From assembly GCA_946811185.2 (NCBI GenBank), contig OX328097.1, positions 4,140,242 through 4,204,241 of the forward strand: a DNA stretch of 64,000 bases. Direction: 5' to 3'. The translations under genes and the position numbers were made by a program. Below are positions 1 through 64,000 of this stretch, one piece after another. The stretch's first letter is position 1, and each line of letters starts with the position of its first letter. The notes beneath the pieces are model-generated. The model was not told the DNA's origin and searched no databases. It saw nothing but the letters and a program-made list of their open reading frames with translations. The DNA is from Hippopus hippopus (lineage: Eukaryota > Mollusca > Bivalvia > Cardiida > Cardiidae).

Positions 1-59
1 AAAACAACTATAGTTGTGAAAGATGTTATGAGGGTTATGATGGCATTTCGTCTGACGAT

Positions 60-252
60 GAAATTTTTGACTTGTACATATCGAAAGCATTTGAATGCAA
101 CAAAATGAATGTGTCTCAAATGATGAGATTTTTTTTCTTTGGGATATGGAGAAAAATGCTGGTTATAAGCGTTATCTGTTTTTTTTCACGATGTTTTAAG
201 GAAACCTTTCTCAGTGTAGTTAAAACACTGTACCTGCAAGAGATAGTACCTT
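60..252 (+). mobile_element. family A copy, diverged
   Basis: CGAAAGCATTTGAATGCAAC, GTGTCTCAAATGATGAG and GAGAAAAATGCTGGTTATAA; hairpin decayed. Confidence 0.65.
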
Positions 253-369
253 TGGGCGGACATTTTTTTTTTATCATTTTCATTCCACTGTGATATAGAA
301 ATTTTAATACAACGGTAAATATCTAAACAAATCTGATTGGTCATTTACACTCAGCGATCACCTGGTTGT

Positions 370-985
370 CTGTGCATGTCATATTCATTGAAGATTGACC
401 CGTCTGCTATGATGCATCACTATCCTGTACAGAATAAATATGTACAGGCGATGCGTACACCTAAAACTCTGCTGCAGAAAAGTAGCAAGCGGAAAATGGT
501 TATTGATAAAACGTCTTTGAAAAAATCAAGCATGTTTTTCACTCCAATTTCGACATGAAATATGATAATTTCAAATGTATTTTTTTAAAGAAAAATATTT
601 GTTTCTTTTTTTTGCAAATCCTTGTTACTGTATGTACAGTTTCTTAATTTAGACATAGGGAGACCCGTGATTCGTGCTACAGACTTTGACAACAAAAATA
701 GTGTCCCCACCATGTTTTGCTTATACCGGGGCTATTTCTCAAGCATATAGGGGCTGTGAAAACATGAATGACTGGTATGTAAGCTAACTATGACTGGATG
801 AAATTTAACAAATTGTAATTTATTGAGTAAAGGTTAATTCTCTTTTGAAATTGCTGCATCGACTACCGTCCTGAAAAGTAGTCCGGTTCTGTATTCAGAA
901 TGCCCAGAATCAGAGATTGTGTATCTAAAAATGCCACCTAGCGGGAGATAATAGCGATCACCTTTGAAATAACTACGAGCTTCTA
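370..985 (+). repeat. diverged repeat shared with 53960-54215
   Basis: GAAAAGTAGTCCGGTTCTGT, AGAATGCCCAGAATCAGAGA and CACCTAGCGGGAGATAAT recur in order at 54.1-54.2 kb. No gene seen. Confidence 0.65.
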
Positions 986-1209
986 AAAATAGCACTGATC
1001 AATCAGATACGTTCGAATATCAGTTAATCTATTTATTAAAATTTGATTGTCACACTATCTCACAAAACATGATTCATAAAATATCTTATCGGACTATTTC
1101 TTCCGTGCATCCTGATCATGATCTGCATTTTCTGCAATTGCAACCGAAAGTAACGCTCTGGAGAAGGGGACGTACTTATTTTCGTAATATATCATACCAA
1201 GCAGGTCTT

Positions 1210-1337
1210 CGCACTGACCAAATCATGAGGTAGAACGAACATTTGACAAGCAGAAGAGTTACCAAAGGCAAAAAGTTTCGACACAGGTCAGCCTTCGCTG
1301 ACTGCGCAGGCTGACCTGGGTCGATACTTGTGCAGTT
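1210..1337 (-). mobile_element. family B fragment
   Basis: ACCAAATCATGAGGTAGAAC and a central hairpin CTGCGCAGGCTGACCTGGGT. Confidence 0.72.
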
Positions 1338-1400
1338 TTTTTTTTTTTTTTTTGGAGAGCAGGACTCAAGTGTATTGCAGAATGTTAAGGATTGCTACCC

Positions 1401-1612
1401 CTAACTCATCGGTAAAATATCGTGTAACGTCGACGTTTTCGTAAAGGCTATTCGGCCAATCTCGGCAGCTTCCATCTTTTAATATGAGAGTTAGGGGCCG
1501 TAGACTCACTAACTCATCGGTAAATATCGTGTAACATCGACGTTTTCGGAAAGGCTATTCGGCCAATCTAGGCAGCTTCCGTCTTGTAAGATGAGAGTTA
1601 GGGTCCGTAGAT
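1401..1612. repeat. tandem duplication, 108-bp unit x2
   Basis: Two adjacent copies (starting 1401 and 1509) each begin CTAACTCATCGGTAAA and end near CCGTAGA; they differ by scattered substitutions. Confidence 0.9.
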
Positions 1613-1846
1613 CTTAAGACTTAGATTGCATATTTTAACAATTCCTCACACAGGTAAAGTTACCAGATGTTCACCGCATAATTGCTGTCGTGACGAGAGG
1701 ATACCACGGCGAGGATGCCTGGGTGAAAACCTATCATGTTTCGTACGGAACATACTGCTCTAATATGATTTACGTTCGAGATACCGATGGCTCTCCGATG
1801 GTAATGTTTTTCTTATTTGAGCCATGCTCTGCCAAAAGGGAGTTTA

Positions 1847-2363
1847 TTATTATACTGCAAAGAAATTTCTCGTGATCTGATTGGATAATATGCCCCGAAC
1901 ATATATATCATGTACACCGGCAAAACCAACGTAAAAGCAGTTTCCCTTTCGGGAGCCCCGTATACATGACTACACTTTCAACACAACATCCAAAATGGCG
2001 GCGTCGATCAAGATTAACATCAAAAATATGCGCCAAACTGCACGTTTTAGCACGTTTTACCAAGGTTTCAGTGACGTCAGTTCCCAGTGACGTCAGTTTT
2101 CATTGAATTGAGGCACTCAAAAGGGAAATCCTACTTCGACAGCGTACTCAATTTTTGGAATCAAAAAACAGGTAAAATTCGCTTAACACACGTTGAAATG
2201 GTAAAGCTTTGCAGTATAATAAATTCGTTGTACGGTCAGGTGGCAGGGGACTTGGAAACTTGTTCACGGCTGTGGAGAATCATGTCGCCACTTCGGCTCG
2301 GGGCGACATGATTCACCACAGCCGTGAACAAGTTTCCAAGTCCCCTGCCACCTGACCGTACAA
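1847..2363 (+). mobile_element. family D composite element, copy 1 (with 136-bp foldback)
   Basis: A roughly 375-bp body with inverted ends ATTATACTGCAAAG (from about 1849) and CTTTGCAGTATAAT (2207-2220) is followed by a near-perfect foldback (2228-2363) starting TTGTACGGTCAGGTGGCA. The inverted copy at 41221-41735 has the same composite layout. Confidence 0.85.
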
Positions 2364-2612
2364 CTAATAATGTATCTCGGTGATGCGTGATACCTCGCAA
2401 GTTATCACGTGATCATAGATCTATAAAGTCCATTTTGTACAACAATCAACTGAATCATGAGGCACGCTGGGGTCCTTTGATATGTAGAAAATTCATCAAA
2501 AGCAAAAGGTTTCGACTTAGGTGAGCCTGTGCGATCTGCGCAGGCTGACCTAGATCGATTTTTTATTTAATTTTTTTTGAAGATGCATTCAACCCTCTTT
2601 TCTCTGAGCGTG
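2364..2612 (+). mobile_element. family B copy, diverged
   Basis: GTGATACCTCGCAAGTTATC, AATCATGAGGCACGCTGG and CTGCGCAGGCTGACCTAGAT; abuts family D copy 1. Confidence 0.78.
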
Positions 2613-2637
2613 GCTATTTTTTTTTTTTTTTGTCTGT

Positions 2638-2725
2638 CGAGCCTGGTAACTCAGTAAGTAAAGTACGGGGCTTCTAATCTATGAGTCCTGAGTTTGAATA
2701 CCAGCTTTGCCAAGCTCTTTGAAAA
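2638..2725 (+). repeat. tRNA-like SINE head, degenerate
   Basis: CCTGGTAACTCAGTAAGTAA and GAGTTTGAATACCAG resemble A- and B-boxes. Confidence 0.45.
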
Positions 2726-3083
2726 AAATGATGATAGTCATTAGTTCCCAAATCACATCTGAACAATGTGACTGCGATGTTTACGTGGCCGAAAAGCAAC
2801 CTATGGATTTCAATATGTTTTGGCCAGAAATGGTCAAGGACGCTCCTGGGTTGCCATCCACTAAACTGCTTACGCACGAATTTGCGCACGCAGTTTAGTT
2901 TTAAGCAAGCATATAAAGTCTGAAAACTAGTTTCTCTAAACTTCATAACTTTTCGATTTGAGTAAATAACGTTATTTGCATAACTTTACGCCAGAACATA
3001 CATGTGCGTTTGGAATTTTTAATTTTTCCGGTCATTTCATTTACCTTTGTACATGTACTTATACATATGTGAGAGGTAGAGGG
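2726..3083. other. intergenic, no gene recognised
   Basis: Contains a small inverted repeat CTAAACTGCTTACGCA / TGCGCACGCAGTTTAG (2862-2899). Confidence 0.5.
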
Positions 3084-3146
3084 GTGTGTGTGCGTATGTG
3101 AGAGAGAGGTTGAGGTGTGTGTGGAGGGGGGATGTGTGTGTGTAAG
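3084..3146. repeat. GT/GA-rich low-complexity tract
   Basis: Imperfect GTGTGTG, GAGAGAG and GGGG runs. Confidence 0.8.
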
Positions 3147-3212
3147 TTATGGTGTAGGAAGGCCATGTAGAAAATAAGATTATGTCTTAACATGTTACCT
3201 TCTCTAAGTAAA

Positions 3213-3217
<5 letters not shown>

Positions 3218-3246
<29 letters not shown>
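3218..3246. repeat. (TTA)n microsatellite
   Basis: About ten uninterrupted TTA units. Confidence 0.95.
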
Positions 3247-3249
<3 letters not shown>

Positions 3250-3299
3250 TGGATATGTATAACAGGAATCGTAAGTGTATGTATATACAATCCTGAATA

Positions 3300-3410
3300 A
3301 TTTGCGTAATCTACACAGTTTAGTTAAAGGTACCACAGGAACGCAATAGGTCAACTGGCATTGCAAATATGGCTGAAATAATGTTAAAAACAGCGTTAAA
3401 CACGCAAAAC
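3300..3410 (+). mobile_element. SINE 3' end fragment (uncertain)
   Basis: AATAGGTCAACTGGCATTGC and GGCTGAAATAATGTTAAAAA CAGCG-like tail resemble the SINE bodies at 38.1 and 45.9 kb. Confidence 0.45.
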
Positions 3411-3587
3411 AATTACTATTTCGATGGATCACATCGATTGGTCGCTTGTAATAGGCCTAAGCCATCATTCTCCTTTTCCTACAGTCTTTTCTACCCTGTC
3501 TCGAACAATTCAAAAGATCCGAGTAAGATTTAATTTGTCGTGCTTTCAGTTTGGAAGAGTAATCATTTTTTGTCGCCTCGTGAAGAG

Positions 3588-3809
3588 TTTAACACACGAT
3601 GCCGACTTTCAACGACCCTGGTAAAGAAGCCTTTAGAAAACATTCCGGGAAAAGGAGAAAATGCTGATAACCAGCATTTTCTCCTTTTCCCACAATGTTT
3701 TCTACCCTATAAAAGAAAAATTGCACTGTTTGAGCCACATTGAAATTGTCGTCTGCAAAGACCTTCAATTTGGACAAGGCTAAAATTTTGTCGTCTGGTA
3801 AAGGGTTAA
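3588..3809 (-). mobile_element. family A TTAA hairpin element
   Basis: Hairpin GGGAAAAGGAGAAAATGCTG at 3648; closes GGTAAAGGGTTAA at 3797-3809. Confidence 0.9.
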
Positions 3810-4574
3810 AAGAATCCATAGCCTCGTAGATTACTAAGATAGGTACTTATGGCTCAGTTGGGTCTACTTTTAAGCATATTCTACAAATCTCAATAGGTCA
3901 GTGTATTAGCAATACCTCGAATAACTGATGAAATCGAATTATCGATATTTTTATTTCCTATCTATTTATTCCTAGGTTTTCAACGCCAACACAGACAGCA
4001 ACGCGAAAAGATTTCAATTCATTTATCCAAATATCTTGGCAAAATGCATTCGTATACACCCGGTGACTTGGGAGAATCAAATAGCCATGAGACTTGAACT
4101 GTTTGGGTGTGTTCTTAACGATTAGGAGCGTCCACAGCATGGAAGTGTTGGAGAGTGGGGGATACTAAACTGATAAATCTACCCGTCAAAGCTCCCGTAA
4201 CCCCTCCGACTGAGGATACAAAGATCGATAAGTTTCTATGTTAGGGAGAGATAAACTCTTTTTCTAGGCCTTTGTAGACATCGGTTAATCTTCAAACAAT
4301 AAAATATGCTCAAAACACAAAGTTTGTTTTCACCAAGATGCACGTTGAGCGCTACGCAGAAGCCGAAACCGAGGAGCTCCGGTACACCGGATATGACGTT
4401 GTGCATAAATTACGAATCCACCACAATGTATCCTCTTCCTCAGCCTAATTATTTTAGAAAGCATTTTGCTGCAAGAGGAAAAAAATCGATGCCAGAGCTG
4501 ATATGTTGAATTGTATTTGGTGTGGAACAGTCCGTTTAATTTCAAAATACGAAATGAAGCTCAAGTCCATTTTA
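3810..4574. other. intergenic, nothing recognised
   Basis: AT-rich unique-looking DNA with only short ORFs. Confidence 0.5.
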
Positions 4575-4765
4575 GCGGACACTGTAGATTAAAAGGCTGC
4601 ATAAATAGACATGTACAACCGTCTGTCTACCCATAACCCTCAAAGCTAGGGAACCCGATCTGTTCCCTTCGCAGAATGTGTGGATCAAGATCAGACCGCA
4701 AAGAACATGCCGTCTGATCTGTGATCTACACTATCCGCTCCTTTGCGTTTCTCCACAAAATAGCT
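4575..4765 (+). mobile_element. family F copy, diverged
   Basis: GATCAAGATCAGACCGCAAA and CCGTCTGATCTGTGATCTAC. Confidence 0.72.
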
Positions 4766-4989
4766 ATGAATGCGTACTATTTCAGCTGGTTTTCGTAAAG
4801 GACGGGGTCCCTTTCATTACATCCGTGCTCTACAAGATAAAAGTACACAAAAAAACTCAAAGTTTTGCCATCAAAAATAGTGTAGGCTGAGATAAGACTG
4901 AAAAGAGCACGCGTTCTGAGCTTGGATTTACGCTAGCTGAATTTTTATGATAAATTCTTGGCAGAAAGGCCATCAGTATCTATATTCCA

Positions 4990-5218
4990 TTAACCCTTTA
5001 GCAAACAATCCCTGGTTTTTACAACACAGAGGAAGAAGCCTTCTGAAAACATTGTGGGAAAAGGAGAAAATGCTGGCAACCAGCATTTTCTCCTTTTCCC
5101 ACAATGTTTCCTATTCTTCAAAAGTCAAGTTTCAATTTTTGAGACACATTTATTTTGTCGTCTGCAAATGCTTTCAATTTGAACAAGTCTAAAATTTTGT
5201 CGTTTGGTAAAGAGTTCA
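4990..5218 (-). mobile_element. family A TTAA hairpin element
   Basis: Starts TTAACCCTTTAGC; near-perfect hairpin about 5050-5108. Confidence 0.92.
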
Positions 5219-5450
5219 TTTGTGTCACGCTCTAGGAAAAGGTTGTTTATTGCATATCCGTGATTCATTACCAAGCAAATCATAACATGATATAATTTGT
5301 CGAACAACCTAGTCAGTCACGAGGTAGACTGTTCCCTATACATGCAGAAAATCGACTAATGGCAAAAGGTTTCGGCCCAGGTCGCCCAGGCTGACCTGGG
5401 TCGAAACCTTTTGCAGATGCATTAAGCCCTCTTTTCACAGATCATGGTTC
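5219..5450 (+). mobile_element. family B copy
   Basis: GTGTCACGCTCTAGGAAAAG start; shortened hairpin CCCAGGTCGCCCAGGCTGAC; abuts a family A copy. Confidence 0.82.
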
Positions 5451-5547
5451 AATTACCCCTAACCACATAACAAAAGTTTAGACATATAAAAATTGGAAAC
5501 GTTTGCAGATTACAAAGTAACTGTCGCGCATCAGATGACATTCAACT

Positions 5548-5673
5548 GAAAAAGGTGAAAACATTCTAGGAAAAAGCTAAAACTGCTGATCACCACCATG
5601 TTCTCTTTTTCCCTCATATGCTTTCAAAAGACTTTGTCCTTAGGGTCATCAAAACTTGGGATTATTTGGTAAA
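5548..5673 (+). mobile_element. family A fragment, decayed
   Basis: Hairpin remnant GAAAAAGCTAAAACTGCTGA and end GGGATTATTTGGTAAA. Confidence 0.6.
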
Positions 5674-5845
5674 ACAGAGGCTGTAACTGGATATTGTAAA
5701 AGAAAGTGTAAACCATGTCACAGACATTCAGATTTAAACATGTCCTCTGAAAGACCCCTTAAAAATGCGGGAAAAGGCAAAATTGCTGGCAGCAAGCAAT
5801 GTCCACTTTCGTACAAATTTTTCAACTCTATCAGAGACCAGCCCA

Positions 5846-6050
5846 GCCGGGTAGCTCGGTGGTTAGCGTATCTTACTCGTGACCTGGTGGTTGCGAGTTC
5901 ATTGCCCGGTTGCAGCAAACCTTTTTGGCGATTTTTGCCTCTTACCTCTGTTGCGCTTGGAAAGGAAGTTGTGTAAGTACTGGTGTAAGAAAGCTAGGAA
6001 AAATATGAGTAGGTTCACTGGCCGCCGTGATATGACATTAGCTGTTAAAT
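5846..6050 (+). mobile_element. tRNA-derived SINE, diverged
   Basis: Head CAGCCGGGTAGCTCGGTGGT, body ending GGTTCACTGGCCGCCGTGAT and TATGACATTAGCTGTTAAA. Confidence 0.75.
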
Positions 6051-6323
6051 GTTAAAATCCAATACAAACAGAAGTAACTATCAGAGACCATTTAGACTAA
6101 CATCAAATACATGTATTTTGTTTTCAATCTGGAAGACAAAGATTTGTAATTTGGAAATGGGTTACTGTGAAAACGAAACCAATCAATTTCTCCCCCACCA
6201 CCCCCCAAATAAAAAGACTCTTTCTTGGTTATAAACAGGAATGGAGAAGATTCAAAGCTAACTTCTCTTCATGAATAACATTTCATGAATAACATATTTT
6301 TTTTTTTTTTTTTTTTTTATCTC

Positions 6324-6539
6324 TTAACCTGATCATAAAATTTTAGACTAGTCTAAATTGAAGCATTTGCAGAGGACAAAGTTTGCACAATAATGGGACT
6401 TATCTCTAGAAGGGTAGAAAAACAATGTGGAAAAAGGAGAAAATGCTGGAAACCAGCTTTTTCTCCTTTGCCCACAATGTTTTCAAAAGCCTTCTCCATC
6501 AGGGTCGCTAAAACTCTAGATTGTTCGGTAATGGGTTAA
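6324..6539 (+). mobile_element. family A TTAA hairpin element
   Basis: TTAACCTGATCATAAAATTTT start; ends GGTAATGGGTTAA. Confidence 0.88.
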
Positions 6540-6808
6540 AATATTTCACACATTCATTTTCGTCTTACAGCATTAAACAAATCACTCCAGGTTAAAAGGC
6601 CTACTACTACTACTTCTAAACCATTTTGGCTAGCAAGAAAGAAATTATCATTGGAGAATTGAGAGGATGGTGCTTACCATTATTCATTTCATTTCCATCC
6701 ACGTCTTCAAAAGGCAGTGAGAGAGGGGCCATTATTGTGAAGAAAGAGGCAGACAGGCTGTTGCAATGAAACATAATTATACTTTTTAAAAGACAAGTCA
6801 AAATATTG

Positions 6809-6811
<3 letters not shown>

Positions 6812-6844
<33 letters not shown>
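6812..6844. repeat. (CT)n microsatellite
   Basis: About 16 CT units. Confidence 0.95.
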
Positions 6845-6847
<3 letters not shown>

Positions 6848-6859
6848 CCTTGCATCGTG

Positions 6860-8240
6860 TGATGATATCATTTCAAATTGTTTTTAATGAATATTGCATG
6901 ACTTAGGCACTTTTTCCTCATAATTTAGCCTTTCAATATTCTTTTTATCCTTAAGTTGGAAATTTTGGTAAGGAAAATGGCGGGCGAAATGTAAGTGTTT
7001 GATGAAATTGAAAATAAATTGAACTAAAAAAAAATGAAATGAAAATGGGTAGATTCTATATTTTCAATAAATTTCAAAAGAACTATAACACAAACTTTTG
7101 GTATTTGGTCTTTTTTTGTTCGTACTCGATGGAAGTTTTGAAACGAAATAGACGAAATGGAAATCGATAGACGAAATCGGGGATCATATATACATATAGA
7201 TCCCTGACGAAATGGAAATCGTCACGTCTCGAATTTCATACTTACTTGAGGTCAAAATAATCTTTTAACAGTATCATTTCAATATCTTTTTAAAGAATAC
7301 CACACGACATATGCAATTTTCCCCTCAATGTTCATATTTCATTGTCAAAATTGTCTTTTAATCAATGGAAATTTGGCTTCGAAATGGAAATACATGTAGT
7401 TTGACGAAATAGAAATTATTGACTTGAATCACAGGTTAGCCCTGCTGGAATTAGGCTAAAAGGGATACATTGCGTATATTACGACGTTCTGTATCGAGAG
7501 CGTTTAGTTTCCATGTTCAAATAATAGGAAATAATATTCGTTGCTCGATAATTTTCCATAATTTGAAATTGCAATCCATGCCACACCACGTGGAGGCGCT
7601 CTCGACCGTGGCCCATTTTTTTCCTTTTCCGTACACATTTTTATTCAGTCTATTTCTATCTCTCAGACCACAGTTCCATTACGTCAAACGATTTGCATTA
7701 CTACGTCCATTTCGTAACAAAATTTACAAAAAAGTATGACTAGCTCTACAGAACAAATATTCGTTTTGTGTAATATTCTTTCCAAATTAATCATTATAAA
7801 TTACGATAGTCGTTTTCATTTCTGTTCAGCAGAGATGGCCGATTTCCATTTCGCCCACCGATTCCATTTTTTAAAAATTCACATAGTAAGGGAAATAGAC
7901 TGATAAAACTCTTATGAAAAAGTGCTTTTAAAATCAGTTTAAAACGATTCAAGATTACTGCAGTATTTCTATTACATAATTATTTTCTACCCCACTTCTA
8001 ATTTAAAATTAATGTCCTGATAAATTCCATTTCGTCAAGCGATTTCCATTTTATGATTTCGTAATATATGTAATTCAGTAAGGGGTATGAACACAAATAT
8101 GACTAGTTCGTATATTATTCTTTTAAGAATTTACAAAGAATGTAATAGATCTGCTCATTATCATTTTTTTTCCCAACTGTAAACCTTTATCAATTTGATC
8201 CACCAGTTCCATTTTGCAAGGAAAAAGGTATAGGAAATAA
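6860..8240. repeat. diverged repeat region with recurring CGATTTCCATTTCGTC motif
   Basis: GACGAAATGGAAATCG occurs at 7158 and 7204, with related GAAATGGAAAT near 7392; the reverse complement occurs near 7839 and 8027. The segment from about 6860 also resembles that from about 7265 (TATCATTTCAATAT.. then TGGAAATTTGG), giving a decayed unit of roughly 400 bp. No gene is seen. Confidence 0.6.
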
Positions 8241-8292
8241 AACGAACAAGATTCTTCCTAAAACTAAGGCAGCCTATGGTGGGGTCAAACAT

Positions 8293-8317
8293 CTCATTCA
8301 TTCATTCATTCATTCAT
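8293..8317. repeat. (ATTC)n microsatellite
   Basis: About six ATTC units. Confidence 0.85.
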
Positions 8318-9449
8318 CTTATAATTTGTGCGACTTTTAGAAGTTCCTGTATGTCATAAACACTTTTACTATCTTTCCACTCTGTTTACACTGATTTTCG
8401 TCACTGGGAAGTTCTGTGTGGTACGAACCGGAATAATTTTATGGTCGAAGGGAGAAAACTCGTACATACTGACATCACTTTCTTAATGGCAGAGTTACGT
8501 CCCTTATATTTATGGACAACATAAAACCAATGACGAATAAACATCATTGCAGTTTTTGAAGACGATTTGTATCGAAAAAGATGTTCGTAGAGCTGTCATT
8601 ATTTCTGGTATAGTTTAAGACAGGATTGTAGACGCTGCTACTTCTGAAAATATCATGACAGTAGACAAAAGAAAGAAAAACCAATAGCAGACGTGGTTAC
8701 TATTTTGTAAATAGGCGGTAGTCTCCCTTGTATTCGTCACATTTGTAAACAAGGCGACCGCCAAAATTTAAACTCGGAAGTAACAATTCGGTTATCAAAG
8801 TAAGAGCTCACGCAGAATATAACTTTTATAATAAAATTTATCAACTGATAATGTATACGATAAATAAGCTTTCTTATGTTACAATTTAAACTTATAACAT
8901 GTGTTCTTTCAATTTGGTTTTCAAGGTTATTAACAAACATCGTTAACATGGGCTGAATTGTCGAATTCCAATCATTTCTTTGATCATTGACCGTAAGGAA
9001 CAGGGGACAGAAAGTGAAAGCATACCTGAATCTTCCACGCTAATAGATCTATATGGAGATGAAAGCTATGTTTTTTCCCGATATTATTGATGATGATTCC
9101 AGTTTAGATCCCCCCTTTTTTGAGTGGAAGTGTGTTGTAAGAGGGGAGGTCACTCTCTATTAATTTGAACACTTAATCCTTTAGACAATAAATTGATTTA
9201 AGGAAAGGGCACCTAATGCAGATTCCTGTATCATCGCCTCTCATCGCCGAAAAACGTACGGATTCTGCTAAGACTCGGGTAATCCTTAATCGTTTGGCCG
9301 ATAGATGCTGGTTCCCTGCATTGATTACGGATATACCAGAGTCTTAGCCGAATCTGTACGATGAAATGCGATGTTACACGAATCCCATTAGGGTGCCCTA
9401 TCCTTAAAATAACGCAACAGCATCCTACCTTTGACAGAAAAATACCAAC
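8318..9449. other. intergenic, nothing recognised
   Basis: No ORF over about 75 codons and no match to the repeat families in this window. Confidence 0.5.
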
Positions 9450-9637
9450 GGGCAAACCATAACTTTAATAATCAGCACAGACTAAACTTGAGCGTACTTA
9501 TGGACGTGCAGTCTGATCTTGAATCTACACGGTCCATTCAGAACATTTTTCCAAAAGAAAACTCCTTTGAAATAGTAAAGACTGGGTTTTTAAAATCGGC
9601 TTTAAAGATTCATTTTACTTATTTAGCAGGATAAGGG
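9450..9637 (-). mobile_element. family F copy, partial
   Basis: GTGCAGTCTGATCTTGAATC and TTTAGCAGGATAAGGGTTAA end. Confidence 0.75.
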
Positions 9638-9955
9638 TTAACAGAGAGTCCGGGTTTTTCGATAGACCGTATGGGTATAAATTAACCTTGCACCGCTTCT
9701 TAAAGTTTCGGTGTGACTGTAATAGTTGAAAAAAAGACTATTCCAAGGGGGGGGTAACAATAAGGGAGAGTACTCTTCATAACTAATGAATAAACAGATT
9801 GTACGAGTTTTTTCCCTTCGACCATAAAAATCACAATGGAATTTGACGTGACTGTTTCCAGACCCGAGACCGATCCACAATATGGAATTTAGGAGCTTTA
9901 ATTTCTCTCGTTTCCTTTATTCTAGTCCAATTTTTATTTATCGAAACTTTCGATT

Positions 9956-10249
9956 CACAACAGAACAAGGGGGCATAATATCAAGCTACTCAAACCATCA
10001 GCAAATACAGAATTAAGAAAAAACAGCTTTAGCAATAGGGTAGTTGACACATGGAATAGTCAACCATTTGATATAGTAAACGCTACCAGTGCGAATTCCT
10101 TCAAAAACAAACTTAACAGTCACTGGAAAAAACACCCTTATAAATTTGACCCGCAATGCTACACCAGCACACCACAAAACAGAACAATAACAAACAGGTG
10201 GACCACAAGAAGCCAACGACTTTCCCTGGGTCCGGATAACAGTGAGTAA
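9956..10249 (+). mobile_element. LINE (non-LTR retrotransposon) reverse-transcriptase C-terminal fragment
   Basis: An open frame ending TAA at 10247-10249 encodes RTRGHNIKLLKPSANTELRK then NSFSNRVVDTWNSQPFDIVN and SFKNKLNSHWKKHP. The F-SNRVV-x-x-WN-x-x-P and SFKNKLDxxW motifs are typical of the end of CR1/L2/Jockey-type ORF2 proteins. Only the 3' end is present, as in 5'-truncated insertions. Confidence 0.75.
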
Positions 10250-10966
10250 ACAGTGAGTAATTTTGATCTTTTAAAACTTCTATTTGCCTACTATCTTTAT
10301 TCGCAATTTTGTTGTAGATCTAGTTGGACTAAAATTTGATTTTCTTATTACAGGCAGTTGGCTGCTTAGGATAGGAGGCCTACCTTCGATTCGGAGGGTG
10401 GCTCTGTTGTTATTTTTGTGGCTTTGTCTCCGCTAGAGCGCTGTACGCTCTAGCCCATAGAGGAGAAACAATTACAAGTATAACGTTAGGGTTACCCTTT
10501 GTTTTGAAGGTGGAGAGGGGTTTGTTAACCCTGTTTCAAGTGGGATTCGGGGACCTACCTCCGAAAAAAATTCAAATTTACAGCGATTCTGACACAGTAT
10601 GAGAGCAGTTGTGCTAGTGAAACTCAAATAAATAGACTAGATCTTTCTTCAATAAATATTTGCTGAGTTACATAGATCTACTGTAAGCGGTCGAAATAGT
10701 GGTCCGGACTGCCGACGACAGCCTTGATCAGAAAAACAGGACTGAAATTATTTTGCACTGTTATTACTCCATACAGACATAAGTTTTGCTCTTGATTTAA
10801 TTTTACTCTTGCATACAAGGATGATACGCAGTTGACATATATGCCCGTGTACCAGCGTCAACATTGAAATGGGAAACAGACGGAAAACGGTCAATCGTAG
10901 GTCACCGGCTGTACATAGAATAGTAAACTGACTGTGATAATTACAAATTTGCGGAGGGTCCTCACA
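10250..10966. other. intergenic, possible LINE 3' flank
   Basis: Follows the LINE stop codon; contains a small hairpin CTAGAGCGCTGTACGCTCTA (10434-10453). No poly(A) marks the LINE end. Confidence 0.4.
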
Positions 10967-11076
10967 ATGGCACGGTCGTTTTAAAGCAAGCTCCCAAAGA
11001 ATCTGATAGCTCAGGAGTGCCAGGAATCAATGCCATTCTTCTGGGACCACCTGGGTCGGGCAAAGGAACCCATTGA
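10967..11076 (+). pseudogene. adenylate kinase (AK2-like) first-exon fragment with P-loop
   Basis: One frame reads KQAPKESDSSGVPGINAILL then GPPGSGKGT and stops after His (TGA 11074-11076). GINAILLGPPGSGKGT is the nucleotide-binding P-loop start of adenylate kinase 2. An ATG at 10967 is out of frame with it by one base, and no GT donor follows GKGT where the AK2 exon should be spliced. It therefore looks like a dead exon copy rather than a working gene; the rest of the kinase is not visible nearby. Confidence 0.55.
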
Positions 11077-11242
11077 ACAGCTTAAATATGATGAACCTTA
11101 CTAATATCTTGAAGTAGTCTTTACAGAATTACTATTAAAGTCCTATCAAATTCATTCAGAGAAATTTTCCACTTTTTCAATAATTGAAATGATATTATTA
11201 TGTGAATATTTGATCCAACTTTTTTAGCAGGTATCAAATTAA

Positions 11243-11330
11243 GTCAGAGGCGATTTCCATTTCGTGGAAAAGATTTTCATTTCGTCAATTTCGTGAAAAA
11301 ATTTCCATTGCGATTGTAGGCCTACCGCGT
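11243..11330 (+). repeat. CGATTTCCATTTCGT-motif cluster next to the CRNKL1 start
   Basis: Three TTTCCATTT / TTTCATTTCGTC-like motifs, the same as in the 6.9-8.2 kb region, 130-220 bp upstream of the CRNKL1 ATG. Confidence 0.6.
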
Positions 11331-11461
11331 TTTTTATGTTAATGTCAATTTCACGAAACGCCGTTTTCTGTCGAAAATAAAATATTTGTTTTCGAAAACC
11401 AGAGTATTGCTCGAATTAACATTGTGGAAAGAAGAGAATAACAGTTAACAGCATCAAAATG

Positions 11462-11518
11462 ATGGACCCAGATATGGAATCGAAAGAAGACAAGAAAAAG
11501 ATGCCGAAAGTTGCTAAG
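11462..11518 (+). CDS. CRNKL1: CRNKL1 exon 1 (residues 1-19)
   Basis: ATG-initiated exon ending KKKMPKVAK, matching the PKVAKVKNK junction of the family; donor GTATAA, phase 0. The 5'UTR and promoter are not resolved; no clear TATA box is seen. Confidence 0.9.
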
Positions 11519-14500
11519 GTATAATGTTTTATTAAATTGTAATGTGTTTTCGCGTTCAGATCGCCCCTGACGTTCGGCATACACATCCTGTCATTGTATT
11601 TTTTGGTTGAAACACAATCGTCTGTAAATGCCATCATATTTTGGATTTAAGATGAGACATAATTTCTGTCATCATGTGATTCTTTTCATTCAAGTACCAC
11701 TGTTTCAGGTAGAATAACTCTTTCTTCCTCAACAGACCTTACCCATACACGATTCAAATGTCCAGCATTAGTTTGAATACAAAGTGTTGAATTAGAAGAA
11801 GGAGCAGAACAATTATTCTTTAACTCTGTACCTAACCACTGAGTAAATCAAGGGAGAAAGGTGTCCCCTACGCAGGACTCAAACTCACAACCCCAGGAGC
11901 TCTAGTACAGCAGCACTATCAACTGAGCTAGCTGGGCATCTGGTTGTGAGTCTAGTCAGCGTCAACTACAACACCCCCCACACTTGATCTGTTGGGAGTC
12001 ATCCTCTGGTCCCAAAAAACCGCCATTGCCACATACCAGCGTTCACCAATTGACCTCATCGCCAATGAAGTTCATCAAGGGAGAAAGGTGTGCCCGATGC
12101 GGCACTCGAAACCCACAATCCTGGGAACACTAGTACCGCAGCTCTACCAACTGAGATAGACGGGCATCTAGTCATGAGTCTACCCAGGGTCAATTATAAC
12201 ACCACAAAGTTTTTGACCAGTCCAAACTGAAGTCATTCACAGTTGGCAAAGTTTTTTGTAATAGGGTGGAAAAGATTGTATGAAAAGCACTTTTCCCACA
12301 ATGTTTTCATAAGGTTGTTGAAACTAGGAATTGTTTAGTGAATGGTTAACATTACTACTTCACACTGAGCATGTATTTGTGAAATGTCTACTTTTTACTC
12401 AGTGAGAACAGATAGTAACAGGACTCACATTAGACCAGATTTTCTATTAACCAACTCTTAGCCAATTTGAAAATTTACAGTTTTTCTTCAAGAAAAATGT
12501 TAGATAATCAATCACTTAGGAAAAGTTTCAAAGTTATCAATTCTGGTACACAGTAAATGGTCATGATACTACTTTTAAATATTTCAGGTCAAAAACAAAA
12601 TGCCTGCACCAGTTCAGATTACAGCTGAACAACTTTTGAGAGAAGCCAAAGAGAGAGAACTGGAACTTGTTCCACCAGTAAGTATCTCATTAAAACTCAT
12701 TTTCTAGTAGTGTTGCAGACCTTTTTTTTTTCTTTCTTTCTTTTTTTATCTTGCAGTAAAACACATTTGAAAACTTAGTGGTAAAACTAAGGAAAGCTTG
12801 CTTATTAGAAGCCATTTCACATTTCCTCACATTATGTTCACATTCATTTATGTTATGATTATTTCTTTAATTATGTTGATAGCACAAATTTTACAAGGGT
12901 CTTTCTAATTTATTTTGTTGTGACTCTTTCTGCATGGCAACGAACAGGAAATAGGTAATATATCAGGGTTCTTATTTGACCCAGGACTCCTTGTTTTGAA
13001 GCTTGGAAATCCGAAATGGCCCTTTTTTGATGTTCAAAAAGATTAGCCTAAGCGTCAACCTGATGCATGAGATTACTGGCTAAAGTGTTATTTAAATTAG
13101 CTCACATGCATTCTGCAGAAATGTGATAAACACAATCAGGTGTCAAATGTGAAAGATGCACGCAGCTCTTTAACACAGCTACTCATGCTGGCGAATAGCA
13201 AGTCATTTTTGAAAATGTGATAAAGGTGTTAGTCAAATTCTCTAGTGTAAAATAACATGTTTTTAAGTTACCTGCTACCCTAATTGACAAATTCATGTCA
13301 AATCATGTAGTAATACTTGTAAAAAATTTAACTGTCATAAAAAAGATCACTGAAAAAACACGAAAACTATGACACAACAAAAGTCAGTTTAACATCATCC
13401 GATCAGAGGCACTTCAAACTATCTTTTCATCTTTGATAATAAATTAAAACAGTAAATTTACACTTATTTCTATTAAAAAAAAAAAAAAAAACAATAAGTG
13501 GAAGCTAAAATCTCTGTTTAATAATGAGATTATGAAAAACTTTGGTTGTTTTTGAAAAATGAAAATATACAACAACCTTTGAGGGGTGGGGGAATGGATG
13601 TAGGTCCTCTTGTCCTACAGTATTTGCACTAGAACAAGTATGAAAGAAATAAGTCTTTAATGGATATGACCTTTATATTCGCCCTTTTCCACAATGTTCT
13701 AAGCTATGAAAGGCAAATCAAGTTGTTCCAGCCACATTTGAAATGTCGTCTGCAAACACCTAAAACATGATCAGGTCTAAAATTTTGTTAAAAGGTTGTT
13801 TGTCTCTGTTTCTTCATAAAGATGAATTGCATGCTTGGGCTGCAAGTTAAAATTCATGTATCCACTTTATTCAAACAAGTCTGCACATAAGATTTATAAG
13901 GTATTTTCTTGTCTAATTTCTGTCCATGAATAAAGAACATAAATGAATAATTTTCTTTATTTCACCCTTAATTCTCCATAATAACTAAGTAATTTTGACC
14001 CTTGGGCATTTCTCTTTGACTCTTGGAAATTCTATGCTGATTCTTGAAAATTTGGGCCTAGGAGTTAATGACTCTTGGGATTCTGTACCTAGTGAGAACT
14101 CTGATATATTAAGCACTCAAACATTCAGAATTTACCACTGTTCAAGTGATGAAAAACAGAAATACACATTAATGTGTGAATGAGTTTAAATGTATTTCTT
14201 GATCCTAATATGTTACACTTAACTTACAATCGTACATAGAGTGGCAATTGAAGAAGCATTTGAAGAAAAATGCCTTTTGCAAATTGTATAGAATACATTG
14301 CAGGATGATGTATTGTTACAAATTTTTACCTACAATAATGTTTTGTTGAAATTTCCTTGGAATTTTTTTTCCACTGAGCAAAAAGATCACGAAGGGCTAA
14401 GAAGTGATCATTTTTGGAGAACTTTTAGTTTGAGCTTGTTTCTAAAGCAAATCCATTTTCTGTAATTATCATTCTTAACCCTGTACCACACAATCCCTTG

Positions 14501-17500
14501 TTTTAACAATCTGGAAAGAAAAGGCTTTTGAAAATAATGAGGGAAAGGGAGAAATACTGGTTTAGTTTTATAGAGATCTTTTTATGCTGATGTTTTATGC
14601 AGTACTACTTTTCACTAGAAATATAAAATACTCCCATAGTAAAGCAAAGAATTACTTTTCGGTTTTTATTACTCTACACTTCTCTCTTACAGCCTCCTAA
14701 ACAGAAGATATCTGATCCAGATGAGTTGTTAGAATATCAGCGACGACAAAGAAAGGTTTGTATTCTAACTCTAGATTCAGAAGCACCTTTTCGACTAAAC
14801 TATAAATTCTTTTACATACTATGTAACCCTTTGATAACTAAACTGGTGTTTAATTTTTTACCCCAAACAAGAAAACTTCTGACTCAACAAAATTTGTAGA
14901 TGACAAAATAAATGTGGCTCAAATTTTGATTTCTGTCTTTGATACAGTAGAAAACATTGTAGGAAAAGGAGAAAATACATTTTGAAAAGTCTTCTCCAGT
15001 AGGGTCGTAAAATTTCCTATAGTATTAGTAGCGGTGAAGCAGTTTTTGCATAACAAGTGATAAATACACTTTTAACGCCACAAATTATCAGGTGGCTTTG
15101 TAGCGCAGTGAGTCACTGACTCTGGCTTTGAAGTTTGTGAATTGTAGTCCCATTGGAAGGTGATATTTTCTCCAGCATTTTTTTTTTTTTTTTTTGCTGT
15201 TTTGATTTTCTACCCCCATCCCGCCCACTCCAAAAAGGCAGGGAAGCAAAATCTGGTTTGATGCCCCTTTAAAACATAGATGTTTCTGTATGTTTTTAGA
15301 TGTTTGAGGACAATATCAGAAAGAACAGGACACTGATGACTAACTGGATAAAATATGCAGGATGGGAAGAAAGTCAGAAAGAGATTCAAAGGTAAAAAAG
15401 ACAGCGCTACATAAACCCTGTACCAAATGCTCCAATTAACATTTAAACACTACTTTGAGAGAAGAATCTTGAAAACATAGTGGATAAAGGAGGAGATGCT
15501 GGTAACCAACATTTTCTCCTTTTCCCACAATGTTTTCTATGGTATCAAAGACAAATCCAATCATTTGATGTAGAATTAATTCCTGGTCTACAAATGCATT
15601 GATTTGGTAAGTCTGGTGAATAGTATTATGGAACTGAAAAGACATCAATTTATATGCTCGTCAAGACCAGTATGTTTTTGGTTTACATAAAGTCAGGGTG
15701 TTGAAACAACTTATAAAAGTACATACATGTACTTGTGAGTTTTGATAAAGATAGTTAAAATTGAAATAACGTTAGATGTACCCTCTTTTTGACAACTTGT
15801 TCTTTCTGTTTGATTTCTTCATAGATATGCAATATACTATATAGATTTACACAATTTAGAAATGTTTACTCTGTACAGAGTAAACATTTCTAAATTGTGT
15901 ATAATTCATTCCCTTAGGAATATTAAGTGGCTATATAGATTTATTTTCTTGCATGCAAGTATCCAAGTTTCTGTCACAAGTGCAGTGTTGCATCCAGGCT
16001 GCGCGATTGCAGGAATCCCCCTTTTTTTAATTCTGTCGCGCAAGTTCACGAACATGATTAGTGAGAAATCGCGTGAAGACGTTGTAACTCGCGCAAAAAC
16101 AAGAAACCACTGCGTGCAAAAAATAGTCAGTCTATTGAAACAACAGGAAAGTCCGACGAAGCTTCCTTACATCAATCGATATTATACTCATTGCTATTTT
16201 TAGACTTCGAGAATTCCAAATGGTGTCTGATCTCCATATTGAAGTTTTTGTAATAAGTAGGGAACCACTATTCTCTACGCATGCACAGTGAATGTGTAAT
16301 TACACATGTTTCTGTATTAAAGAAAAAAAACAATACAGTATATTCGCGCAGCAATTTTTAAGTGTGTTAAACAGTTTGACCGGTATATTAAAGCAGGATT
16401 AAACATGCCACTTAAACTAATTACGAACTTTTTTACGGGATTTGTTTGATCAAAAGACGACACAACCCCTGGTTTTGATAGATCGAGTGAAAACTGCGAA
16501 GAACAAATTGAAGTTCCTTCGGGAACCACCGCGGTCAAGTAAGGGCGATTTGCTAGAACTGTAAGTCAGGTAATAATCATTCAAATTAAGGGAACGTCAT
16601 CATCATTGTTTGATTATAACACTTGTGTGATAGATCTAGTTTGGAAAGGAAAAAGGAATGGCGTCTTTTTCAGTATCACACCAGTGCATAAAAATAAGGT
16701 AATATTTTTTGAATGATTAAAGTTTTTTCATTCCCCCTCTTTCGCTAATTCCATGGGGGAGCTCCCCCTCCTGGCAGAAATCCTAGATGCAACACTGAAG
16801 TGAAAAGGTTGAAAGATGTGACTTGTCTTTGCCTTAGTGTTAAGTGTATCATTAAACAATTTGTTGTACCTTAAAGATATTTTTGAACATGCCAAAATAA
16901 ATTCATAGAGGATATTTGTTTTTTGGGGTGAAAGATAGAAATTTATTTCATCGAGTGAACATCATCGGTAATATTTTCACGAGTGGCTGTGCCACTCGTG
17001 AAAATATTACCAATGATGTTCACGATGATGTTCACTCGATGAAATAAATTTCGATCTTTCACCGCAAAAAACAAATATTCTATTTATTTCATGCTTTTAA
17101 CCCTTTCTGGGGGGAACTTAATCAAAATCCAGTACAGTTCTTTTTCGGTTATTCCCCGTGGCATACCCCCTCCGCATAGCAACACATTACAATATTACAT
17201 CAAGCACGAGAAATGTAAGGTAAATTACGTCATATTTCCATCTGGTTGTGAGGCATGCCAATTTTACCTAGGTAACTAGTGCGCGGGAACAACTGTTTCC
17301 GCCTTCAATTGAAGAGTTAGGATATAAAAATCAGTATTTTCACTGGTCGTAACCATGAAATATTGAAAAATATTTCACCAATATTTCTTGATAACCTACC
17401 GGAAAGCATGAAAAAAAAAATTATACATAGTACAAACATTTGAAATGAACAGGTAAATGAGCCAGACTCTGGCAAAAGGGGGTTTAACTCTACCAAACGA

Positions 17501-20500
17501 CAAAATTTTAGCCTGGTCCAAATTGAAAGAACTTGCAGACGACAAAATAAATGTAACTCAAAAATTGAAATTTGCTTCTAGTAGGGTAGAAAACATTGTG
17601 GGAAAAGGAGAAAATGCTGGTTACCAGCATTTTCTCCTTTTCCCACAATGTTTTCAGAAGGCTTCTTTCTCAAGGTCGTGAAAACCAGGGATTGTTTGGG
17701 AAAGGGTTAATGCATCTCCATGATGCATTATACCAAGCAAGAGATTGTATAATTAGAGATCCATAAAATCCATTTTGTCTAACAACCGACTAAATCATGA
17801 GGTACACTGATGCTTTGACATGCCAAAAATTGACAGTAGCAAAAAGTTTCAACCCAGGTTGGCCTGCGCGGACTGGGCAGGCTGACGTGCATAGGCTGAC
17901 TTAATTAGATACTCTTTGCAGATGCATTAGGCCCTCTTTTCACAGAGCATGGCTCATATGAGTTTCAATGATAAAGAAAATACAGGAATAAAAGCAATTA
18001 GGAAAATGCTCCTTTTCATACAATACTGTCAACTGCATTGGTTTTTACAATGAATCTATTATTGTATTTCAGGGCTAGATCTGTTTATGAAAGAGCACTT
18101 GATGTGGATCACAGAAACATAACAGTATGGCTGAAGTATGCAGAAATGGAAATGAGGTACAATTACATTAACAGTTATAAACATGACTGATTGGTCTAAC
18201 GGCCAAATTTTCAGATACTGCCACTCCATTTCACCTTCTGCCAGACCAGCACAGTCCCCTTTCCTCCAATTTTGGGTAAAATGGGCACTGTCTGGCAGCT
18301 GTTCCACATTTGTGGATGTAGCTTTATGGCATTACCAGACAACAAATCAAATGCGACTAGAATTATGAGACTTGTCTTATAGATGATAGAAAATACTGTT
18401 GAAAAAAGAAAAAATCTTTGAATTTGGACCCAAAATGTTCTAAATGTTCCACAAAATTTAAATGTTTGCCACCTTTTATTCATTTGATGGTGGTCAAGTT
18501 ACCACTCATACAAAGGCCAGTGAAAGCCAAAGCTAACATTTGGCTGGTACAGATACCTATACTGCTCTAAAGTTAAGTGTAATTCTTTTGTATTGTGTGT
18601 GTTTCTGACATGAATCATATAAAAAAAAAAAACACACACACACAAACATTGCTTTACCCTCCAAAAAGCTTGTTAACCCATCACCAAACAATTCCAAGTT
18701 TTAACAACCCCAAGAAAAAAGGCTTTTGAAAACATTCCGGAAAAAGGAGAAAGTGCTGGTAACCAGCTTTTTTTTCTTTTCTTGCAATGTTTTCTTTTCT
18801 TTCCAAGGCAAAGTCCAACTTTTGGGTTACAAGTAATTTTGTTGTCTTCAAATGCCTTCAATTTAGAGAAGTCTAAATATCTGTTGTTTAGTAAAGAGCT
18901 ATTTGATCATATGATTTTAGAGGTGGAGGTTCTGATATCTGTCAAAATAAAGATACATTTATTTTAGAATTTAAAATATTGTTGCAGATGTCGGCAGATC
19001 AACCATGCTAGAAATATATGGGACAGAGCCATTACAGTCCTACCTAGAGCAAACCAGTTCTGGTATAAATACACATATATGGAGGAAATGCTGGGAAATA
19101 TTGCTGGTAAATCCTTAAACTTGTAATGTGAAAGCCGAATTGTGTATTTTGTTGTCTAAAGATTCACTTTAATATTCAAGTTTAACCCTTTACCATATAG
19201 TAAAATTTTTGACATCCAAGTTGAAAGCATTTGTAGATGACAAATTAGATGAGGCTCAAGTAGTTGAATTTAACCTGGACAGAGAAAAAAAAATATCCCA
19301 GTAACCTGTTTCAGTAATGATCAAAGCATATCCGAAAATTCTCTCCCACAGTCCCTATTTTTATTTACGTGTTGCTGATGATAGATAGCAAATCTAACAC
19401 ACTATTTAATTGGTGCTTTTAGAACAGACTGCAACCAGTGATTTTGCATATCACAGGAATTACAAATTTTAACTCCATCAGCCAAGGGTGAATAAAGGAA
19501 TGTTACTGATTATCACCTTTGGCTAGTGAAGATAGATTTAAACTTAAGATGTGGCAGAGGAAATTTCTTCCCAAATGTAATAAATTCCATCATTTAACCA
19601 CATAGAATTTGCAATCTAAAGATGCTTTTAATCAGGACAAATCTGAGAAAGAGTTGTATACTTGCTGTATTTTCAAAGAGATGGATTATAATTAGAGCCA
19701 ACTGGCTAGAGGATTATGAGTGTCCTGCAACAAGGAACATTTTCTAATGCATGAGAGAGAGAGATGGGGTACCAAAAAAAAAATGTCTGAAATGCAATAA
19801 ACTGAAATCTGGAACAATATTATTTTACAGGGTGTAGACAAGTGTTTGAAAGGTGGATGGAATGGGAGCCGGAAGAGCAAGCATGGCACTCCTACATAAA
19901 CTTTGAACTAAGGTACAAAGAGCTGGACAGGGCTAGGATGATTTATGAAAGATATATCCTTTCATGTATATCACTTTAATTGTATGATAATTCTTAACTT
20001 TTTCCAAAAGGACAAATTTTAGTCTTTTCCAAACTCAACTTTGACTCTTTACATTTGTAGTATGTCTGTCATTACTGAAAATGTTTACTTCAAACTCAGA
20101 CTGATTGTCAGTTTTCAAAAGGGGAACCCCTTACTAGTATGGCAGGTAACCATCAAAATGTTTTTGACACAGTTATGCCACTTTTTCAAGTTTAAATTGT
20201 CATTGATTTCCAAAAGCAACTGCAGCCAAGCCGTAGGACCGGCATGCAGTGTTCTTGTTTTGTCACCATATGCTTTAAGTCTACTTTGTCTAAAAATTGT
20301 TGTCTGTTATCCTATTACCAAACAATCCTAACAACCCTGTGGAATTAAGCTTTTGAAAACATTGTGGGAAAAAGAGAAAATGATGGTAACAAGCTACCAT
20401 TCCAAAGACAACAATAACCTTTTAAGCAACATTTAATTTGTCTTCTGCAAATGCTTTCAATTAGGTCACATCTAAAATTAGTTGTAAGGTAAAGAATTAA

Positions 20501-21616
20501 AGAGTGATTACATAATGCATATCTTAACCCTTTACCACACGACAAAATTTTAGACCTGTCCAAATTGAAAGCATTTGTAGATGACAGTTTTAACGTGGCT
20601 CATATGAAATGATTTTTCTTTGATAGGGTAGAAAACGTTGTGGGAAAAGGAGAAAATGCTGGTAACCAGCATTTTCTCCTTTTCCCACAATGTTTTCAAA
20701 AGCCTTCTCTTTCAGGGGCATCAAAAGTCGTCATTGTGTGGTAAAGGGTTAAATATGACTCCTTAACTTTGATTCACTCGTAATCACCCACCCTGAAGTA
20801 AAAAACTGGATCAAATATGCCAAATTTGAGGAGAAAAACAGTTACATAAACAGTGCACGGTCTATCTATGAAAGATCCATTGAATATTTTGGAGAGGACA
20901 ATATGGATGAAAAATTGATAACAGCTTTTGCAAAATTTGAGGAAGGTCAGAAAGAGGTAGTGTATCTAGCAATTAATGTAAAATCTTAACTTTTTACCAG
21001 ACAATCCCATAATTTAACAATCCTGGACAAAATTGCTTTTTGAAAAGATAATTGAAATGGGAGAAAATGCTGGTAACCAGCACTTTCTCCTTTTCCAACA
21101 ATATTTTCGATCCAAACATAGAACTTAAGCTCATGTGTATGCTGTTAGTTTCAAAGGGTCTAAATATGTTGTGTGAAAGAAGGGTTAATCATGTCTAAAT
21201 GATCCATGGTCTTTGAAAAGGAGGCTTAATGCATTTGCAAAAAGTATTGAACAATGTCAGCCTGCGCAGTCCCCGCAATCTGACATTGGTTGATACTCTT
21301 TGCTTTTAGTAAATTATATACATATCAAAGGACCATTAATACCTCAAGATCCAGTCGATTGTTAGAATGTATTTTATAGATCCATAATATGAGCCTTGCT
21401 CTGGCAAAAGGGGGCTTAATGCATCTCCGTTATACACTATACTAGGCCAAGTCATCACATAATTATGGATCCATAACATCCGCTTTTTTTAATAAGCGAC
21501 TTAATCCTGAGGTAGATTGGTCCTTTAACAAACAGAAAATTGGCCTATAGCGAAAAGTTTCGGCCCAGGTCAGCCTCTCTCTCTCTCACACACACACACC
21601 CACCCACCCACACACA

Positions 21617-21695
<79 letters not shown>

Positions 21696-24600
21696 GATGA
21701 TGATGATGATGATGATGACTTGCTTGGTAAAATGTACCACAGAGATGCATTAAACCGCCTTTAGGTCAGAGTATGGCTCATATATAGAGATATTGCAAAA
21801 GCAATAGGGAGAATGGTCTAATGTGACTGTGAAAGCTTTAAAAAAGCTACAGTTGCAAAGTATTCTACTCTAGGGTTTGATGTATTTTTAAGTTAACTGT
21901 ATAAGTGGATATTATTGTGGGTCTAAAATTTCGCGAATCACCAAATACTGACCTTACGCATGTTTTTAATTTCTGCAAGGGCTGAAGACAGATTTCATAA
22001 ATTTCTACTCTAACTGTGTACTATAAAACTAACTTATTATTCAATTCAATAAATCTCAAATTTTGCTTCGATGAAACTTCTGTAATTGGCAGTATTAACC
22101 CCCGCTAGACTGGTATTCTGGTCAAATTTGATGAAAAAGGGGCACTCATTGATGTCGACAAGGGTGCCAGTCAAGTGCTTCCACATGACCCAGTGTCTTT
22201 GCAAAATATACCTTAATCAAGCCTAAATCTACGCTTGCGGATATCTTTGCGACTTTTATCAATATGCGAAAATCACAAAGGTTTCCATGACTTCAGCATT
22301 TGCGGATTTACAGTATTTCATAAATAATATTTGTAAAAATCATCAGCTATAAATTTGTTTCATGAAGCAATAAGCTCATTTTAATCTTTCAGCACAAGAG
22401 AGCAAGGGTTATGGACAAAATTCAGGAAAAGGTACCATAGGTTATAAAAAAGCAATTATTTCCATGCAAATTGTGTCTGAATGTTGATTTAATCCGATTC
22501 TTTCAGCACGAGAGAGCAAGGGTTATATACAAATATGCCTTAGATCACTTACCTAAAGACCGGTGTGAGGAAATCTACAAAAATTACACAATCCACGAGA
22601 AGAAGTTTGGGTCTAGAACAGCCATTGAAGATGTGATTGTCAGCAAGAGGAGGTTCAAATATGAGGAGGTAAACAGATCTTTTTGTGTAGAGTTTCATAA
22701 ATACATCAGTTTCAAACAATATTTTATTTTCTTAACCCTTTACCACACAATCCTGAGTTTTAATGACCTTTCTGAGAAATAGATTTTTTTGAAAACACTG
22801 TGGGAAAAGGAGAAAATACTGGTAGCCTGTCATTTCTAAGTACTATTTTTCACTTTTTACTGTTCTTTTCAGACTAGAAGCTAACGACAGCACTGGAAAG
22901 AAAAAAATTAATTTTGAAAAAAAAATCTCTCTTTAAAATCAGACAAACTGACTATTTCAAAGTATGAAGACTTCTAATAAATCTCTACTTTCAGGAAGTA
23001 AAAACTAATCCCTTGAACTATGATGCTTGGTTTGATTATCTAAGATTACTGGAGGCAGATGGCAACACAGAACAAATCAGAGACACATATGAAAGAGCTA
23101 TTGCAAACATCCCACCCGCTCAGGTACAGTTCTACATTTAAATAAACCTGTCTGTTATTTAGTCAACTTTGAATGTATGTCAGAACTTTCTTGTGTGGTG
23201 TTCTAGTTTGGGAATTATAATACTAACTATTGCTGAAATTGACAGACAAAGAATTTGTGGCAATGAGATGATTTGTCTAGGAAGTAAAGTTATCTGTGGG
23301 AAATGTATTGTTAGCGGTTATTGTTTGATTAATCATTTTCAATTGCTCTGTTTCTGATAAAAGATTTTAATTGGAGATTTGAGATGGTAACACTCTTGAT
23401 TTATTGTCAGTGTTCGTACTTTAGTTCTGTTACTCTAATCCTTTTTGCTTTATATCTTTTTGCCTTTTATAAATATTTAACTCTTTTCCTTTGTTTTAGG
23501 ATAAGCGTTTATGGAGGAGATATATCTATTTGTGGATCAATTATGCATTGTATGAAGAATTAGAAACAGAGGATATTGATAAGACTCGTGAAGTGTACAA
23601 AGCTTGTTTAGATATCATTCCGCACAAAAAATTTACGTTTGCCAAAATATGGTTACTGTTTGCCCAGTTTGAGGTACGGCAGAAAGACCTACAGGCAGCT
23701 AGAAAAGTCTTGGTAAGATTTTATTTCTACATGTAAAGCCATGCTTTGGCTGGAGGGGGCTTAATGCATCTCCGTGATGCATGATACCAAGCAAGTCATC
23801 ATATAGTTGTGGATTCATAACATCAATTTTGTCTAACAACCGACTGAATCATGAGGTACACTGGTCCTTTGCCATGCAGAAAATTTAGGAAAAGCAAAAA
23901 AAAAGGTTTTGGCTCAGGTCAGCCTGTGCGGATTGCACAAGCTGACTTGGGTTGATACCTTTTGCAGATGCATTAAGCCCCCTTTTCACAGAACATGTCT
24001 CAGATATATTTGTCATATTTCACAGTCAACATTTTTTGTAGGCTTATACTTGTTGAAGTGTCTGAATAAGTTTGCAGAAAAAGCTGACCTGTTAATAAAT
24101 AATCTCTAATATGCTAACTTTTGACAAATTTCAATTACAGATATTCTTTGGGGAAGAAGAATTGATTTTCCTACTTGTCACTATATATTTCAATGTATTT
24201 TACATAAAAGGCATTGAGAAGAAGTTTCTATTAGGACATCATTTAGGAAAATACATATGTAAAGTCTGGATGATATTGTTATGGAGGAAATCAGGACAAC
24301 ACTGTGATTATTGGAGAAATTATATATTTAGAGCAATTTTTACAGAGTCACAATGGTTTCTTTTGCCTTACTTTTTAGTCAGCAGCATTTGAAAGAGCTC
24401 CAAAATAAATCTTTAGGTTGTATTTTTAAGGTAAGATATATCTATATTTAAAATTGTTTCAACTGTTTAAGTTTTTCAATCCACAAAACAGGGTGTAGCT
24501 ATTGGGAAATGTCCAAAGACAAAACTGTTCCGTGGTTATATAGATATGGAGCTACAGCTGAGAGAGTTTGAGAGATGTCGAATACTGTATGAAAAGTTCC

Positions 24601-27600
24601 TCGAGTTTGGATCAGAAAACTGCATGTCTTGGATGAAGGTATGACTAAACCTTTTATCAGGATTCTTGAGGATGCAAAAGTTCATTGCACAACTTAGTAC
24701 TCCCTGAGACAAATTTACAGCTGAAAAGTGTTATATTGTAACTCTGTACCAAACCATCCTTGTTTAAGGACCCAGAGGAAAAAGGCTCTTGATAACCTTG
24801 TGACAAAATGAGAAAATGCTGGTAATAAGCAATTTCTCCTTTTCTTGCAATTTTTCTACCCTTCTAATGAATAATTTGTTTTTGTCTGCAAATGGTTTCA
24901 GTTTTGACGAGCATAGAGTTTGTAATACTGTAAAAAGTAAATACATTAATTTGTGTGAAATTATGGTTGAAAAAGTGTTCTGTACAAATAACTTTCCCTA
25001 ATACCACAATAATTTCAAAAGTGGTATGTTGTGAGACAAAAAAAGTGTCTGCCTTTGGAAATCCCTTATACCATCTGTATCACCAATGATTTCTTTCTTA
25101 AATACGATAACACAACATGAAAAGAGAAAGAATGGCTTAACATTGTAAAAGAATGATAACAAATGTAGTGTTTTTTCAATTTTTATGTAGAAAAAGGGAA
25201 GCAAAAACACTTCTCTGACCATGGTTAGATCTTTACTTTATTGTGCCAAAAGAAGTTAATTCCTTTTTACAAGTAATTTACTCCTTTTCACACAGTATTT
25301 ATATTTGTACAGAAATATGTTAATGTTTTTTTACACAGTAACGATATGATTATTGTTTCCTTACAGTATGCAGAGTTGGAGAGCATTTTAGGGGACATGG
25401 AAAGAGCCAGGGCAATCTTTGAATTAGCAGTATCACAGAAACAGCTAGATATGCCTGAAGTGTTGTGGAAAGCTTATATTGACTTTGAAATAGAACAAGA
25501 AGAGTATAATAACGTGAGAAACCTCTACAGACGCTTGTTGAAGAGAACACAACATGTAAAGGTACAAAACTTTTGTCTTCATCCTTTTGTTCTGTTTAAA
25601 GTTCATTAAAGTTTAAGTCATCTGGTAGAGAGTTAAAGTATCCGTGACATTATGAATTCCTCAGGGAATGAATGAAACACTATGAAAAAAGACATTCTAT
25701 TGTTCGATAATTTGGCTATTGCCCTTTTCAAGAGTTTGAAACACTTTTTCCTGTAGAACATTTTTTAAATGTTCTGGAGGAAAAGGTGTCTCGAACTCTT
25801 CAAAAAGGCAATAGCCAAAATATCGAACAATAGAGTGTTGTTTTTTTAAAGTGACCATGTTCTAAACATTTCGCTAAGATTTTCAACCCCTCTACCTACC
25901 ATTTGAGCAACATTTACTTCATTGTCTGAAAATTCTTTTAATGTGGACAAGTCAAAAAATTTTGTTATTTGGCAAAGTTAACTCTTTACCACACAATCCG
26001 GACTGTTTAATGACTCAGAGAAAGAGGCTTTTTGAAAACATTGTGGGAAAAGGAGAAAATGCTGGTAACCAGTATTTTCTTCTTTTGGCACAATGTTCTC
26101 CTTCCTGTCATAGACAAATGTACCCATATTCTCTACTTGTATTTCCTGTCATTTTAGGTCTGGATAAGCTTTGCTCAGTTTGAAAAGACCACAGGGGAGC
26201 CAGAGTGTATCAAAAATGCAAGAAGAATATATCGAGAAGCATCGGTAACTTTAAAAAGATCTGAGGAGAAGGAGGAGAGACTAATGGTTCTTGAGGCATG
26301 GCAAGGATTTGAGGTTAGGCATTTTCCTTTTTTTTTTTTTTATGGAAAAAAATTAATGTAAATTATGCAATGAAATAGAGGATATAATTTATTTTTTGGT
26401 GAAAGATTGAAATTTATTTCATCAAGTGAATATCATTACAGTCAAACTTCGGAAGCTCGAACACCCCTGGGCCTAGGTAATTTGTTCGAAATATCGGTAG
26501 TTCGACGTATCCATATTTCAAGGTACGAAGTGGTCAGTGAACGAGTTACATGTATTCTTATTGCATATTTATGACTTTTATATTTGGAAATATCACACAG
26601 AACACACCACATACCTTTGTCATTTTACAGGAATTGGCTGTCAAATTAGTGAAAATATCTTGTTTTCGGCCGAAATCGATACGCTCTGTTAATGTTTTTC
26701 ATTTTTTGAGAGTATCCATTTCGGCCGAAAGCAAGCTATTTTCACCAGTTAAACGGCCGATTCCTGGGGTCATTTTCTTTGCACATATCTAAAAGTCATT
26801 TTATCAGAAAAGAAAGGACATTTGCAGATATCGAGAGCGAAACATCACCTTGTTTATGTTCTAATTATAACTTCTATCAACGCTACATGTGCGGATTAAG
26901 ATCACAGTTGCGGTTAATGAAACCTACTGTGTTGAAAAGCAATACTCTTCATGAAAACATAGTGTCACAAAAATAACTTGACCACTAATTTAGGTCAACC
27001 ACCTCGAAAAACAAAAAAATAAAAGCAAATCAATTATTCAATCACGGCTAAACAATTTGTAATTGACACTTTGATCAAGTGTGTGTATATTTTACAGTAA
27101 GTGTTAAAAACATGCACCTTATCCAATATTTGACAGACGATTACCAGCGTATCCAATTAACAATGTAGGTGTGAAACCCAACGTCTGATTGTTGACTAAC
27201 CCTTTGTTCGACTTCTGAAAGGTAAAATACACAGGAAAATGAACGACGGGACCGTGATACGTGTTCGAAAGTTCCAATTAAGGGTTGTGCGAGTTTTCCG
27301 AGGTAGAACAATATGAATTATATAGAGATTTTGCCGGGACCGATATCGTTGTTCGAGCTTTCTTTGGTATTCGAAATTACCCATATTCGAGCCACCGAAG
27401 TTTGACTGTAGTAATATTTTACCAATTATGTTCACTAGATGAAATATATTTTGATCTTTCGCTGAAAAAAAAAAATATTCCATTTATTTCATGCTTCTAA
27501 TCCCTTTTTTGTTGGGACTTTTATCAAAATCCAGTGCAATTGTTTTTGGTAATTCCCTGTCGCAGAATCCCCCCCCCCCCCATACAGATAATAGAGATAA

Positions 27601-29071
27601 TAAAGCATTACAATGTTACATAAAACGCAAGAAATCTAGCGTAAATGCGTGTAAATTACGCCATATTTCTCTCTGGTAGTGGTTGAATGGTATGTACTGT
27701 TTACCTAGGTAACCAGTGCGCGGGAACTACTGTTTCTACCTTCAATTGAAGAGTTATGAAAATATTTACTTGCAAAAATTCACAAAGTTGCGAAAGTTTT
27801 GTAAGTAGATTTACGAATTTCGTAATTCTGAATGTAGATGTAAAGATTTGACAATTCTTCTGCAAAAACTTACAAATTGTTCATAAAACAGTACCCCAGG
27901 GGAAAATTCCATACTGCAGGTCCATACTGGTTGCTTTGAAATCAGTTAATTTTACTTGTCATTACCATGATTTATCAAACCTCATAACCCACCATTATTT
28001 CCTGATAAATTACTGAAAAGCATGAAAGAATATCTGATATTCACAGAGAATGCCGTTTTATTTGTGAAACCCTAGGATACGTTTGGAAAGAAAATGCAAT
28101 GTTAATATTTCAATTTATCATCTAGGCTGAATGTGGAGATGAAGAATCACAGAAAGAGGTAGAGAAGTTATTACCACAAAAAGTTAAAAAGCGCAGGAAG
28201 ATACAGACAGAGGATGGGGTAAGGCTTCAAAACATCATTATTATGTCTGTGTTTCTGTCAGTCCAACATTAATATATTAGAACACATGAAATTGTAATAA
28301 AGTAACATACCTGATGGGTACCAAGTGTTAAGGTCCAATTATCTATGAGCATAGATTGTCAAAAAATCATGCAAACTTTAATGTTTGTTTAACTTGCAAT
28401 GTTCAATTACAAAGTTAAAGCAGATGACTTTGTAAACATCATTGAAAAACACAAATAATCAGATCAAATGTAGGTTTAGTACATGCTTGTTATATGTGAC
28501 AACATTGTGGCAAAAGAAAGCTAATAAACCCTTTACCAAACAATCTCTAGTGCAAGTTTTAGTGGCTGTCAGAGAAATGAGTGTTAAAACCAGGTAAAAA
28601 GTAAACAAAAGATAGAGTGACTTTGCAACTTTAAGTCTAGTTTTAAAATTCATTTTCCTGCCATGGACTAAATCTTGGACCACTCATGTGCTAAGAGACG
28701 GTCTTATTCACAAAAAGTTTCCATACCTTTTAATGGTATGATTTAAATACAAATGCATTTAAACACCTGCATTGTTTATTTTTGGCTGCTACTGGGCGTT
28801 TAATGTATGAACTTGTAACAAGAATTTAGGAAGAGTAGGGAAAAGCATATTTTATCATAATATTCATTTTCAGTCTGAAGCTGGTTGGGAAGAATATTAC
28901 GACTACATATTTCCGGATGAAGCAGCAGCACAACCCAACCTCAAACTCTTGGCTATGGCCAAGATGTGGAAAAAACAACAAACCACAGGCAGTGATAATG
29001 AGAATGACAGTGATGAACATCCAAAAGACGACAGTGATGGAGACGATTCAATGGATGACACAGAAGACTGA
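11462..29071 (+). CDS. CRNKL1: crooked neck-like pre-mRNA splicing factor (CRNKL1/Clf1), 16 exons
   Basis: Crooked neck is a core scaffold of the Prp19/NTC complex of the spliceosome, acting in the nucleus. Sixteen exons (11462-11518, 12588-12677, 14693-14755, 15300-15391, 18073-18156, 18988-19106, 19831-19953, 20778-20956, 22507-22668, 22995-23123, 23500-23712, 24492-24638, 25367-25561, 26158-26313, 28126-28218, 28874-29071) join without a frameshift into 2100 nt, 699 residues, close to the roughly 690-residue animal orthologues. The N-terminus carries the family's [23 protein letters not shown] segment, followed by HAT (half-a-TPR) repeats from about residue 70 to 600 with recurring W-x-x-Y/F-x-x-x-E motifs (e.g. 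[10 protein letters not shown], residues 85-94), then a basic patch (residues 619-628) and an acidic Asp/Glu/Ser tail. The start is the first ATG of exon 1; no other Met precedes it in frame within the exon. All introns are GT-AG except intron 7 (AT-AC, U12-type). Identification is by recalled family sequence; very secure. Confidence 0.97.
11845..11982 (-). mobile_element. tRNA-derived SINE, copy 1 of a tandem pair (CRNKL1 intron 1)
   Basis: On the - strand: AGCTAGCTCAGTTGATAGTG head. Neighbouring copy at 12071-12215 shares the GGGAGAAAGGTGT segment and the reversed tRNA head. Confidence 0.75.
12071..12215 (-). mobile_element. tRNA-derived SINE, copy 2 of a tandem pair (CRNKL1 intron 1)
   Basis: On the - strand: TCTATCTCAGTTGGTAGAGC head. 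Diverged from copy 1 at many positions, so not a recent duplication. Confidence 0.75.
12206..12349 (+). mobile_element. family A fragment (CRNKL1 intron 1)
   Basis: Hairpin arm lost; CTTTTCCCACAATGTTTTCA and AATGGTTAA end remain. Confidence 0.6.
12588..12677 (+). CDS. CRNKL1: CRNKL1 exon 2 (residues 20-49)
   Basis: Acceptor ATTTCAG, donor GTAAGT. Encodes the highly conserved [20 protein letters not shown] stretch and the following ERELELVPP. Phase 0 at both ends. Confidence 0.95.
12721..13679. other. CRNKL1 intron 2, unique part
   Basis: AT-rich intronic DNA with poly(T)/poly(A) runs; no element recognised. Confidence 0.5.
13680..13796 (-). mobile_element. family A right half (CRNKL1 intron 2)
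   Basis: CCCTTTTCCACAATGTTCTA to TCAGGTCTAAAATTTTG. Confidence 0.7.
14475..14561 (-). mobile_element. family A left half (CRNKL1 intron 2)
   Basis: TTAACCCTGTACCACACAAT to GAGGGAAAGGGAGAAATACT. Confidence 0.75.
14693..14755 (+). CDS. CRNKL1: CRNKL1 exon 3 (residues 50-70)
   Basis: Acceptor CTTACAG, donor GTTTGT. Encodes [20 protein letters not shown] then K, the family's linker before the first HAT repeat. Phase 0 both ends. Confidence 0.94.
14825..15025 (+). mobile_element. family A, deleted hairpin (CRNKL1 intron 3)
   Basis: GTAGGAAAAGGAGAAAATAC then directly AAAAGTCTTCTCCAGTAGGG. Confidence 0.75.
15094..15175 (+). repeat. tRNA-like SINE head, degenerate (CRNKL1 intron 3)
   Basis: GTGGCTTTGTAGCGCAGTGA followed by GTGAATTGTAGTCCCATTGG; poly(T) follows at 15178-15196. 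Confidence 0.45.
15300..15391 (+). CDS. CRNKL1: CRNKL1 exon 4 (residues 71-101)
   Basis: Acceptor TTTTTAG, donor GTAAAA. Encodes [20 protein letters not shown], the first HAT repeat; the last codon (Arg) is split after two bases. Confidence 0.95.
15413..15618 (-). mobile_element. family A (CRNKL1 intron 4)
   Basis: AACCCTGTACCAAATGCTCC start; hairpin with a few mismatches about 15484-15534. Confidence 0.8.
15848..15901. repeat. perfect 54-bp palindrome without spacer
   Basis: Each 27-bp half (left half starting TACACAATTTAGAAATG, ending CTCTGT) is the exact reverse complement of the other. It lies 80 bp left of the hAT-like element in CRNKL1 intron 4. Confidence 0.95.
15983..16797. mobile_element. 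hAT-like non-autonomous element (815 bp), 5-bp target duplication AAGTG
   Basis: Begins CAGTGTTGCATCCAGG and ends CCTAGATGCAACACTG (imperfect inverted termini), flanked by AAGTG at 15978-15982 and 16798-16802. No transposase motif is recognised inside. Lies in CRNKL1 intron 4. Confidence 0.7.
16905..17325 (+). repeat. family J repeat, intact copy with foldback
   Basis: A foldback (16930-17068) with TTTATTTCATCGAGTGAACA arms and ACGAGTGGCTGTGCCACTCG centre is followed by a tail reaching CTTCAATTGAAGAGTTA. The same tail follows the interrupted copy near 27.4-27.77 kb. Confidence 0.85.
17459..17957 (+). mobile_element. family B copy split by a family A insertion (CRNKL1 intron 4)
   Basis: Left 17459-17483, right 17711-17957; central hairpin TTGGCCTGCGCGGACTGG is degraded. 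Confidence 0.85.
17484..17710 (+). mobile_element. family A, intact, inserted at a TTAA inside a family B copy
   Basis: TTAACTCTACCAAACGAC to GGGAAAGGGTTAA; perfect hairpin about 17595-17651. Flanking B sequence is GGCAAAAGGGGGT on the left and TGCATCTCCATGATGCA on the right, contiguous in other B copies (GGGGGCTTAATGCATCTCC). Confidence 0.95.
18073..18156 (+). CDS. CRNKL1: CRNKL1 exon 5 (residues 101-129)
   Basis: Acceptor ATTTCAG, donor GTACAA. Encodes [19 protein letters not shown] and LKYAEMEM, a near-exact match to the family's second HAT repeat. Split Arg codons at both ends. Confidence 0.96.
18160..18660. other. CRNKL1 intron 5, unique part
   Basis: No recognised element; GTCTGGCAGCTGTTCCAC-type sequence has no relative elsewhere in the window. 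Confidence 0.5.
18673..18900 (-). mobile_element. family A (CRNKL1 intron 5)
   Basis: TTAACCCATCACCAAACAAT start; hairpin partly decayed. Confidence 0.82.
18988..19106 (+). CDS. CRNKL1: CRNKL1 exon 6 (residues 129-169)
   Basis: Acceptor GTTGCAG, donor GTAAAT. Encodes [20 protein letters not shown] and [20 protein letters not shown]. Confidence 0.96.
19182..19275 (+). mobile_element. family A left half (CRNKL1 intron 6)
   Basis: TTAACCCTTTACCATATAGT to GATGAGGCTCAAGTAG. Confidence 0.8.
19831..19953 (+). CDS. CRNKL1: CRNKL1 exon 7 (residues 169-210), ends at an AT-AC intron
   Basis: Acceptor TTTTACAG. Encodes [20 protein letters not shown] then [20 protein letters not shown]. The exon must end at 19953: the next bases are ATATCCTTT, the U12-type AT-AC donor. 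Joining the final T to TC at 20778 restores Phe of the conserved ERF-V motif. Reading through instead gives the non-family residues YILSCI. Confidence 0.93.
20020..20285 (+). repeat. dispersed repeat shared with 36450-36700 (U12 intron)
   Basis: GAAAATGTTTACTTCAAACTCAGAC, AACTGCAGCCAAGCCGTAGG-like and TGCAGTGTTCTTGTTT-like segments parallel 36450-36700; a third fragment (GGCACATGCATGCGGTGCTC) is at 42578-42600. Confidence 0.65.
20306..20500 (-). mobile_element. family A (CRNKL1 U12 intron, first copy)
   Basis: CCTATTACCAAACAATCCTA start, GGTAAAGAATTAA end; right hairpin arm lost. Confidence 0.82.
20524..20752 (+). mobile_element. family A, intact (CRNKL1 U12 intron, second copy)
   Basis: TTAACCCTTTACCACACGAC to GTGTGGTAAAGGGTTAA with a perfect hairpin. 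Ends 7 nt before the U12 branch motif (20760). Confidence 0.95.
20778..20956 (+). CDS. CRNKL1: CRNKL1 exon 8 (residues 210-269)
   Basis: Follows the AC acceptor of the minor-class intron; donor GTAGTG. Encodes [20 protein letters not shown] and then the [15 protein letters not shown] and [11 protein letters not shown] segments of the family. Confidence 0.95.
20986..21188 (-). mobile_element. family A (CRNKL1 intron 8)
   Basis: TTAACTTTTTACCAGACAAT start, AGAAGGGTTAA end; hairpin slightly decayed. Confidence 0.85.
21205..21390 (-). mobile_element. family B copy, reverse (CRNKL1 intron 8)
   Basis: GAAAAGGAGGCTTAATGCAT start; hairpin TCAGCCTGCGCAGTCCCCGC. Confidence 0.75.
21391..21785. mobile_element. 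foldback chimera of two family B head ends around a microsatellite
   Basis: Left: GAGCCTTGCTCTGGCAAAAG through the first hairpin arm. Right: GATGACTTGCTTGGTAAAAT..GCATTAAACCGCC..GAGTATGGCTCAT, which is the same B end inverted, with the CA/GAT tract between. Confidence 0.75.
21576..21718. repeat. compound (CT)(CA)(AT)(GAT)n microsatellite inside a family B foldback
   Basis: CT units run into a roughly 100-bp CA tract with CCCA interruptions, then ATAT and about eight GAT units. It replaces the central hairpin of the surrounding family B-derived structure. Confidence 0.95.
22393..22431 (+). other. 39-nt in-frame duplicate of the start of CRNKL1 exon 9 (candidate microexon)
   Basis: CTTTCAG precedes and GTACCA follows a 39-nt open segment encoding [13 protein letters not shown]. 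It is nearly identical at its 5' end to exon 9 ([13 protein letters not shown]) and is phase 0 at both ends, so inclusion would add 13 residues without a frame change. No orthologue known to me has this insertion. It may be a duplicated exon head that is skipped, or an alternative microexon. Confidence 0.55.
22507..22668 (+). CDS. CRNKL1: CRNKL1 exon 9 (residues 270-323)
   Basis: Acceptor TTCTTTCAG, donor GTAAAC. Encodes [20 protein letters not shown] then the family's [10 protein letters not shown] and [14 protein letters not shown]. Phase 0 both ends. Confidence 0.96.
22732..22825 (-). mobile_element. family A left half (CRNKL1 intron 9)
   Basis: TTAACCCTTTACCACACAAT to GGGAAAAGGAGAAAATACTG. 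Confidence 0.8.
22995..23123 (+). CDS. CRNKL1: CRNKL1 exon 10 (residues 324-366)
   Basis: Acceptor CTTTCAG, donor GTACAG. Encodes [20 protein letters not shown] and [12 protein letters not shown]. Confidence 0.96.
23500..23712 (+). CDS. CRNKL1: CRNKL1 exon 11 (residues 367-437)
   Basis: Acceptor TGTTTTAG, donor GTAAGA. Encodes [20 protein letters not shown] and [20 protein letters not shown], very highly conserved HAT repeats. Confidence 0.97.
23739..24005 (+). mobile_element. family B copy (CRNKL1 intron 11)
   Basis: GCCATGCTTTGGCTGGAGGG start; hairpin CAGCCTGTGCGGATTGCACA; ends TTTTCACAGAACATG. Confidence 0.85.
24492..24638 (+). CDS. CRNKL1: CRNKL1 exon 12 (residues 438-486)
   Basis: Acceptor AAAACAG, donor GTATGA. 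Encodes [20 protein letters not shown] and [20 protein letters not shown]. The polypyrimidine tract is weak but the protein match is unambiguous. Confidence 0.95.
24737..24940 (-). mobile_element. family A (CRNKL1 intron 12)
   Basis: GTAACTCTGTACCAAACCAT start; hairpin GAGAAAATGCTGGTAATAAG partly decayed. Confidence 0.8.
25367..25561 (+). CDS. CRNKL1: CRNKL1 exon 13 (residues 487-551)
   Basis: Acceptor CCTTACAG, donor GTACAA. Encodes [20 protein letters not shown] and the strongly conserved [20 protein letters not shown] and RTQHVK. Confidence 0.97.
25685..25848. repeat. foldback element, arms about 75 bp
   Basis: TTCTATTGTTCGATAATTTG at the left is mirrored by a near reverse complement at the right (AATATCGAACAATAGAGT). 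Centre AACATTTTTTAAATGTT. Single copy in the window, CRNKL1 intron 13. Confidence 0.85.
25870..26115 (-). mobile_element. two family A fragments sharing a TTAA (CRNKL1 intron 13)
   Basis: The right end of one copy (to GGCAAAGTTAA, 25981) runs straight into the left end of another (TTAACTCTTTACCACACAAT, from 25978). Confidence 0.8.
26158..26313 (+). CDS. CRNKL1: CRNKL1 exon 14 (residues 552-603)
   Basis: Acceptor CATTTTAG, donor GTTAGG. Encodes [20 protein letters not shown] and the [17 protein letters not shown] end of the HAT domain. Confidence 0.95.
26380..27770 (+). repeat. family J repeat, copy interrupted by the pogo-like element
   Basis: Left part 26380-26438 and right part 27409-27770 align with 16905-17325; the insert is the 970-bp pogo-like element. 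Confidence 0.85.
26439..27408. mobile_element. pogo/Tigger-like non-autonomous element (970 bp) inserted in family J repeat, TA duplication
   Basis: Ends CAGTCAAACTTCGGAAGCTC and (inverted) GAGCCACCGAAGTTTGACTG with TA on each side (26437-26438 and 27409-27410). It interrupts the foldback of a family J copy whose halves continue at 26380-26438 and 27409-27770. No transposase homology is visible in its short ORFs. Lies in CRNKL1 intron 14. Confidence 0.8.
28126..28218 (+). CDS. CRNKL1: CRNKL1 exon 15 (residues 604-634)
   Basis: Acceptor ATCTAG, donor GTAAGG. Encodes the [17 protein letters not shown] basic segment (family: MPEKVKKRRKVQTDDG), a plausible nuclear localisation signal. Confidence 0.95.
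28874..29071 (+). CDS. CRNKL1: CRNKL1 exon 16 (residues 635-699, stop)
   Basis: Acceptor TTTTCAG; stop TGA at 29069-29071. Encodes [20 protein letters not shown] then [15 protein letters not shown], the family's conserved C-terminal block, and an acidic tail ([20 protein letters not shown]). Confidence 0.96.
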   Translation, partial: SEAGWEEYYDYIFPDEAAAQPNLKLLAMAKMWKKQQTTGSDNENDSDEHPKDDSDGDDSMDDTED

Positions 29072-29150
29072 ATCACTGATTTAATAGAAGATGTCATCGT
29101 GATACGTTTTCTATCGAAGGCTCTCATTACCTCTTTGCCAGACATCAAGA

Positions 29151-29156
29151 ATTAAA
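29151..29156 (+). promoter_or_regulatory. candidate poly(A) signal ATTAAA of CRNKL1
   Basis: ATTAAA lies 80 nt after the stop codon and overlaps the TTAA end of a family A element (29152-29313). It is the first canonical-variant hexamer downstream; its use is an inference. Confidence 0.4.
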
Positions 29157-29313
29157 TCTTTACCAAACAAAAGAATTTTAGACTGGTCTAAATTGAAAGC
29201 GTGTGCAGACAACAAATTTAATACGGCCCAAAAAATGAAATTTGCCTCTGGAAAGGTAGAAAACGTAGTGGAAAAAGGAGAAAATGCTGGTGAGATTGTA
29301 TGGTAAAGGGTTA
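29152..29313 (+). mobile_element. family A, right hairpin arm deleted (CRNKL1 3' flank)
   Basis: TTAAATCTTTACCAAACAAA to TATGGTAAAGGGTTAA. Confidence 0.85.
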
Positions 29314-29373
29314 AGAGTAAAGAGACTGAAATGATTGTTACAATCACCTCTGATTATTCGAAAGTACCCAGAA

Positions 29374-29520
29374 GAAGAAACCAGCGTTTTCTCCTTTTCC
29401 CAGAATGTTTTCGACCTTTTCTTAGACATAATTCAACATTTAAGCCACATATATTATGTCACTGGCAAATGCTTTCAATTTGGATAAGTGTAAAATTTTG
29501 TCATTTGATAAAGGGTGTAA
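29374..29520 (-). mobile_element. family A right half
   Basis: AACCAGCGTTTTCTCCTTTT to GATAAAGGGTGTAA; faces the copy at 29152-29313. Confidence 0.8.
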
Positions 29521-29805
29521 GAGGTGTGGTGTCAGTAAAAGTTGACAGTGATGGGGACGAATAAATCGATGAGACAGGGGATTGAATCAGTGATCCATGT
29601 GTTAGCGACACCTTTTCTGTCATCTGATAGCAAAGGTGAATGTAAGATATCTTTATATCTGGTGAGGTGATTGTGAGGTACTCTATAAACATGACAGTTT
29701 TTGAAGTGAATCAGTGGACGAAACAGAAAATGAGATCATTGATCGTTGCATGTTTTTGTTTCGCTTTTTCTGTCTGGAGCTCATCTTTCTTTCTGGCGAT
29801 TGTTC

Positions 29806-29935
29806 ACCTCTCACCTCTGAGGCATGTGAGAAAGCAGTCCGTGAGAGAAAGAGAAAGCCAGAAAACACATGCGTAGGTGCACTGGCCGCCGTGATAAGAC
29901 CTTAGCTATTAAAACGGTATTATACTCCAATACAT
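29806..29935 (+). mobile_element. SINE 3' part
   Basis: CTCACCTCTGAGGCATGTGA through GTGCACTGGCCGCCGTGATA to TACTCCAATACATACATAC; lacks the tRNA head. Confidence 0.7.
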
Positions 29936-30337
29936 ACATACAAAGAATTTTCTGAGTTTTATAATGCAGTTTGTCATTGGGTAAAACAGATAGTGTAGCC
30001 AATCAGAATTTGTGTTACTCTCTAAATCTGGAATAAGAATGAGATTTAGTATGGTTGATAAGTATGGCCCAAGATCTTCAGAACTGTAACTGAAAGATGG
30101 GGCAAGAGAAGAGGCGCCCAATGATCAAGTTTTTATTTGTAAATATTGGGGCATAGAGAGCTGTTTTCCTAAGCCTTATATGACAAGAGGATAAAGTTAT
30201 TTGTGTTACTGTTTTGTAGTTGCAGTAGTGAAACAAAGTCACTAGTGCCAAAGTGTTATATTTCTCATGTAACATCACTTAGCATTCCTTCGACAAATTG
30301 ATTACATTATCATTACCGGTACTTATTATGTATCTGG
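29936..30337. other. intergenic, possible family E remnant
   Basis: GTAGCCAATCAGAATTTGTG near 29996 resembles the family E centre; otherwise nothing recognised. Confidence 0.4.
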
Positions 30338-30545
30338 GTCCGTTTTCCCAAAGTATTCTCCAGAATTTCTTATTCTCCAGAATTTGTCTTATTCTCCAGA
30401 ATTTTCTACATTTGAAAGTAACACAACCTCTGATTGGCTAAACTATTTGGTTTAGTCCATCAGAAGTTGTGTTACTTTCATATTTAGAAAATTGCAGATA
30501 CAAAGACTAAGAATGTTCTTAAGATTGGTCTGTGGTGCGGCCCCT
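30338..30545. mobile_element. family E foldback element
   Basis: GGTCCGTTTTCCCAAAGTAT; TCTGATTGGCTAAACTATTT centre. Confidence 0.78.
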
Positions 30546-30678
30546 GGTGTAAAACTCACTCCAGAGAATGGTCGCATTCTCTAATCTATCACCTAAACAG
30601 AGTTGTATATTTGAATTGGTATGTTTGGAGAGGGGTAACATCTGTTGAGGTCTTTAACAGGTGACCAAATACGAGTAC

Positions 30679-30875
30679 TTACCTTGTCCAAAGTGAAAGC
30701 ATAGCACAAAATAAAAATTAGTTTTAATGACGAGCTCTGTCTTTGAAAGGGTCGTAAATATTGTGGGAAAAGGAGTATTTTCTGGTCATTAAAAATCGCT
30801 TTTCTCCTTTGCCCAAGGTATTTTCTCCCAAGGTATTTTCAAAACCAATCTTTCTCGGGGGAATGACAGGATACA
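30679..30875 (+). mobile_element. family A, diverged
   Basis: CTTGTCCAAAGTGAAAGC, ATTGTGGGAAAAGGAGTATT; hairpin decayed. Confidence 0.7.
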
Positions 30876-31011
30876 AGTAACGATATAATACAAGATTTTT
30901 CTCATTCAAAGATTCATCGCTGGCATATTGGATCTCACTGCACAACTCTTTATTGCTTTGTAAACACTTAACATGAGACAACATTTTTTCCTTGTCTAAT
31001 TTGATTTCAAG

Positions 31012-31188
31012 CATTTGCACGCGAAAAATTACATGTGGATCAAGTGAAAGAATTTGTCTTTGAAAGAGGTGAAAACAGTGGAAAAAGAAGACACTGCTGG
31101 TTACCAGCATTTACTCCTGTCCTCACACCCCCACCCCAATGTTGTCAAAAGTCTTCTTCCACAGATTCGTTATAACATTAAACAATTA
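31012..31188 (+). mobile_element. family A, diverged
   Basis: ACACTGCTGGTTACCAGCAT core retained; end AACAATTAA. Confidence 0.72.
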
Positions 31189-31350
31189 ACACAAGATTAG
31201 TTCATACACTGAACCTGAAAGAAATTGCTTTTGTAGACAGTATAGATCAAGATCAGACTGCACAGAAGAGCTACTTTGATATTCTATCCATAACAACATG
31301 AAAAAGGTAATTTGTGGTCTGTATTTCCTAATTGAAAGTGTCAAGATAAC

Positions 31351-31579
31351 GAAGTCTTTACCAGTCGACGAAGTTTTAGACTTGCCCAAACTGAAAGGAT
31401 TTACAGACGACAAATTAAATGTAGCAAAAATGATGGAATTTGTCTGTGAAAGGATAGAAAACATTGTGGGTGAAAAGGAGAAAATGCTGGTTACCAGCAT
31501 TTTCTCCTTTTCCCAGAATGTTTTCAAAAGCTTTGTTCTACAGGGTCGTTAAAAGACGGTATGTATGGTAAAGGTTTAG
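31351..31579 (+). mobile_element. family A
   Basis: GTCTTTACCAGTCGACGAAG start; GAAAAGGAGAAAATGCTGGT hairpin intact. Confidence 0.88.
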
Positions 31580-31888
31580 ATTCAGTCTTCTAAAGGTTAA
31601 AAGCACTGGACTCCACAAAGTAAGCAGTAATATCCAAAATGAATTCCATCGGCAAGGAATATAAACACTTTGAGTGTTGTCACTTGTTTGTAATTGCGTG
31701 TTAACGAGTTTGTTTTTGTGTGAAGAGAGCGCGATAAGCTTTCAAGGTATGGTAACGTCATCACGGCAATCTTTTTCTGTCTCATTGACGTTCTTGAAAA
31801 AATATTTACACACCAGCTCCTTTTTTTTTTTGCTTTTTTTTTTACCAAGGTGTTTCAGAGCGCCCCATTTTAACACTAAAGTGCACGA

Positions 31889-32030
31889 GAGCAGGGCCCG
31901 TATTCACCAGCCATTCTTAAGGACAGTGTTGGTCTAATTATGGTCTAATTATCGTTAAACCAATCAGAAGATGTGTCACTTTCAAATTTAGAAAAGAATA
32001 ACAATTTTCCTAAGAATGGTTGGTAATTTT
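31889..32030. mobile_element. family E foldback element, short
   Basis: GCCCGTATTCACCAGCCATT to CCTAAGAATGGTTGGTAAT. Confidence 0.78.
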
Positions 32031-32096
32031 GTGATCTTGCTGTCACTGCTGTGCCTTCGTGCGTCGACCGTCATGAAGGCGTCAACATTTACATTA

Positions 32097-32392
32097 TGTG
32101 CACTCTAAAGGCCTCATAAATTGTAGTCGGATACTCGTGAAACTCCGTCAGAATGTTTGTCTTGATAAAATCCTGGACAAGTTCGAAATTGGGTCATGAT
32201 GGGTGAAAAAGTAGGTCACTTGGCTAAATCTTAGAAAAAGCATTTGTGCACTCTACAGGCCACATTTTCAGCCTGATACTCATGAAACTTGATCAGAATG
32301 TTTTTCTTGATGATATCTTGGACAAGTTTGAAATTGGGTCATGTTGGGTCAAAAAGTAGGTCACTGGGCTAAATCTTAGAAAACGTGTCCAC
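32097..32392. repeat. tandem duplication, 148-bp unit x2
   Basis: Copies at 32097 and 32245 share TGTGCACTCTA..GGCC, GTCAGAATGTTT-like, TCTTGGACAAGTT and AAAAAGTAGGTCACT motifs. The AAGTAGGTCACT motif looks like a dispersed molluscan repeat, from memory and untested here. Confidence 0.85.
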
Positions 32393-32773
32393 GTGCATGG
32401 ATATATGAGGTCATCAAAACATGTGAGATGTATTGTCATTTGGCAAACCCCGAGCGACTCCGTTGATCAGATCCATTCGATATTAGATGGTGTTACGGAA
32501 TCGGCCGAGTTGTGAAAAGTGGAGTGTTGGTACTCTCGCGAAGTTCATTTTGGTCCAAAATTTGTTGATCAGTGGAGAGAACTTGTCATTATGTTACTGA
32601 TCAGTTAGACGAGAACTAAAACTATTGTCGGAAAAGGTGTGTTTTCATATGCCCCTAGTCACACGTTGTTCCCGAATGTTTGTTATTATAATAATGACAG
32701 TTTCTTGATCTACTAAAACTATTCTATTTATAATAGATGTACTATTGTTGATCCGTGTGATATAGCAAAACTA

Positions 32774-33002
32774 TTAACCCTTTACCACACAATGACGCCT
32801 TTTGACGCCCCTAAAAAAGAGGCCTTTTGAAAACATTTTGGGAAAAGGAGAAAATGCTGGTAACCAGCATTTTCTCCTTTTCCCACAAAGTTTTCTACCC
32901 TATCAAAGAAAAGTTGCGTCATTTGAGCCACTATGAAATTGTCGTCTGCAAATGCTTTCAATTTGGATAGGTCTTAAATTTTGCCGTGTGGTAAAGGGTT
33001 AA
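32774..33002 (-). mobile_element. family A, intact
   Basis: TTAACCCTTTACCACACAAT to GTGTGGTAAAGGGTTAA; hairpin nearly perfect. Confidence 0.95.
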
Positions 33003-33324
33003 TTTCTGATTTGTGTGCAGAAACAAGTCTGCAATATTGTTGTCGTATTTCAGTCCAATGCACCCCAAGATCTATGTGAACAGCAGAACACATATCTGTT
33101 GAAACAGTATTTAGCCAAAAGAGAGTTAAAACCCACAAGCGTTTGTCTCGGCGCGAGAAAGCCAGGAAAACAGAACTTTATTTGAACTCTTTCGTGGACT
33201 AACAAAAGACTTTTTCATGGTAGTCTTATGAGTAACTCTAAGCTCGTGCCCAGGTCTTCCTTAAATGGAAAGGCCTCGTTTTCTGGTCGGTATGCTATAC
33301 TGGACTCGGAAGTCGCAACCTACT

Positions 33325-33558
33325 TTACACTTTCACAAACGAAAAGAATTCAGACTCGTCCAAATTGAAAGCATGTAGGCTACAGAAGACAAATGAAATG
33401 GGGTTCGGTTGATAGGAATTGTCCGTAAAAGGGTAGAAAACATTGTGGGAAAAGGAGAAAATGCTGGTAACCAGCAGTTTCTCCTCTTCCCGCAAGGTTT
33501 TCAAGGGTCGTCTCCACCAGAGTCGTTAAAATTCGTGACTATTTGGTTAAGGGTAAAG
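33325..33558 (+). mobile_element. family A
   Basis: AACGAAAAGAATTCAGACTC start; hairpin with two mismatches; TTGGTTAAGGGTAAA end. Confidence 0.85.
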
Positions 33559-34328
33559 ACGAACGTTTTCTAGTCTTGCAGCAGACCACTTTTTGACTTT
33601 TGGAAAAAGAAAATAGGTCTATGTTGGCCTACACCAAAATATGAATTCTTCTCTGGAAAATATTCCCGTTGGTTCGCTTTCGTATTGTTATTCAAAAAAT
33701 TCTTGAGTGTGTCTTTTAATTAGATCGAAAGCTGGCTGTTATTTTAGTAGTAGTTGTGAGTAGGGAAAATAGGGGTATCGGTTCGACGTTATTTTCAAGG
33801 GGTAGAAAATACAGCCGCACCGGGTAACTTGGGTGTGAGTGAACAGTTAAGTGAATTGTGAAACAAGTGGCGTACATGTATGTGAGTAGATCTACTAGAC
33901 CCCGATTTTTTCATCATAATATCTTCTATAGCATAGTTTTACACCAAGAAATGCAAGGTGGAATGGTTAAAACATAGAAAATAATTGAGTGGTATTATAT
34001 CGCAGATTCCGAGTTTGAGAAAAAAAACTATATGCATCGTTACATGTACACGGTCCGGTGTGACCCGGTATCTTCATGATTGATAACGTCTGCTGTGCAT
34101 ATCGACAAACAAGTGGTGTTGATTATCTACTGTGAACACAATTCTTACAGGACTATGTATCAGGTGTAGTCGTACAAGTTTACAATACTGTCTCAATTGT
34201 TACATTCTTTGTTGCAAGAATTATACCTTTGAATGTAATCGTGGAAAACATCGAAATGAAAAAAAAAGGGGGTGGGGGGGGGGGGGGGTGAGGGTGTAGG
34301 CCTCATACAGCAGTTTATTGTTGTGGAG
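33559..34328. other. intergenic, nothing recognised
   Basis: Contains a poly(G) tract (about 34269-34289). Confidence 0.5.
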
Positions 34329-34558
34329 TTAAATCTTTTACCAAGCAATCCCAATTTTTTACGACGCTTGGGTCGTTAAGGCTTTTGAAAACATCGTGAT
34401 AAAAGGAGAATACGCTGAATACAAACATTTTCTCCTTTTCACATAATGCTTTCTTAACTTTCAACAAAAATCCCCGGATTATTTGAACAACATTTTCCAT
34501 GTCGTCTGCAAATGCTTCTATATGGACCAGTCTAAAATATAGTTATCTGAAAAAGACA
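34329..34558 (-). mobile_element. family A
   Basis: TTAAATCTTTTACCAAGCAA start; hairpin decayed; abuts a family B copy. Confidence 0.82.
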
Positions 34559-34560
34559 TT

Positions 34561-34807
34561 TGAGCCACGCTCTGGCAAAAGAGGGCTTAATGCATCTCCG
34601 TTATTCATCACACGATTATGGATTCATAGGAGCCATTTTTTATAATAACTGACTCAATCATGAGGTAGATTGATACTTTGAAAAACAGAAAATTGATCAG
34701 TAGCGAAAAGTTTGGGCCCAGGTCAGCCTGCGCGGACTGCGCAGGCTGGCCTGGGTCGATACTATTCGCATATGCATTAAGCCCCCTTTTCACAAAGCAC
34801 GGCTCAT
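34561..34807 (+). mobile_element. family B copy
   Basis: TGAGCCACGCTCTGGCAAAA to CACAAAGCACGGCTCA with intact hairpin CAGCCTGCGCGGACTGCGCA. Confidence 0.9.
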
Positions 34808-35237
34808 TTACATGGTCAACAAATGACATGAAGGCTTTATATGGTTTGGTTAAAAAGATGCGAACCCTGGGTGTATATTTAAATAGGATAAAGTTGGCGT
34901 TTAGTCCTTTTTATCAGTTTCAAGATAAACGACTTTACTGCCCTGCTTCATACGTCACTTTAAGAAAACCAAAATGTATTCATATTATTGTGATGGAATG
35001 TCTGGTCACATGTTGAAGTGGCATTAAAGCCTTATTTTAAGTCGAAATCCGTACTCCTGTTTCTTAAATATATACTTGTTTTAAAGAACACAGAAACTAC
35101 AGGACATTTTGTATATTCCAAACTTTGTTTTAAGTTCTTACCAAATCTTTTAAAAAATGATTGATAATGGAAAGGAGAGGTTGGAAACTGCTATCTATTT
35201 ATAAACATTAGTAGTCACTGGCTACATCTCAATATTG

Positions 35238-35449
35238 TTAACCCTTAGGCTGCTAAGCGCGGCTCACTGACCTTTTTGCGGACAGTGTAGATTAAGATCA
35301 GACTGCACAGAACGTGCAGTCTGATCTTGTATCTACAATGTCCGAAACAGATATTTTTCCCAAAAATATATCTTTGAAATAGCAATATTTTGGGTTTTAC
35401 TGTCGGCTTAAAAGTTTCATTTCAGTTATTTAGCAAGGATAAGGGTTAA
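35238..35449 (+). mobile_element. family F TTAA hairpin element, intact
   Basis: TTAACCCTTAGGCTGCTAAG to TAGCAAGGATAAGGGTTAA, hairpin GATCAGACTGCACAGAACGT. Confidence 0.92.
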
Positions 35450-35836
35450 GTCCGTCCCACGTACTACAGAGTCCCACTAGCCGGTTCAAAGAGAACGGTA
35501 TTAAAAGTCTCAGTTCCAAAATTGGGGTTAAGTGATGATGTAGGTTTTTCCCCAACCTCCCACCCCTCAAAATTTAGTCTGAATGATAATTGGTGCGATA
35601 ACGTGGTTTTAATAATAACCCCCGTCCACAACGGGACTGGGACCTATAACCTATAATTTGATTGGTCGCTCTTAATTTCTATACCCTTCCTCTAATATGC
35701 ACATTCTTTTCAAATTTGTACTTTGTCGTTTTTATCAATCTGTACAAAGTTTGTCTGAAAGTTTCTGATCATAAACTACACATGTACTTCCGGCAAGAGC
35801 AAAATAAATGTCTTCGTGTGTTTTAAAGTACATCAT

Positions 35837-36139
35837 GACCAGCCTACATAGCTCAGTTGGTGGTGTGAAGGACTGAACGTGATGTTTCGGGTCACTTGAG
35901 GGTGTGGGGTCGATTCCCACGGCTGGCCATCTAAAATTACTAATATTCTTTCGGATTAGACGTTAAACCGAGGTCCAGTGTGACGGTTCTATACACCGAG
36001 CTCGTCAAAGAACCAGGCGTAACTTAGGATGGGTTTCGTCCTGTATCTGCACTATCCCCTGTAACAATACTAACAGCCTTTAGTGGGCGTCGCCCATATG
36101 GGCAATCAGTGGCGACGATAAATAAACGCAAATTCAATC
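35837..36139 (+). mobile_element. tRNA-derived SINE, full length (303 bp)
   Basis: tRNA-like head with A-box TAGCTCAGTTGG and B-box GGTCGATTCCC, a central body (TTCGGATTAGACGTTAAACC) and tail AATAAACGCAAATTCAATCA. Imperfect 12-bp duplication AAAGTACATCAT (35825) / AAAGTACCCCAT (36140). The sister copy is at 62928. Confidence 0.9.
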
Positions 36140-36251
36140 AAAGTACCCCATTGTGCAGTATATCGTGTCATAGTTCTGAGTGTGCTGAAAAATTTGTTTT
36201 GTTTGCTGTTACAGGTACATGACAGGCGGTCCCGCTGACTGGAAATAAACA

Positions 36252-36372
36252 ATGGACCTTTACTGCATAGCCGTCGTTGTAATAATAGTTTTAGTAGTAT
36301 TGAGCCTGCTGTACTGCATACAAGATTGTGATTTTACATTGGCATGGAGTCTTTTCCTCGGGAACAAATCAG
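36252..36372 (+). CDS. DHRS7: DHRS7-like exon 1 (signal anchor, residues 1-41)
   Basis: ATG (context AACAATGG) starts [20 protein letters not shown], a strong hydrophobic segment, then [16 protein letters not shown], which aligns with the DxTLLW region of vertebrate DHRS7. Donor GTATAG; codon 41 split after one base. Being non-catalytic, this exon is less certain than the others. Confidence 0.8.
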
Positions 36373-39300
36373 GTATAGTTATCATAAACTCGGCTGTTTC
36401 CGAATGAAACTTCGAGGTATTGTCATAGCCCTGTGGTCGTCTGCGTCGTCATCGTGCAAAAACTTTGGTATTTCATAATATCTCTGTCAATACTAAAGAT
36501 ATTTACTTCAAACTCTGACTAGTTTTTAGCTATCAAAAAGGGAACCAATACAACAGATGCAGGTAAATATCAAAATATTTTGTCACAGTTATTCCCCTTT
36601 TTTCGACTTACAATCTGCACTGAAAATCAAGCTATTTCTAAAAGCAATTGCAGCTGAGCGTTGGCACTTGCATGCGGTGCTCTTTTTTTATTACGTGCCT
36701 ACCTATGGTCTACAAAAATTTATCAACTGATTGTTTTGTGAAGATGCTATGTTCAGCTGATTAATATCATCACGAGGGATGATATCAAATTTGTAGTGAC
36801 AATATCATTTTTTACTTTTTTTCAGCAAACACAAGACAATTGAACAGAAAAATACCTAGATTTTCTCAGTTAATCAGTTAATTCCTTTGTAAACTTGTAT
36901 GTAAAACTAAATACTAAAAGATTATATGTAGAACATTCTATCATTTTATATCAACGATAATTACTGAAGATTCTACGTAACTCATTCTCCAGTGTATTTT
37001 ACTTCTTTCACTGAATCTGATCCTCGGTGCTTGTGCAGAAAGTTACAGATGTATGAAGATTAATTCAGTATGCACTGGCTCCAAACTCGCATTACAATCT
37101 GCAAAAGTATAATACAACCCTTGTTTATACGAACGTTCTGTACTAGTCAACACACGATTCACAAAGTGCAGTATAAATGAACCATGCTCTGTTAAAAGGG
37201 GACTTAATACATTTGCAAAAAGTATCGACCCATGGCAGCCTGCGTAAGTCGACAAGCAAAGTTAAATTGGACGGACTTGAAAAAGAAAGTTAACATACCA
37301 AATATGGATACAATAGACAATAAACGCCTTCAAAAATGTTAATATTTTGAAAAGAAATGATAAAATTGACTTGTTATGCGCGATTTCTCCTTTTTCCAAG
37401 AAGTTTTCAAAATTGATCCGCTGTAAGAAGCAAAACAGATGTCTGCGGGGAAAATTGGTAAAACTATTTTTCACCTTATTTCTACAGAATCCCTTGCGAA
37501 TAAAGTTGTCTGGGTAACAGGGTGTACAAGCGGTATTGGCGAAGCACTTGCATATGAATTCGCTGCAGCGGGATGTCGGCTGATACTCTCTTCCAGACGA
37601 GAAAATATTTTACAGGAAGTAAAGCGTAGATGTTTGGGTAAGTTGAAAATACAACTTTAATGGTTTTCAGCCAGTTTTTAACCCATTTTATCTTACTTTT
37701 ATCAAACTATAACCATTCTTGTATCTTCATGCCAAATCTTGCCCCTGACGGTTGCAAGGTTGCGTAGATTACGACCGATAGAAAATGCATTTCATTTTCT
37801 TTAGGCCATCAGAGAAATCACTGTTGAAACGTTTCCGGTTTTAAATCGAAGATGTCCAATATACATGTATGTACATATTTATCCCTTACACCATTTATAT
37901 CGGTCATTAATCCAGGGTCCTACGTGGCTCAGTGGTAAAGTGTGGGACTCGTTACCTGGAGGCCCCGGGTTCGAACCGCACTGGATCCATTGGGTTTTTC
38001 GTGAGAGTGTCCCTGGGTAAGGCACCTCAGAGCCCCTCCCTAGTACTGGCAAAACCCAGGAAATACCTGAATATGTGAGCTGCCGCCGTGATATGACTGA
38101 AATAATGTTGAAAGCGGCATTAAACGCCATTCGATCAATTTATCGGTCATTTATCTATGTTAACACAGCTCACCAAATTCTGAATCATTCTACAGTTTAT
38201 CAAATTTAACAGCATTGTTTCTCTATGGCAATAAGAAAAGCCAAAGCAATGATTCTTGAAGTAAATGTCCGTCGCGAATAATTTGCCACTTGTAATAGTG
38301 TTAAATGACACGTTTAACTCTCTTCCACACAGTCCCGACTTTTATCGGCCCTGAGAGGGAGAAAGCTTTTGAAAACATTGTGGGAAAGGGCGAAAATGCT
38401 GATAGCCAGCATTTTCTCCTTTTCCCACTATGTTTTCTACCCTTTCAAGGACGTTTCGTCGTTCGAACCACCTTTAATTTGTCGTCTGCAAATACCTTCA
38501 TTTTGGACAAATCTGAGATGTCCCTCGTGTGGTAAAGAGTTAATAAATTCAATATGGCTTGCAACTCGCGAAAAGTGGCATTCGAAGATCTGCGTAAGTG
38601 TCGTCTCGGATCAGCCTGCGCAGTCCGCGTAGGCTAATCCGAGACGGCACTTAACGACTACATTAGATTTTGTCCCTCAGTAGACTTGCACAAAACAGAA
38701 AATTACATAAATACGGAAAGTGTCGTTTCGGATTAGCCTGCGCGGACTGCGCAGGCTGATCCAAGACGACACTTTACGCAAATGTCCGAATGCCCCTTTT
38801 TGCTTGTTGCCGGCCAATTATAACATGAACACTCGTGTTAGATCCTCTTTATATTACCTACGAAAATTTGATTTTATAAGCTATTATCTTCCATTTACGT
38901 TTTCATGTTGTCTTGTTTGCAGATTCTTTATTTCTCGTATATGACAATTATCTTTTAGCCATGCTCTGTGAAAAGGGGGCTATATACATTTGCAAAAGCT
39001 ATCGACCCAGGTCACCTGCGCAGTCAGCGCACGCTGACCTAGGTCAAAAGTTTTTGCTATTTGTCAATTTTCTGCTTGTCAAAGGATTTTTCTACCACAT
39101 GATTTAGTCGATTGTTAGACAAAATAGAGTTTCTGGATCCATGATGATAGTCATATGATGACTTGCTTGGTATAATGTATCATAGAGATGCATTAAGCCC
39201 CATTTTGCTAGAGCCCGTCTTCTTTCCTTATGAACTGTATCGGCAGCTCCATTTCATCATTTTACAGAAATTTCAAAGAATAAACTGAAAAGTGAGGATA

Positions 39301-42300
39301 TTCTGGTTCAACCACTGGATTTGTTGGCGTTTGACTCACACAAAAACGTGGCAGAAACTGTTGTGAAATATTTCAAAAAGGTGAACAGTTATTTACTCCT
39401 GTACCTTTTTTTTTTATTGGTGTACATACTTTACATTTCCTCCAAGCATCTTCTCGATTTTCTTGATGTGTAACCTAGCGCCGATAATTTTTTTTGCCTC
39501 TTGAAGTCTCTTGCTTGTAGAAATAGACGTCATCTTTAATATCAAATTATTTCTCCTTTCGTAACCTTGTTTTAACATTTATTTACTCAGTGTTGTTATA
39601 CGTATACCAAAAATTGTAAAAAAGAATTTTGGAACACTTGATACAAGAGTGTAAAACATATGTCAATATCTAAGACAAGATGGCATTTTGTGGTTTCAAG
39701 CTTTTATTAAAACAGTCATTGCCTTTAGTGGTTAATTCCAATAATTTTTTAAACAGCGATCACGTAATCATTGTGTCAATAATATCATTTTTAATAGCGT
39801 CGATGTGTCGCGCTAGCCTCCTTCTTGCGAAAAGATTCACCGTCTCCAGCTCTGTTTTTTCAAATCTCTGTTTTTCTTGTCAGTGCTCTCTCACAACTTA
39901 TTTTTTTCAAATGAATTTCATAAAACTACATGGAATGTTTTACTCTAGCAATTACTCATACAAGGTGGAGTTAAGAAGAAAATTCTACCTTTCTTAATGA
40001 ACTCATTGTTCATTTACTGTCGATCTCATAACTGCCATACCTAATCGCATAATTTAAAGTGGACTAAACCAACAGCTACATTTAAGTTGACCTTTTATAG
40101 TCATTCAATGTTCGTCGTTATATGCGTCAACTTTTGTTAGACAAAGCTCAGTGGTTCAAGCACTTTAACTCTTTTAACAAAGGATGAAATTTTAAACTAG
40201 TACAAATCAAAAGCTTTTGCAGACAACATGTTAAATCTGATTCAAATAATCTAATTTGCCTCCAAAAGGGCAGAAAACATTGTGGGAAAAGGAGAAAATG
40301 CAGGTTACCAGCATTTTCTCCTTTTCCTACAATGTTTTCAAAATTCATTTCTGTCAGGATCTTTAAATTCAGGATTGTTTGGTAAAGGGTTTGGTAGTGT
40401 TTATGGTGAGTATTAAAATCTTAAATCTCAGGTGAGCGACTTAGGGCTACTATATAACTCTTGTTTCTAGATTGACATTCTGGTCAACAACGCAGGACGA
40501 TCACAGAGAAGTGTTATCATCGACACATCCTTCGCTGTTGACAGACAGGTGCTCGAGGTCGACACCCTGGGGCCGATATCACTGACTAAGGCCGTTCTAC
40601 CCCATTTAAGGTCGGGCGGTGGCGGCCATATTTTGGTGACCAGTAGCGTGGCGGGAAAATTTGCAGCCCCGGGGTCAGGTTCATACTCTGCAGCCAAACA
40701 TGCTATTCAGGTATGGAGGTTTGAAACATGCAAACCAGTCAAAAAACTTAACAGACGTTTATATGCAATGTCTTCTGTAGGAAAACATCGAAAGGCTCCC
40801 TTTTTTATATGAATTTCGTGCAACTTTGAAAGCGCTTCACAGTTAAATCGAGACAAATTTGTAGTTTTTGTCAACTGGACTTAGTGTATAAAAAATGTTT
40901 TGTCAATATATACCTATCTCCCTTTAGGTGACAAGTGGCTGTTTAACCACATTTTTTATCTGTTGCTTTACGATTCATTGCTTCTTTCTGTTTGCGTCTT
41001 CATCTTCTCATCCTCAGCAGTTTGACAACTATTTTTATTTTTATTTTCAGGGATATTTTGACACACTAAGAATAGAATGTCACCCATATAACATTTCTGT
41101 GACAATAGCCTGTCCGGGACCCGTGTTCTCTGATGCACTTCTACACGCTTTTACAGGCAGTCCGGACGAGGTAACGTAAAGTATACATTTTTTTCAGAAT
41201 TATTTCTTTCACAATATTAGTTGTACGGTCAGGTGGCATGGGACTTGGAAACTTGTTCACGGCTGTGGCGAATAATGTCGCCCCGAGCCGAAGGCGAGGT
41301 GGCGACATTATTCTCCACAGCCGTGAACAAGTTTCCAAGTCCCCTGCCACCTGACCGTACAACGAATTTATTATACTGCAAAGTTTTACCATTCCAACGT
41401 GTGTTGAGCGAAATTTACCTGGTTTTTTTGGTTTAAAAAATTGAGTACGCTGACGGGGTAGAATTACCCTTCTTAGTGCCCCAATTCAATGAAAACTGAC
41501 GTCACTGGGAACTGACGTTGGATATACGTGCTAAAACGTGCAGCTTGGCGCATAATCTTGATGTTAATCTTGATCGACGCCACCGATTTGGATGTTGTGT
41601 TGAAAGTGTAGTCATGTCTACGGGGCTCCCGAAAGGGAAACTGCTTTTACGTGGGTTTTGCCAGTGGACATGATATATATGTTCGGGGCATATTATCCAA
41701 TCAGATCACGAGAAATTCCTTTGTAGTATAATAAAAGTTCCTGTCTACTCTTTACCAGACGACAAAATCTTAGATTGGCAAAAATTGAAAGCGTCTGTAG
41801 AAAACAAATAAAATGCTGCTCATATCGAGGGATTTGTCTTTGAAAGGGTAGAAATCATTGAAGCCTGTTACCACCATTTTCTCCTTTCCCCATAATGTTT
41901 TCGAGGTTTTTCTTCGGGTAGTTAGAACACTGGATGATTTTTGTTGACCCTTTAAAAGACTATTTTTGGTGTCAAAGGCTTCAGTGGTTCTAACCCTAGC
42001 CTTTTCTTTCCACTAGAAATTAAACGTGCCTATGGATAAGAAGTGGAAGAGAATGACGGCAGAGAGATGTGCCAAATTAATGGTTGCAGCAGCAGCCAAT
42101 AAACTAGATGAAGTTTGGGTATCACCCCATCCAGAATTGCTCTACTGTTACCTTTTTCAGTATTTTCCATATTCAGCAAGAAAGTAAGTCAACTTATTGA
42201 TTTATATTTCCGTTTTAATTGCCTAGCATTGCATACTATCTCATTACTTTTAATTATCGCGACGGCCAGTGTACCTATTCATGCTTTCGTAGACTTTCCT

Positions 42301-43432
42301 TTACCAGCTCTTTGTACAACATTCTTCCCAAGCCACTAGTTACATTTCCACATAACCATCATCGAAACGATAATCAGCGGTGAGAGAAGAAAGAATTCTG
42401 TCACAGTGTCAACAATTCTCGGAAAGATATTCACCGGGGATTCAAACCAGCAACCTCCTGTTCTCGATTCCTGAGCCTTATAAAAAGAGCAGGTAAACCT
42501 TAACGTATTTATGGCACAGGTTTGCTTCTTTTTCGGCAGAGAATATCCATTGAAAAGGCAAACAGCAGTCAACTATTGGCACATGCATGCGGTGCTCTTG
42601 TTTATAACTTATTACGACTGAAATTCTACAACTAAGCAGTGTACAGACAAATAGTTATTAGCACAGGCATTTGAAGCTCCAATGGTCTATCACGGAACAT
42701 TAAAATTTTCATTGGTCGATCATCGATTACTTTTACTGAAATAGCACATAGGCGCATAGCCCCTATTTCGTATAACAATACGATATTGAGGCGATACTCC
42801 TACTTGCAATTTTAGTAATGGTGTTCAATTATCGAGCAAGGAAAATTTCGGTATTCCGTGGTAGACTAATGGAGTTTCAGTGGCCTATGTTATAATTGAC
42901 TCTTAAGTAGACCGAGATTGGCAGAAGAATAGAACGAACAAAACACCAGACTATTTACAAAAAGCATTGAACATGCTGAACCGTTTTAACGATAGGTACC
43001 ACTGTTTACATCGCTCTGCCGGTTTGGGGTATAGAGAGACACGCTTGTAGTCATATTGATATTAAATAATTTCTTGTCTCATCATTCAGGTAAGAAAGAA
43101 TTGATCTGTACTGCCACGTGCACCACCGCAGGAGTTGACAAAATTTAGTTTTGTAATAGTATAGAGAACAAAAACAGAATGGCAGATGACAGCAATTGGA
43201 CATGCAGAAAATTTACAGACAGCAAATCGTATCGAACCAGGTCAGCCTTCGCGAACTGCGCAGGCTGACCTGGGTCGATACTTTTTGTAAATGCATTATA
43301 CCCTCTTTTCACAGAGCATAGCTGATTTGTTTGAAAGTATCACGTTCAATTTGCTTATTTTTCAGGATAGCTGTTCGAGCTGGACAGTACCGTGCCAACA
43401 AGGTCAAAACTGGTGTTGCTAACCTCCACTGA
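36252..43432 (+). CDS. DHRS7: DHRS7-like short-chain dehydrogenase/reductase, 7 exons
   Basis: Classical SDR of the DHRS7 type: an NAD(P)(H)-dependent oxidoreductase, in vertebrates an ER membrane enzyme acting on steroid/retinoid-like carbonyls. Exons 36252-36372, 37488-37637, 39268-39380, 40471-40710, 41051-41170, 42017-42183 and 43366-43432 join in frame (978 nt, 325 residues; human about 339). Visible: N-terminal membrane anchor (about residues 4-23), cofactor motif TGCTSGIG (51-58), QPLD (105-108), NNAG (134-137), catalytic Ser187, YSAAK (Tyr200, Lys204) and CPGPV (229-233). Ser187 to Tyr200 spacing is the expected 13. The position equivalent to the catalytic-tetrad Asn (family ELNYLG) reads EVDTLG, i.e. 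Asp159. All introns are GT-AG. The C-terminal exon is short and its stop directly abuts a family A element. The substrate cannot be told from sequence. Confidence 0.93.
36440..36705 (+). repeat. dispersed repeat shared with 20020-20285 (DHRS7-like intron 1)
   Basis: GATATTTACTTCAAACTCTG, GCAATTGCAGCTGAGCGTTG and ACTTGCATGCGGTGCTCTTT align with the copy in the CRNKL1 U12 intron. Confidence 0.65.
37178..37258 (-). mobile_element. family B end fragment (DHRS7-like intron 1)
   Basis: TGAACCATGCTCTGTTAAAA and GTATCGACCCATGGCAGCCT. Confidence 0.75.
37488..37637 (+). CDS. DHRS7: DHRS7-like exon 2 (cofactor-binding motif, residues 41-91)
   Basis: Acceptor TTCTACAG, donor GTAAGT. Encodes [20 protein letters not shown] and [17 protein letters not shown]: the TGxxxGIG Rossmann motif and the following arginine pair suited to NADP(H). 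Confidence 0.95.
37735..37868 (-). mobile_element. family G fragment, inverted (DHRS7-like intron 2)
   Basis: CATGCCAAATCTTGCCCCTG and TTTCCGGTTTTAAAT correspond to the complement of family G. Confidence 0.7.
37912..38140 (+). mobile_element. tRNA-derived SINE
   Basis: Head TACGTGGCTCAGTGGTAAAG with B-box GGTTCGAACCG, body with GCCGCCGTGATATGACTGAA and tail GCATTAAACGCC-like. In DHRS7-like intron 2. Confidence 0.85.
38314..38543 (-). mobile_element. family A (DHRS7-like intron 2)
   Basis: TTAACTCTCTTCCACACAGT to GGTAAAGAGTTAA; a family C copy follows 8 bp later. Confidence 0.92.
38552..38816. mobile_element. family C double-hairpin element (DHRS7-like intron 2)
   Basis: ATATGGCTTGCAACTCGCGA left; TGCCCCTTTTTGCTTGTTGC right; two internal hairpins of CAGCCTGCGCAGTCCGCG type. 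Confidence 0.88.
38957..39215 (-). mobile_element. family B copy (DHRS7-like intron 2)
   Basis: TAGCCATGCTCTGTGAAAAG to GCATTAAGCCCCATTTTGCT. Confidence 0.85.
39268..39380 (+). CDS. DHRS7: DHRS7-like exon 3 (residues 91-128)
   Basis: Acceptor TTTTACAG, donor GTGAAC. Encodes [20 protein letters not shown]; Asp108 in QPLD is the adenine-ring contact of classical SDRs. Confidence 0.92.
39381..40163. other. DHRS7-like intron 3, unique part
   Basis: T-rich intronic DNA; the 105-codon open frame here has no recognisable features. Confidence 0.5.
40164..40391 (+). mobile_element. family A (DHRS7-like intron 3)
   Basis: TTAACTCTTTTAACAAAGGA start; GTGGGAAAAGGAGAAAATGC hairpin. Confidence 0.9.
40471..40710 (+). 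CDS. DHRS7: DHRS7-like exon 4 (active site, residues 129-208)
   Basis: Acceptor TTTCTAG, donor GTATGG. Contains [42 protein letters not shown] and [13 protein letters not shown], Ser187, Tyr200 and Lys204. The expected Asn before LG is Asp159. Confidence 0.96.
41051..41170 (+). CDS. DHRS7: DHRS7-like exon 5 (residues 209-248)
   Basis: Acceptor TATTTTCAG, donor GTAACG. Encodes [20 protein letters not shown] then [20 protein letters not shown], with the P-G motif of SDRs. Confidence 0.93.
41221..41735 (-). mobile_element. family D composite element, copy 2 (DHRS7-like intron 5)
   Basis: Inverted relative to copy 1: foldback 41221-41362, then a body ending CTTTGTAGTATAATAAA. Many substitutions and small indels separate the copies; copy 2 has an extra GACGGGGTAGAATTACCC-like segment. 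Confidence 0.85.
41742..41955 (+). mobile_element. family A (DHRS7-like intron 5)
   Basis: CTACTCTTTACCAGACGACA start; left hairpin arm lost; abuts family D copy 2. Confidence 0.8.
42017..42183 (+). CDS. DHRS7: DHRS7-like exon 6 (residues 249-304)
   Basis: Acceptor TTCCACTAG, donor GTAAGT. Encodes [20 protein letters not shown] then [20 protein letters not shown]; matches the MTTSRCVRLMLI..EVWISEQPFLL region of vertebrate DHRS7. Confidence 0.93.
42240..42480 (-). mobile_element. tRNA-derived SINE, reverse orientation
   Basis: Reverse-strand SINE body (CGACGGCCAGTGTACCTATTC; GAAACGATAATCAGCGGTGA) and head ending near 42480 (AGGAATCGAGAACAGGAGG on the - strand). A related copy is at 43785-43960. 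Confidence 0.65.
42601..43189. other. DHRS7-like intron 6, unique part
   Basis: Nothing recognised. Confidence 0.5.
43190..43325 (+). mobile_element. family B right half (DHRS7-like intron 6)
   Basis: GACATGCAGAAAATTTACAG, hairpin and CCCTCTTTTCACAGAGCATA. Confidence 0.8.
43366..43432 (+). CDS. DHRS7: DHRS7-like exon 7 (C-terminus, residues 304-325, stop)
   Basis: Acceptor TTTTTCAG; encodes [20 protein letters not shown] then H-stop (TGA 43430-43432). Matches the family's GKKRIENFKSGV region but ends soon after; vertebrate proteins run about ten residues further. Confidence 0.85.
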
Positions 43433-43665
43433 TTAACCTGTTTATAAACAATCCCATGCTTAACTGACCCGAAGGAATAAAACTTTTGAAAACATTGTGG
43501 GAAAAGGAGAAAATGCTGGTGACCAGCATTTTCTTTTTTTCCCACAATGTTTTCTACACATTCAAATGCAAATTCCGTCATTCTATTAGAGTACTAGTAA
43601 CATTTGATTTTTTGTCGGGCAAATACTTTCAAACGGACGAGTATTTTTGTTTCACATGTCTTTCA
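43433..43665 (-). mobile_element. family A starting at the DHRS7-like stop codon
   Basis: TTAACCTGTTTATAAACAAT begins at the base after TGA (43430-43432); hairpin GTGGGAAAAGGAGAAAATGC intact. Confidence 0.88.
43476..43481 (+). promoter_or_regulatory. candidate poly(A) signal AATAAA of the DHRS7-like gene, inside a family A element
   Basis: AATAAA 44 nt after the stop codon; it sits in the arm of the family A copy at 43433-43665, at a place where other copies read AGAAAA-like sequence. Usage is inferred. Confidence 0.45.
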
Positions 43666-43784
43666 GCTGAGACAAAGTAAATGAAGTCCACTTTTCCCGC
43701 CATATTTTATGTAGTCCTATCTTAACGAATGCGAATTTGTTTGTATGATGTAATGAAACTCCGTTTTCAGTATTAATTCAGTTA

Positions 43785-43960
43785 AATCGCGGCGGCCAGT
43801 GCATATATCCATGTTTTCCTTTAATTTCTTTAACCATTACTGCTAAAAGTATCCTTCTCGAGCCACTGGCTGCTTTCCAACACAACCATCTTCGAAACAA
43901 TGATCAGCGATGAGAGGGAAATGAATTCTTTCAGAATGACTATCATCAAAATTTCAGGTA
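43785..43960 (-). mobile_element. tRNA-derived SINE body, reverse orientation
   Basis: CGCGGCGGCCAGTGCATATA, CGAGCCACTGGCTGCTTTCC and GATCAGCGATGAGAGGGAAA match the SINE body at 42240-42480 and 45690-45995 (inverted). Confidence 0.7.
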
Positions 43961-44080
43961 ACAATTACAGACTAGAGTTGAAAATTATGGAGTGTATACA
44001 GATTTGTCTTGTGTTATAGGCTAAAGTTGGTCAAAAACTATGATACTTTTCTCCGTTTGCTGTAATGTTTCACCTTCCGT

Positions 44081-44290
44081 TTAACCTTTTAGCACACAAA
44101 CCCGTTATTCAACGACCCTGAGGTGTCAGGATTTTGAAAACATTGTGGGAAAAACGGAAAATGCTGGTACCACAATATTTTTTTTACCCCTTCAAAGACT
44201 GATTTTGTCATTTGATCCACATTAGATTTGTAGTTTGCAATGCTTTCACTTTGAACAACTCTAAACTTTTGTCGTTTGGTAAAGCGTTAA
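44081..44290 (-). mobile_element. family A
   Basis: TTAACCTTTTAGCACACAAA to GGTAAAGCGTTAA; right hairpin arm mostly lost. Confidence 0.85.
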
Positions 44291-44586
44291 ATGTTCATAT
44301 TTCACATATTTTCATTTTTCAGTCACCGGTATTAAAGTTTTCAACATGCCTAATGAATGCATAGACATTTACAATAAAGTTTGTTATGTGATGTTCATCC
44401 CTGAAACTTTTATAGTCTTCTGTTATTCTTGACTCAATATGGCTGTACTTTTTTATGCTCTTGGCTATTACGTCCGTGCTTACTGCGTGTGAGTACAGGC
44501 ACGATAGTGTACAACGGCCCGCATTAGCCATGAACTGTCATTCTTTCCCTTTTGTGCAAACCTCCCAAATGTTACTGGTAGTATAT

Positions 44587-44818
44587 TTACCCTTTACCAC
44601 ACAATTTGGAGTTTTGACAGCCCCTCCGGAAGAAAGCTTTTAGAAACACTGTGGGTAAAGGAGAAAATGCTGGTAACCAGCATTTTCTCCTTTCCCCACA
44701 ATGTTTTGTACCCTTTTGAAGAAAGATGCCATTACTTGACCGTATTCAATCCAATTTGTCGTCTGAAAATGCTTTCAATTTTACGAGTCTGAAATGTTTG
44801 ATGAAGCATGAGTAAAAG
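44587..44818 (-). mobile_element. family A
   Basis: TTACCCTTTACCACACAATT start; long hairpin intact. Confidence 0.88.
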
Positions 44819-45105
44819 TGTTGCATTAGGATGTTCGTTCTCCTGCTGATTCCTGTGTGTACTTAGAATCAGGTTATACACACCCATATACCTTTGAAAT
44901 CGTAGTATCCTATGCAAAATACTAAGAACGATATCATTTTTGACCTAAATGTGTAGTCATAGGCGCTTACATTGTCCCGATACGGTGGTCTCATTATCGA
45001 CCACGGACTGCACCTGCAAACTGACGTTTTTTTGAATAGTTGACATGTATGCCAAATTTATCACAAAGCATGTTTTGGTTTATGAACGTCAGTGTTCATG
45101 CCAAC

Positions 45106-45568
45106 ATAAAGACGTTATTAAGTGTAATAGTGTGGGCCGGCATCTCTTGGAGGCAAAGAACACCACTCGTCGTAGTTGACGGAAGTTTCACAGCACAGCG
45201 GTATGTTGACAATATCTTGAGACCAATTGTTGCCCCCTTTCTACGGTGACGTTAACCTATTACAACAAGACAACGCACAGCCTTACTCTACAAGGTTGAC
45301 ACAGGGTTTCCCGAGAGACAATAATGTGAACACACTTCCTTGGCCCGCTTTTTGGCCCGATCTCAGTCCTAAAGAGCACTTGTGGGATCAGTTAGGACGT
45401 TCAATGTATGACGGTCGACGTCACATCGGGAACCGCCAGCAGTTCATTCAGGCCCTCATGGACGGACGGGAGGCTATCCCCCAATACCGTATATGGCGTC
45501 TGATACAGAGTATGCGGCGCAGAATCACCGCAGACCTTCATGCACAAGGTGGCCATACCCATTACTGA
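45106..45568 (+). mobile_element. Tc1/mariner transposase remnant (C-terminal half, frameshifted)
   Basis: Frame 1 (to TGA 45247-45249) encodes VWAGISWRQRTPLVVVDGSF and TAQRYVDNILRPIVAPFLR; the next frame (to TGA 45566-45568) encodes DVNLLQQDNAQPYSTRL, WPAFWPDLSPKEHLWDQLG and a terminal QYRIWRLIQSMRRRITADL. These are the second (QDNA) and third (SPDLSP-x-EHLWD) catalytic regions of Tc1-like DDE/D transposases. A one-base frameshift at about 45235-45250 and loss of the N-terminal half make it inactive. Confidence 0.9.
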
Positions 45569-45689
45569 GGTTTGTGAGTTTTGATTTTCGGCTGACCTTC
45601 TTAAAGCAAAGAAGTTTTACGTGTTTTTGAGGAAAAGTGCCTACAAAAGCAGACATCATTTTTTTTTTTTTGACACTTCACTTTGTATA

Positions 45690-45995
45690 AGAACGCCAGT
45701 AGCTCATTCGGTAGCGTGCAGGACTTGAGAACAGGGGGTCGCGGGTTCAATCCCTGACTCGGCCAATGTCTTTTCGAGGATCGATGATAGTGCGACAGGA
45801 TTCATTTCTCTCCCACCGCTGACCATCGTTTCGACGATGGTTATGTGGAAAAGCAGCCAGTGGCTTGGAAAGAAAACTGTGCGGAGTACTGGTAAAAGAA
45901 ACCCCAGGAAAGCATGGATAGGTCAACTGGCCACCGCTATGTAACTCAAATAATGTTGAGAGCGGCGTTGGTCACCGTACAAACAAACAAAATAA
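45690..45995 (+). mobile_element. tRNA-derived SINE downstream of the Tc1 remnant
   Basis: Head CAGTAGCTCATTCGGTAGCG, B-box GGGTTCAATCCC, body including GGTCAACTGGCCACCGCTAT and GAGAGCGGCGTTGGTCACC. Confidence 0.82.
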
Positions 45996-46163
45996 ACTGT
46001 ACTAAGAACACAAAAGGGCTTTACGCAGGAAATTAGCGAATTAGTTTTATTGGGTTAGGTTAATCAATGTTCCCGTAAAATCTCGCGCAATCCTTTTTTC
46101 AAGACACCACTAACGAGTCACGTGATGCTCAGAAAATTTTAAAACGAGATTGTAGTAATTGTG

Positions 46164-46389
46164 TTAACTCTTTACCAAACGACAAAATTCTGGGAAAGCC
46201 AAAATTCAAAGCATTTGCAGACGACAATTGAAATGTTGATGAAATGATGGAATTTGTTTTTGACAGGGTAAAAAACATTATGGGAATAGGAGAAAATGCT
46301 GATTATCAGCATTTTCTCTTTTCCTCACAATGTTTTCAGAAGCTTTGTTAGGGTCGTCAACACTCGGAATTATATGGCAAGGAGTTTAC
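46164..46389 (+). mobile_element. family A
   Basis: TTAACTCTTTACCAAACGAC to GGCAAGGAGTTTA; shares its right end with a family F copy. Confidence 0.88.
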
Positions 46390-46615
46390 TCTTTGCACGC
46401 CGTTGGCTATATATCAAACTTTTGCAGACCGTGTAAATCATGATCAGACTGCACAGAACGTGCAGCCTGATCTTGGATCTGCATATTCCGTTGCCTAATG
46501 CTTCTCTTAGACAAAATTTATTCAATAAATGGGTAATTGCATTTTGAGTTCTAGAAAAAGGTCAAATCTTAATATTTTGAGCAAAAGAACGACACTCACG
46601 CTGATTGGATAAAGT
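46386..46615 (+). mobile_element. family F copy
   Basis: TTTACTCTTTGCACGCCGTT start; GATCAGACTGCACAGAACGT hairpin. Confidence 0.82.
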
Positions 46616-46619
46616 TGTG

Positions 46620-46843
46620 AACAACCCTTTACCACATAAGAAAAATTTCAGACCTGTTCAAAGTGAAAACATTTGCAGACGGCAAATTTAGGTGGCTCAA
46701 AACACTGCAATTTGTCATCAAACGTGTAGAAAACGTTGTGAGAAAAGGAGAAAATGTTCATTTTCCCACATTTTTTTTTTAATTTTTTCAAAAGCCTTCA
46801 ATCTCGGGATCGTTAAAATTAGGGATTATTTGGGAAAGGTTGA
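46620..46843 (+). mobile_element. family A
   Basis: AACAACCCTTTACCACATAA start; right hairpin arm replaced by a T-rich run. Confidence 0.82.
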
Positions 46844-47070
46844 AACACATTACAACATAAGCTAATTTTGAAATCACCTCAAACTGGTAGAAATGCTATG
46901 AAAAAGAGGGGAAAAAAGAGTTTTGATTGATCAGTTAAAAAAATGGGGAAAAAAAAAAGGTTCAAAAATGCCTAACAAGCAATAGCTCTTATCCAACAAT
47001 GTTGACCTATGTCGTATGAAGCGCCGTGTTGCATGCAGTGCCTTGAAATTTGAACTTACAGAGTGAAGGT

Positions 47071-47268
47071 TTAACCTTATACCTCACAATCTCGAGTTAT
47101 AGCGATCCTTAAAGAGAAGGCATTTGAAAACATTGCATTTTCTCCTTTCCCACGATGTTTCCTACCCTATCGAAGAAAAATTCCATCAATTAAGCTAAAT
47201 TTAATTGTCGTCTGCAAATGCTTTCAATTTGGTCCAGTCCAAAATTTTGTCGTTTGGTAAAGCGTTAA
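47071..47268 (-). mobile_element. family A
   Basis: TTAACCTTATACCTCACAAT to GGTAAAGCGTTAA; left hairpin arm deleted. Confidence 0.85.
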
Positions 47269-47351
47269 ACTACACGAGTAGCAAAACAGATAATCACCGT
47301 ACGCTAATTGTCTCACACTAATTTGATTGCCCTGCGACACATTGATTTCCT

Positions 47352-47585
47352 TAACCTTTATCCCGCTAGAAAAGTGAAATGAAACTTTCTATCTGATAGT
47401 AAAAACCAAGATTTTGCTACTTTAAAAAAAATATGAGGAAAGATATCTCCTTATCGGACAGTATAGATCCAAGATCAGACTGCACGTTTCCGTGCAGTCT
47501 GATCTTGATCTATACTGTCCGTAAAAAAAGGTCCTTTAATCGCGCTCAGCAGCCTAAAGATCAACCTAATTTGTTTTGCAAATTC
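47352..47585 (-). mobile_element. family F copy
   Basis: TTAACCTTTATCCCGCTAGA start; GATCAGACTGCACGTTTCCG hairpin. Confidence 0.88.
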
Positions 47586-47641
47586 TATGAAAATCTTCAG
47601 AACACAGGTTGTACTCTAACGTACAACAACAACAGAGTTCT

Positions 47642-48228
47642 TTAACTCTTTACTAGGCATCAAAATTTTGACTTAAAGATACATCCCTACAGCGAGAGAG
47701 AAAAAAATGTTGTTTAAACTTTAAAGTTTGTAGAATACCTCAGCTAAGTAAAAATAGGAAAGTTACCAATATATATGGTGTAAGGGATAGAAAAATACGT
47801 TGGATTTATCCTCATTTAAAACCGGAAACGACAACAGCGATTACTTTGAAGGCATCCAAAACATGAAATGCATTTTCTATCCGCCGTAATCTGTGCAAGC
47901 AAGCAGCCATCAGGGGCAACATTTGGCATGAAGTTATCAGAATGGTTATAGTTTCATAAAATGAGGATGAAATAGGTTTAAAACCAGCTGAAAATTGCGT
48001 GAAAACGAGTTAAGATGCATCTTTAACAGTTGTGGAAGCATTTGCATATGACAACTTAAATGTGTCTCAAATGATGCCCCCCCCCCCCACCCCTTTGGAA
48101 GGGTAGAAGATATTGTGGGAAAAGGAGAAAATGCTATTTACCAACATTTTCTCCTTGTCCTACAATGTTATCGAAACCTTTTTTCCATTGGGTCGCTGAA
48201 ACTCAGGAATGTCTTGTAAAAGGTTGAA
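47642..48228 (+). mobile_element. family A interrupted by family G
   Basis: Left end TTAACTCTTTACTAGGCATC..TTTTGACT, then the G element, then GTGGAAGCATTTGCATATGA and the hairpin near 48118. Confidence 0.88.
47673..48026 (+). mobile_element. family G TTAA element nested in family A
   Basis: TTAAAGATACATCCCTAC at the left and AGATGCATCTTTAA at the right: inverted ends AGATACATC/GATGCATCT with TTAA on both sides. Second copy 60388-60754; an inverted fragment lies near 37735-37865. Confidence 0.88.
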
Positions 48229-48701
48229 CCCCAAAGATTTGCCTCCCAGAGCTGGGGGGGAGAGCGGTTAAATGAACATTTGAGAATATACTCCACAATA
48301 AGTTTTGGTTTTGTCGAGTTTTGGTTTGATTGAGGGGACTGCCTTTTGCAATGACCTTTTAGGGAAAAAACTACCCCTAGCCTCTGTCATTCTATTGTCG
48401 ATTTTTTGTACCATATTTGCAGCTGTGTTTGCAACCATAATTTCAAGGACATTCAGTAAGTTTTCGAATGTAACGTTTGCCCTTGGTTTGAATTAAGTAG
48501 GCCGAACCCTGTAATAGTCTTTTAGGGAAAAACTACTCCCAGCCTTTGTCACAAAGCCGATTTCTCGTTTCATATCGGCGACTTTTCTGACAATCATTAT
48601 TACATCTTTTAAATCTTAACTCTAAGACGTAAACAAGTTTGAACTTGTCCAAATCGAAAGCATTTGCAGACGACATTGTAAATGTGACACGAAAATATAT
48701 T

Positions 48702-48963
48702 GAGCCGTGCTCTGGCAAAAGGGGGCTTAATGCATCGCCGTTATACACGATACTAGCCCAAGTCATGAAATAATTATGGATCCATAGGAGCGACTTTTTT
48801 TAATAATCGACTTAATCATGAGGTAGACTGGTCCTTTGACAAACAGAAAATTGACCAATAGCGAAAAGTTTCGGCCCAGGTCAGCCTGCGTGGACTGCGC
48901 AGGCTGACCTGGGTCGATACTTTTCGCAGATGCATTAAGCCCCCTTTTCACAGAGCATGTCCC
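48702..48963 (+). mobile_element. family B element nested in family A
   Basis: TGAGCCGTGCTCTGGCAAAA left end, GCCCCCTTTTCACAGAGCAT right end; hairpin CCAGGTCAGCCTGCGTGGAC. Confidence 0.92.
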
Positions 48964-48994
48964 ATTTATTTATTTATTTGTTTATTTATTTATT
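48964..48994. repeat. (TTTA)n microsatellite
   Basis: About seven TTTA-like units at the right edge of a nested family B copy. Confidence 0.9.
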
Positions 48995-49114
48995 ATCATG
49001 GGAGAGGATAAAAATCGTTGTATGAAAAGGAAAAATGCTGGTCACTGGCATTTCATCGTTTTCCCACAATGTTTTCTAAAGCCTTCCTCTTTAAGATCGG
49101 GATTGTGTGATAAA

Positions 49115-49202
49115 GGGTTCATGGGCGGACTACGCAGGCTGACCTGGGTTGATACTTTTTGCAGATGCATTAAAACCCCTTTTCACAGAGCATGACCCAT
49201 AT
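49115..49202 (+). mobile_element. family B right-end fragment
   Basis: CGGACTACGCAGGCTGACCT to CCCCTTTTCACAGAGCATG. Confidence 0.75.
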
Positions 49203-49340
49203 TTATCAGAGTTTATGACTTTAATGAACTTCGTGTCAAACGAAAAAAGTATAATAATATGATACAAACAAGCATGCTTGAGACTTGTAAATTTCTGTAC
49301 AATATTTATATATAAATTCTATTCCCCTGCAGCTGACATA

Positions 49341-49608
49341 ATATGGTTTGCAACACGCGAAAAGGGGCATTCGGACATTTGCGTAAAATGTCGTCTCTGA
49401 TCAGCCTGCGCAGTCCGCGTAGGCTAATCCGAGACCGCACTTTACAACTACATTAGATTTTGTCTTTCAGAAGACTTGCGCAAAACAGAAAATTACATAA
49501 AAACGGAAAGTGTCGTTTCAGATTAGCCTGCGCGGACTGCGCAGGCTGATCCGAGATGACGCTTTACGCAAATGTCCGAATGCCCCTTTTCGCGTGTTGC
49601 AGGCTATA
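49341..49608. mobile_element. family C double-hairpin element
   Basis: ATATGGTTTGCAACACGCGA left; CCCTTTTCGCGTGTTGCAGG right. Confidence 0.9.
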
Positions 49609-49609
49609 T

Positions 49610-49760
49610 TTAATTCTACAACGCTTTGCATGTGACGAATGCGTAAATCTTTATGACGCAGTTGCGTCATCGACGTTAATTACAACGTAATTACATCAGT
49701 AACGTTAAACACGTCACATTGCTCATAGCAACGGCAAAGCGTATGTCCAGTTCATGTTGG
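49610..49760 (+). promoter_or_regulatory. candidate promoter of the coiled-coil ORF with clustered CRE/ATF-like and X-box-like sites
   Basis: Several TGACG/CGTCA motifs are packed here (TGTGACGAA, TGACGCA, TGCGTCATCGACG, CGTCACA), plus ATTGCTCATAGCAAC (about 49717-49731), which resembles an RFX X-box. The region is unlike the neighbouring repeats and ends just before the ORF. Function is inferred only from motif appearance. Confidence 0.35.
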
Positions 49761-49782
49761 ATTGTTCAAGCAGATTTACAAA

Positions 49783-51057
49783 ATGTATAAAAATAAAAAG
49801 AATGCGGATCGTTCGATCACCTCTGACACAAGTGATCAAACAAAAAAATCTAGTTCAGGTTCTAGATTATCGGAGTTCAGTCGTTATTCGGGAAATCATG
49901 CGGCTGCGGGAGACTTCAAAGAAGAGAGAGGTGCAGTTGTAGTTAAGTATACAGAACGTACTGCTCGGACAGTCGTTGATGATACACATAATTTGAGTAA
50001 AGAGGAACTGATTAAGAAAATAAAGGATGTGGTAACTGGAATAAGCAATCAAGAGAAGTATATAAAACACCAAGAAGAAAAACAAAGAAGAAATAAACAG
50101 TTGATTGATCATCTAACTAGTCTTACTGAAAACGAGAGAAAAGATATCGAGTACAAGTAACAAGAATGTGCTCGGCTAGAAAGGGAGAGATGCAGGTACG
50201 AAAAAGTTATACAGGATTACAGAAAGGAAGTTTCCAGTAGCTCTGCCAGATACGTCATGGCTCAGAGACTCCATGACGATCTGGTGAAACAAAAAAGGAC
50301 ATTAGAGAAGCGAAGAGACTTTCTGCGTCGAAAGGAAGAAGAAATGGGAATTGATGGCGATCGAATTAACGAATTCACTGAGGCCAAGCGTTTGTTGGCA
50401 GCTGAACGAGATAAAAAAGACAATTTGATGAAGAAAATACAATGGTATGAAACTCAAATAGCTAAAATAAAGAATAATGACTCAAAACATGATGATAGCA
50501 CCGAACTGATTACCAGTATTCAACCATTAAAACTGACAGAGAGTGAAGTGAGAGAAGACAACATATCAGAAGACAACGTAAACATTTTCAGTAACAAACG
50601 AAACCACGAACCAGGACTTGTTACAAACGACCAGGTAACAGAAACCACCTTAGGTCTACCAAATGTAGCAACAGATGTTTGTGTTGTTGGTAAGAAGGTT
50701 AAAGTAGACTCTGAATTGGTGACATCAGAGGTCAGTACAATTCTACCTAACATTTCAAAGAAACATGACATTATCAAAAATAACAGAAAGGAAAAAATAA
50801 GACAGGCAATATGCAACACTACAGCAAAGGCCAATATGGCTCAACCAAGGATGTCAAAGAGCACTTATACTGACAAGCAAAAGGGAAAGTCAGCAATCTG
50901 TACATCAAATCAAACCGACAAGACAGTAAAGGCAGAAGTTCGTCCCGATGAGATACGTGAAGACCCCAAAAACATTGTCCCAAAACCACCAACAGCGCCA
51001 CGCACACAAAATGGAACTGCAAGGAGATTTAGTCGAAAATTTAGACCTAGGCAGTGA
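49783..51057 (+). CDS. intronless coiled-coil ORF interrupted by one in-frame TAA; unrecognised
   Basis: One reading frame runs from ATG 49783 to TGA 51055-51057 (about 423 sense codons) with a single TAA at 50158-50160, between Lys125 and a Gln. The second part is open for 298 codons; its first Met is at 50257. The product is Lys/Glu-rich: a polar Ser-rich head, coiled coil either side of the stop (SKEELIKKIKDVVTG.., then LERERCRYEKVIQDYRKEV.. and KQKRTLEKRRDFLRRKEEE), a long polar linker, and a basic Pro-Arg tail (PPTAPRTQNGTARRFSRKF). No splice pair of usable length removes the TAA. I do not recognise the family. It could be a recent pseudogene, a lineage-specific gene with an assembly error or polymorphic stop, or a retrogene; no A-tail or flanking duplication is visible. 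Confidence 0.6.
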
Positions 51058-51235
51058 AGGTCAATTTGAAACATTGCAATATTGATATAAGACTTACGTT
51101 CTCTCTATGTAAAATACAAGTGTACAATAATGCCTTATAAAGCATTTTAAACTTTACTATACAGTCTTAGTTTTGATGTATCACTTTCTGCATTTTATCC
51201 TTCCTTTTTATATTTCTCGTCATTAGAATGCGCCA

Positions 51236-51441
51236 AGGTCCGTATTCACCAACCATTCTTAAGAGTATTCTTTGATTATCATACGCAAGAATTTTTTTTA
51301 GATTTGAAAGTATCACAACTTCTGATTGGCTAAACCAAATGGTTTAGCCAATCAGAAGTTTGTGTTAGTTTCAAATTTAGAAAATTCTTCAGCATAAGAC
51401 AAAGAATATTCTTAAGAATGGTTGGCGAATACGGACCGTGG
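51236..51441. mobile_element. family E foldback element, most intact
   Basis: GGTCCGTATTCACCAACCAT and inverted ATGGTTGGCGAATACGGACC; centre TTCTGATTGGCTAAACCAAA. Lies just 3' of the coiled-coil ORF. Confidence 0.9.
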
Positions 51442-51689
51442 AGAGTGAGTTGAAATCATTTGTTTGAATTGGCTATGAGATACAAAATAACTTGGAAAGA
51501 TGACACTGCACGTATTCACTTACATGTCTAAACGCCATGGGTACTAATGGTAAGTTCCAAGATTACCAATGTAACTGCTTGAGTTATGTCCTAGTCAATT
51601 AAATGTCTAGTCTGGAAAATCGGAACATTAAGGCATCCGTCAACAATATTTCAGTTATACCAAGGCCAAACTCGCTTATCTTGGGTTTC

Positions 51690-52145
51690 ACGAGTACTAG
51701 GCAGGGGTTCTGGCATGCCTTGCCCAAGGACACCCCCACGGCAACCCACATACCCGAACGAGGTTCGAACCAAGCACCTCTGGATTACAGATTCTATACC
51801 TTCACCGCATAGCTACGCAAGACCCCGAGCAATGGAGGTACATGCGACACTGAAGTCTCGGAGATATTACAGAACTTGATTTGCCAAAGTAAAGTCCCAT
51901 GAAAAATCAATTCCACAGTGACGTTTGAACTCAGGACCTTTGGATAAGGAATCCTACATCGTAATCACTGCGCCACACAGGGTCCCACAGCAGGAATCGC
52001 GTGGTGAAATGAAACTTCAGAAATATTTCAGAATCTGACTTGCCAAAGGACACTACATCGAAAAACCAGTTCCTCCGTGATATTTGAACCTAAAACCTCT
52101 ACATTGCGCATCAAACACCTTAACTATTGAGTCACGTAGGACCCC
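51690..52145 (-). repeat. array of reversed tRNA-like SINE heads
   Basis: Three segments each carry a reversed B-box-like GAAC-CAAG / TTTGAACTCAGGACC / TTTGAACCTAAAACC followed by a reversed A-box region (e.g. CATAGCTACGCAAGACC; CACTGCGCCACACAGGG). They look like degenerate tRNA-derived repeats in a row; boundaries are unclear. Confidence 0.5.
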
Positions 52146-52311
52146 TCAAAAAAGGATCACGTGGGAAAATAAAGTCTCATAGATTTCGCAGAATCGAACT
52201 TTGGTTGCGTGTTGAAATCCTGGCCTTCTCTCAGAACGTTAGTAAATTCATGCATATTTTATATAGTCCTGTTTGGGTCGGTCGAGATGAATGAAGTTTC
52301 GCGAAGCTAAT

Positions 52312-52536
52312 AAATACTCTCACCGTTAATCCCGAGTTTCAAGACCCTGAGAAAAAAGCCTTTTGAAAACACTGTGCGAAAAGGAGAAAATGCTGGTAAC
52401 CAGCATTTTCTCCTTTTCCGTCAATGCTCTTCTTCCCTTTTACCGACAAATGTCGTCATTAGAGCCACACTTAATTTGTCATCTGTAATGTTTTGAATAT
52501 GGACTAGTCCAAAATTTTGTCGTTTTTTAAGAGTTA
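52312..52536 (-). mobile_element. family A
   Basis: CGTTAATCCCGAGTTTCAAG start; hairpin GAGAAAATGCTGGTAACCAG intact; TTTTTTAAGAGTTAA end. Confidence 0.87.
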
Positions 52537-52544
52537 AATCCCCT

Positions 52545-52695
52545 CACCTCTGATGCATGTCAGAAAAGCAGTCAGTGACTCGGAAAGAAAATTGTGTCAG
52601 TACTGGTGTGAGAAGCCAGGAAACACATGCGTAGGTGCACTGACCGTCATGATATGACCTATGCTGTTAAAACGGCCTTAAACCCCAACACAATT
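52545..52695 (+). mobile_element. SINE 3' part
   Basis: CTCACCTCTGATGCATGTCA, GTCAGTACTGGTGTGAGAAG and CTGTTAAAACGGCCTTAAAC; same family as 56101-56310, abutting a family A copy. Confidence 0.7.
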
Positions 52696-52773
52696 AATCA
52701 ACCAATTTATTTTCAAAAGATGGGTAAAAAACATCCGATGTTTAAAAATTATAAATCTGGCGCAACAAGTAAA

Positions 52774-53005
52774 TGAGCCGTGCTCCGTGAAAAGGGGTTT
52801 TACTGCATTTGCAAAAAAGTATCGACCCATGTCAGCCTGCGCAGTCCGCGCAGCTGACATGGGTCGAAACTTTTTGCTATCGGTCAAATTTCTGCATATC
52901 AATGGACCAGTTTATCTCAAGATTCGATCGATTGTTACGCAAAATGGATTTTATGGATCCCTAATTATATGCTGACTTGAGTAGTACGATGCATAAAGCA
53001 GATGC
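52774..53005 (-). mobile_element. family B copy
   Basis: TGAGCCGTGCTCCGTGAAAA start; hairpin CAGCCTGCGCAGTCCGCGCA. Confidence 0.85.
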
Positions 53006-53009
53006 AATA

Positions 53010-53218
53010 ACCCTATCCTGCTAGATAACTATAATGAATTTTTCAGTTCGATATAGTAAAAACCCAAATATTGCTATTTCAAAGTTATGTTTTGGTAAAT
53101 AATATCTCTTTATCGGACAGTGTAGATCAAAGATCAGACTGCACGTTCTGTGCAGTCTGATCTTGATCTACACTGTCCGCTCAAGGTCAGCGAGTCGTGC
53201 TTAGCAGACTGAGGGTTA
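53010..53218 (-). mobile_element. family F copy
   Basis: AACCCTATCCTGCTAGATAA start; TGCTTAGCAGACTGAGGGTT end. Confidence 0.88.
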
Positions 53219-53222
53219 AACA

Positions 53223-53346
53223 CCCTTTGACCCGAACGCACCTATTTGGTTTAGCCAATCAGAAAGTGCGTTACTTTGAGATTTAGAAAAAGCTCCAGAA
53301 CTAGACTAAAATTAACCGTTAAGAATTATTGGTGTATACGGAGCCA
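53223..53346. mobile_element. family E half element
   Basis: TTTGGTTTAGCCAATCAGAA to AAGAATTATTGGTGTATACG. Confidence 0.7.
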
Positions 53347-53959
53347 GGTTTGGCAAATCAAAAGAGTTGTCTACAGCATCCTGTGTCTGAAAATGATATA
53401 ACTGGTGCAACAAGTAAATACAAACCGTAAGTTGCTTATAAATACTCCAGGGAAAAATAACAGCTCCGCTTTTAGAGATCAATTATCAATTATGACGACA
53501 ATAAAACAATCCGCAGACGTTATAAATAATCCGGGTTGACACGCAGACGAAATATAATTTCATGACAGACGTTGGTCTTTGTAAGCCTGAGGCATTTTAA
53601 AAAATAGTTTGCTTATCAGAAAGCAGCAAAAACTAAAGGAAAAAAAAAAGTTGCTTTGTCTATTTAAGTGTAGCCTGGGTTCCAGTTTGATTTTTTATCC
53701 TTTTCTATAATCTGAAGTTACTTTGTTAAAAATGTGATAACTACGAGACAGATTTAAGCGAGCTGATAGCTGGTAAATAGTCACTAAAGAAGAAAGACTA
53801 GAGTAAGAAAAAAGTATTCTTCAACGGTATTTCCAAAATTGGCTACGTCGCCTCTTTTTGTATTGTTAGACTTCACACCAGAGTTCGCAAAGACTTGTGG
53901 GAATGTCATATGAGCAATTTCAAGCGTCGATTACGAGGATTCGTATTCCGTTGTCTGCC
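53347..53959. other. intergenic, nothing recognised
   Basis: No ORF or repeat-family match. Confidence 0.5.
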
Positions 53960-54215
53960 CATGTTATATTCTTTAAAGATTCGACCTGTCTACTATGACG
54001 CATGAAGAAATGGCCGGTGCATAGGTTACATGCTAGCTGATCATAGCTAAATGAATCGCACCAGGTAGCGTTTTATTGAGTAAACGTTAATTTTATTTTG
54101 AAATTCAAAGTCACAGTTGTCGTTTTGAAAAGTAGTCCGATTCTGTACCCCGAATGCCCAAATTAGATAGATGTGTTTTTGTAGAATGCCATCTGGCGGG
54201 AGATAATGATTCGTA
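53960..54215 (+). repeat. diverged repeat shared with 370-985
   Basis: GAAAAGTAGTCCGATTCTGT, CGAATGCCCAAATTAGATAG and CATCTGGCGGGAGATAATGA; boundaries uncertain. Confidence 0.65.
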
Positions 54216-54429
54216 TTCAAATCAGTATAATGACGTCATATCTGATGTAATAAAAACAGACGGAGTTTCCAAAAAAACAATTAATAATGACCATCCCTTT
54301 ATCTAAACGCCGAAACTTGCAGCCTTTTATTTCATGAATATGGCCGTACAGGTTACACGTTTGCCAAGAAAAAAATATCGGTATTTTACAAGAAATTCTA
54401 ATTTACGGCATAAAAACTACGTAGCCCCC

Positions 54430-54531
54430 TTCCCAAATCAAATTTCATTTTTTGAGTCACATTTTTTGTTGTCTGCAAATGTTCTCAATTTGGATATGTC
54501 TTAAATTTTGTCACTTGGTAAAGAGTTCGAT
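54430..54531 (-). mobile_element. family A right half
   Basis: TTTTGTTGTCTGCAAATG to CACTTGGTAAAGAGTT. Confidence 0.75.
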
Positions 54532-54627
54532 TGAAAATAAGCAGCTTGTTAGGCACGTATGTAAAACTTTAGATAGATTTGCAGAAGTAACCAGCAACAA
54601 CCTACAGACGACATTTCACACAACATT

Positions 54628-54858
54628 TACCATTTACCAGATGGCGTAATTTTAGATGAGTCCAGTACAAAAGCAATTGTAGGCGACAAGTTAAATGTAA
54701 TTCAAAAACTGCAACGTGTCTTTGGAAGGACAGAAAGCATTGAGAGAAAATAAAAAAAGTGTTGGTTACTATCATTTCTACTTTTCCAACGATGTTTTCA
54801 AAGGTAATATTTTCTTCGGGGGACGCCAAAACACGTGATTTACGGGTAAAGGGTTGAG
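54628..54858 (+). mobile_element. family A, diverged
   Basis: CATTTACCAGATGGCGTAAT start, GGGTAAAGGGTT end; hairpin decayed. Confidence 0.78.
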
Positions 54859-54954
54859 TGGTTTTAAATCTTGCCAATAAGCTTATGGTGGTACAGAAAA
54901 TTTACTTGTCAGACAAAGAGAAAAAAAAACAACCTTTACTCACAAAAGTCGTCC

Positions 54955-55075
54955 TGAGCCCAGTAGTCCAGTCGGTGGAAGGTGCTTGATCAAGGGGGCA
55001 GTAGCAAGAGTAAGCCCGCGTTTCAGTGGGTTTTCACCGGCGACTCCTTTCCCGCCCCCCGCCCCCTCCTTTTTC
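54955..55075 (+). repeat. tRNA-like SINE head, uncertain
   Basis: GAGCCCAGTAGTCCAGTCGG is A-box-like; the rest is weak and runs into a C-rich tract. Confidence 0.35.
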
Positions 55076-55292
55076 ATTATTTGAATTATTTTTCACGATC
55101 TTTCATACAAATAATGTTCTTTCTCGCACGTGAAAATAATTTGTCATACAGTAATGTTGGTTCCTAATACTGCAGACCTTCCTACGCCTCTAGCGATAAG
55201 TACCCTTTAGGGCCAAGTAACTGAAATTATAAGTCAACTGGCAGACGTTAATTGTAACCAGCCATGACATGCAGACGACATTTTGTACGTTT

Positions 55293-55362
55293 TCTAACTC
55301 TTTACCAAACGACAAAATTTTGGACTAAACGAAATTTAAAGCATTTGCAGACGACAATTTCT
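55293..55362 (+). mobile_element. family A left end
   Basis: CTAACTCTTTACCAAACGAC to GCATTTGCAGACGACAATT. Confidence 0.8.
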
Positions 55363-55504
55363 CCCGTCACTTTCTATTAGTGTTTTTCAGCCGCGACTTT
55401 GATTATCTGGCTAGCTTGACTCGTTTGTGAATATATGCGCCAAACGCTTATATCAGCTAATGTCGAAACATGGTACATGTATTAGAATCATTTTGCAAAC
55501 AAAA

Positions 55505-55776
55505 TGAGCCACGCACTGTGGAAAAAGAGCTTAATGTACCTGCGAAAAGTTTCGATCCAGGTCAGCCTGCGCCGTAGGCAGGCGCAGGCTGACCTGGGCC
55601 GAAGCTTTTCGCTATTGGTCAATTTTCTGTATGACCAAGGGCCAATCTACCGGATGATTAAAATCGGTTGTTAAAACAAACGTGGCTATTATGGATCCAT
55701 AATTATATGATGGCTTACTTAGTATAATGCATCGCGGAGATGCATTAAGCCCCCTTTTGCCAGAGCATGACTCACA
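55505..55776 (-). mobile_element. family B copy
   Basis: TGAGCCACGCACTGTGGAAA to CCCCCTTTTGCCAGAGCATG; hairpin CAGGTCAGCCTGCGCCGTAG. Confidence 0.9.
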
Positions 55777-55865
55777 TGCATTTGCTATAATGGTAGAATG
55801 CTTGAAAAAATATGTCCTTTGGTATTTGGTTTAACTGTTTACAAAAAAAAATGTGTTTTTGCGAA

Positions 55866-55995
55866 GACGATATTTGAAAACATTGTGGGAAAAGAAGAAA
55901 GGAGAAAATGATTGTAATAAGCATTTTCAGCCACAATTATTTTGTCGTTGCAAATGCAGTTAATTTAGGCATGTCTAAAATTCAGTCGCATGGAA
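55866..55995 (-). mobile_element. family A, partial
   Basis: GAAAACATTGTGGGAAAAGA core and GCATGTCTAAAATTCAGTCG. Confidence 0.7.
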
Positions 55996-56012
55996 AAAAA
56001 TAACTAAGTCAT

Positions 56013-56100
56013 ACCATAAACTTCGTAACAAGTAAATTACTTTACATGACACACAAAGCTACCATAAACTTCGTAACAAGTAAATTACCTTACATGACAA
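56013..56100. repeat. short tandem duplication, about 46-bp unit x2
   Basis: ACCATAAACTTCGTAACAAG and the following TAAATTAC-TTACATGACA occur twice in a row; the second copy ends at the start of a SINE (56101). Confidence 0.85.
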
Positions 56101-56310
56101 CGGCCCAGCCGGGTAGCTTGGTGGTTAACGTATCCGACTCGTGACCTCAACTCTAATGCACGTGAGAAAAGTAGTCAGTGACTTGGAAAGAAAGTTGTGT
56201 TAGTACTGATGGGAGAAAGCCAGGAAACACATATGTAGGTGCATTGACCGCCGTGATATGACTTAAGCTGTTAAAAACGGCATTAAACTCCAATTCAATC
56301 AATCAATTAC
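56101..56310 (+). mobile_element. tRNA-derived SINE
   Basis: Head CAGCCGGGTAGCTTGGTGGT, body GCCAGGAAACACATATGTAG and CCGCCGTGATATGACTTAAG, tail GGCATTAAACTCCAATTC. Related pieces: 5846-6050, 29806-29935, 52545-52695. Confidence 0.82.
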
Positions 56311-56402
56311 ATGAAACCGTTTATAAATGTGCAAAACGCTCCTGGCAACGAATTTTGAAACTTTGCAAGTTTGATAAAAGGGTTAAATGCTTGAAAATAT
56401 AG

Positions 56403-56664
56403 GATTCATACTCAGTGAAAAGGGGCTTTAATGCATCCGCGAAAAGCATTGACACAGGTCAGCCTGCACATTCCGTGCAGGCTGACCTGTGTCGAAACTT
56501 TTAGCTTTTGGTAAATTTGTTTAATTGTGCCCAAGGATCATTCTAACGCAGGGTTCAGTCGGTTGTGAGGTAAAATGGATTTTATAGATCCATAATGATG
56601 ATGACTTGCCTGCTATCATGCATTACGGAGATGAAGTAAGCCCATTTTCTGCCAGAACATGGTC
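56403..56664 (-). mobile_element. family B copy abutting family C
   Basis: CTCAGTGAAAAGGGGCTTTA to TTTCTGCCAGAACATGGTC. Confidence 0.85.
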
Positions 56665-56936
56665 CATATGGCCTGCAACACGCGAAAAGGGGCATTCGGA
56701 CTTTTGCGTAAAGTGTCGTCTCGGATCAGCCTGCGCAGTCCGCGCAGGCTAATCCGAGACGGCACTTTACGACTACATTAGGTTTTTGCGCTACAGTAGA
56801 CTTGCGCAAAAAAGAAAATTGCATAAAAACGGAAAGTATCGTTTCGGATTAGCCTGCGCGGACTGCGCAGGCTGATCCGAGACGACACTTTACGCAAATG
56901 TCCGAATGCCCCTTTTCGCGTGTTGCAGGCCATATG
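56665..56936. mobile_element. family C double-hairpin element, most intact
   Basis: CATATGGCCTGCAACACGCG left and CGCGTGTTGCAGGCCATATG right; the two halves are near-perfect inverted copies, each with its own hairpin. Confidence 0.93.
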
Positions 56937-57377
56937 TCCTCTAAGTACTTGGTTTGAATAGGCTGTTTCTTGGCTGTAACAATTTTCGAGAACAGAATTA
57001 TTAACGAAGCTCACCACGAACGAATATTGCCCTTTACACAAAATACCACGTGGTTGCCATTTCCTTTGACCATCAGCTGATGTTTCTGGCTTTGAACAAA
57101 GTTCCCGTGCTTCTGGTAGATCAAAAGAGGTTGTTGATCGGATTGTATTCATGAATTATTCATTTAATTACATAAAACAGACTTTCGACACAATCTAGAG
57201 AACATTTCTGATAAAATTACTTTTTCCCTGTTTGCTGTTATTCCCTCCATAGCATATCAAGTCATTTAGCCACAAAACTTATCAAAGTACTGAAAGTACT
57301 AACAGGTTAGCGAATGTTAAATTACCGGACTTGATAAAGATAAAACTAAGTTGGGCCACACACAATCGAACAAAATA
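56937..57377 (-). other. intergenic with one coding-like - strand open frame
   Basis: From ATG at 57152 the - strand reads MNTIRSTTSFDLPEARELCS and on through two further Cys residues until it enters the family C element at 56936. Composition looks protein-like, but no splice sites or family match are evident. Confidence 0.3.
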
Positions 57378-57491
57378 TGGTCCAATGCGGTTATTAAGTC
57401 CGATTCGAATCGATCTGGTCCAACCCAGTTATTAAGTCCGATCCGGTTCGGCCTGGCCCGATCCGGTTAATATGTCCGATCGGTTCGATCC
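57378..57491. repeat. 38-bp minisatellite, three units
   Basis: Units start at 57378, 57416 and 57454, each TGGTCCAA- or TGGCCCGA-like with a GTTATTAAGTCCGAT- or GTTAATATGTCCGAT-like centre. GC-rich and dense in GATC/GATT-CG motifs, unlike the flanks. Confidence 0.85.
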
Positions 57492-58104
57492 GTCGACTTT
57501 ACCCACTGTTTAAGTCATTTAGTTGTCACGATAAGAAATACAATAAACAGAGTCTGTTTGTTGATCTTTAATTGAAAAAAAAAGGCAATTTGGTGGTTTG
57601 ACAATTGAATACTTTCTAGAGTTCACTTTTAGATGAACTTTGAATGCTTTTTCACTTCACGAGGTTTGAAAAAAGCTGTGTTAGAATTAGTAAAGATGAG
57701 CTTGATTAGCATAGGTCACTGACTTAATTTACATAAGAAAGTATCTTGTAAATTGTCGACGACATCTTGTTCAGTCAATAACTTTGTAATTAGACATCGT
57801 TCAAACTGGATGGGTATAGATTTTGTAGTTCATGACAATATTGTCGTATTTAACAGAATTTCGATTTGTCAGAAAGAATATTTTCTGTAGTGTAACGTTA
57901 GAATTTGGAGACTGTAGATTTTTTTTTTTTTTTTGTAACAATTGGATCTGGGTAACTCTGGGTCACTAGCGATCGCTAGTCTGAAAACGCAGCAGATGGT
58001 GAGAGAATATCTTTGTGAAATATGATTAAGCAAGCACATACACGAATATGGACGTATGAATAAATGTTTCGATCATTTTGTAATCGGCAACTTTCTATGA
58101 GATC
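57492..58104. other. intergenic, nothing recognised
   Basis: AT-rich; a poly(T) run near 57918. Confidence 0.5.
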
Positions 58105-58110
58105 AGACAT

Positions 58111-58927
58111 CAGGGTTCCATCTAGAATTTTGTCAGAATGGGCCAGTGGCCCATCAATATTTTAAAAAGGGGCCACCAGTATTTTGAGATGGGCCAGCAC
58201 TTTTTAACAACCAAATAACCAGGATCTTGGCATTTTAAAAGCTCAATTATTACTGACTTACCATATAAAGGAAGTAAATCCAGATAATTTACTGCTTAAT
58301 TGTGTATGGGGATAGTGATTGAGTTGTTAAGAGGTCAAATTATGTAACAACACTAAAAATCATTTGTTTTAAACGATTGCTGTATTATACAAGTGACTTG
58401 TATTACAATTTTTTTTTGTATCGTCGTAACGAAGCCAGTGAAATTGAGGCTTTTGCAGCCACTCAGTTTGAAATTTTTTTGCATACGATTTCCCAGCTTT
58501 TCCATCAGCTGATTGTTTTTCACCATTAGTTTCACCCGATTGCTGCATTTTCGCTTGTTTGGCGGAATTTCTGCCAGAAAAGAAATCACCGATTCGTTTC
58601 TGTGTTTGCGTTGCCGACATGTTTTCAAAGGCTGGTTTCCATCGCGCTCGTTCATGTGCTGTGAATAAGTGAATATCCGAATACCAGTAACGCTCTCAGT
58701 GTTGCTGCGATGCTTTGCAGTCAAATTTCAATACTGCGGAAAGCGTCTTCTAACACTGATTCGCTAAAAACTATACTAAAAAAAAGTTAATGGTGGCGCA
58801 CAACGGAATCGGAAAAGCGCCAATGCATTGGATTTTGCGCCGATCCGGCGCACTAGAGTTTCAAAAATGGGCCAAGGACTTTAAAATCGCGCCATTGTCG
58901 CAAAAACGCAGCCTAGATTGAACCCTG
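58111..58927 (-). mobile_element. hAT-like element (817 bp) with transposase N-terminal remnant, 6-bp duplication AGACAT
   Basis: Termini CAGGGTTCCATCTAGAA and CTAGATTGAACCCTG, flanked by AGACAT at 58105-58110 and 58928-58933. On the - strand an ORF (58620-58369) encodes QTQKRIGDFFSGRNSAKQAK and then KKFQTEWLQKPQFHWLRYDD, resembling the TTF-type N-terminus of hAT-family (ZNF862/KIAA1586-like) transposases. The catalytic core is absent. Confidence 0.72.
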
Positions 58928-59061
58928 AGACATGACGTTACCCTACCAATGTGAATTAATTCCATAACATCGACGCTAGTTATTGATCACGTGGTATTCA
59001 AAAAAAAAAACTTGCAAAATTCAGCTGCAAAATCTAAAACAACAAAAACAGTAATTCTTAG

Positions 59062-59195
59062 GAGGAGTCTTGGTCTTATTCTCTAAACTTTTCTAAACCA
59101 AATGCCAATCAGAAGTTGTGCACTTTCAAATTTAGAAAATCTTGGATAACAAGACTAGGAATATTCTCAAGAACAGTTGGTGAACACGGACCCAG
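59062..59195. mobile_element. family E half element
   Basis: CCAATCAGAAGTTGTGCACT to CAGTTGGTGAACACGGACC. Confidence 0.7.
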
Positions 59196-59501
59196 GTTCC
59201 GCGTCACATCATTCCGTTATTCACTTTTCCTTAAACTTGTCTTTCCTACTGATTGACGACTTGCAAACTATTCCACCCTCAGATAATTTGGTATTAAACT
59301 TTCTTTAAGTTTACTGTGATTATAAAAGATCTAAATAAGCCCTTTAAGTGTACTGTCTAGAGCAAATCTGTCACTGCGTCGCTGTGCGGCGAGTGCTTAT
59401 AAACTTACCAAAAGGAATGCGGAAAACAATGCTTGCATCCAACATTTATTGACTTGGTGCTTTTTTCCCCCTTTAACTATCAAACTGTCACAACAAGTGG
59501 C

Positions 59502-59690
59502 ATAACTCTTTAGTAGACGACAAAGTTCTTGAGTTTTCCAAGTTGAAAGCGTTTGCAGACGACAGACTGAATGACGCTCAAATGTCTTTCACAATTAAGG
59601 ATTCCTGCGTATCGCTTGTGTCGGATTTTCATGTCGACTTTCATTCTTAACGTCCCTGCAGTTAGCAGCTTTAAAAAACATTGCAGGAAA
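59502..59690 (+). mobile_element. family A, decayed
   Basis: TAACTCTTTAGTAGACGACA start and GCGTTTGCAGACGACAGACT. Confidence 0.65.
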
Positions 59691-59857
59691 TAGAGGAACT
59701 GCTTTAAACATGCGCCAAAAAAAATATATTTACGTCAATTTGATTCAGTTTTTGTCCAAGTGTAATTTGTACTATTGTCCAAAAGTAAATGGTTAATCAT
59801 TTTCTCTTCACAGACGAAAACAGGTGCTTCGAGTTTTTTCAATTCGGGGCTGAGAGA

Positions 59858-59990
59858 GTATACTCTTTACCACAGGATCCCCAGCTTTAACGACCCTTAG
59901 GAAAAAGCCTTTTGAAATCATTGTGGGAAAAGGCTAAAAATGCTGGTAACCAGCATTTTCTTACTTTCCTACAATACTTTGACTTCTGTC
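59858..59990 (-). mobile_element. family A, partial
   Basis: TACTCTTTACCACAGGATCC and TGCTGGTAACCAGCATTTTC. Confidence 0.78.
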
Positions 59991-60052
59991 GTTGGCTGTA
60001 AATAACACGTTGCAATGCACTGAACTCCCAGAAGATTTTTATCGAACAGGCT

Positions 60053-60130
60053 GGGTTAAACAAGCGGACAGACTAGATTCAAGATCAGACCGCGTTATTT
60101 GCAGACTGATCCTGATCTAAACCTTGTTCA
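60053..60130 (+). mobile_element. family F hairpin fragment
   Basis: GATTCAAGATCAGACCGCGT and CAGACTGATCCTGATCTAAA. Confidence 0.7.
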
Positions 60131-60387
60131 TCAAAAGCGTTCCACCTCATTAAATTACGTGATTATCTGATAATCGGTTAGACGGTCAAAAGCAACAAAA
60201 GGCCCCAGAGAAACATCAAATTTGTTCCCGATTCCTGAAGACCTATTCAAATAGTCACGTGGAATATCCTTATGGAAGGCACCGCAGAGACGCAACCTAG
60301 AAATTATTAATTCCTGAGCAGACATGAATAATAGAAGTATCATCGTGATTTGACTGAAAAACTGTTGAAAGAGATACAAAACCCTAT

Positions 60388-60754
60388 TTAAAGATACACC
60401 CTTACTGCTGGAGAGACGAAGCGCTGTTAAAACTTGAGTTTAGAATGGTTTATCTATGAGTAAATCTATGTGTAAACATAGATGAACTAACAATACGTAT
60501 ATATGGTGTAGGGGATAGAAAAAACACAAGGGATTTGTCCTCATTTAAAACCGGAAACGACAACAGCGATTGCTTGGAAGGCCTCCGAAACATAAAATGC
60601 ACTTTCAATCCAACGTAACCTGTGCAATCTTGCAGCCATCAGGGGCAACATTTGGCATGAAGATACGAGAATGATTGTAGTTTCATAAAATAAGGATGAA
60701 ATGAGTTAAAACTGTCTGAAAACTGCATGAAAACGAGTTTAGATGTATCTTTAG
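60388..60754 (+). mobile_element. family G element, copy 2
   Basis: TTAAAGATACACCCTTAC to AGATGTATCTTTA, sharing AAAACCGGAAACGACAACAG with the copy at 47673. Confidence 0.87.
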
Positions 60755-61179
60755 ATAAAATCGGAAAAAATCGGACATACATGCATTTTTTTTTTTTTTT
60801 TTTCCATACTTCTAAACAAGACAAAGATATACAGACAAAAATAAGCAACAAGAGAGAAAGGTTGGATATAAAAATGAACGGCCATTGATTTCCAATATGA
60901 AATCTCTATTGCATTAGTAACAGAAATCAATTCAATGCTGGCGTACCTCAGGCTATGTCTAGGAAATTATTTGCTCAAGCTCATAATGAGACTTGTCTGA
61001 AAATACCTTGAAATCTTTGACATGTGTCTGTTACGCATTAAACGGCGTCTCTGACTGGCTCCGCAAACTCAGAATCGAGAGAGATTATTATAAGTTGTAA
61101 GAACTTGTTTCATAATCGATGTAAAATAAATATATTTAAACTAAACTCAGATTTATCTTTCAAAAGGTAGTTCAGACGA
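60755..61179. other. intergenic, nothing recognised
   Basis: Poly(T) run near 60787; no ORF of note. Confidence 0.5.
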
Positions 61180-61720
61180 CGAGGCTGTATGGCGACTTAT
61201 TGTGAATCTATTTTTCGGCGTAGCTCGATGCGCTGGCTTTCTACCTACTTCTTGGTACTGATAAAAAATGAATAGATGGCAAATCGCAATTGGTTAAAAT
61301 TATGTGCATGTGTATTCGGCGGGCCCCTGCTGCCATATTTTCTCGCACATTTATGAAAAACATATTAACAAGCATTGCTACGGCTGATCGATGCCCCGGG
61401 GCCTTGATTCTTACCATAGCAAATTAATGTAATAGAGAATGATTCTTTTCATGTTCTATTTATAAATTTATTTATATTTTCATAGACAGCACCCAATAAC
61501 CAAATAGATCTACTACTTTTCAACAAAATGAAAAACGGTGATGGAAAAGAGGCAACTGCTCACGAGGTTTCTTCTCGTTATTTTACTTCATATTGAGCCG
61601 CAAAAGAGTTTCAATATTCATATTTCAGTACCTCCTACGCCGTCTATCTTATTAAAAATGTTTCTTGTTTTTTTTTTCAAGCGAATCAGAGAAGTTTAAA
61701 GATTCTTTCGGTTCATCGGT
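61180..61720 (+). repeat. old segmental duplication, copy 1
   Basis: CTACCTACTTCTTGGTACTG, GATCGATGCCCCGG, TCAACAAAATGAAAAACGGT and AAAAGAGTTTCAATATTCAT recur in order at 62.74-63.88 kb. No coding potential recognised. Confidence 0.8.
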
Positions 61721-61934
61721 ATAAGTAAACCTTCATTAATACATTCAAGAATGAAGAATTCTCATGTTCTCATGTAACAGTGTGTAGCCATGTGTACCGA
61801 TCTGGAAGATCGACAAGCAATATTGGTCCATTGTTTTATTTCTGTAAAACTATGGCAACTTTGAAGTTTTATCTCAAAACCAATCGTTTAAGATCGATTT
61901 TAGATTTCCTTCAGTTCCATTACTTGTTGTGGTT

Positions 61935-61975
61935 GTTGTCGTCGTCGTCGTCGTTGTTGTTGTTGTTATTGTTCA
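61935..61975. repeat. (GTC/GTT)n trinucleotide repeat
   Basis: GTCGTCGTCGTCGTCGTT followed by GTT units. Confidence 0.9.
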
Positions 61976-62188
61976 ATATCACTCTTATAAAGTCAGTGAC
62001 GCCTTTATCAAACGAAGATCGTCAAAACGGTGTTCAACAATATGAAAGGAATGAATCACGACCGAGCTAGGCTGAATCGAACCCGTTGCTCCTTGATAAG
62101 AAGTCCTGTACGTTACTGAACTTACATGTAGATACCGGATGCAGCAAAGGAGACAAAACGTCTTGCTACTGTTATTGTTCACCAGACC

Positions 62189-62305
62189 ACAATGTTTCCA
62201 CCATCTCAAGAAAAATCCCTTCATTTTAGGCACAACTATTTTGTCGTCTGCAAATTCTCTAATAGCGGACATTTCTAGAATATGGTCGTCTGTTATAGAG
62301 TTAAA
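62189..62305 (-). mobile_element. family A right half
   Basis: AATGTTTCCACCATCTCAAG to GTCGTCTGTTATAGAGTTAA. Confidence 0.72.
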
Positions 62306-62362
62306 AATAAATGGGTTTATTGCGACGAAAATATGGTTCCCTAGAAAAGGAAGAACGCGTTG

Positions 62363-62575
62363 TTAACTCTTTCACTACTGAATAAATAACTCACATTTTC
62401 TCAAAGGCTAAAAATACATTTCCTCTGCAAGATCAAGCGACAGTTCGGTAATACTCTAGAATATAGTAGTGGATAGTGTAGATCAGAGATCAGACTGCAC
62501 GTTCTGTGCAGTCTGATCTTGATATAGACTGTCCACAAAAGCTTCTGGTGTCGTCTATGGTATGGAAAGAGTTAA
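62363..62575. mobile_element. family F copy
   Basis: TTAACTCTTTCACTACTGAA to GGAAAGAGTTAA with hairpin GATCAGACTGCACGTTCTGT. Confidence 0.85.
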
Positions 62576-62927
62576 TGTTTGTCTTTCCAGTAATGGATAT
62601 CGATCTAAAATCGATTACGGGGACAAAAATATTCAAGGCAACTTGTACCAAATGACCCTGGTACTTATGGACAAACTCTAACAAACAACGAGGTCGATAG
62701 CAATCTTTGAGGACATGTCCTAGACAGAGACATTTAGGGTTTGTTTTTTTTCGGTGTGGCTGTTAAAGCTGGCTGTTGACCTACTTCTTGATATTATTCT
62801 CGAATGAATAAATAGAACTTTGCGACTGGTCAAACATATGGACATAATAACTCTACAGGCCTTTGCGGGTCTATTATTTGTGGGCCCATTTATAGCACAA
62901 ATATATAAGCGTTTATCGATGTCCCGT

Positions 62928-63236
62928 GACCAGACCGCATCTCAGTAGGTAGAGCGTAGGACTCGTGAACGTGATCTTTCGAGTCACTTGAGGGTGTGGG
63001 TTCGATCCCCACGGCTGGCCATCTAAAAGTACTAATAGTCTTTCGGATGAGACGTTAAATCGAGGTCCCGTTTGACGGTGCTATACACCGAGCACGTAAA
63101 AGAACCAGGCGTAACTTAAGATGGGTTTCGTCCTGTATCTGCACTATCCCCCGTAACAATACTAACAGCCTTCAGGGGGCGTCGCCCATATGGGCAACAG
63201 GTGGCGACGATAAATAAACGCAAATTCAATCAATCA
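62928..63236 (+). mobile_element. tRNA-derived SINE, full length (309 bp), exact 13-bp duplication
   Basis: Same family as 35837-36139. Flanked by ATCGATGTCCCGT at 62915-62927 and 63237-63249. The paralogous segment near 61388 (ATCGATGCCCCGG) lacks the SINE and shows the empty site. Confidence 0.93.
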
Positions 63237-63322
63237 ATCGATGTCCCGTTGCACTTATTCACAACTTTACCAATGGATATGATAGGGTATAACCAGTTTC
63301 TTGTAATATTGGGTTACAAGAT

Positions 63323-63592
63323 ATGACCTACGCTCTGGCAATTAGGGGTTTTATGTAGCTCCGTGATCCATGGTACCAAACAAGTTACATGTATCCCATA
63401 ATTATGGATCCTTGAAATCCTCCTTATATAACAACTGACTGACTCATGAGGTACACTGGTTTTTTGACAACTAGAAAAAAATGATCCATAGCAAAAAGTA
63501 TCTGACCAGAGCCGCAGACTGCGCAGGCTGACCTGGGTCGATACTTTTAGCAGATACATTAATCCCCCATTTCACAGACTATGGCTCTTATA
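63323..63592 (+). mobile_element. family B copy in the second copy of the segmental duplication
   Basis: TATGACCTACGCTCTGGCAA to CACAGACTATGGCTC; central hairpin partly deleted. Confidence 0.85.
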
Positions 63593-63947
63593 CTTTTATG
63601 CGTTACTCTATAATCCATTACTATACCGTCTACATATATTTTCAGACGTATCATTTATGGCAGCAACCGCTCCTTTTCCAATGATTAGCTGGATTTACAT
63701 CTAATATTGAAAATATACCTAACTGATAATTTCACACTTCAACAAAATGCAAAATAATGAGGAAAAAGAGGCAATTACTGACGTGGTTACTTTTCCTTGT
63801 CTCTTTTCATATTGAACCACAAAAGAGTTTCAATATTCATATTCAAGTACCCATACGCTGTCTTTTTTTTTAAAGACATTTCCTTATTAGGATAAATGGG
63901 TTTCTTTGAACGAAATATCACTTCTGTCGAAAAGAAAAAGGCACGTT

Positions 63948-64000
63948 GTTAACTCTTAGGCTGCTAAGCGCGACTCACTGACCATTTGCGGACAGTGTAG
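63948..64000 (+). mobile_element. family F copy, cut by the window end
   Basis: TTAACTCTTAGGCTGCTAAG and GCGGACAGTGTAG; continues beyond the window. Confidence 0.8.

What the first reader, a model, noticed from the sequence alone, without database searches (positions are those of the whole stretch)
19954..20777. AT-AC U12-type intron in a gene encoding a spliceosome core protein
Seen: intron starts ATATCCTTT, has TCCTTAAC ending 10 nt before a terminal CAC, and splicing T+TC restores the conserved ERF-V residues. Known: these match the minor (U12) spliceosome 5' site and branch-site consensus. Inference: expression of crooked neck, an NTC component, would depend on minor-class splicing in this animal, a possible cross-regulation between spliceosome parts.
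Basis: partly seen in the sequence, partly recalled or inferred. Interest (0 to 1): 0.78.

Follow-up and report, generated by a model that had tools for sequence, protein, structure and literature searches.

The report
Ancient minor-class intron in crooked neck
A gene for a core part of the splicing machine carries one rare "minor" intron that should need the second, minor splicing machine, and related genes in many other animal-like genomes appear to carry the same intron at the same place, so this is a real and old feature of a known kind.

Summary
The + strand carries crooked neck (CRNKL1/Clf1): 15 exons mapped, 14 introns, 13 GT-AG and one AT-AC at 19954-20777. That intron starts ATATCCTTT, has TCCTTAAC ending 10 nt before its end, phase 1; splicing T|TC restores ERFV..HPEV, and no tested GT-AG pair does. 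The genome encodes U11, U12, U4atac and U6atac snRNAs.

The new evidence is comparative. Homologous exon fragments in a protein database run on into the intron. Of 130 that leave exon homology at this codon, 128 read Tyr-Ile-Leu, i.e. T|ATATCCTT in frame, and conservation then stops; none shows the Cys of a GT donor. Ten have an exon identical to human CRNKL1 over 41 residues. On the acceptor side, 43 of 43 fragments with intron-derived residues fit ...AC|, and a branch-site word sits at the window's spacing in 18 of 39.

So this is an old AT-AC U12-type intron, lost in some lineages, not peculiar to this animal. Dependence of crn on minor splicing is a strong inference; cross-regulation of the spliceosomes is untested and has precedents. 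New member of a known kind, probably already in intron databases that I could not open.

The parts
12588..29071 (+). crooked neck (CRNKL1/Clf1) coding region: 15 mapped exons, 14 introns, 680 codons plus stop; first exon not located
   Evidence: exon table and single open frame; (human CRNKL1 8c6j_S, E 5e-264); Pfam HAT repeats
19831..19953 (+). exon upstream of the AT-AC intron, ends ...YER + first base T of the Phe codon (phase 1)
19954..20777 (+). AT-AC U12-type intron, 824 nt
   Evidence: same signals in relatives
19954..19962 (+). 5' splice site ATATCCTTT (full match to the U12 AT-AC consensus as recalled)
   Evidence: T|ATATCCTT read as YIL in 128 of 130 homologous ORFs that diverge at the site
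20760..20767 (+). branch-site element TCCTTAAC, last C 10 nt before the intron end
   Evidence: Leu-Asn/Asp (CTT RAC) at the same spacing in 18 of 39 fragments long enough to show it, against 5 of 547 at 24 other codon offsets
20776..20777 (+). AC 3' splice site
   Evidence: last intron base C inferred in 43 of 43 fragments with intron-derived residues
20778..20956 (+). exon downstream of the AT-AC intron, starts TC of the Phe codon
19977..19979 (+). in-frame TAA reached after YILSCISL if the intron is retained
20524..20752 (+). MITE-like insertion with TTAACCC...GGGTTAA ends and a near-perfect inner palindrome, ending 7 nt upstream of the branch element
   Evidence: I3, I4
19966..20798 (+). 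best-scoring frame-preserving GT-AG alternative (decoy; product ERYILSLKNW loses FVITHPEV)

Best explanation
Shown: crn has one AT-AC intron with complete U12-type donor and branch signals, at a position where homologous genes in many other animal-like genomes carry (as read through protein) the same AT donor, AC acceptor and branch spacing; the host genome encodes the four minor snRNAs. Inferred from established knowledge of minor splicing: U11 and then U6atac pair with the donor (host U11 AAAGGG can pair +4 to +9 UCCUUU; host U6atac carries AAGGA, complementary to UCCUU), U12 pairs with the branch element and bulges the branch A, and the minor spliceosome excises 19954-20777, joining T|TC into the Phe codon. 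A transcript that keeps the intron stops after eight extra codons, so functional Crn protein should depend on minor splicing. Because Crn belongs to the Prp19-associated core used in splicing generally, low minor-spliceosome activity could lower it and so reach major splicing; that last step is conjecture.
For: Exact signals and phase. Best of 102 frame-preserving splice choices is this AT-AC pair (444 against 409 for the best GT-AG). 128 of 130 homologous ORFs diverging at the site read YIL while the next codons are unconstrained (entropy 0.07-0.13 bit at codons 1-3, 3.2-4.1 at codons 4-12). With an exon-only query, 89 of the 120 listed hits read YIL. 0 of 130 read Cys, the mark of GT at this site. 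43 of 43 acceptor-side fragments fit AC; branch word at the window's spacing in 18 of 39 against 5 of 547 at other offsets. Intronless versions read ER[FY]V..HPE straight through (28 of 181 by script), which is the predicted joined product. U12 106 bits, U11 88.7, U4atac 90.1, U6atac 92, each over its Rfam cut-off. Host U12 has GTAAGGA, host U11 begins near CAAAAGGG, host U6atac has AAAAGGAGAGAAGG.
Against: No transcript was available, so use of 19953/20778 is not shown. The comparative donors, acceptors and branch words are read through amino acids, not DNA, from nearly all unnamed sources, and the fragments are related: 114 of the 128 with a full 41-residue stretch fall into 10 clusters, 71 of them in one. 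The U12-branch pairing score does not single this intron out: intron 24639-25366, a GT-AG intron, scores -11.7 against -8.2, because TTTCCTTAC overlaps its 3' splice site. Pyrimidine content before the 3' site is not lower than in the other introns (12/17). Some lineages have no intron there or another boundary: 11 of 181 ORFs read FVQV; P0156 and P0161 begin at a different boundary; P0271 reads YTL and P0236 reads FEY.
Confidence: 0.95

Rival explanations
1. An AT-AC intron of the major (U2-type) class, as known for sodium-channel genes.
For: AT-AC ends alone do not decide the class; U2-type AT-AC introns exist (passages of PMC2831892).
Against: Those passages say the U2-type AT-AC introns of the sodium-channel genes have G at +5; here +5 is C, +4 to +9 can pair with host U11, and a U12 branch element sits at the short U12 distance, with donor, acceptor and branch spacing shared by relatives.
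Confidence: 0.02
2. A major-class GT-AG intron at 19966-20798 is used, giving ERYILSLKNW.
For: It keeps the frame.
Against: It replaces the conserved FV..HPEV; score 409 against 444; homologues with no intron at this place keep FV..HPEV; in the 43 informative relatives exon homology resumes at V.VHPE, not at KNW.
Confidence: 0.01
3. A lineage-specific gain of a minor intron in this animal.
For: Some homologues (arthropod-like, my label) lack it. The fly U12 paper PMC2952598 has no occurrence of crn or crooked; PMC2831892 has none of crooked or CRNKL1 (crn was not searched there).
Against: Ten ORFs with an exon identical to human CRNKL1 over 41 residues, and 128 in all, read the same donor; the branch spacing matches too.
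Confidence: 0.01
4. The conserved YIL is a coding feature of a retained-intron protein form, not a splice site.
For: The residues are conserved at protein level.
Against: Conservation stops after three codons, where the U12 donor ends; there are 121 distinct 8-residue tails among the 128; the far end of the intron separately fits an AC acceptor and a U12 branch word.
Confidence: 0.01

Closest known systems
U12-type AT-AC (A-type) minor introns
   Same: ATATCCTTT donor, TCCTTAAC branch element 10 nt from the AC end, one minor intron among major ones, position shared by distant homologues
   Different: Nothing in structure; only the host gene, crn/CRNKL1, which none of the minor-intron papers whose text I searched names (main texts only)
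Drosophila SF3a1 (CG16941) minor intron and other splicing-related genes with minor introns (LSM12, ZRSR2)
   Same: Minor intron inside a gene for a splicing-related protein (passages of PMC2952598 and PMC2831892)
   Different: SF3A1's is GC-AG in the fly and absent in human; the crn one is AT-AC and, by the fragments, shared with human-like genes
SRSF10, SNRNP48, RNPC3 and CENATAC minor/major cross-regulation circuits
   Same: Link the activity of one spliceosome to the supply of a splicing protein (passages of PMC9895063, PMC8329584, PMC8280824)
   Different: Those have competing or tandem sites that make alternative mRNAs; in the window there is no second exact RTATCCTTT, and no alternative mRNA of crn is known to me

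Membership tests
U12-type (minor) intron | AT-AC or GT-AG ends with 5' site RTATCCTTT | tested here: met
   ATATCCTTT at 19954-19962, the only exact RTATCCTTT in the window
U12-type (minor) intron | Branch element close to TTCCTTRAC (recalled consensus) | tested here: met
   TCCTTAAC at 20760-20767; the preceding base is C, not T
U12-type (minor) intron | Short branch to 3' splice site distance | tested here: met
   10 nt after the branch C; branch A taken as 20766 (recalled), 11 nt from the intron end; a passage of PMC6717393 gives 11-13 nt as optimal
U12-type (minor) intron | No polypyrimidine tract needed before the 3' site | tested here: inconclusive
   12 of 17 pyrimidines at -20 to -4, within the 8 to 15 of the nine other introns scored
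U12-type (minor) intron | Host has the minor snRNAs | tested here: met
   U12, U11, U4atac, U6atac each over Rfam cut-off in the own genome
U12-type (minor) intron | Same class at the orthologous position in other species | tested here: met
   128 of 130 diverging ORFs read YIL; 43 of 43 acceptors fit AC; read through protein, species nearly all unnamed
U12-type (minor) intron | Excised by the U12-dependent spliceosome in cells | not testable with these tools
   no RNA data
CRNKL1/Clf1 (crooked neck) family | HAT-repeat protein collinear with human CRNKL1 | tested here: met
   502 of 502 query residues aligned without gap to 8c6j_S; Pfam HAT_Syf1_CNRKL1_N and _C
Minor/major cross-regulatory circuit (SRSF10, SNRNP48, RNPC3 type) | Competing or tandem sites whose choice makes an unproductive mRNA in response to splicing-factor level | tested here: inconclusive
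   intron retention meets a stop after 8 codons, as expected of most introns; an in-frame cryptic GT-AG pair exists; no second exact RTATCCTTT in the window; response not testable

The most novel reading that the evidence does not exclude
The old AT-AC intron is kept in CRNKL1 because it makes supply of a Prp19-associated core protein follow minor-spliceosome (and CENATAC) activity, so that part of the brain-growth phenotype of minor-spliceosome disease runs through reduced CRNKL1, whose own variants cause microcephaly with pontocerebellar hypoplasia.
Probability: 0.1. Interest if true: 0.75.

Novelty: new member of a known kind. Interest (0 to 1): 0.38.

Why it matters
If the human intron is as the fragments indicate, CRNKL1 belongs on the list of minor-intron genes that also build the spliceosome. 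That gives a concrete, checkable prediction: retention of this one intron in cells with U12, U4atac, CENATAC or ZRSR2 defects. It also shows that exon fragments predicted from unannotated contigs can be read as a record of splice-site class at an orthologous position.

Tried and rejected
Motif frequency as evidence: rejected on its own, since by these counts neither the exact donor nor the branch word is enriched in the window; the donor with up to one mismatch is (42 hits against 27.9 expected), which I did not follow up. Duplex energy of host U12 with the intron ends: not discriminating, one GT-AG intron of the ten scored does better. A second branch-like TTCTTAAC at 19991: an AG follows closely but the downstream sequence is not coding; it looks like the end of an old copy of the MITE-like repeat (72% match of 20000-20038 to 20531-20569), so I dropped it. 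Rfam on the window: 0 matches. Search for a spliced retrocopy or a second crn copy in the own genome: not completed, so single copy is not tested.

Papers: searches joining CRNKL1 or crooked neck with minor-intron terms returned 3, 0, 7, 0, 0, 1 and 0 papers, overlapping. Of these I opened passages of PMC12256911, PMC9895063 and PMC9505925; PMC10098413, PMC3628832, PMC12208539 and PMC8999970 I saw only as listings. None of what I saw describes a minor intron in CRNKL1. (wider terms) led me to open nothing further. Other papers, passages only: PMC2952598, PMC2831892, PMC10639083, PMC6717393, PMC7367187, PMC9501576, PMC8329584, PMC8280824; in PMC7845644 the terms had no occurrence. Supplementary tables, where gene lists live, could not be opened.

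Bias check: the first exon search used a query with eight intron-derived residues, which could favour YIL (82 of 109). The repeat scored exon residues only (P0066, residues 1-50): 89 YIL of 120 listed; 246 were found, the other 126 not listed. P0066 is itself a YIL hit.

Rows dropped: one search examined 180 of the 181 union ORFs (P0110 left out) and anchored 169; one search used 64 of the 120 listed of 133 hits; the other 56 are accounted for.

Full report
Observation. The finding's coordinates and sequence are exact. The + strand holds the crooked neck gene: 15 exons in one open frame of 680 codons plus stop, first exon not found, with 14 introns of which 13 are GT-AG and one, 19954-20777, is AT-AC. 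A central stretch of 502 residues aligns without a gap to human CRNKL1 (8c6j_S, E 5e-264), with Pfam HAT repeats of the Syf1/CRNKL1 kind. The intron is phase 1 and splits the Phe codon of ERF.

Is it chance? The motifs are not rare by themselves: RTATCCTTT occurs once against 1.75 expected; TCCTTAAC with up to one mismatch 57 times against 62.7, three of them exact. They count because they lie on two boundaries that homology fixes. Of 102 frame-preserving choices among GT-AG, GC-AG, AT-AC and AT-AG pairs near the boundaries, this AT-AC pair scores best against human (444); the best GT-AG pair scores 409 and deletes FVITHPEV.

Comparative test, donor side. My reading is that gene prediction without introns on animal contigs turns exons into ORFs that run on into the intron. 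In this gene T|ATATCCTT reads Tyr-Ile-Leu; T|GT... would read Cys. Searching 5.8 billion proteins with the exon plus its read-through gave 109 hits; a second search scoring exon residues only gave 246, of which 120 are listed. The union of what was listed is 181 ORFs: 128 YIL, 28 reading straight on as ER[FY]V..HPE (no intron), 13 other (11 of them FVQV, a different exon end; P0236 FEY; P0271 YTL), 11 not anchored by my pattern, 1 ending at the site. By eye on that printout, 7 of the 11 unanchored also read through, 3 stop before the site and P0291 has inserted residues. Of the 130 anchored ORFs that leave exon homology at this codon, 128 read YIL and none reads Cys; entropy is 0.07, 0.13 and 0.07 bit at the three codons and 3.2-4.1 bits in the next nine. 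In the exon-only search alone, 89 of 120 listed read YIL. The 128 have 70 distinct exon strings and 121 distinct tails, but they are related: 114 with a full 41-residue stretch fall into 10 clusters, 71 in one. Ten have an exon identical to human CRNKL1 over 41 residues. The fragments are nearly all unnamed; the labels vertebrate-like, human-like and arthropod-like are mine.

Comparative test, acceptor side. A search with the next exon gave 133 hits, 120 listed. 64 were anchored: 43 carry intron-derived residues, 14 start at or inside the exon, 7 read through from the previous exon. In all 43 the residue spanning the site is Leu (40) or His (3); if the mature residue is Phe or Tyr, as in the homologues, that requires C as last intron base, while an AG end would give Val or Asp. 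In all 43 the residue before it has a codon ending in A, as AC allows (a weak test, since 12 of 20 residues do). Leu-Asn or Leu-Asp (CTT RAC) stands at exactly the 10-nt spacing of the window in 18 of the 39 long enough to show it, against 5 of 547 at 24 other codon offsets; Ser-Leu-Thr (TCC TTA ACN), 8 nt from the end, in 5 of 43. The 56 unanchored hits: 48 have six or fewer residues before KNW, 3 read through (P0138, P0181, P0188), 3 start at another boundary (P0156, P0161 and the Mytilus galloprovincialis record P0165), 2 lack the anchor. So some lineages have lost the intron or have another boundary.

Machinery. The window's genome (1.07 Gb, 34 contigs) encodes U12 (106 bits), U11 (88.7), U4atac (90.1) and U6atac (92; a second copy at 51.8 has no exact match to the donor-pairing motif), each over Rfam's cut-off. 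Host U12 has GTAAGGA, able to pair TCCTT(A)AC with one bulged A. Host U11 begins near CAAAAGGG, able to pair +4 to +9 with one wobble. The duplex score does not single this intron out: it ranks second of ten, behind a GT-AG intron.

Consequences. Retention gives a stop after eight codons (19977-19979). De Wolf et al. report that 92% of A-type minor introns respond to CENATAC loss (PMC8280824, passages), so CRNKL1 is predicted to respond; that main text does not name it. CRNKL1 variants are associated with severe microcephaly and pontocerebellar hypoplasia (PMC12256911, passages; its only mention of the minor spliceosome is in a reference title), and U4atac defects with microcephalic dwarfism (abstract and passage of PMC6717393). 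The link between the two is conjecture.

Known or new? Minor introns in splicing-related genes are in print: SF3A1 in the fly but not human, LSM12 in both, ZRSR2 as a fly twintron. Molluscs show relative minor-intron enrichment (PMC10639083, passage). Seven searches joining CRNKL1 or crooked neck with minor-intron terms showed me no paper that describes this intron (four of the papers found were not opened), but gene lists sit in supplements that I could not open, and a genome-wide classifier should have caught the human one.

Noticed in passing
20524-20752, with further TTAACCC/GGGTTAA ends across the window and similar repeats within the 3-kb loci L001 and L002: A MITE-like repeat with TTAACCC...GGGTTAA ends (piggyBac-like by recall) and a near-perfect inner palindrome recurs in the window and near the U12 and U11 snRNA genes; one copy ends 7 nt upstream of the branch element without touching it.
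   Followed up: partly
22390-22431: A partial tandem copy of the start of the exon at 22507 (TTTCAG + CACAAGAGAGCAAGGGTTATG...) lies about 115 nt upstream, a possible decoy or alternative acceptor.
   Followed up: no
19966-20798: A frame-preserving GT-AG pair overlaps the AT-AC intron and would replace FVITHPEV by YILSL.
   Followed up: partly
L005 (G000:C5:29271769-29271886): A second, weaker U6atac-like copy (51.8 bits) has no exact match to the AAGGAGAGAAGG motif and may be a pseudogene.
   Followed up: partly
P0165 (Mytilus galloprovincialis record, 115 aa): The deposited crooked neck protein begins just after this intron's position with unrelated residues, as if the AT-AC intron had broken automatic gene prediction.
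   Followed up: no
P0076, P0080, P0083, P0087, P0090, P0093, P0095, P0104, P0105, P0108, P0109: A group of 11 homologues reads ERFVQV and then diverges, suggesting a different intron close to the same place.
   Followed up: no
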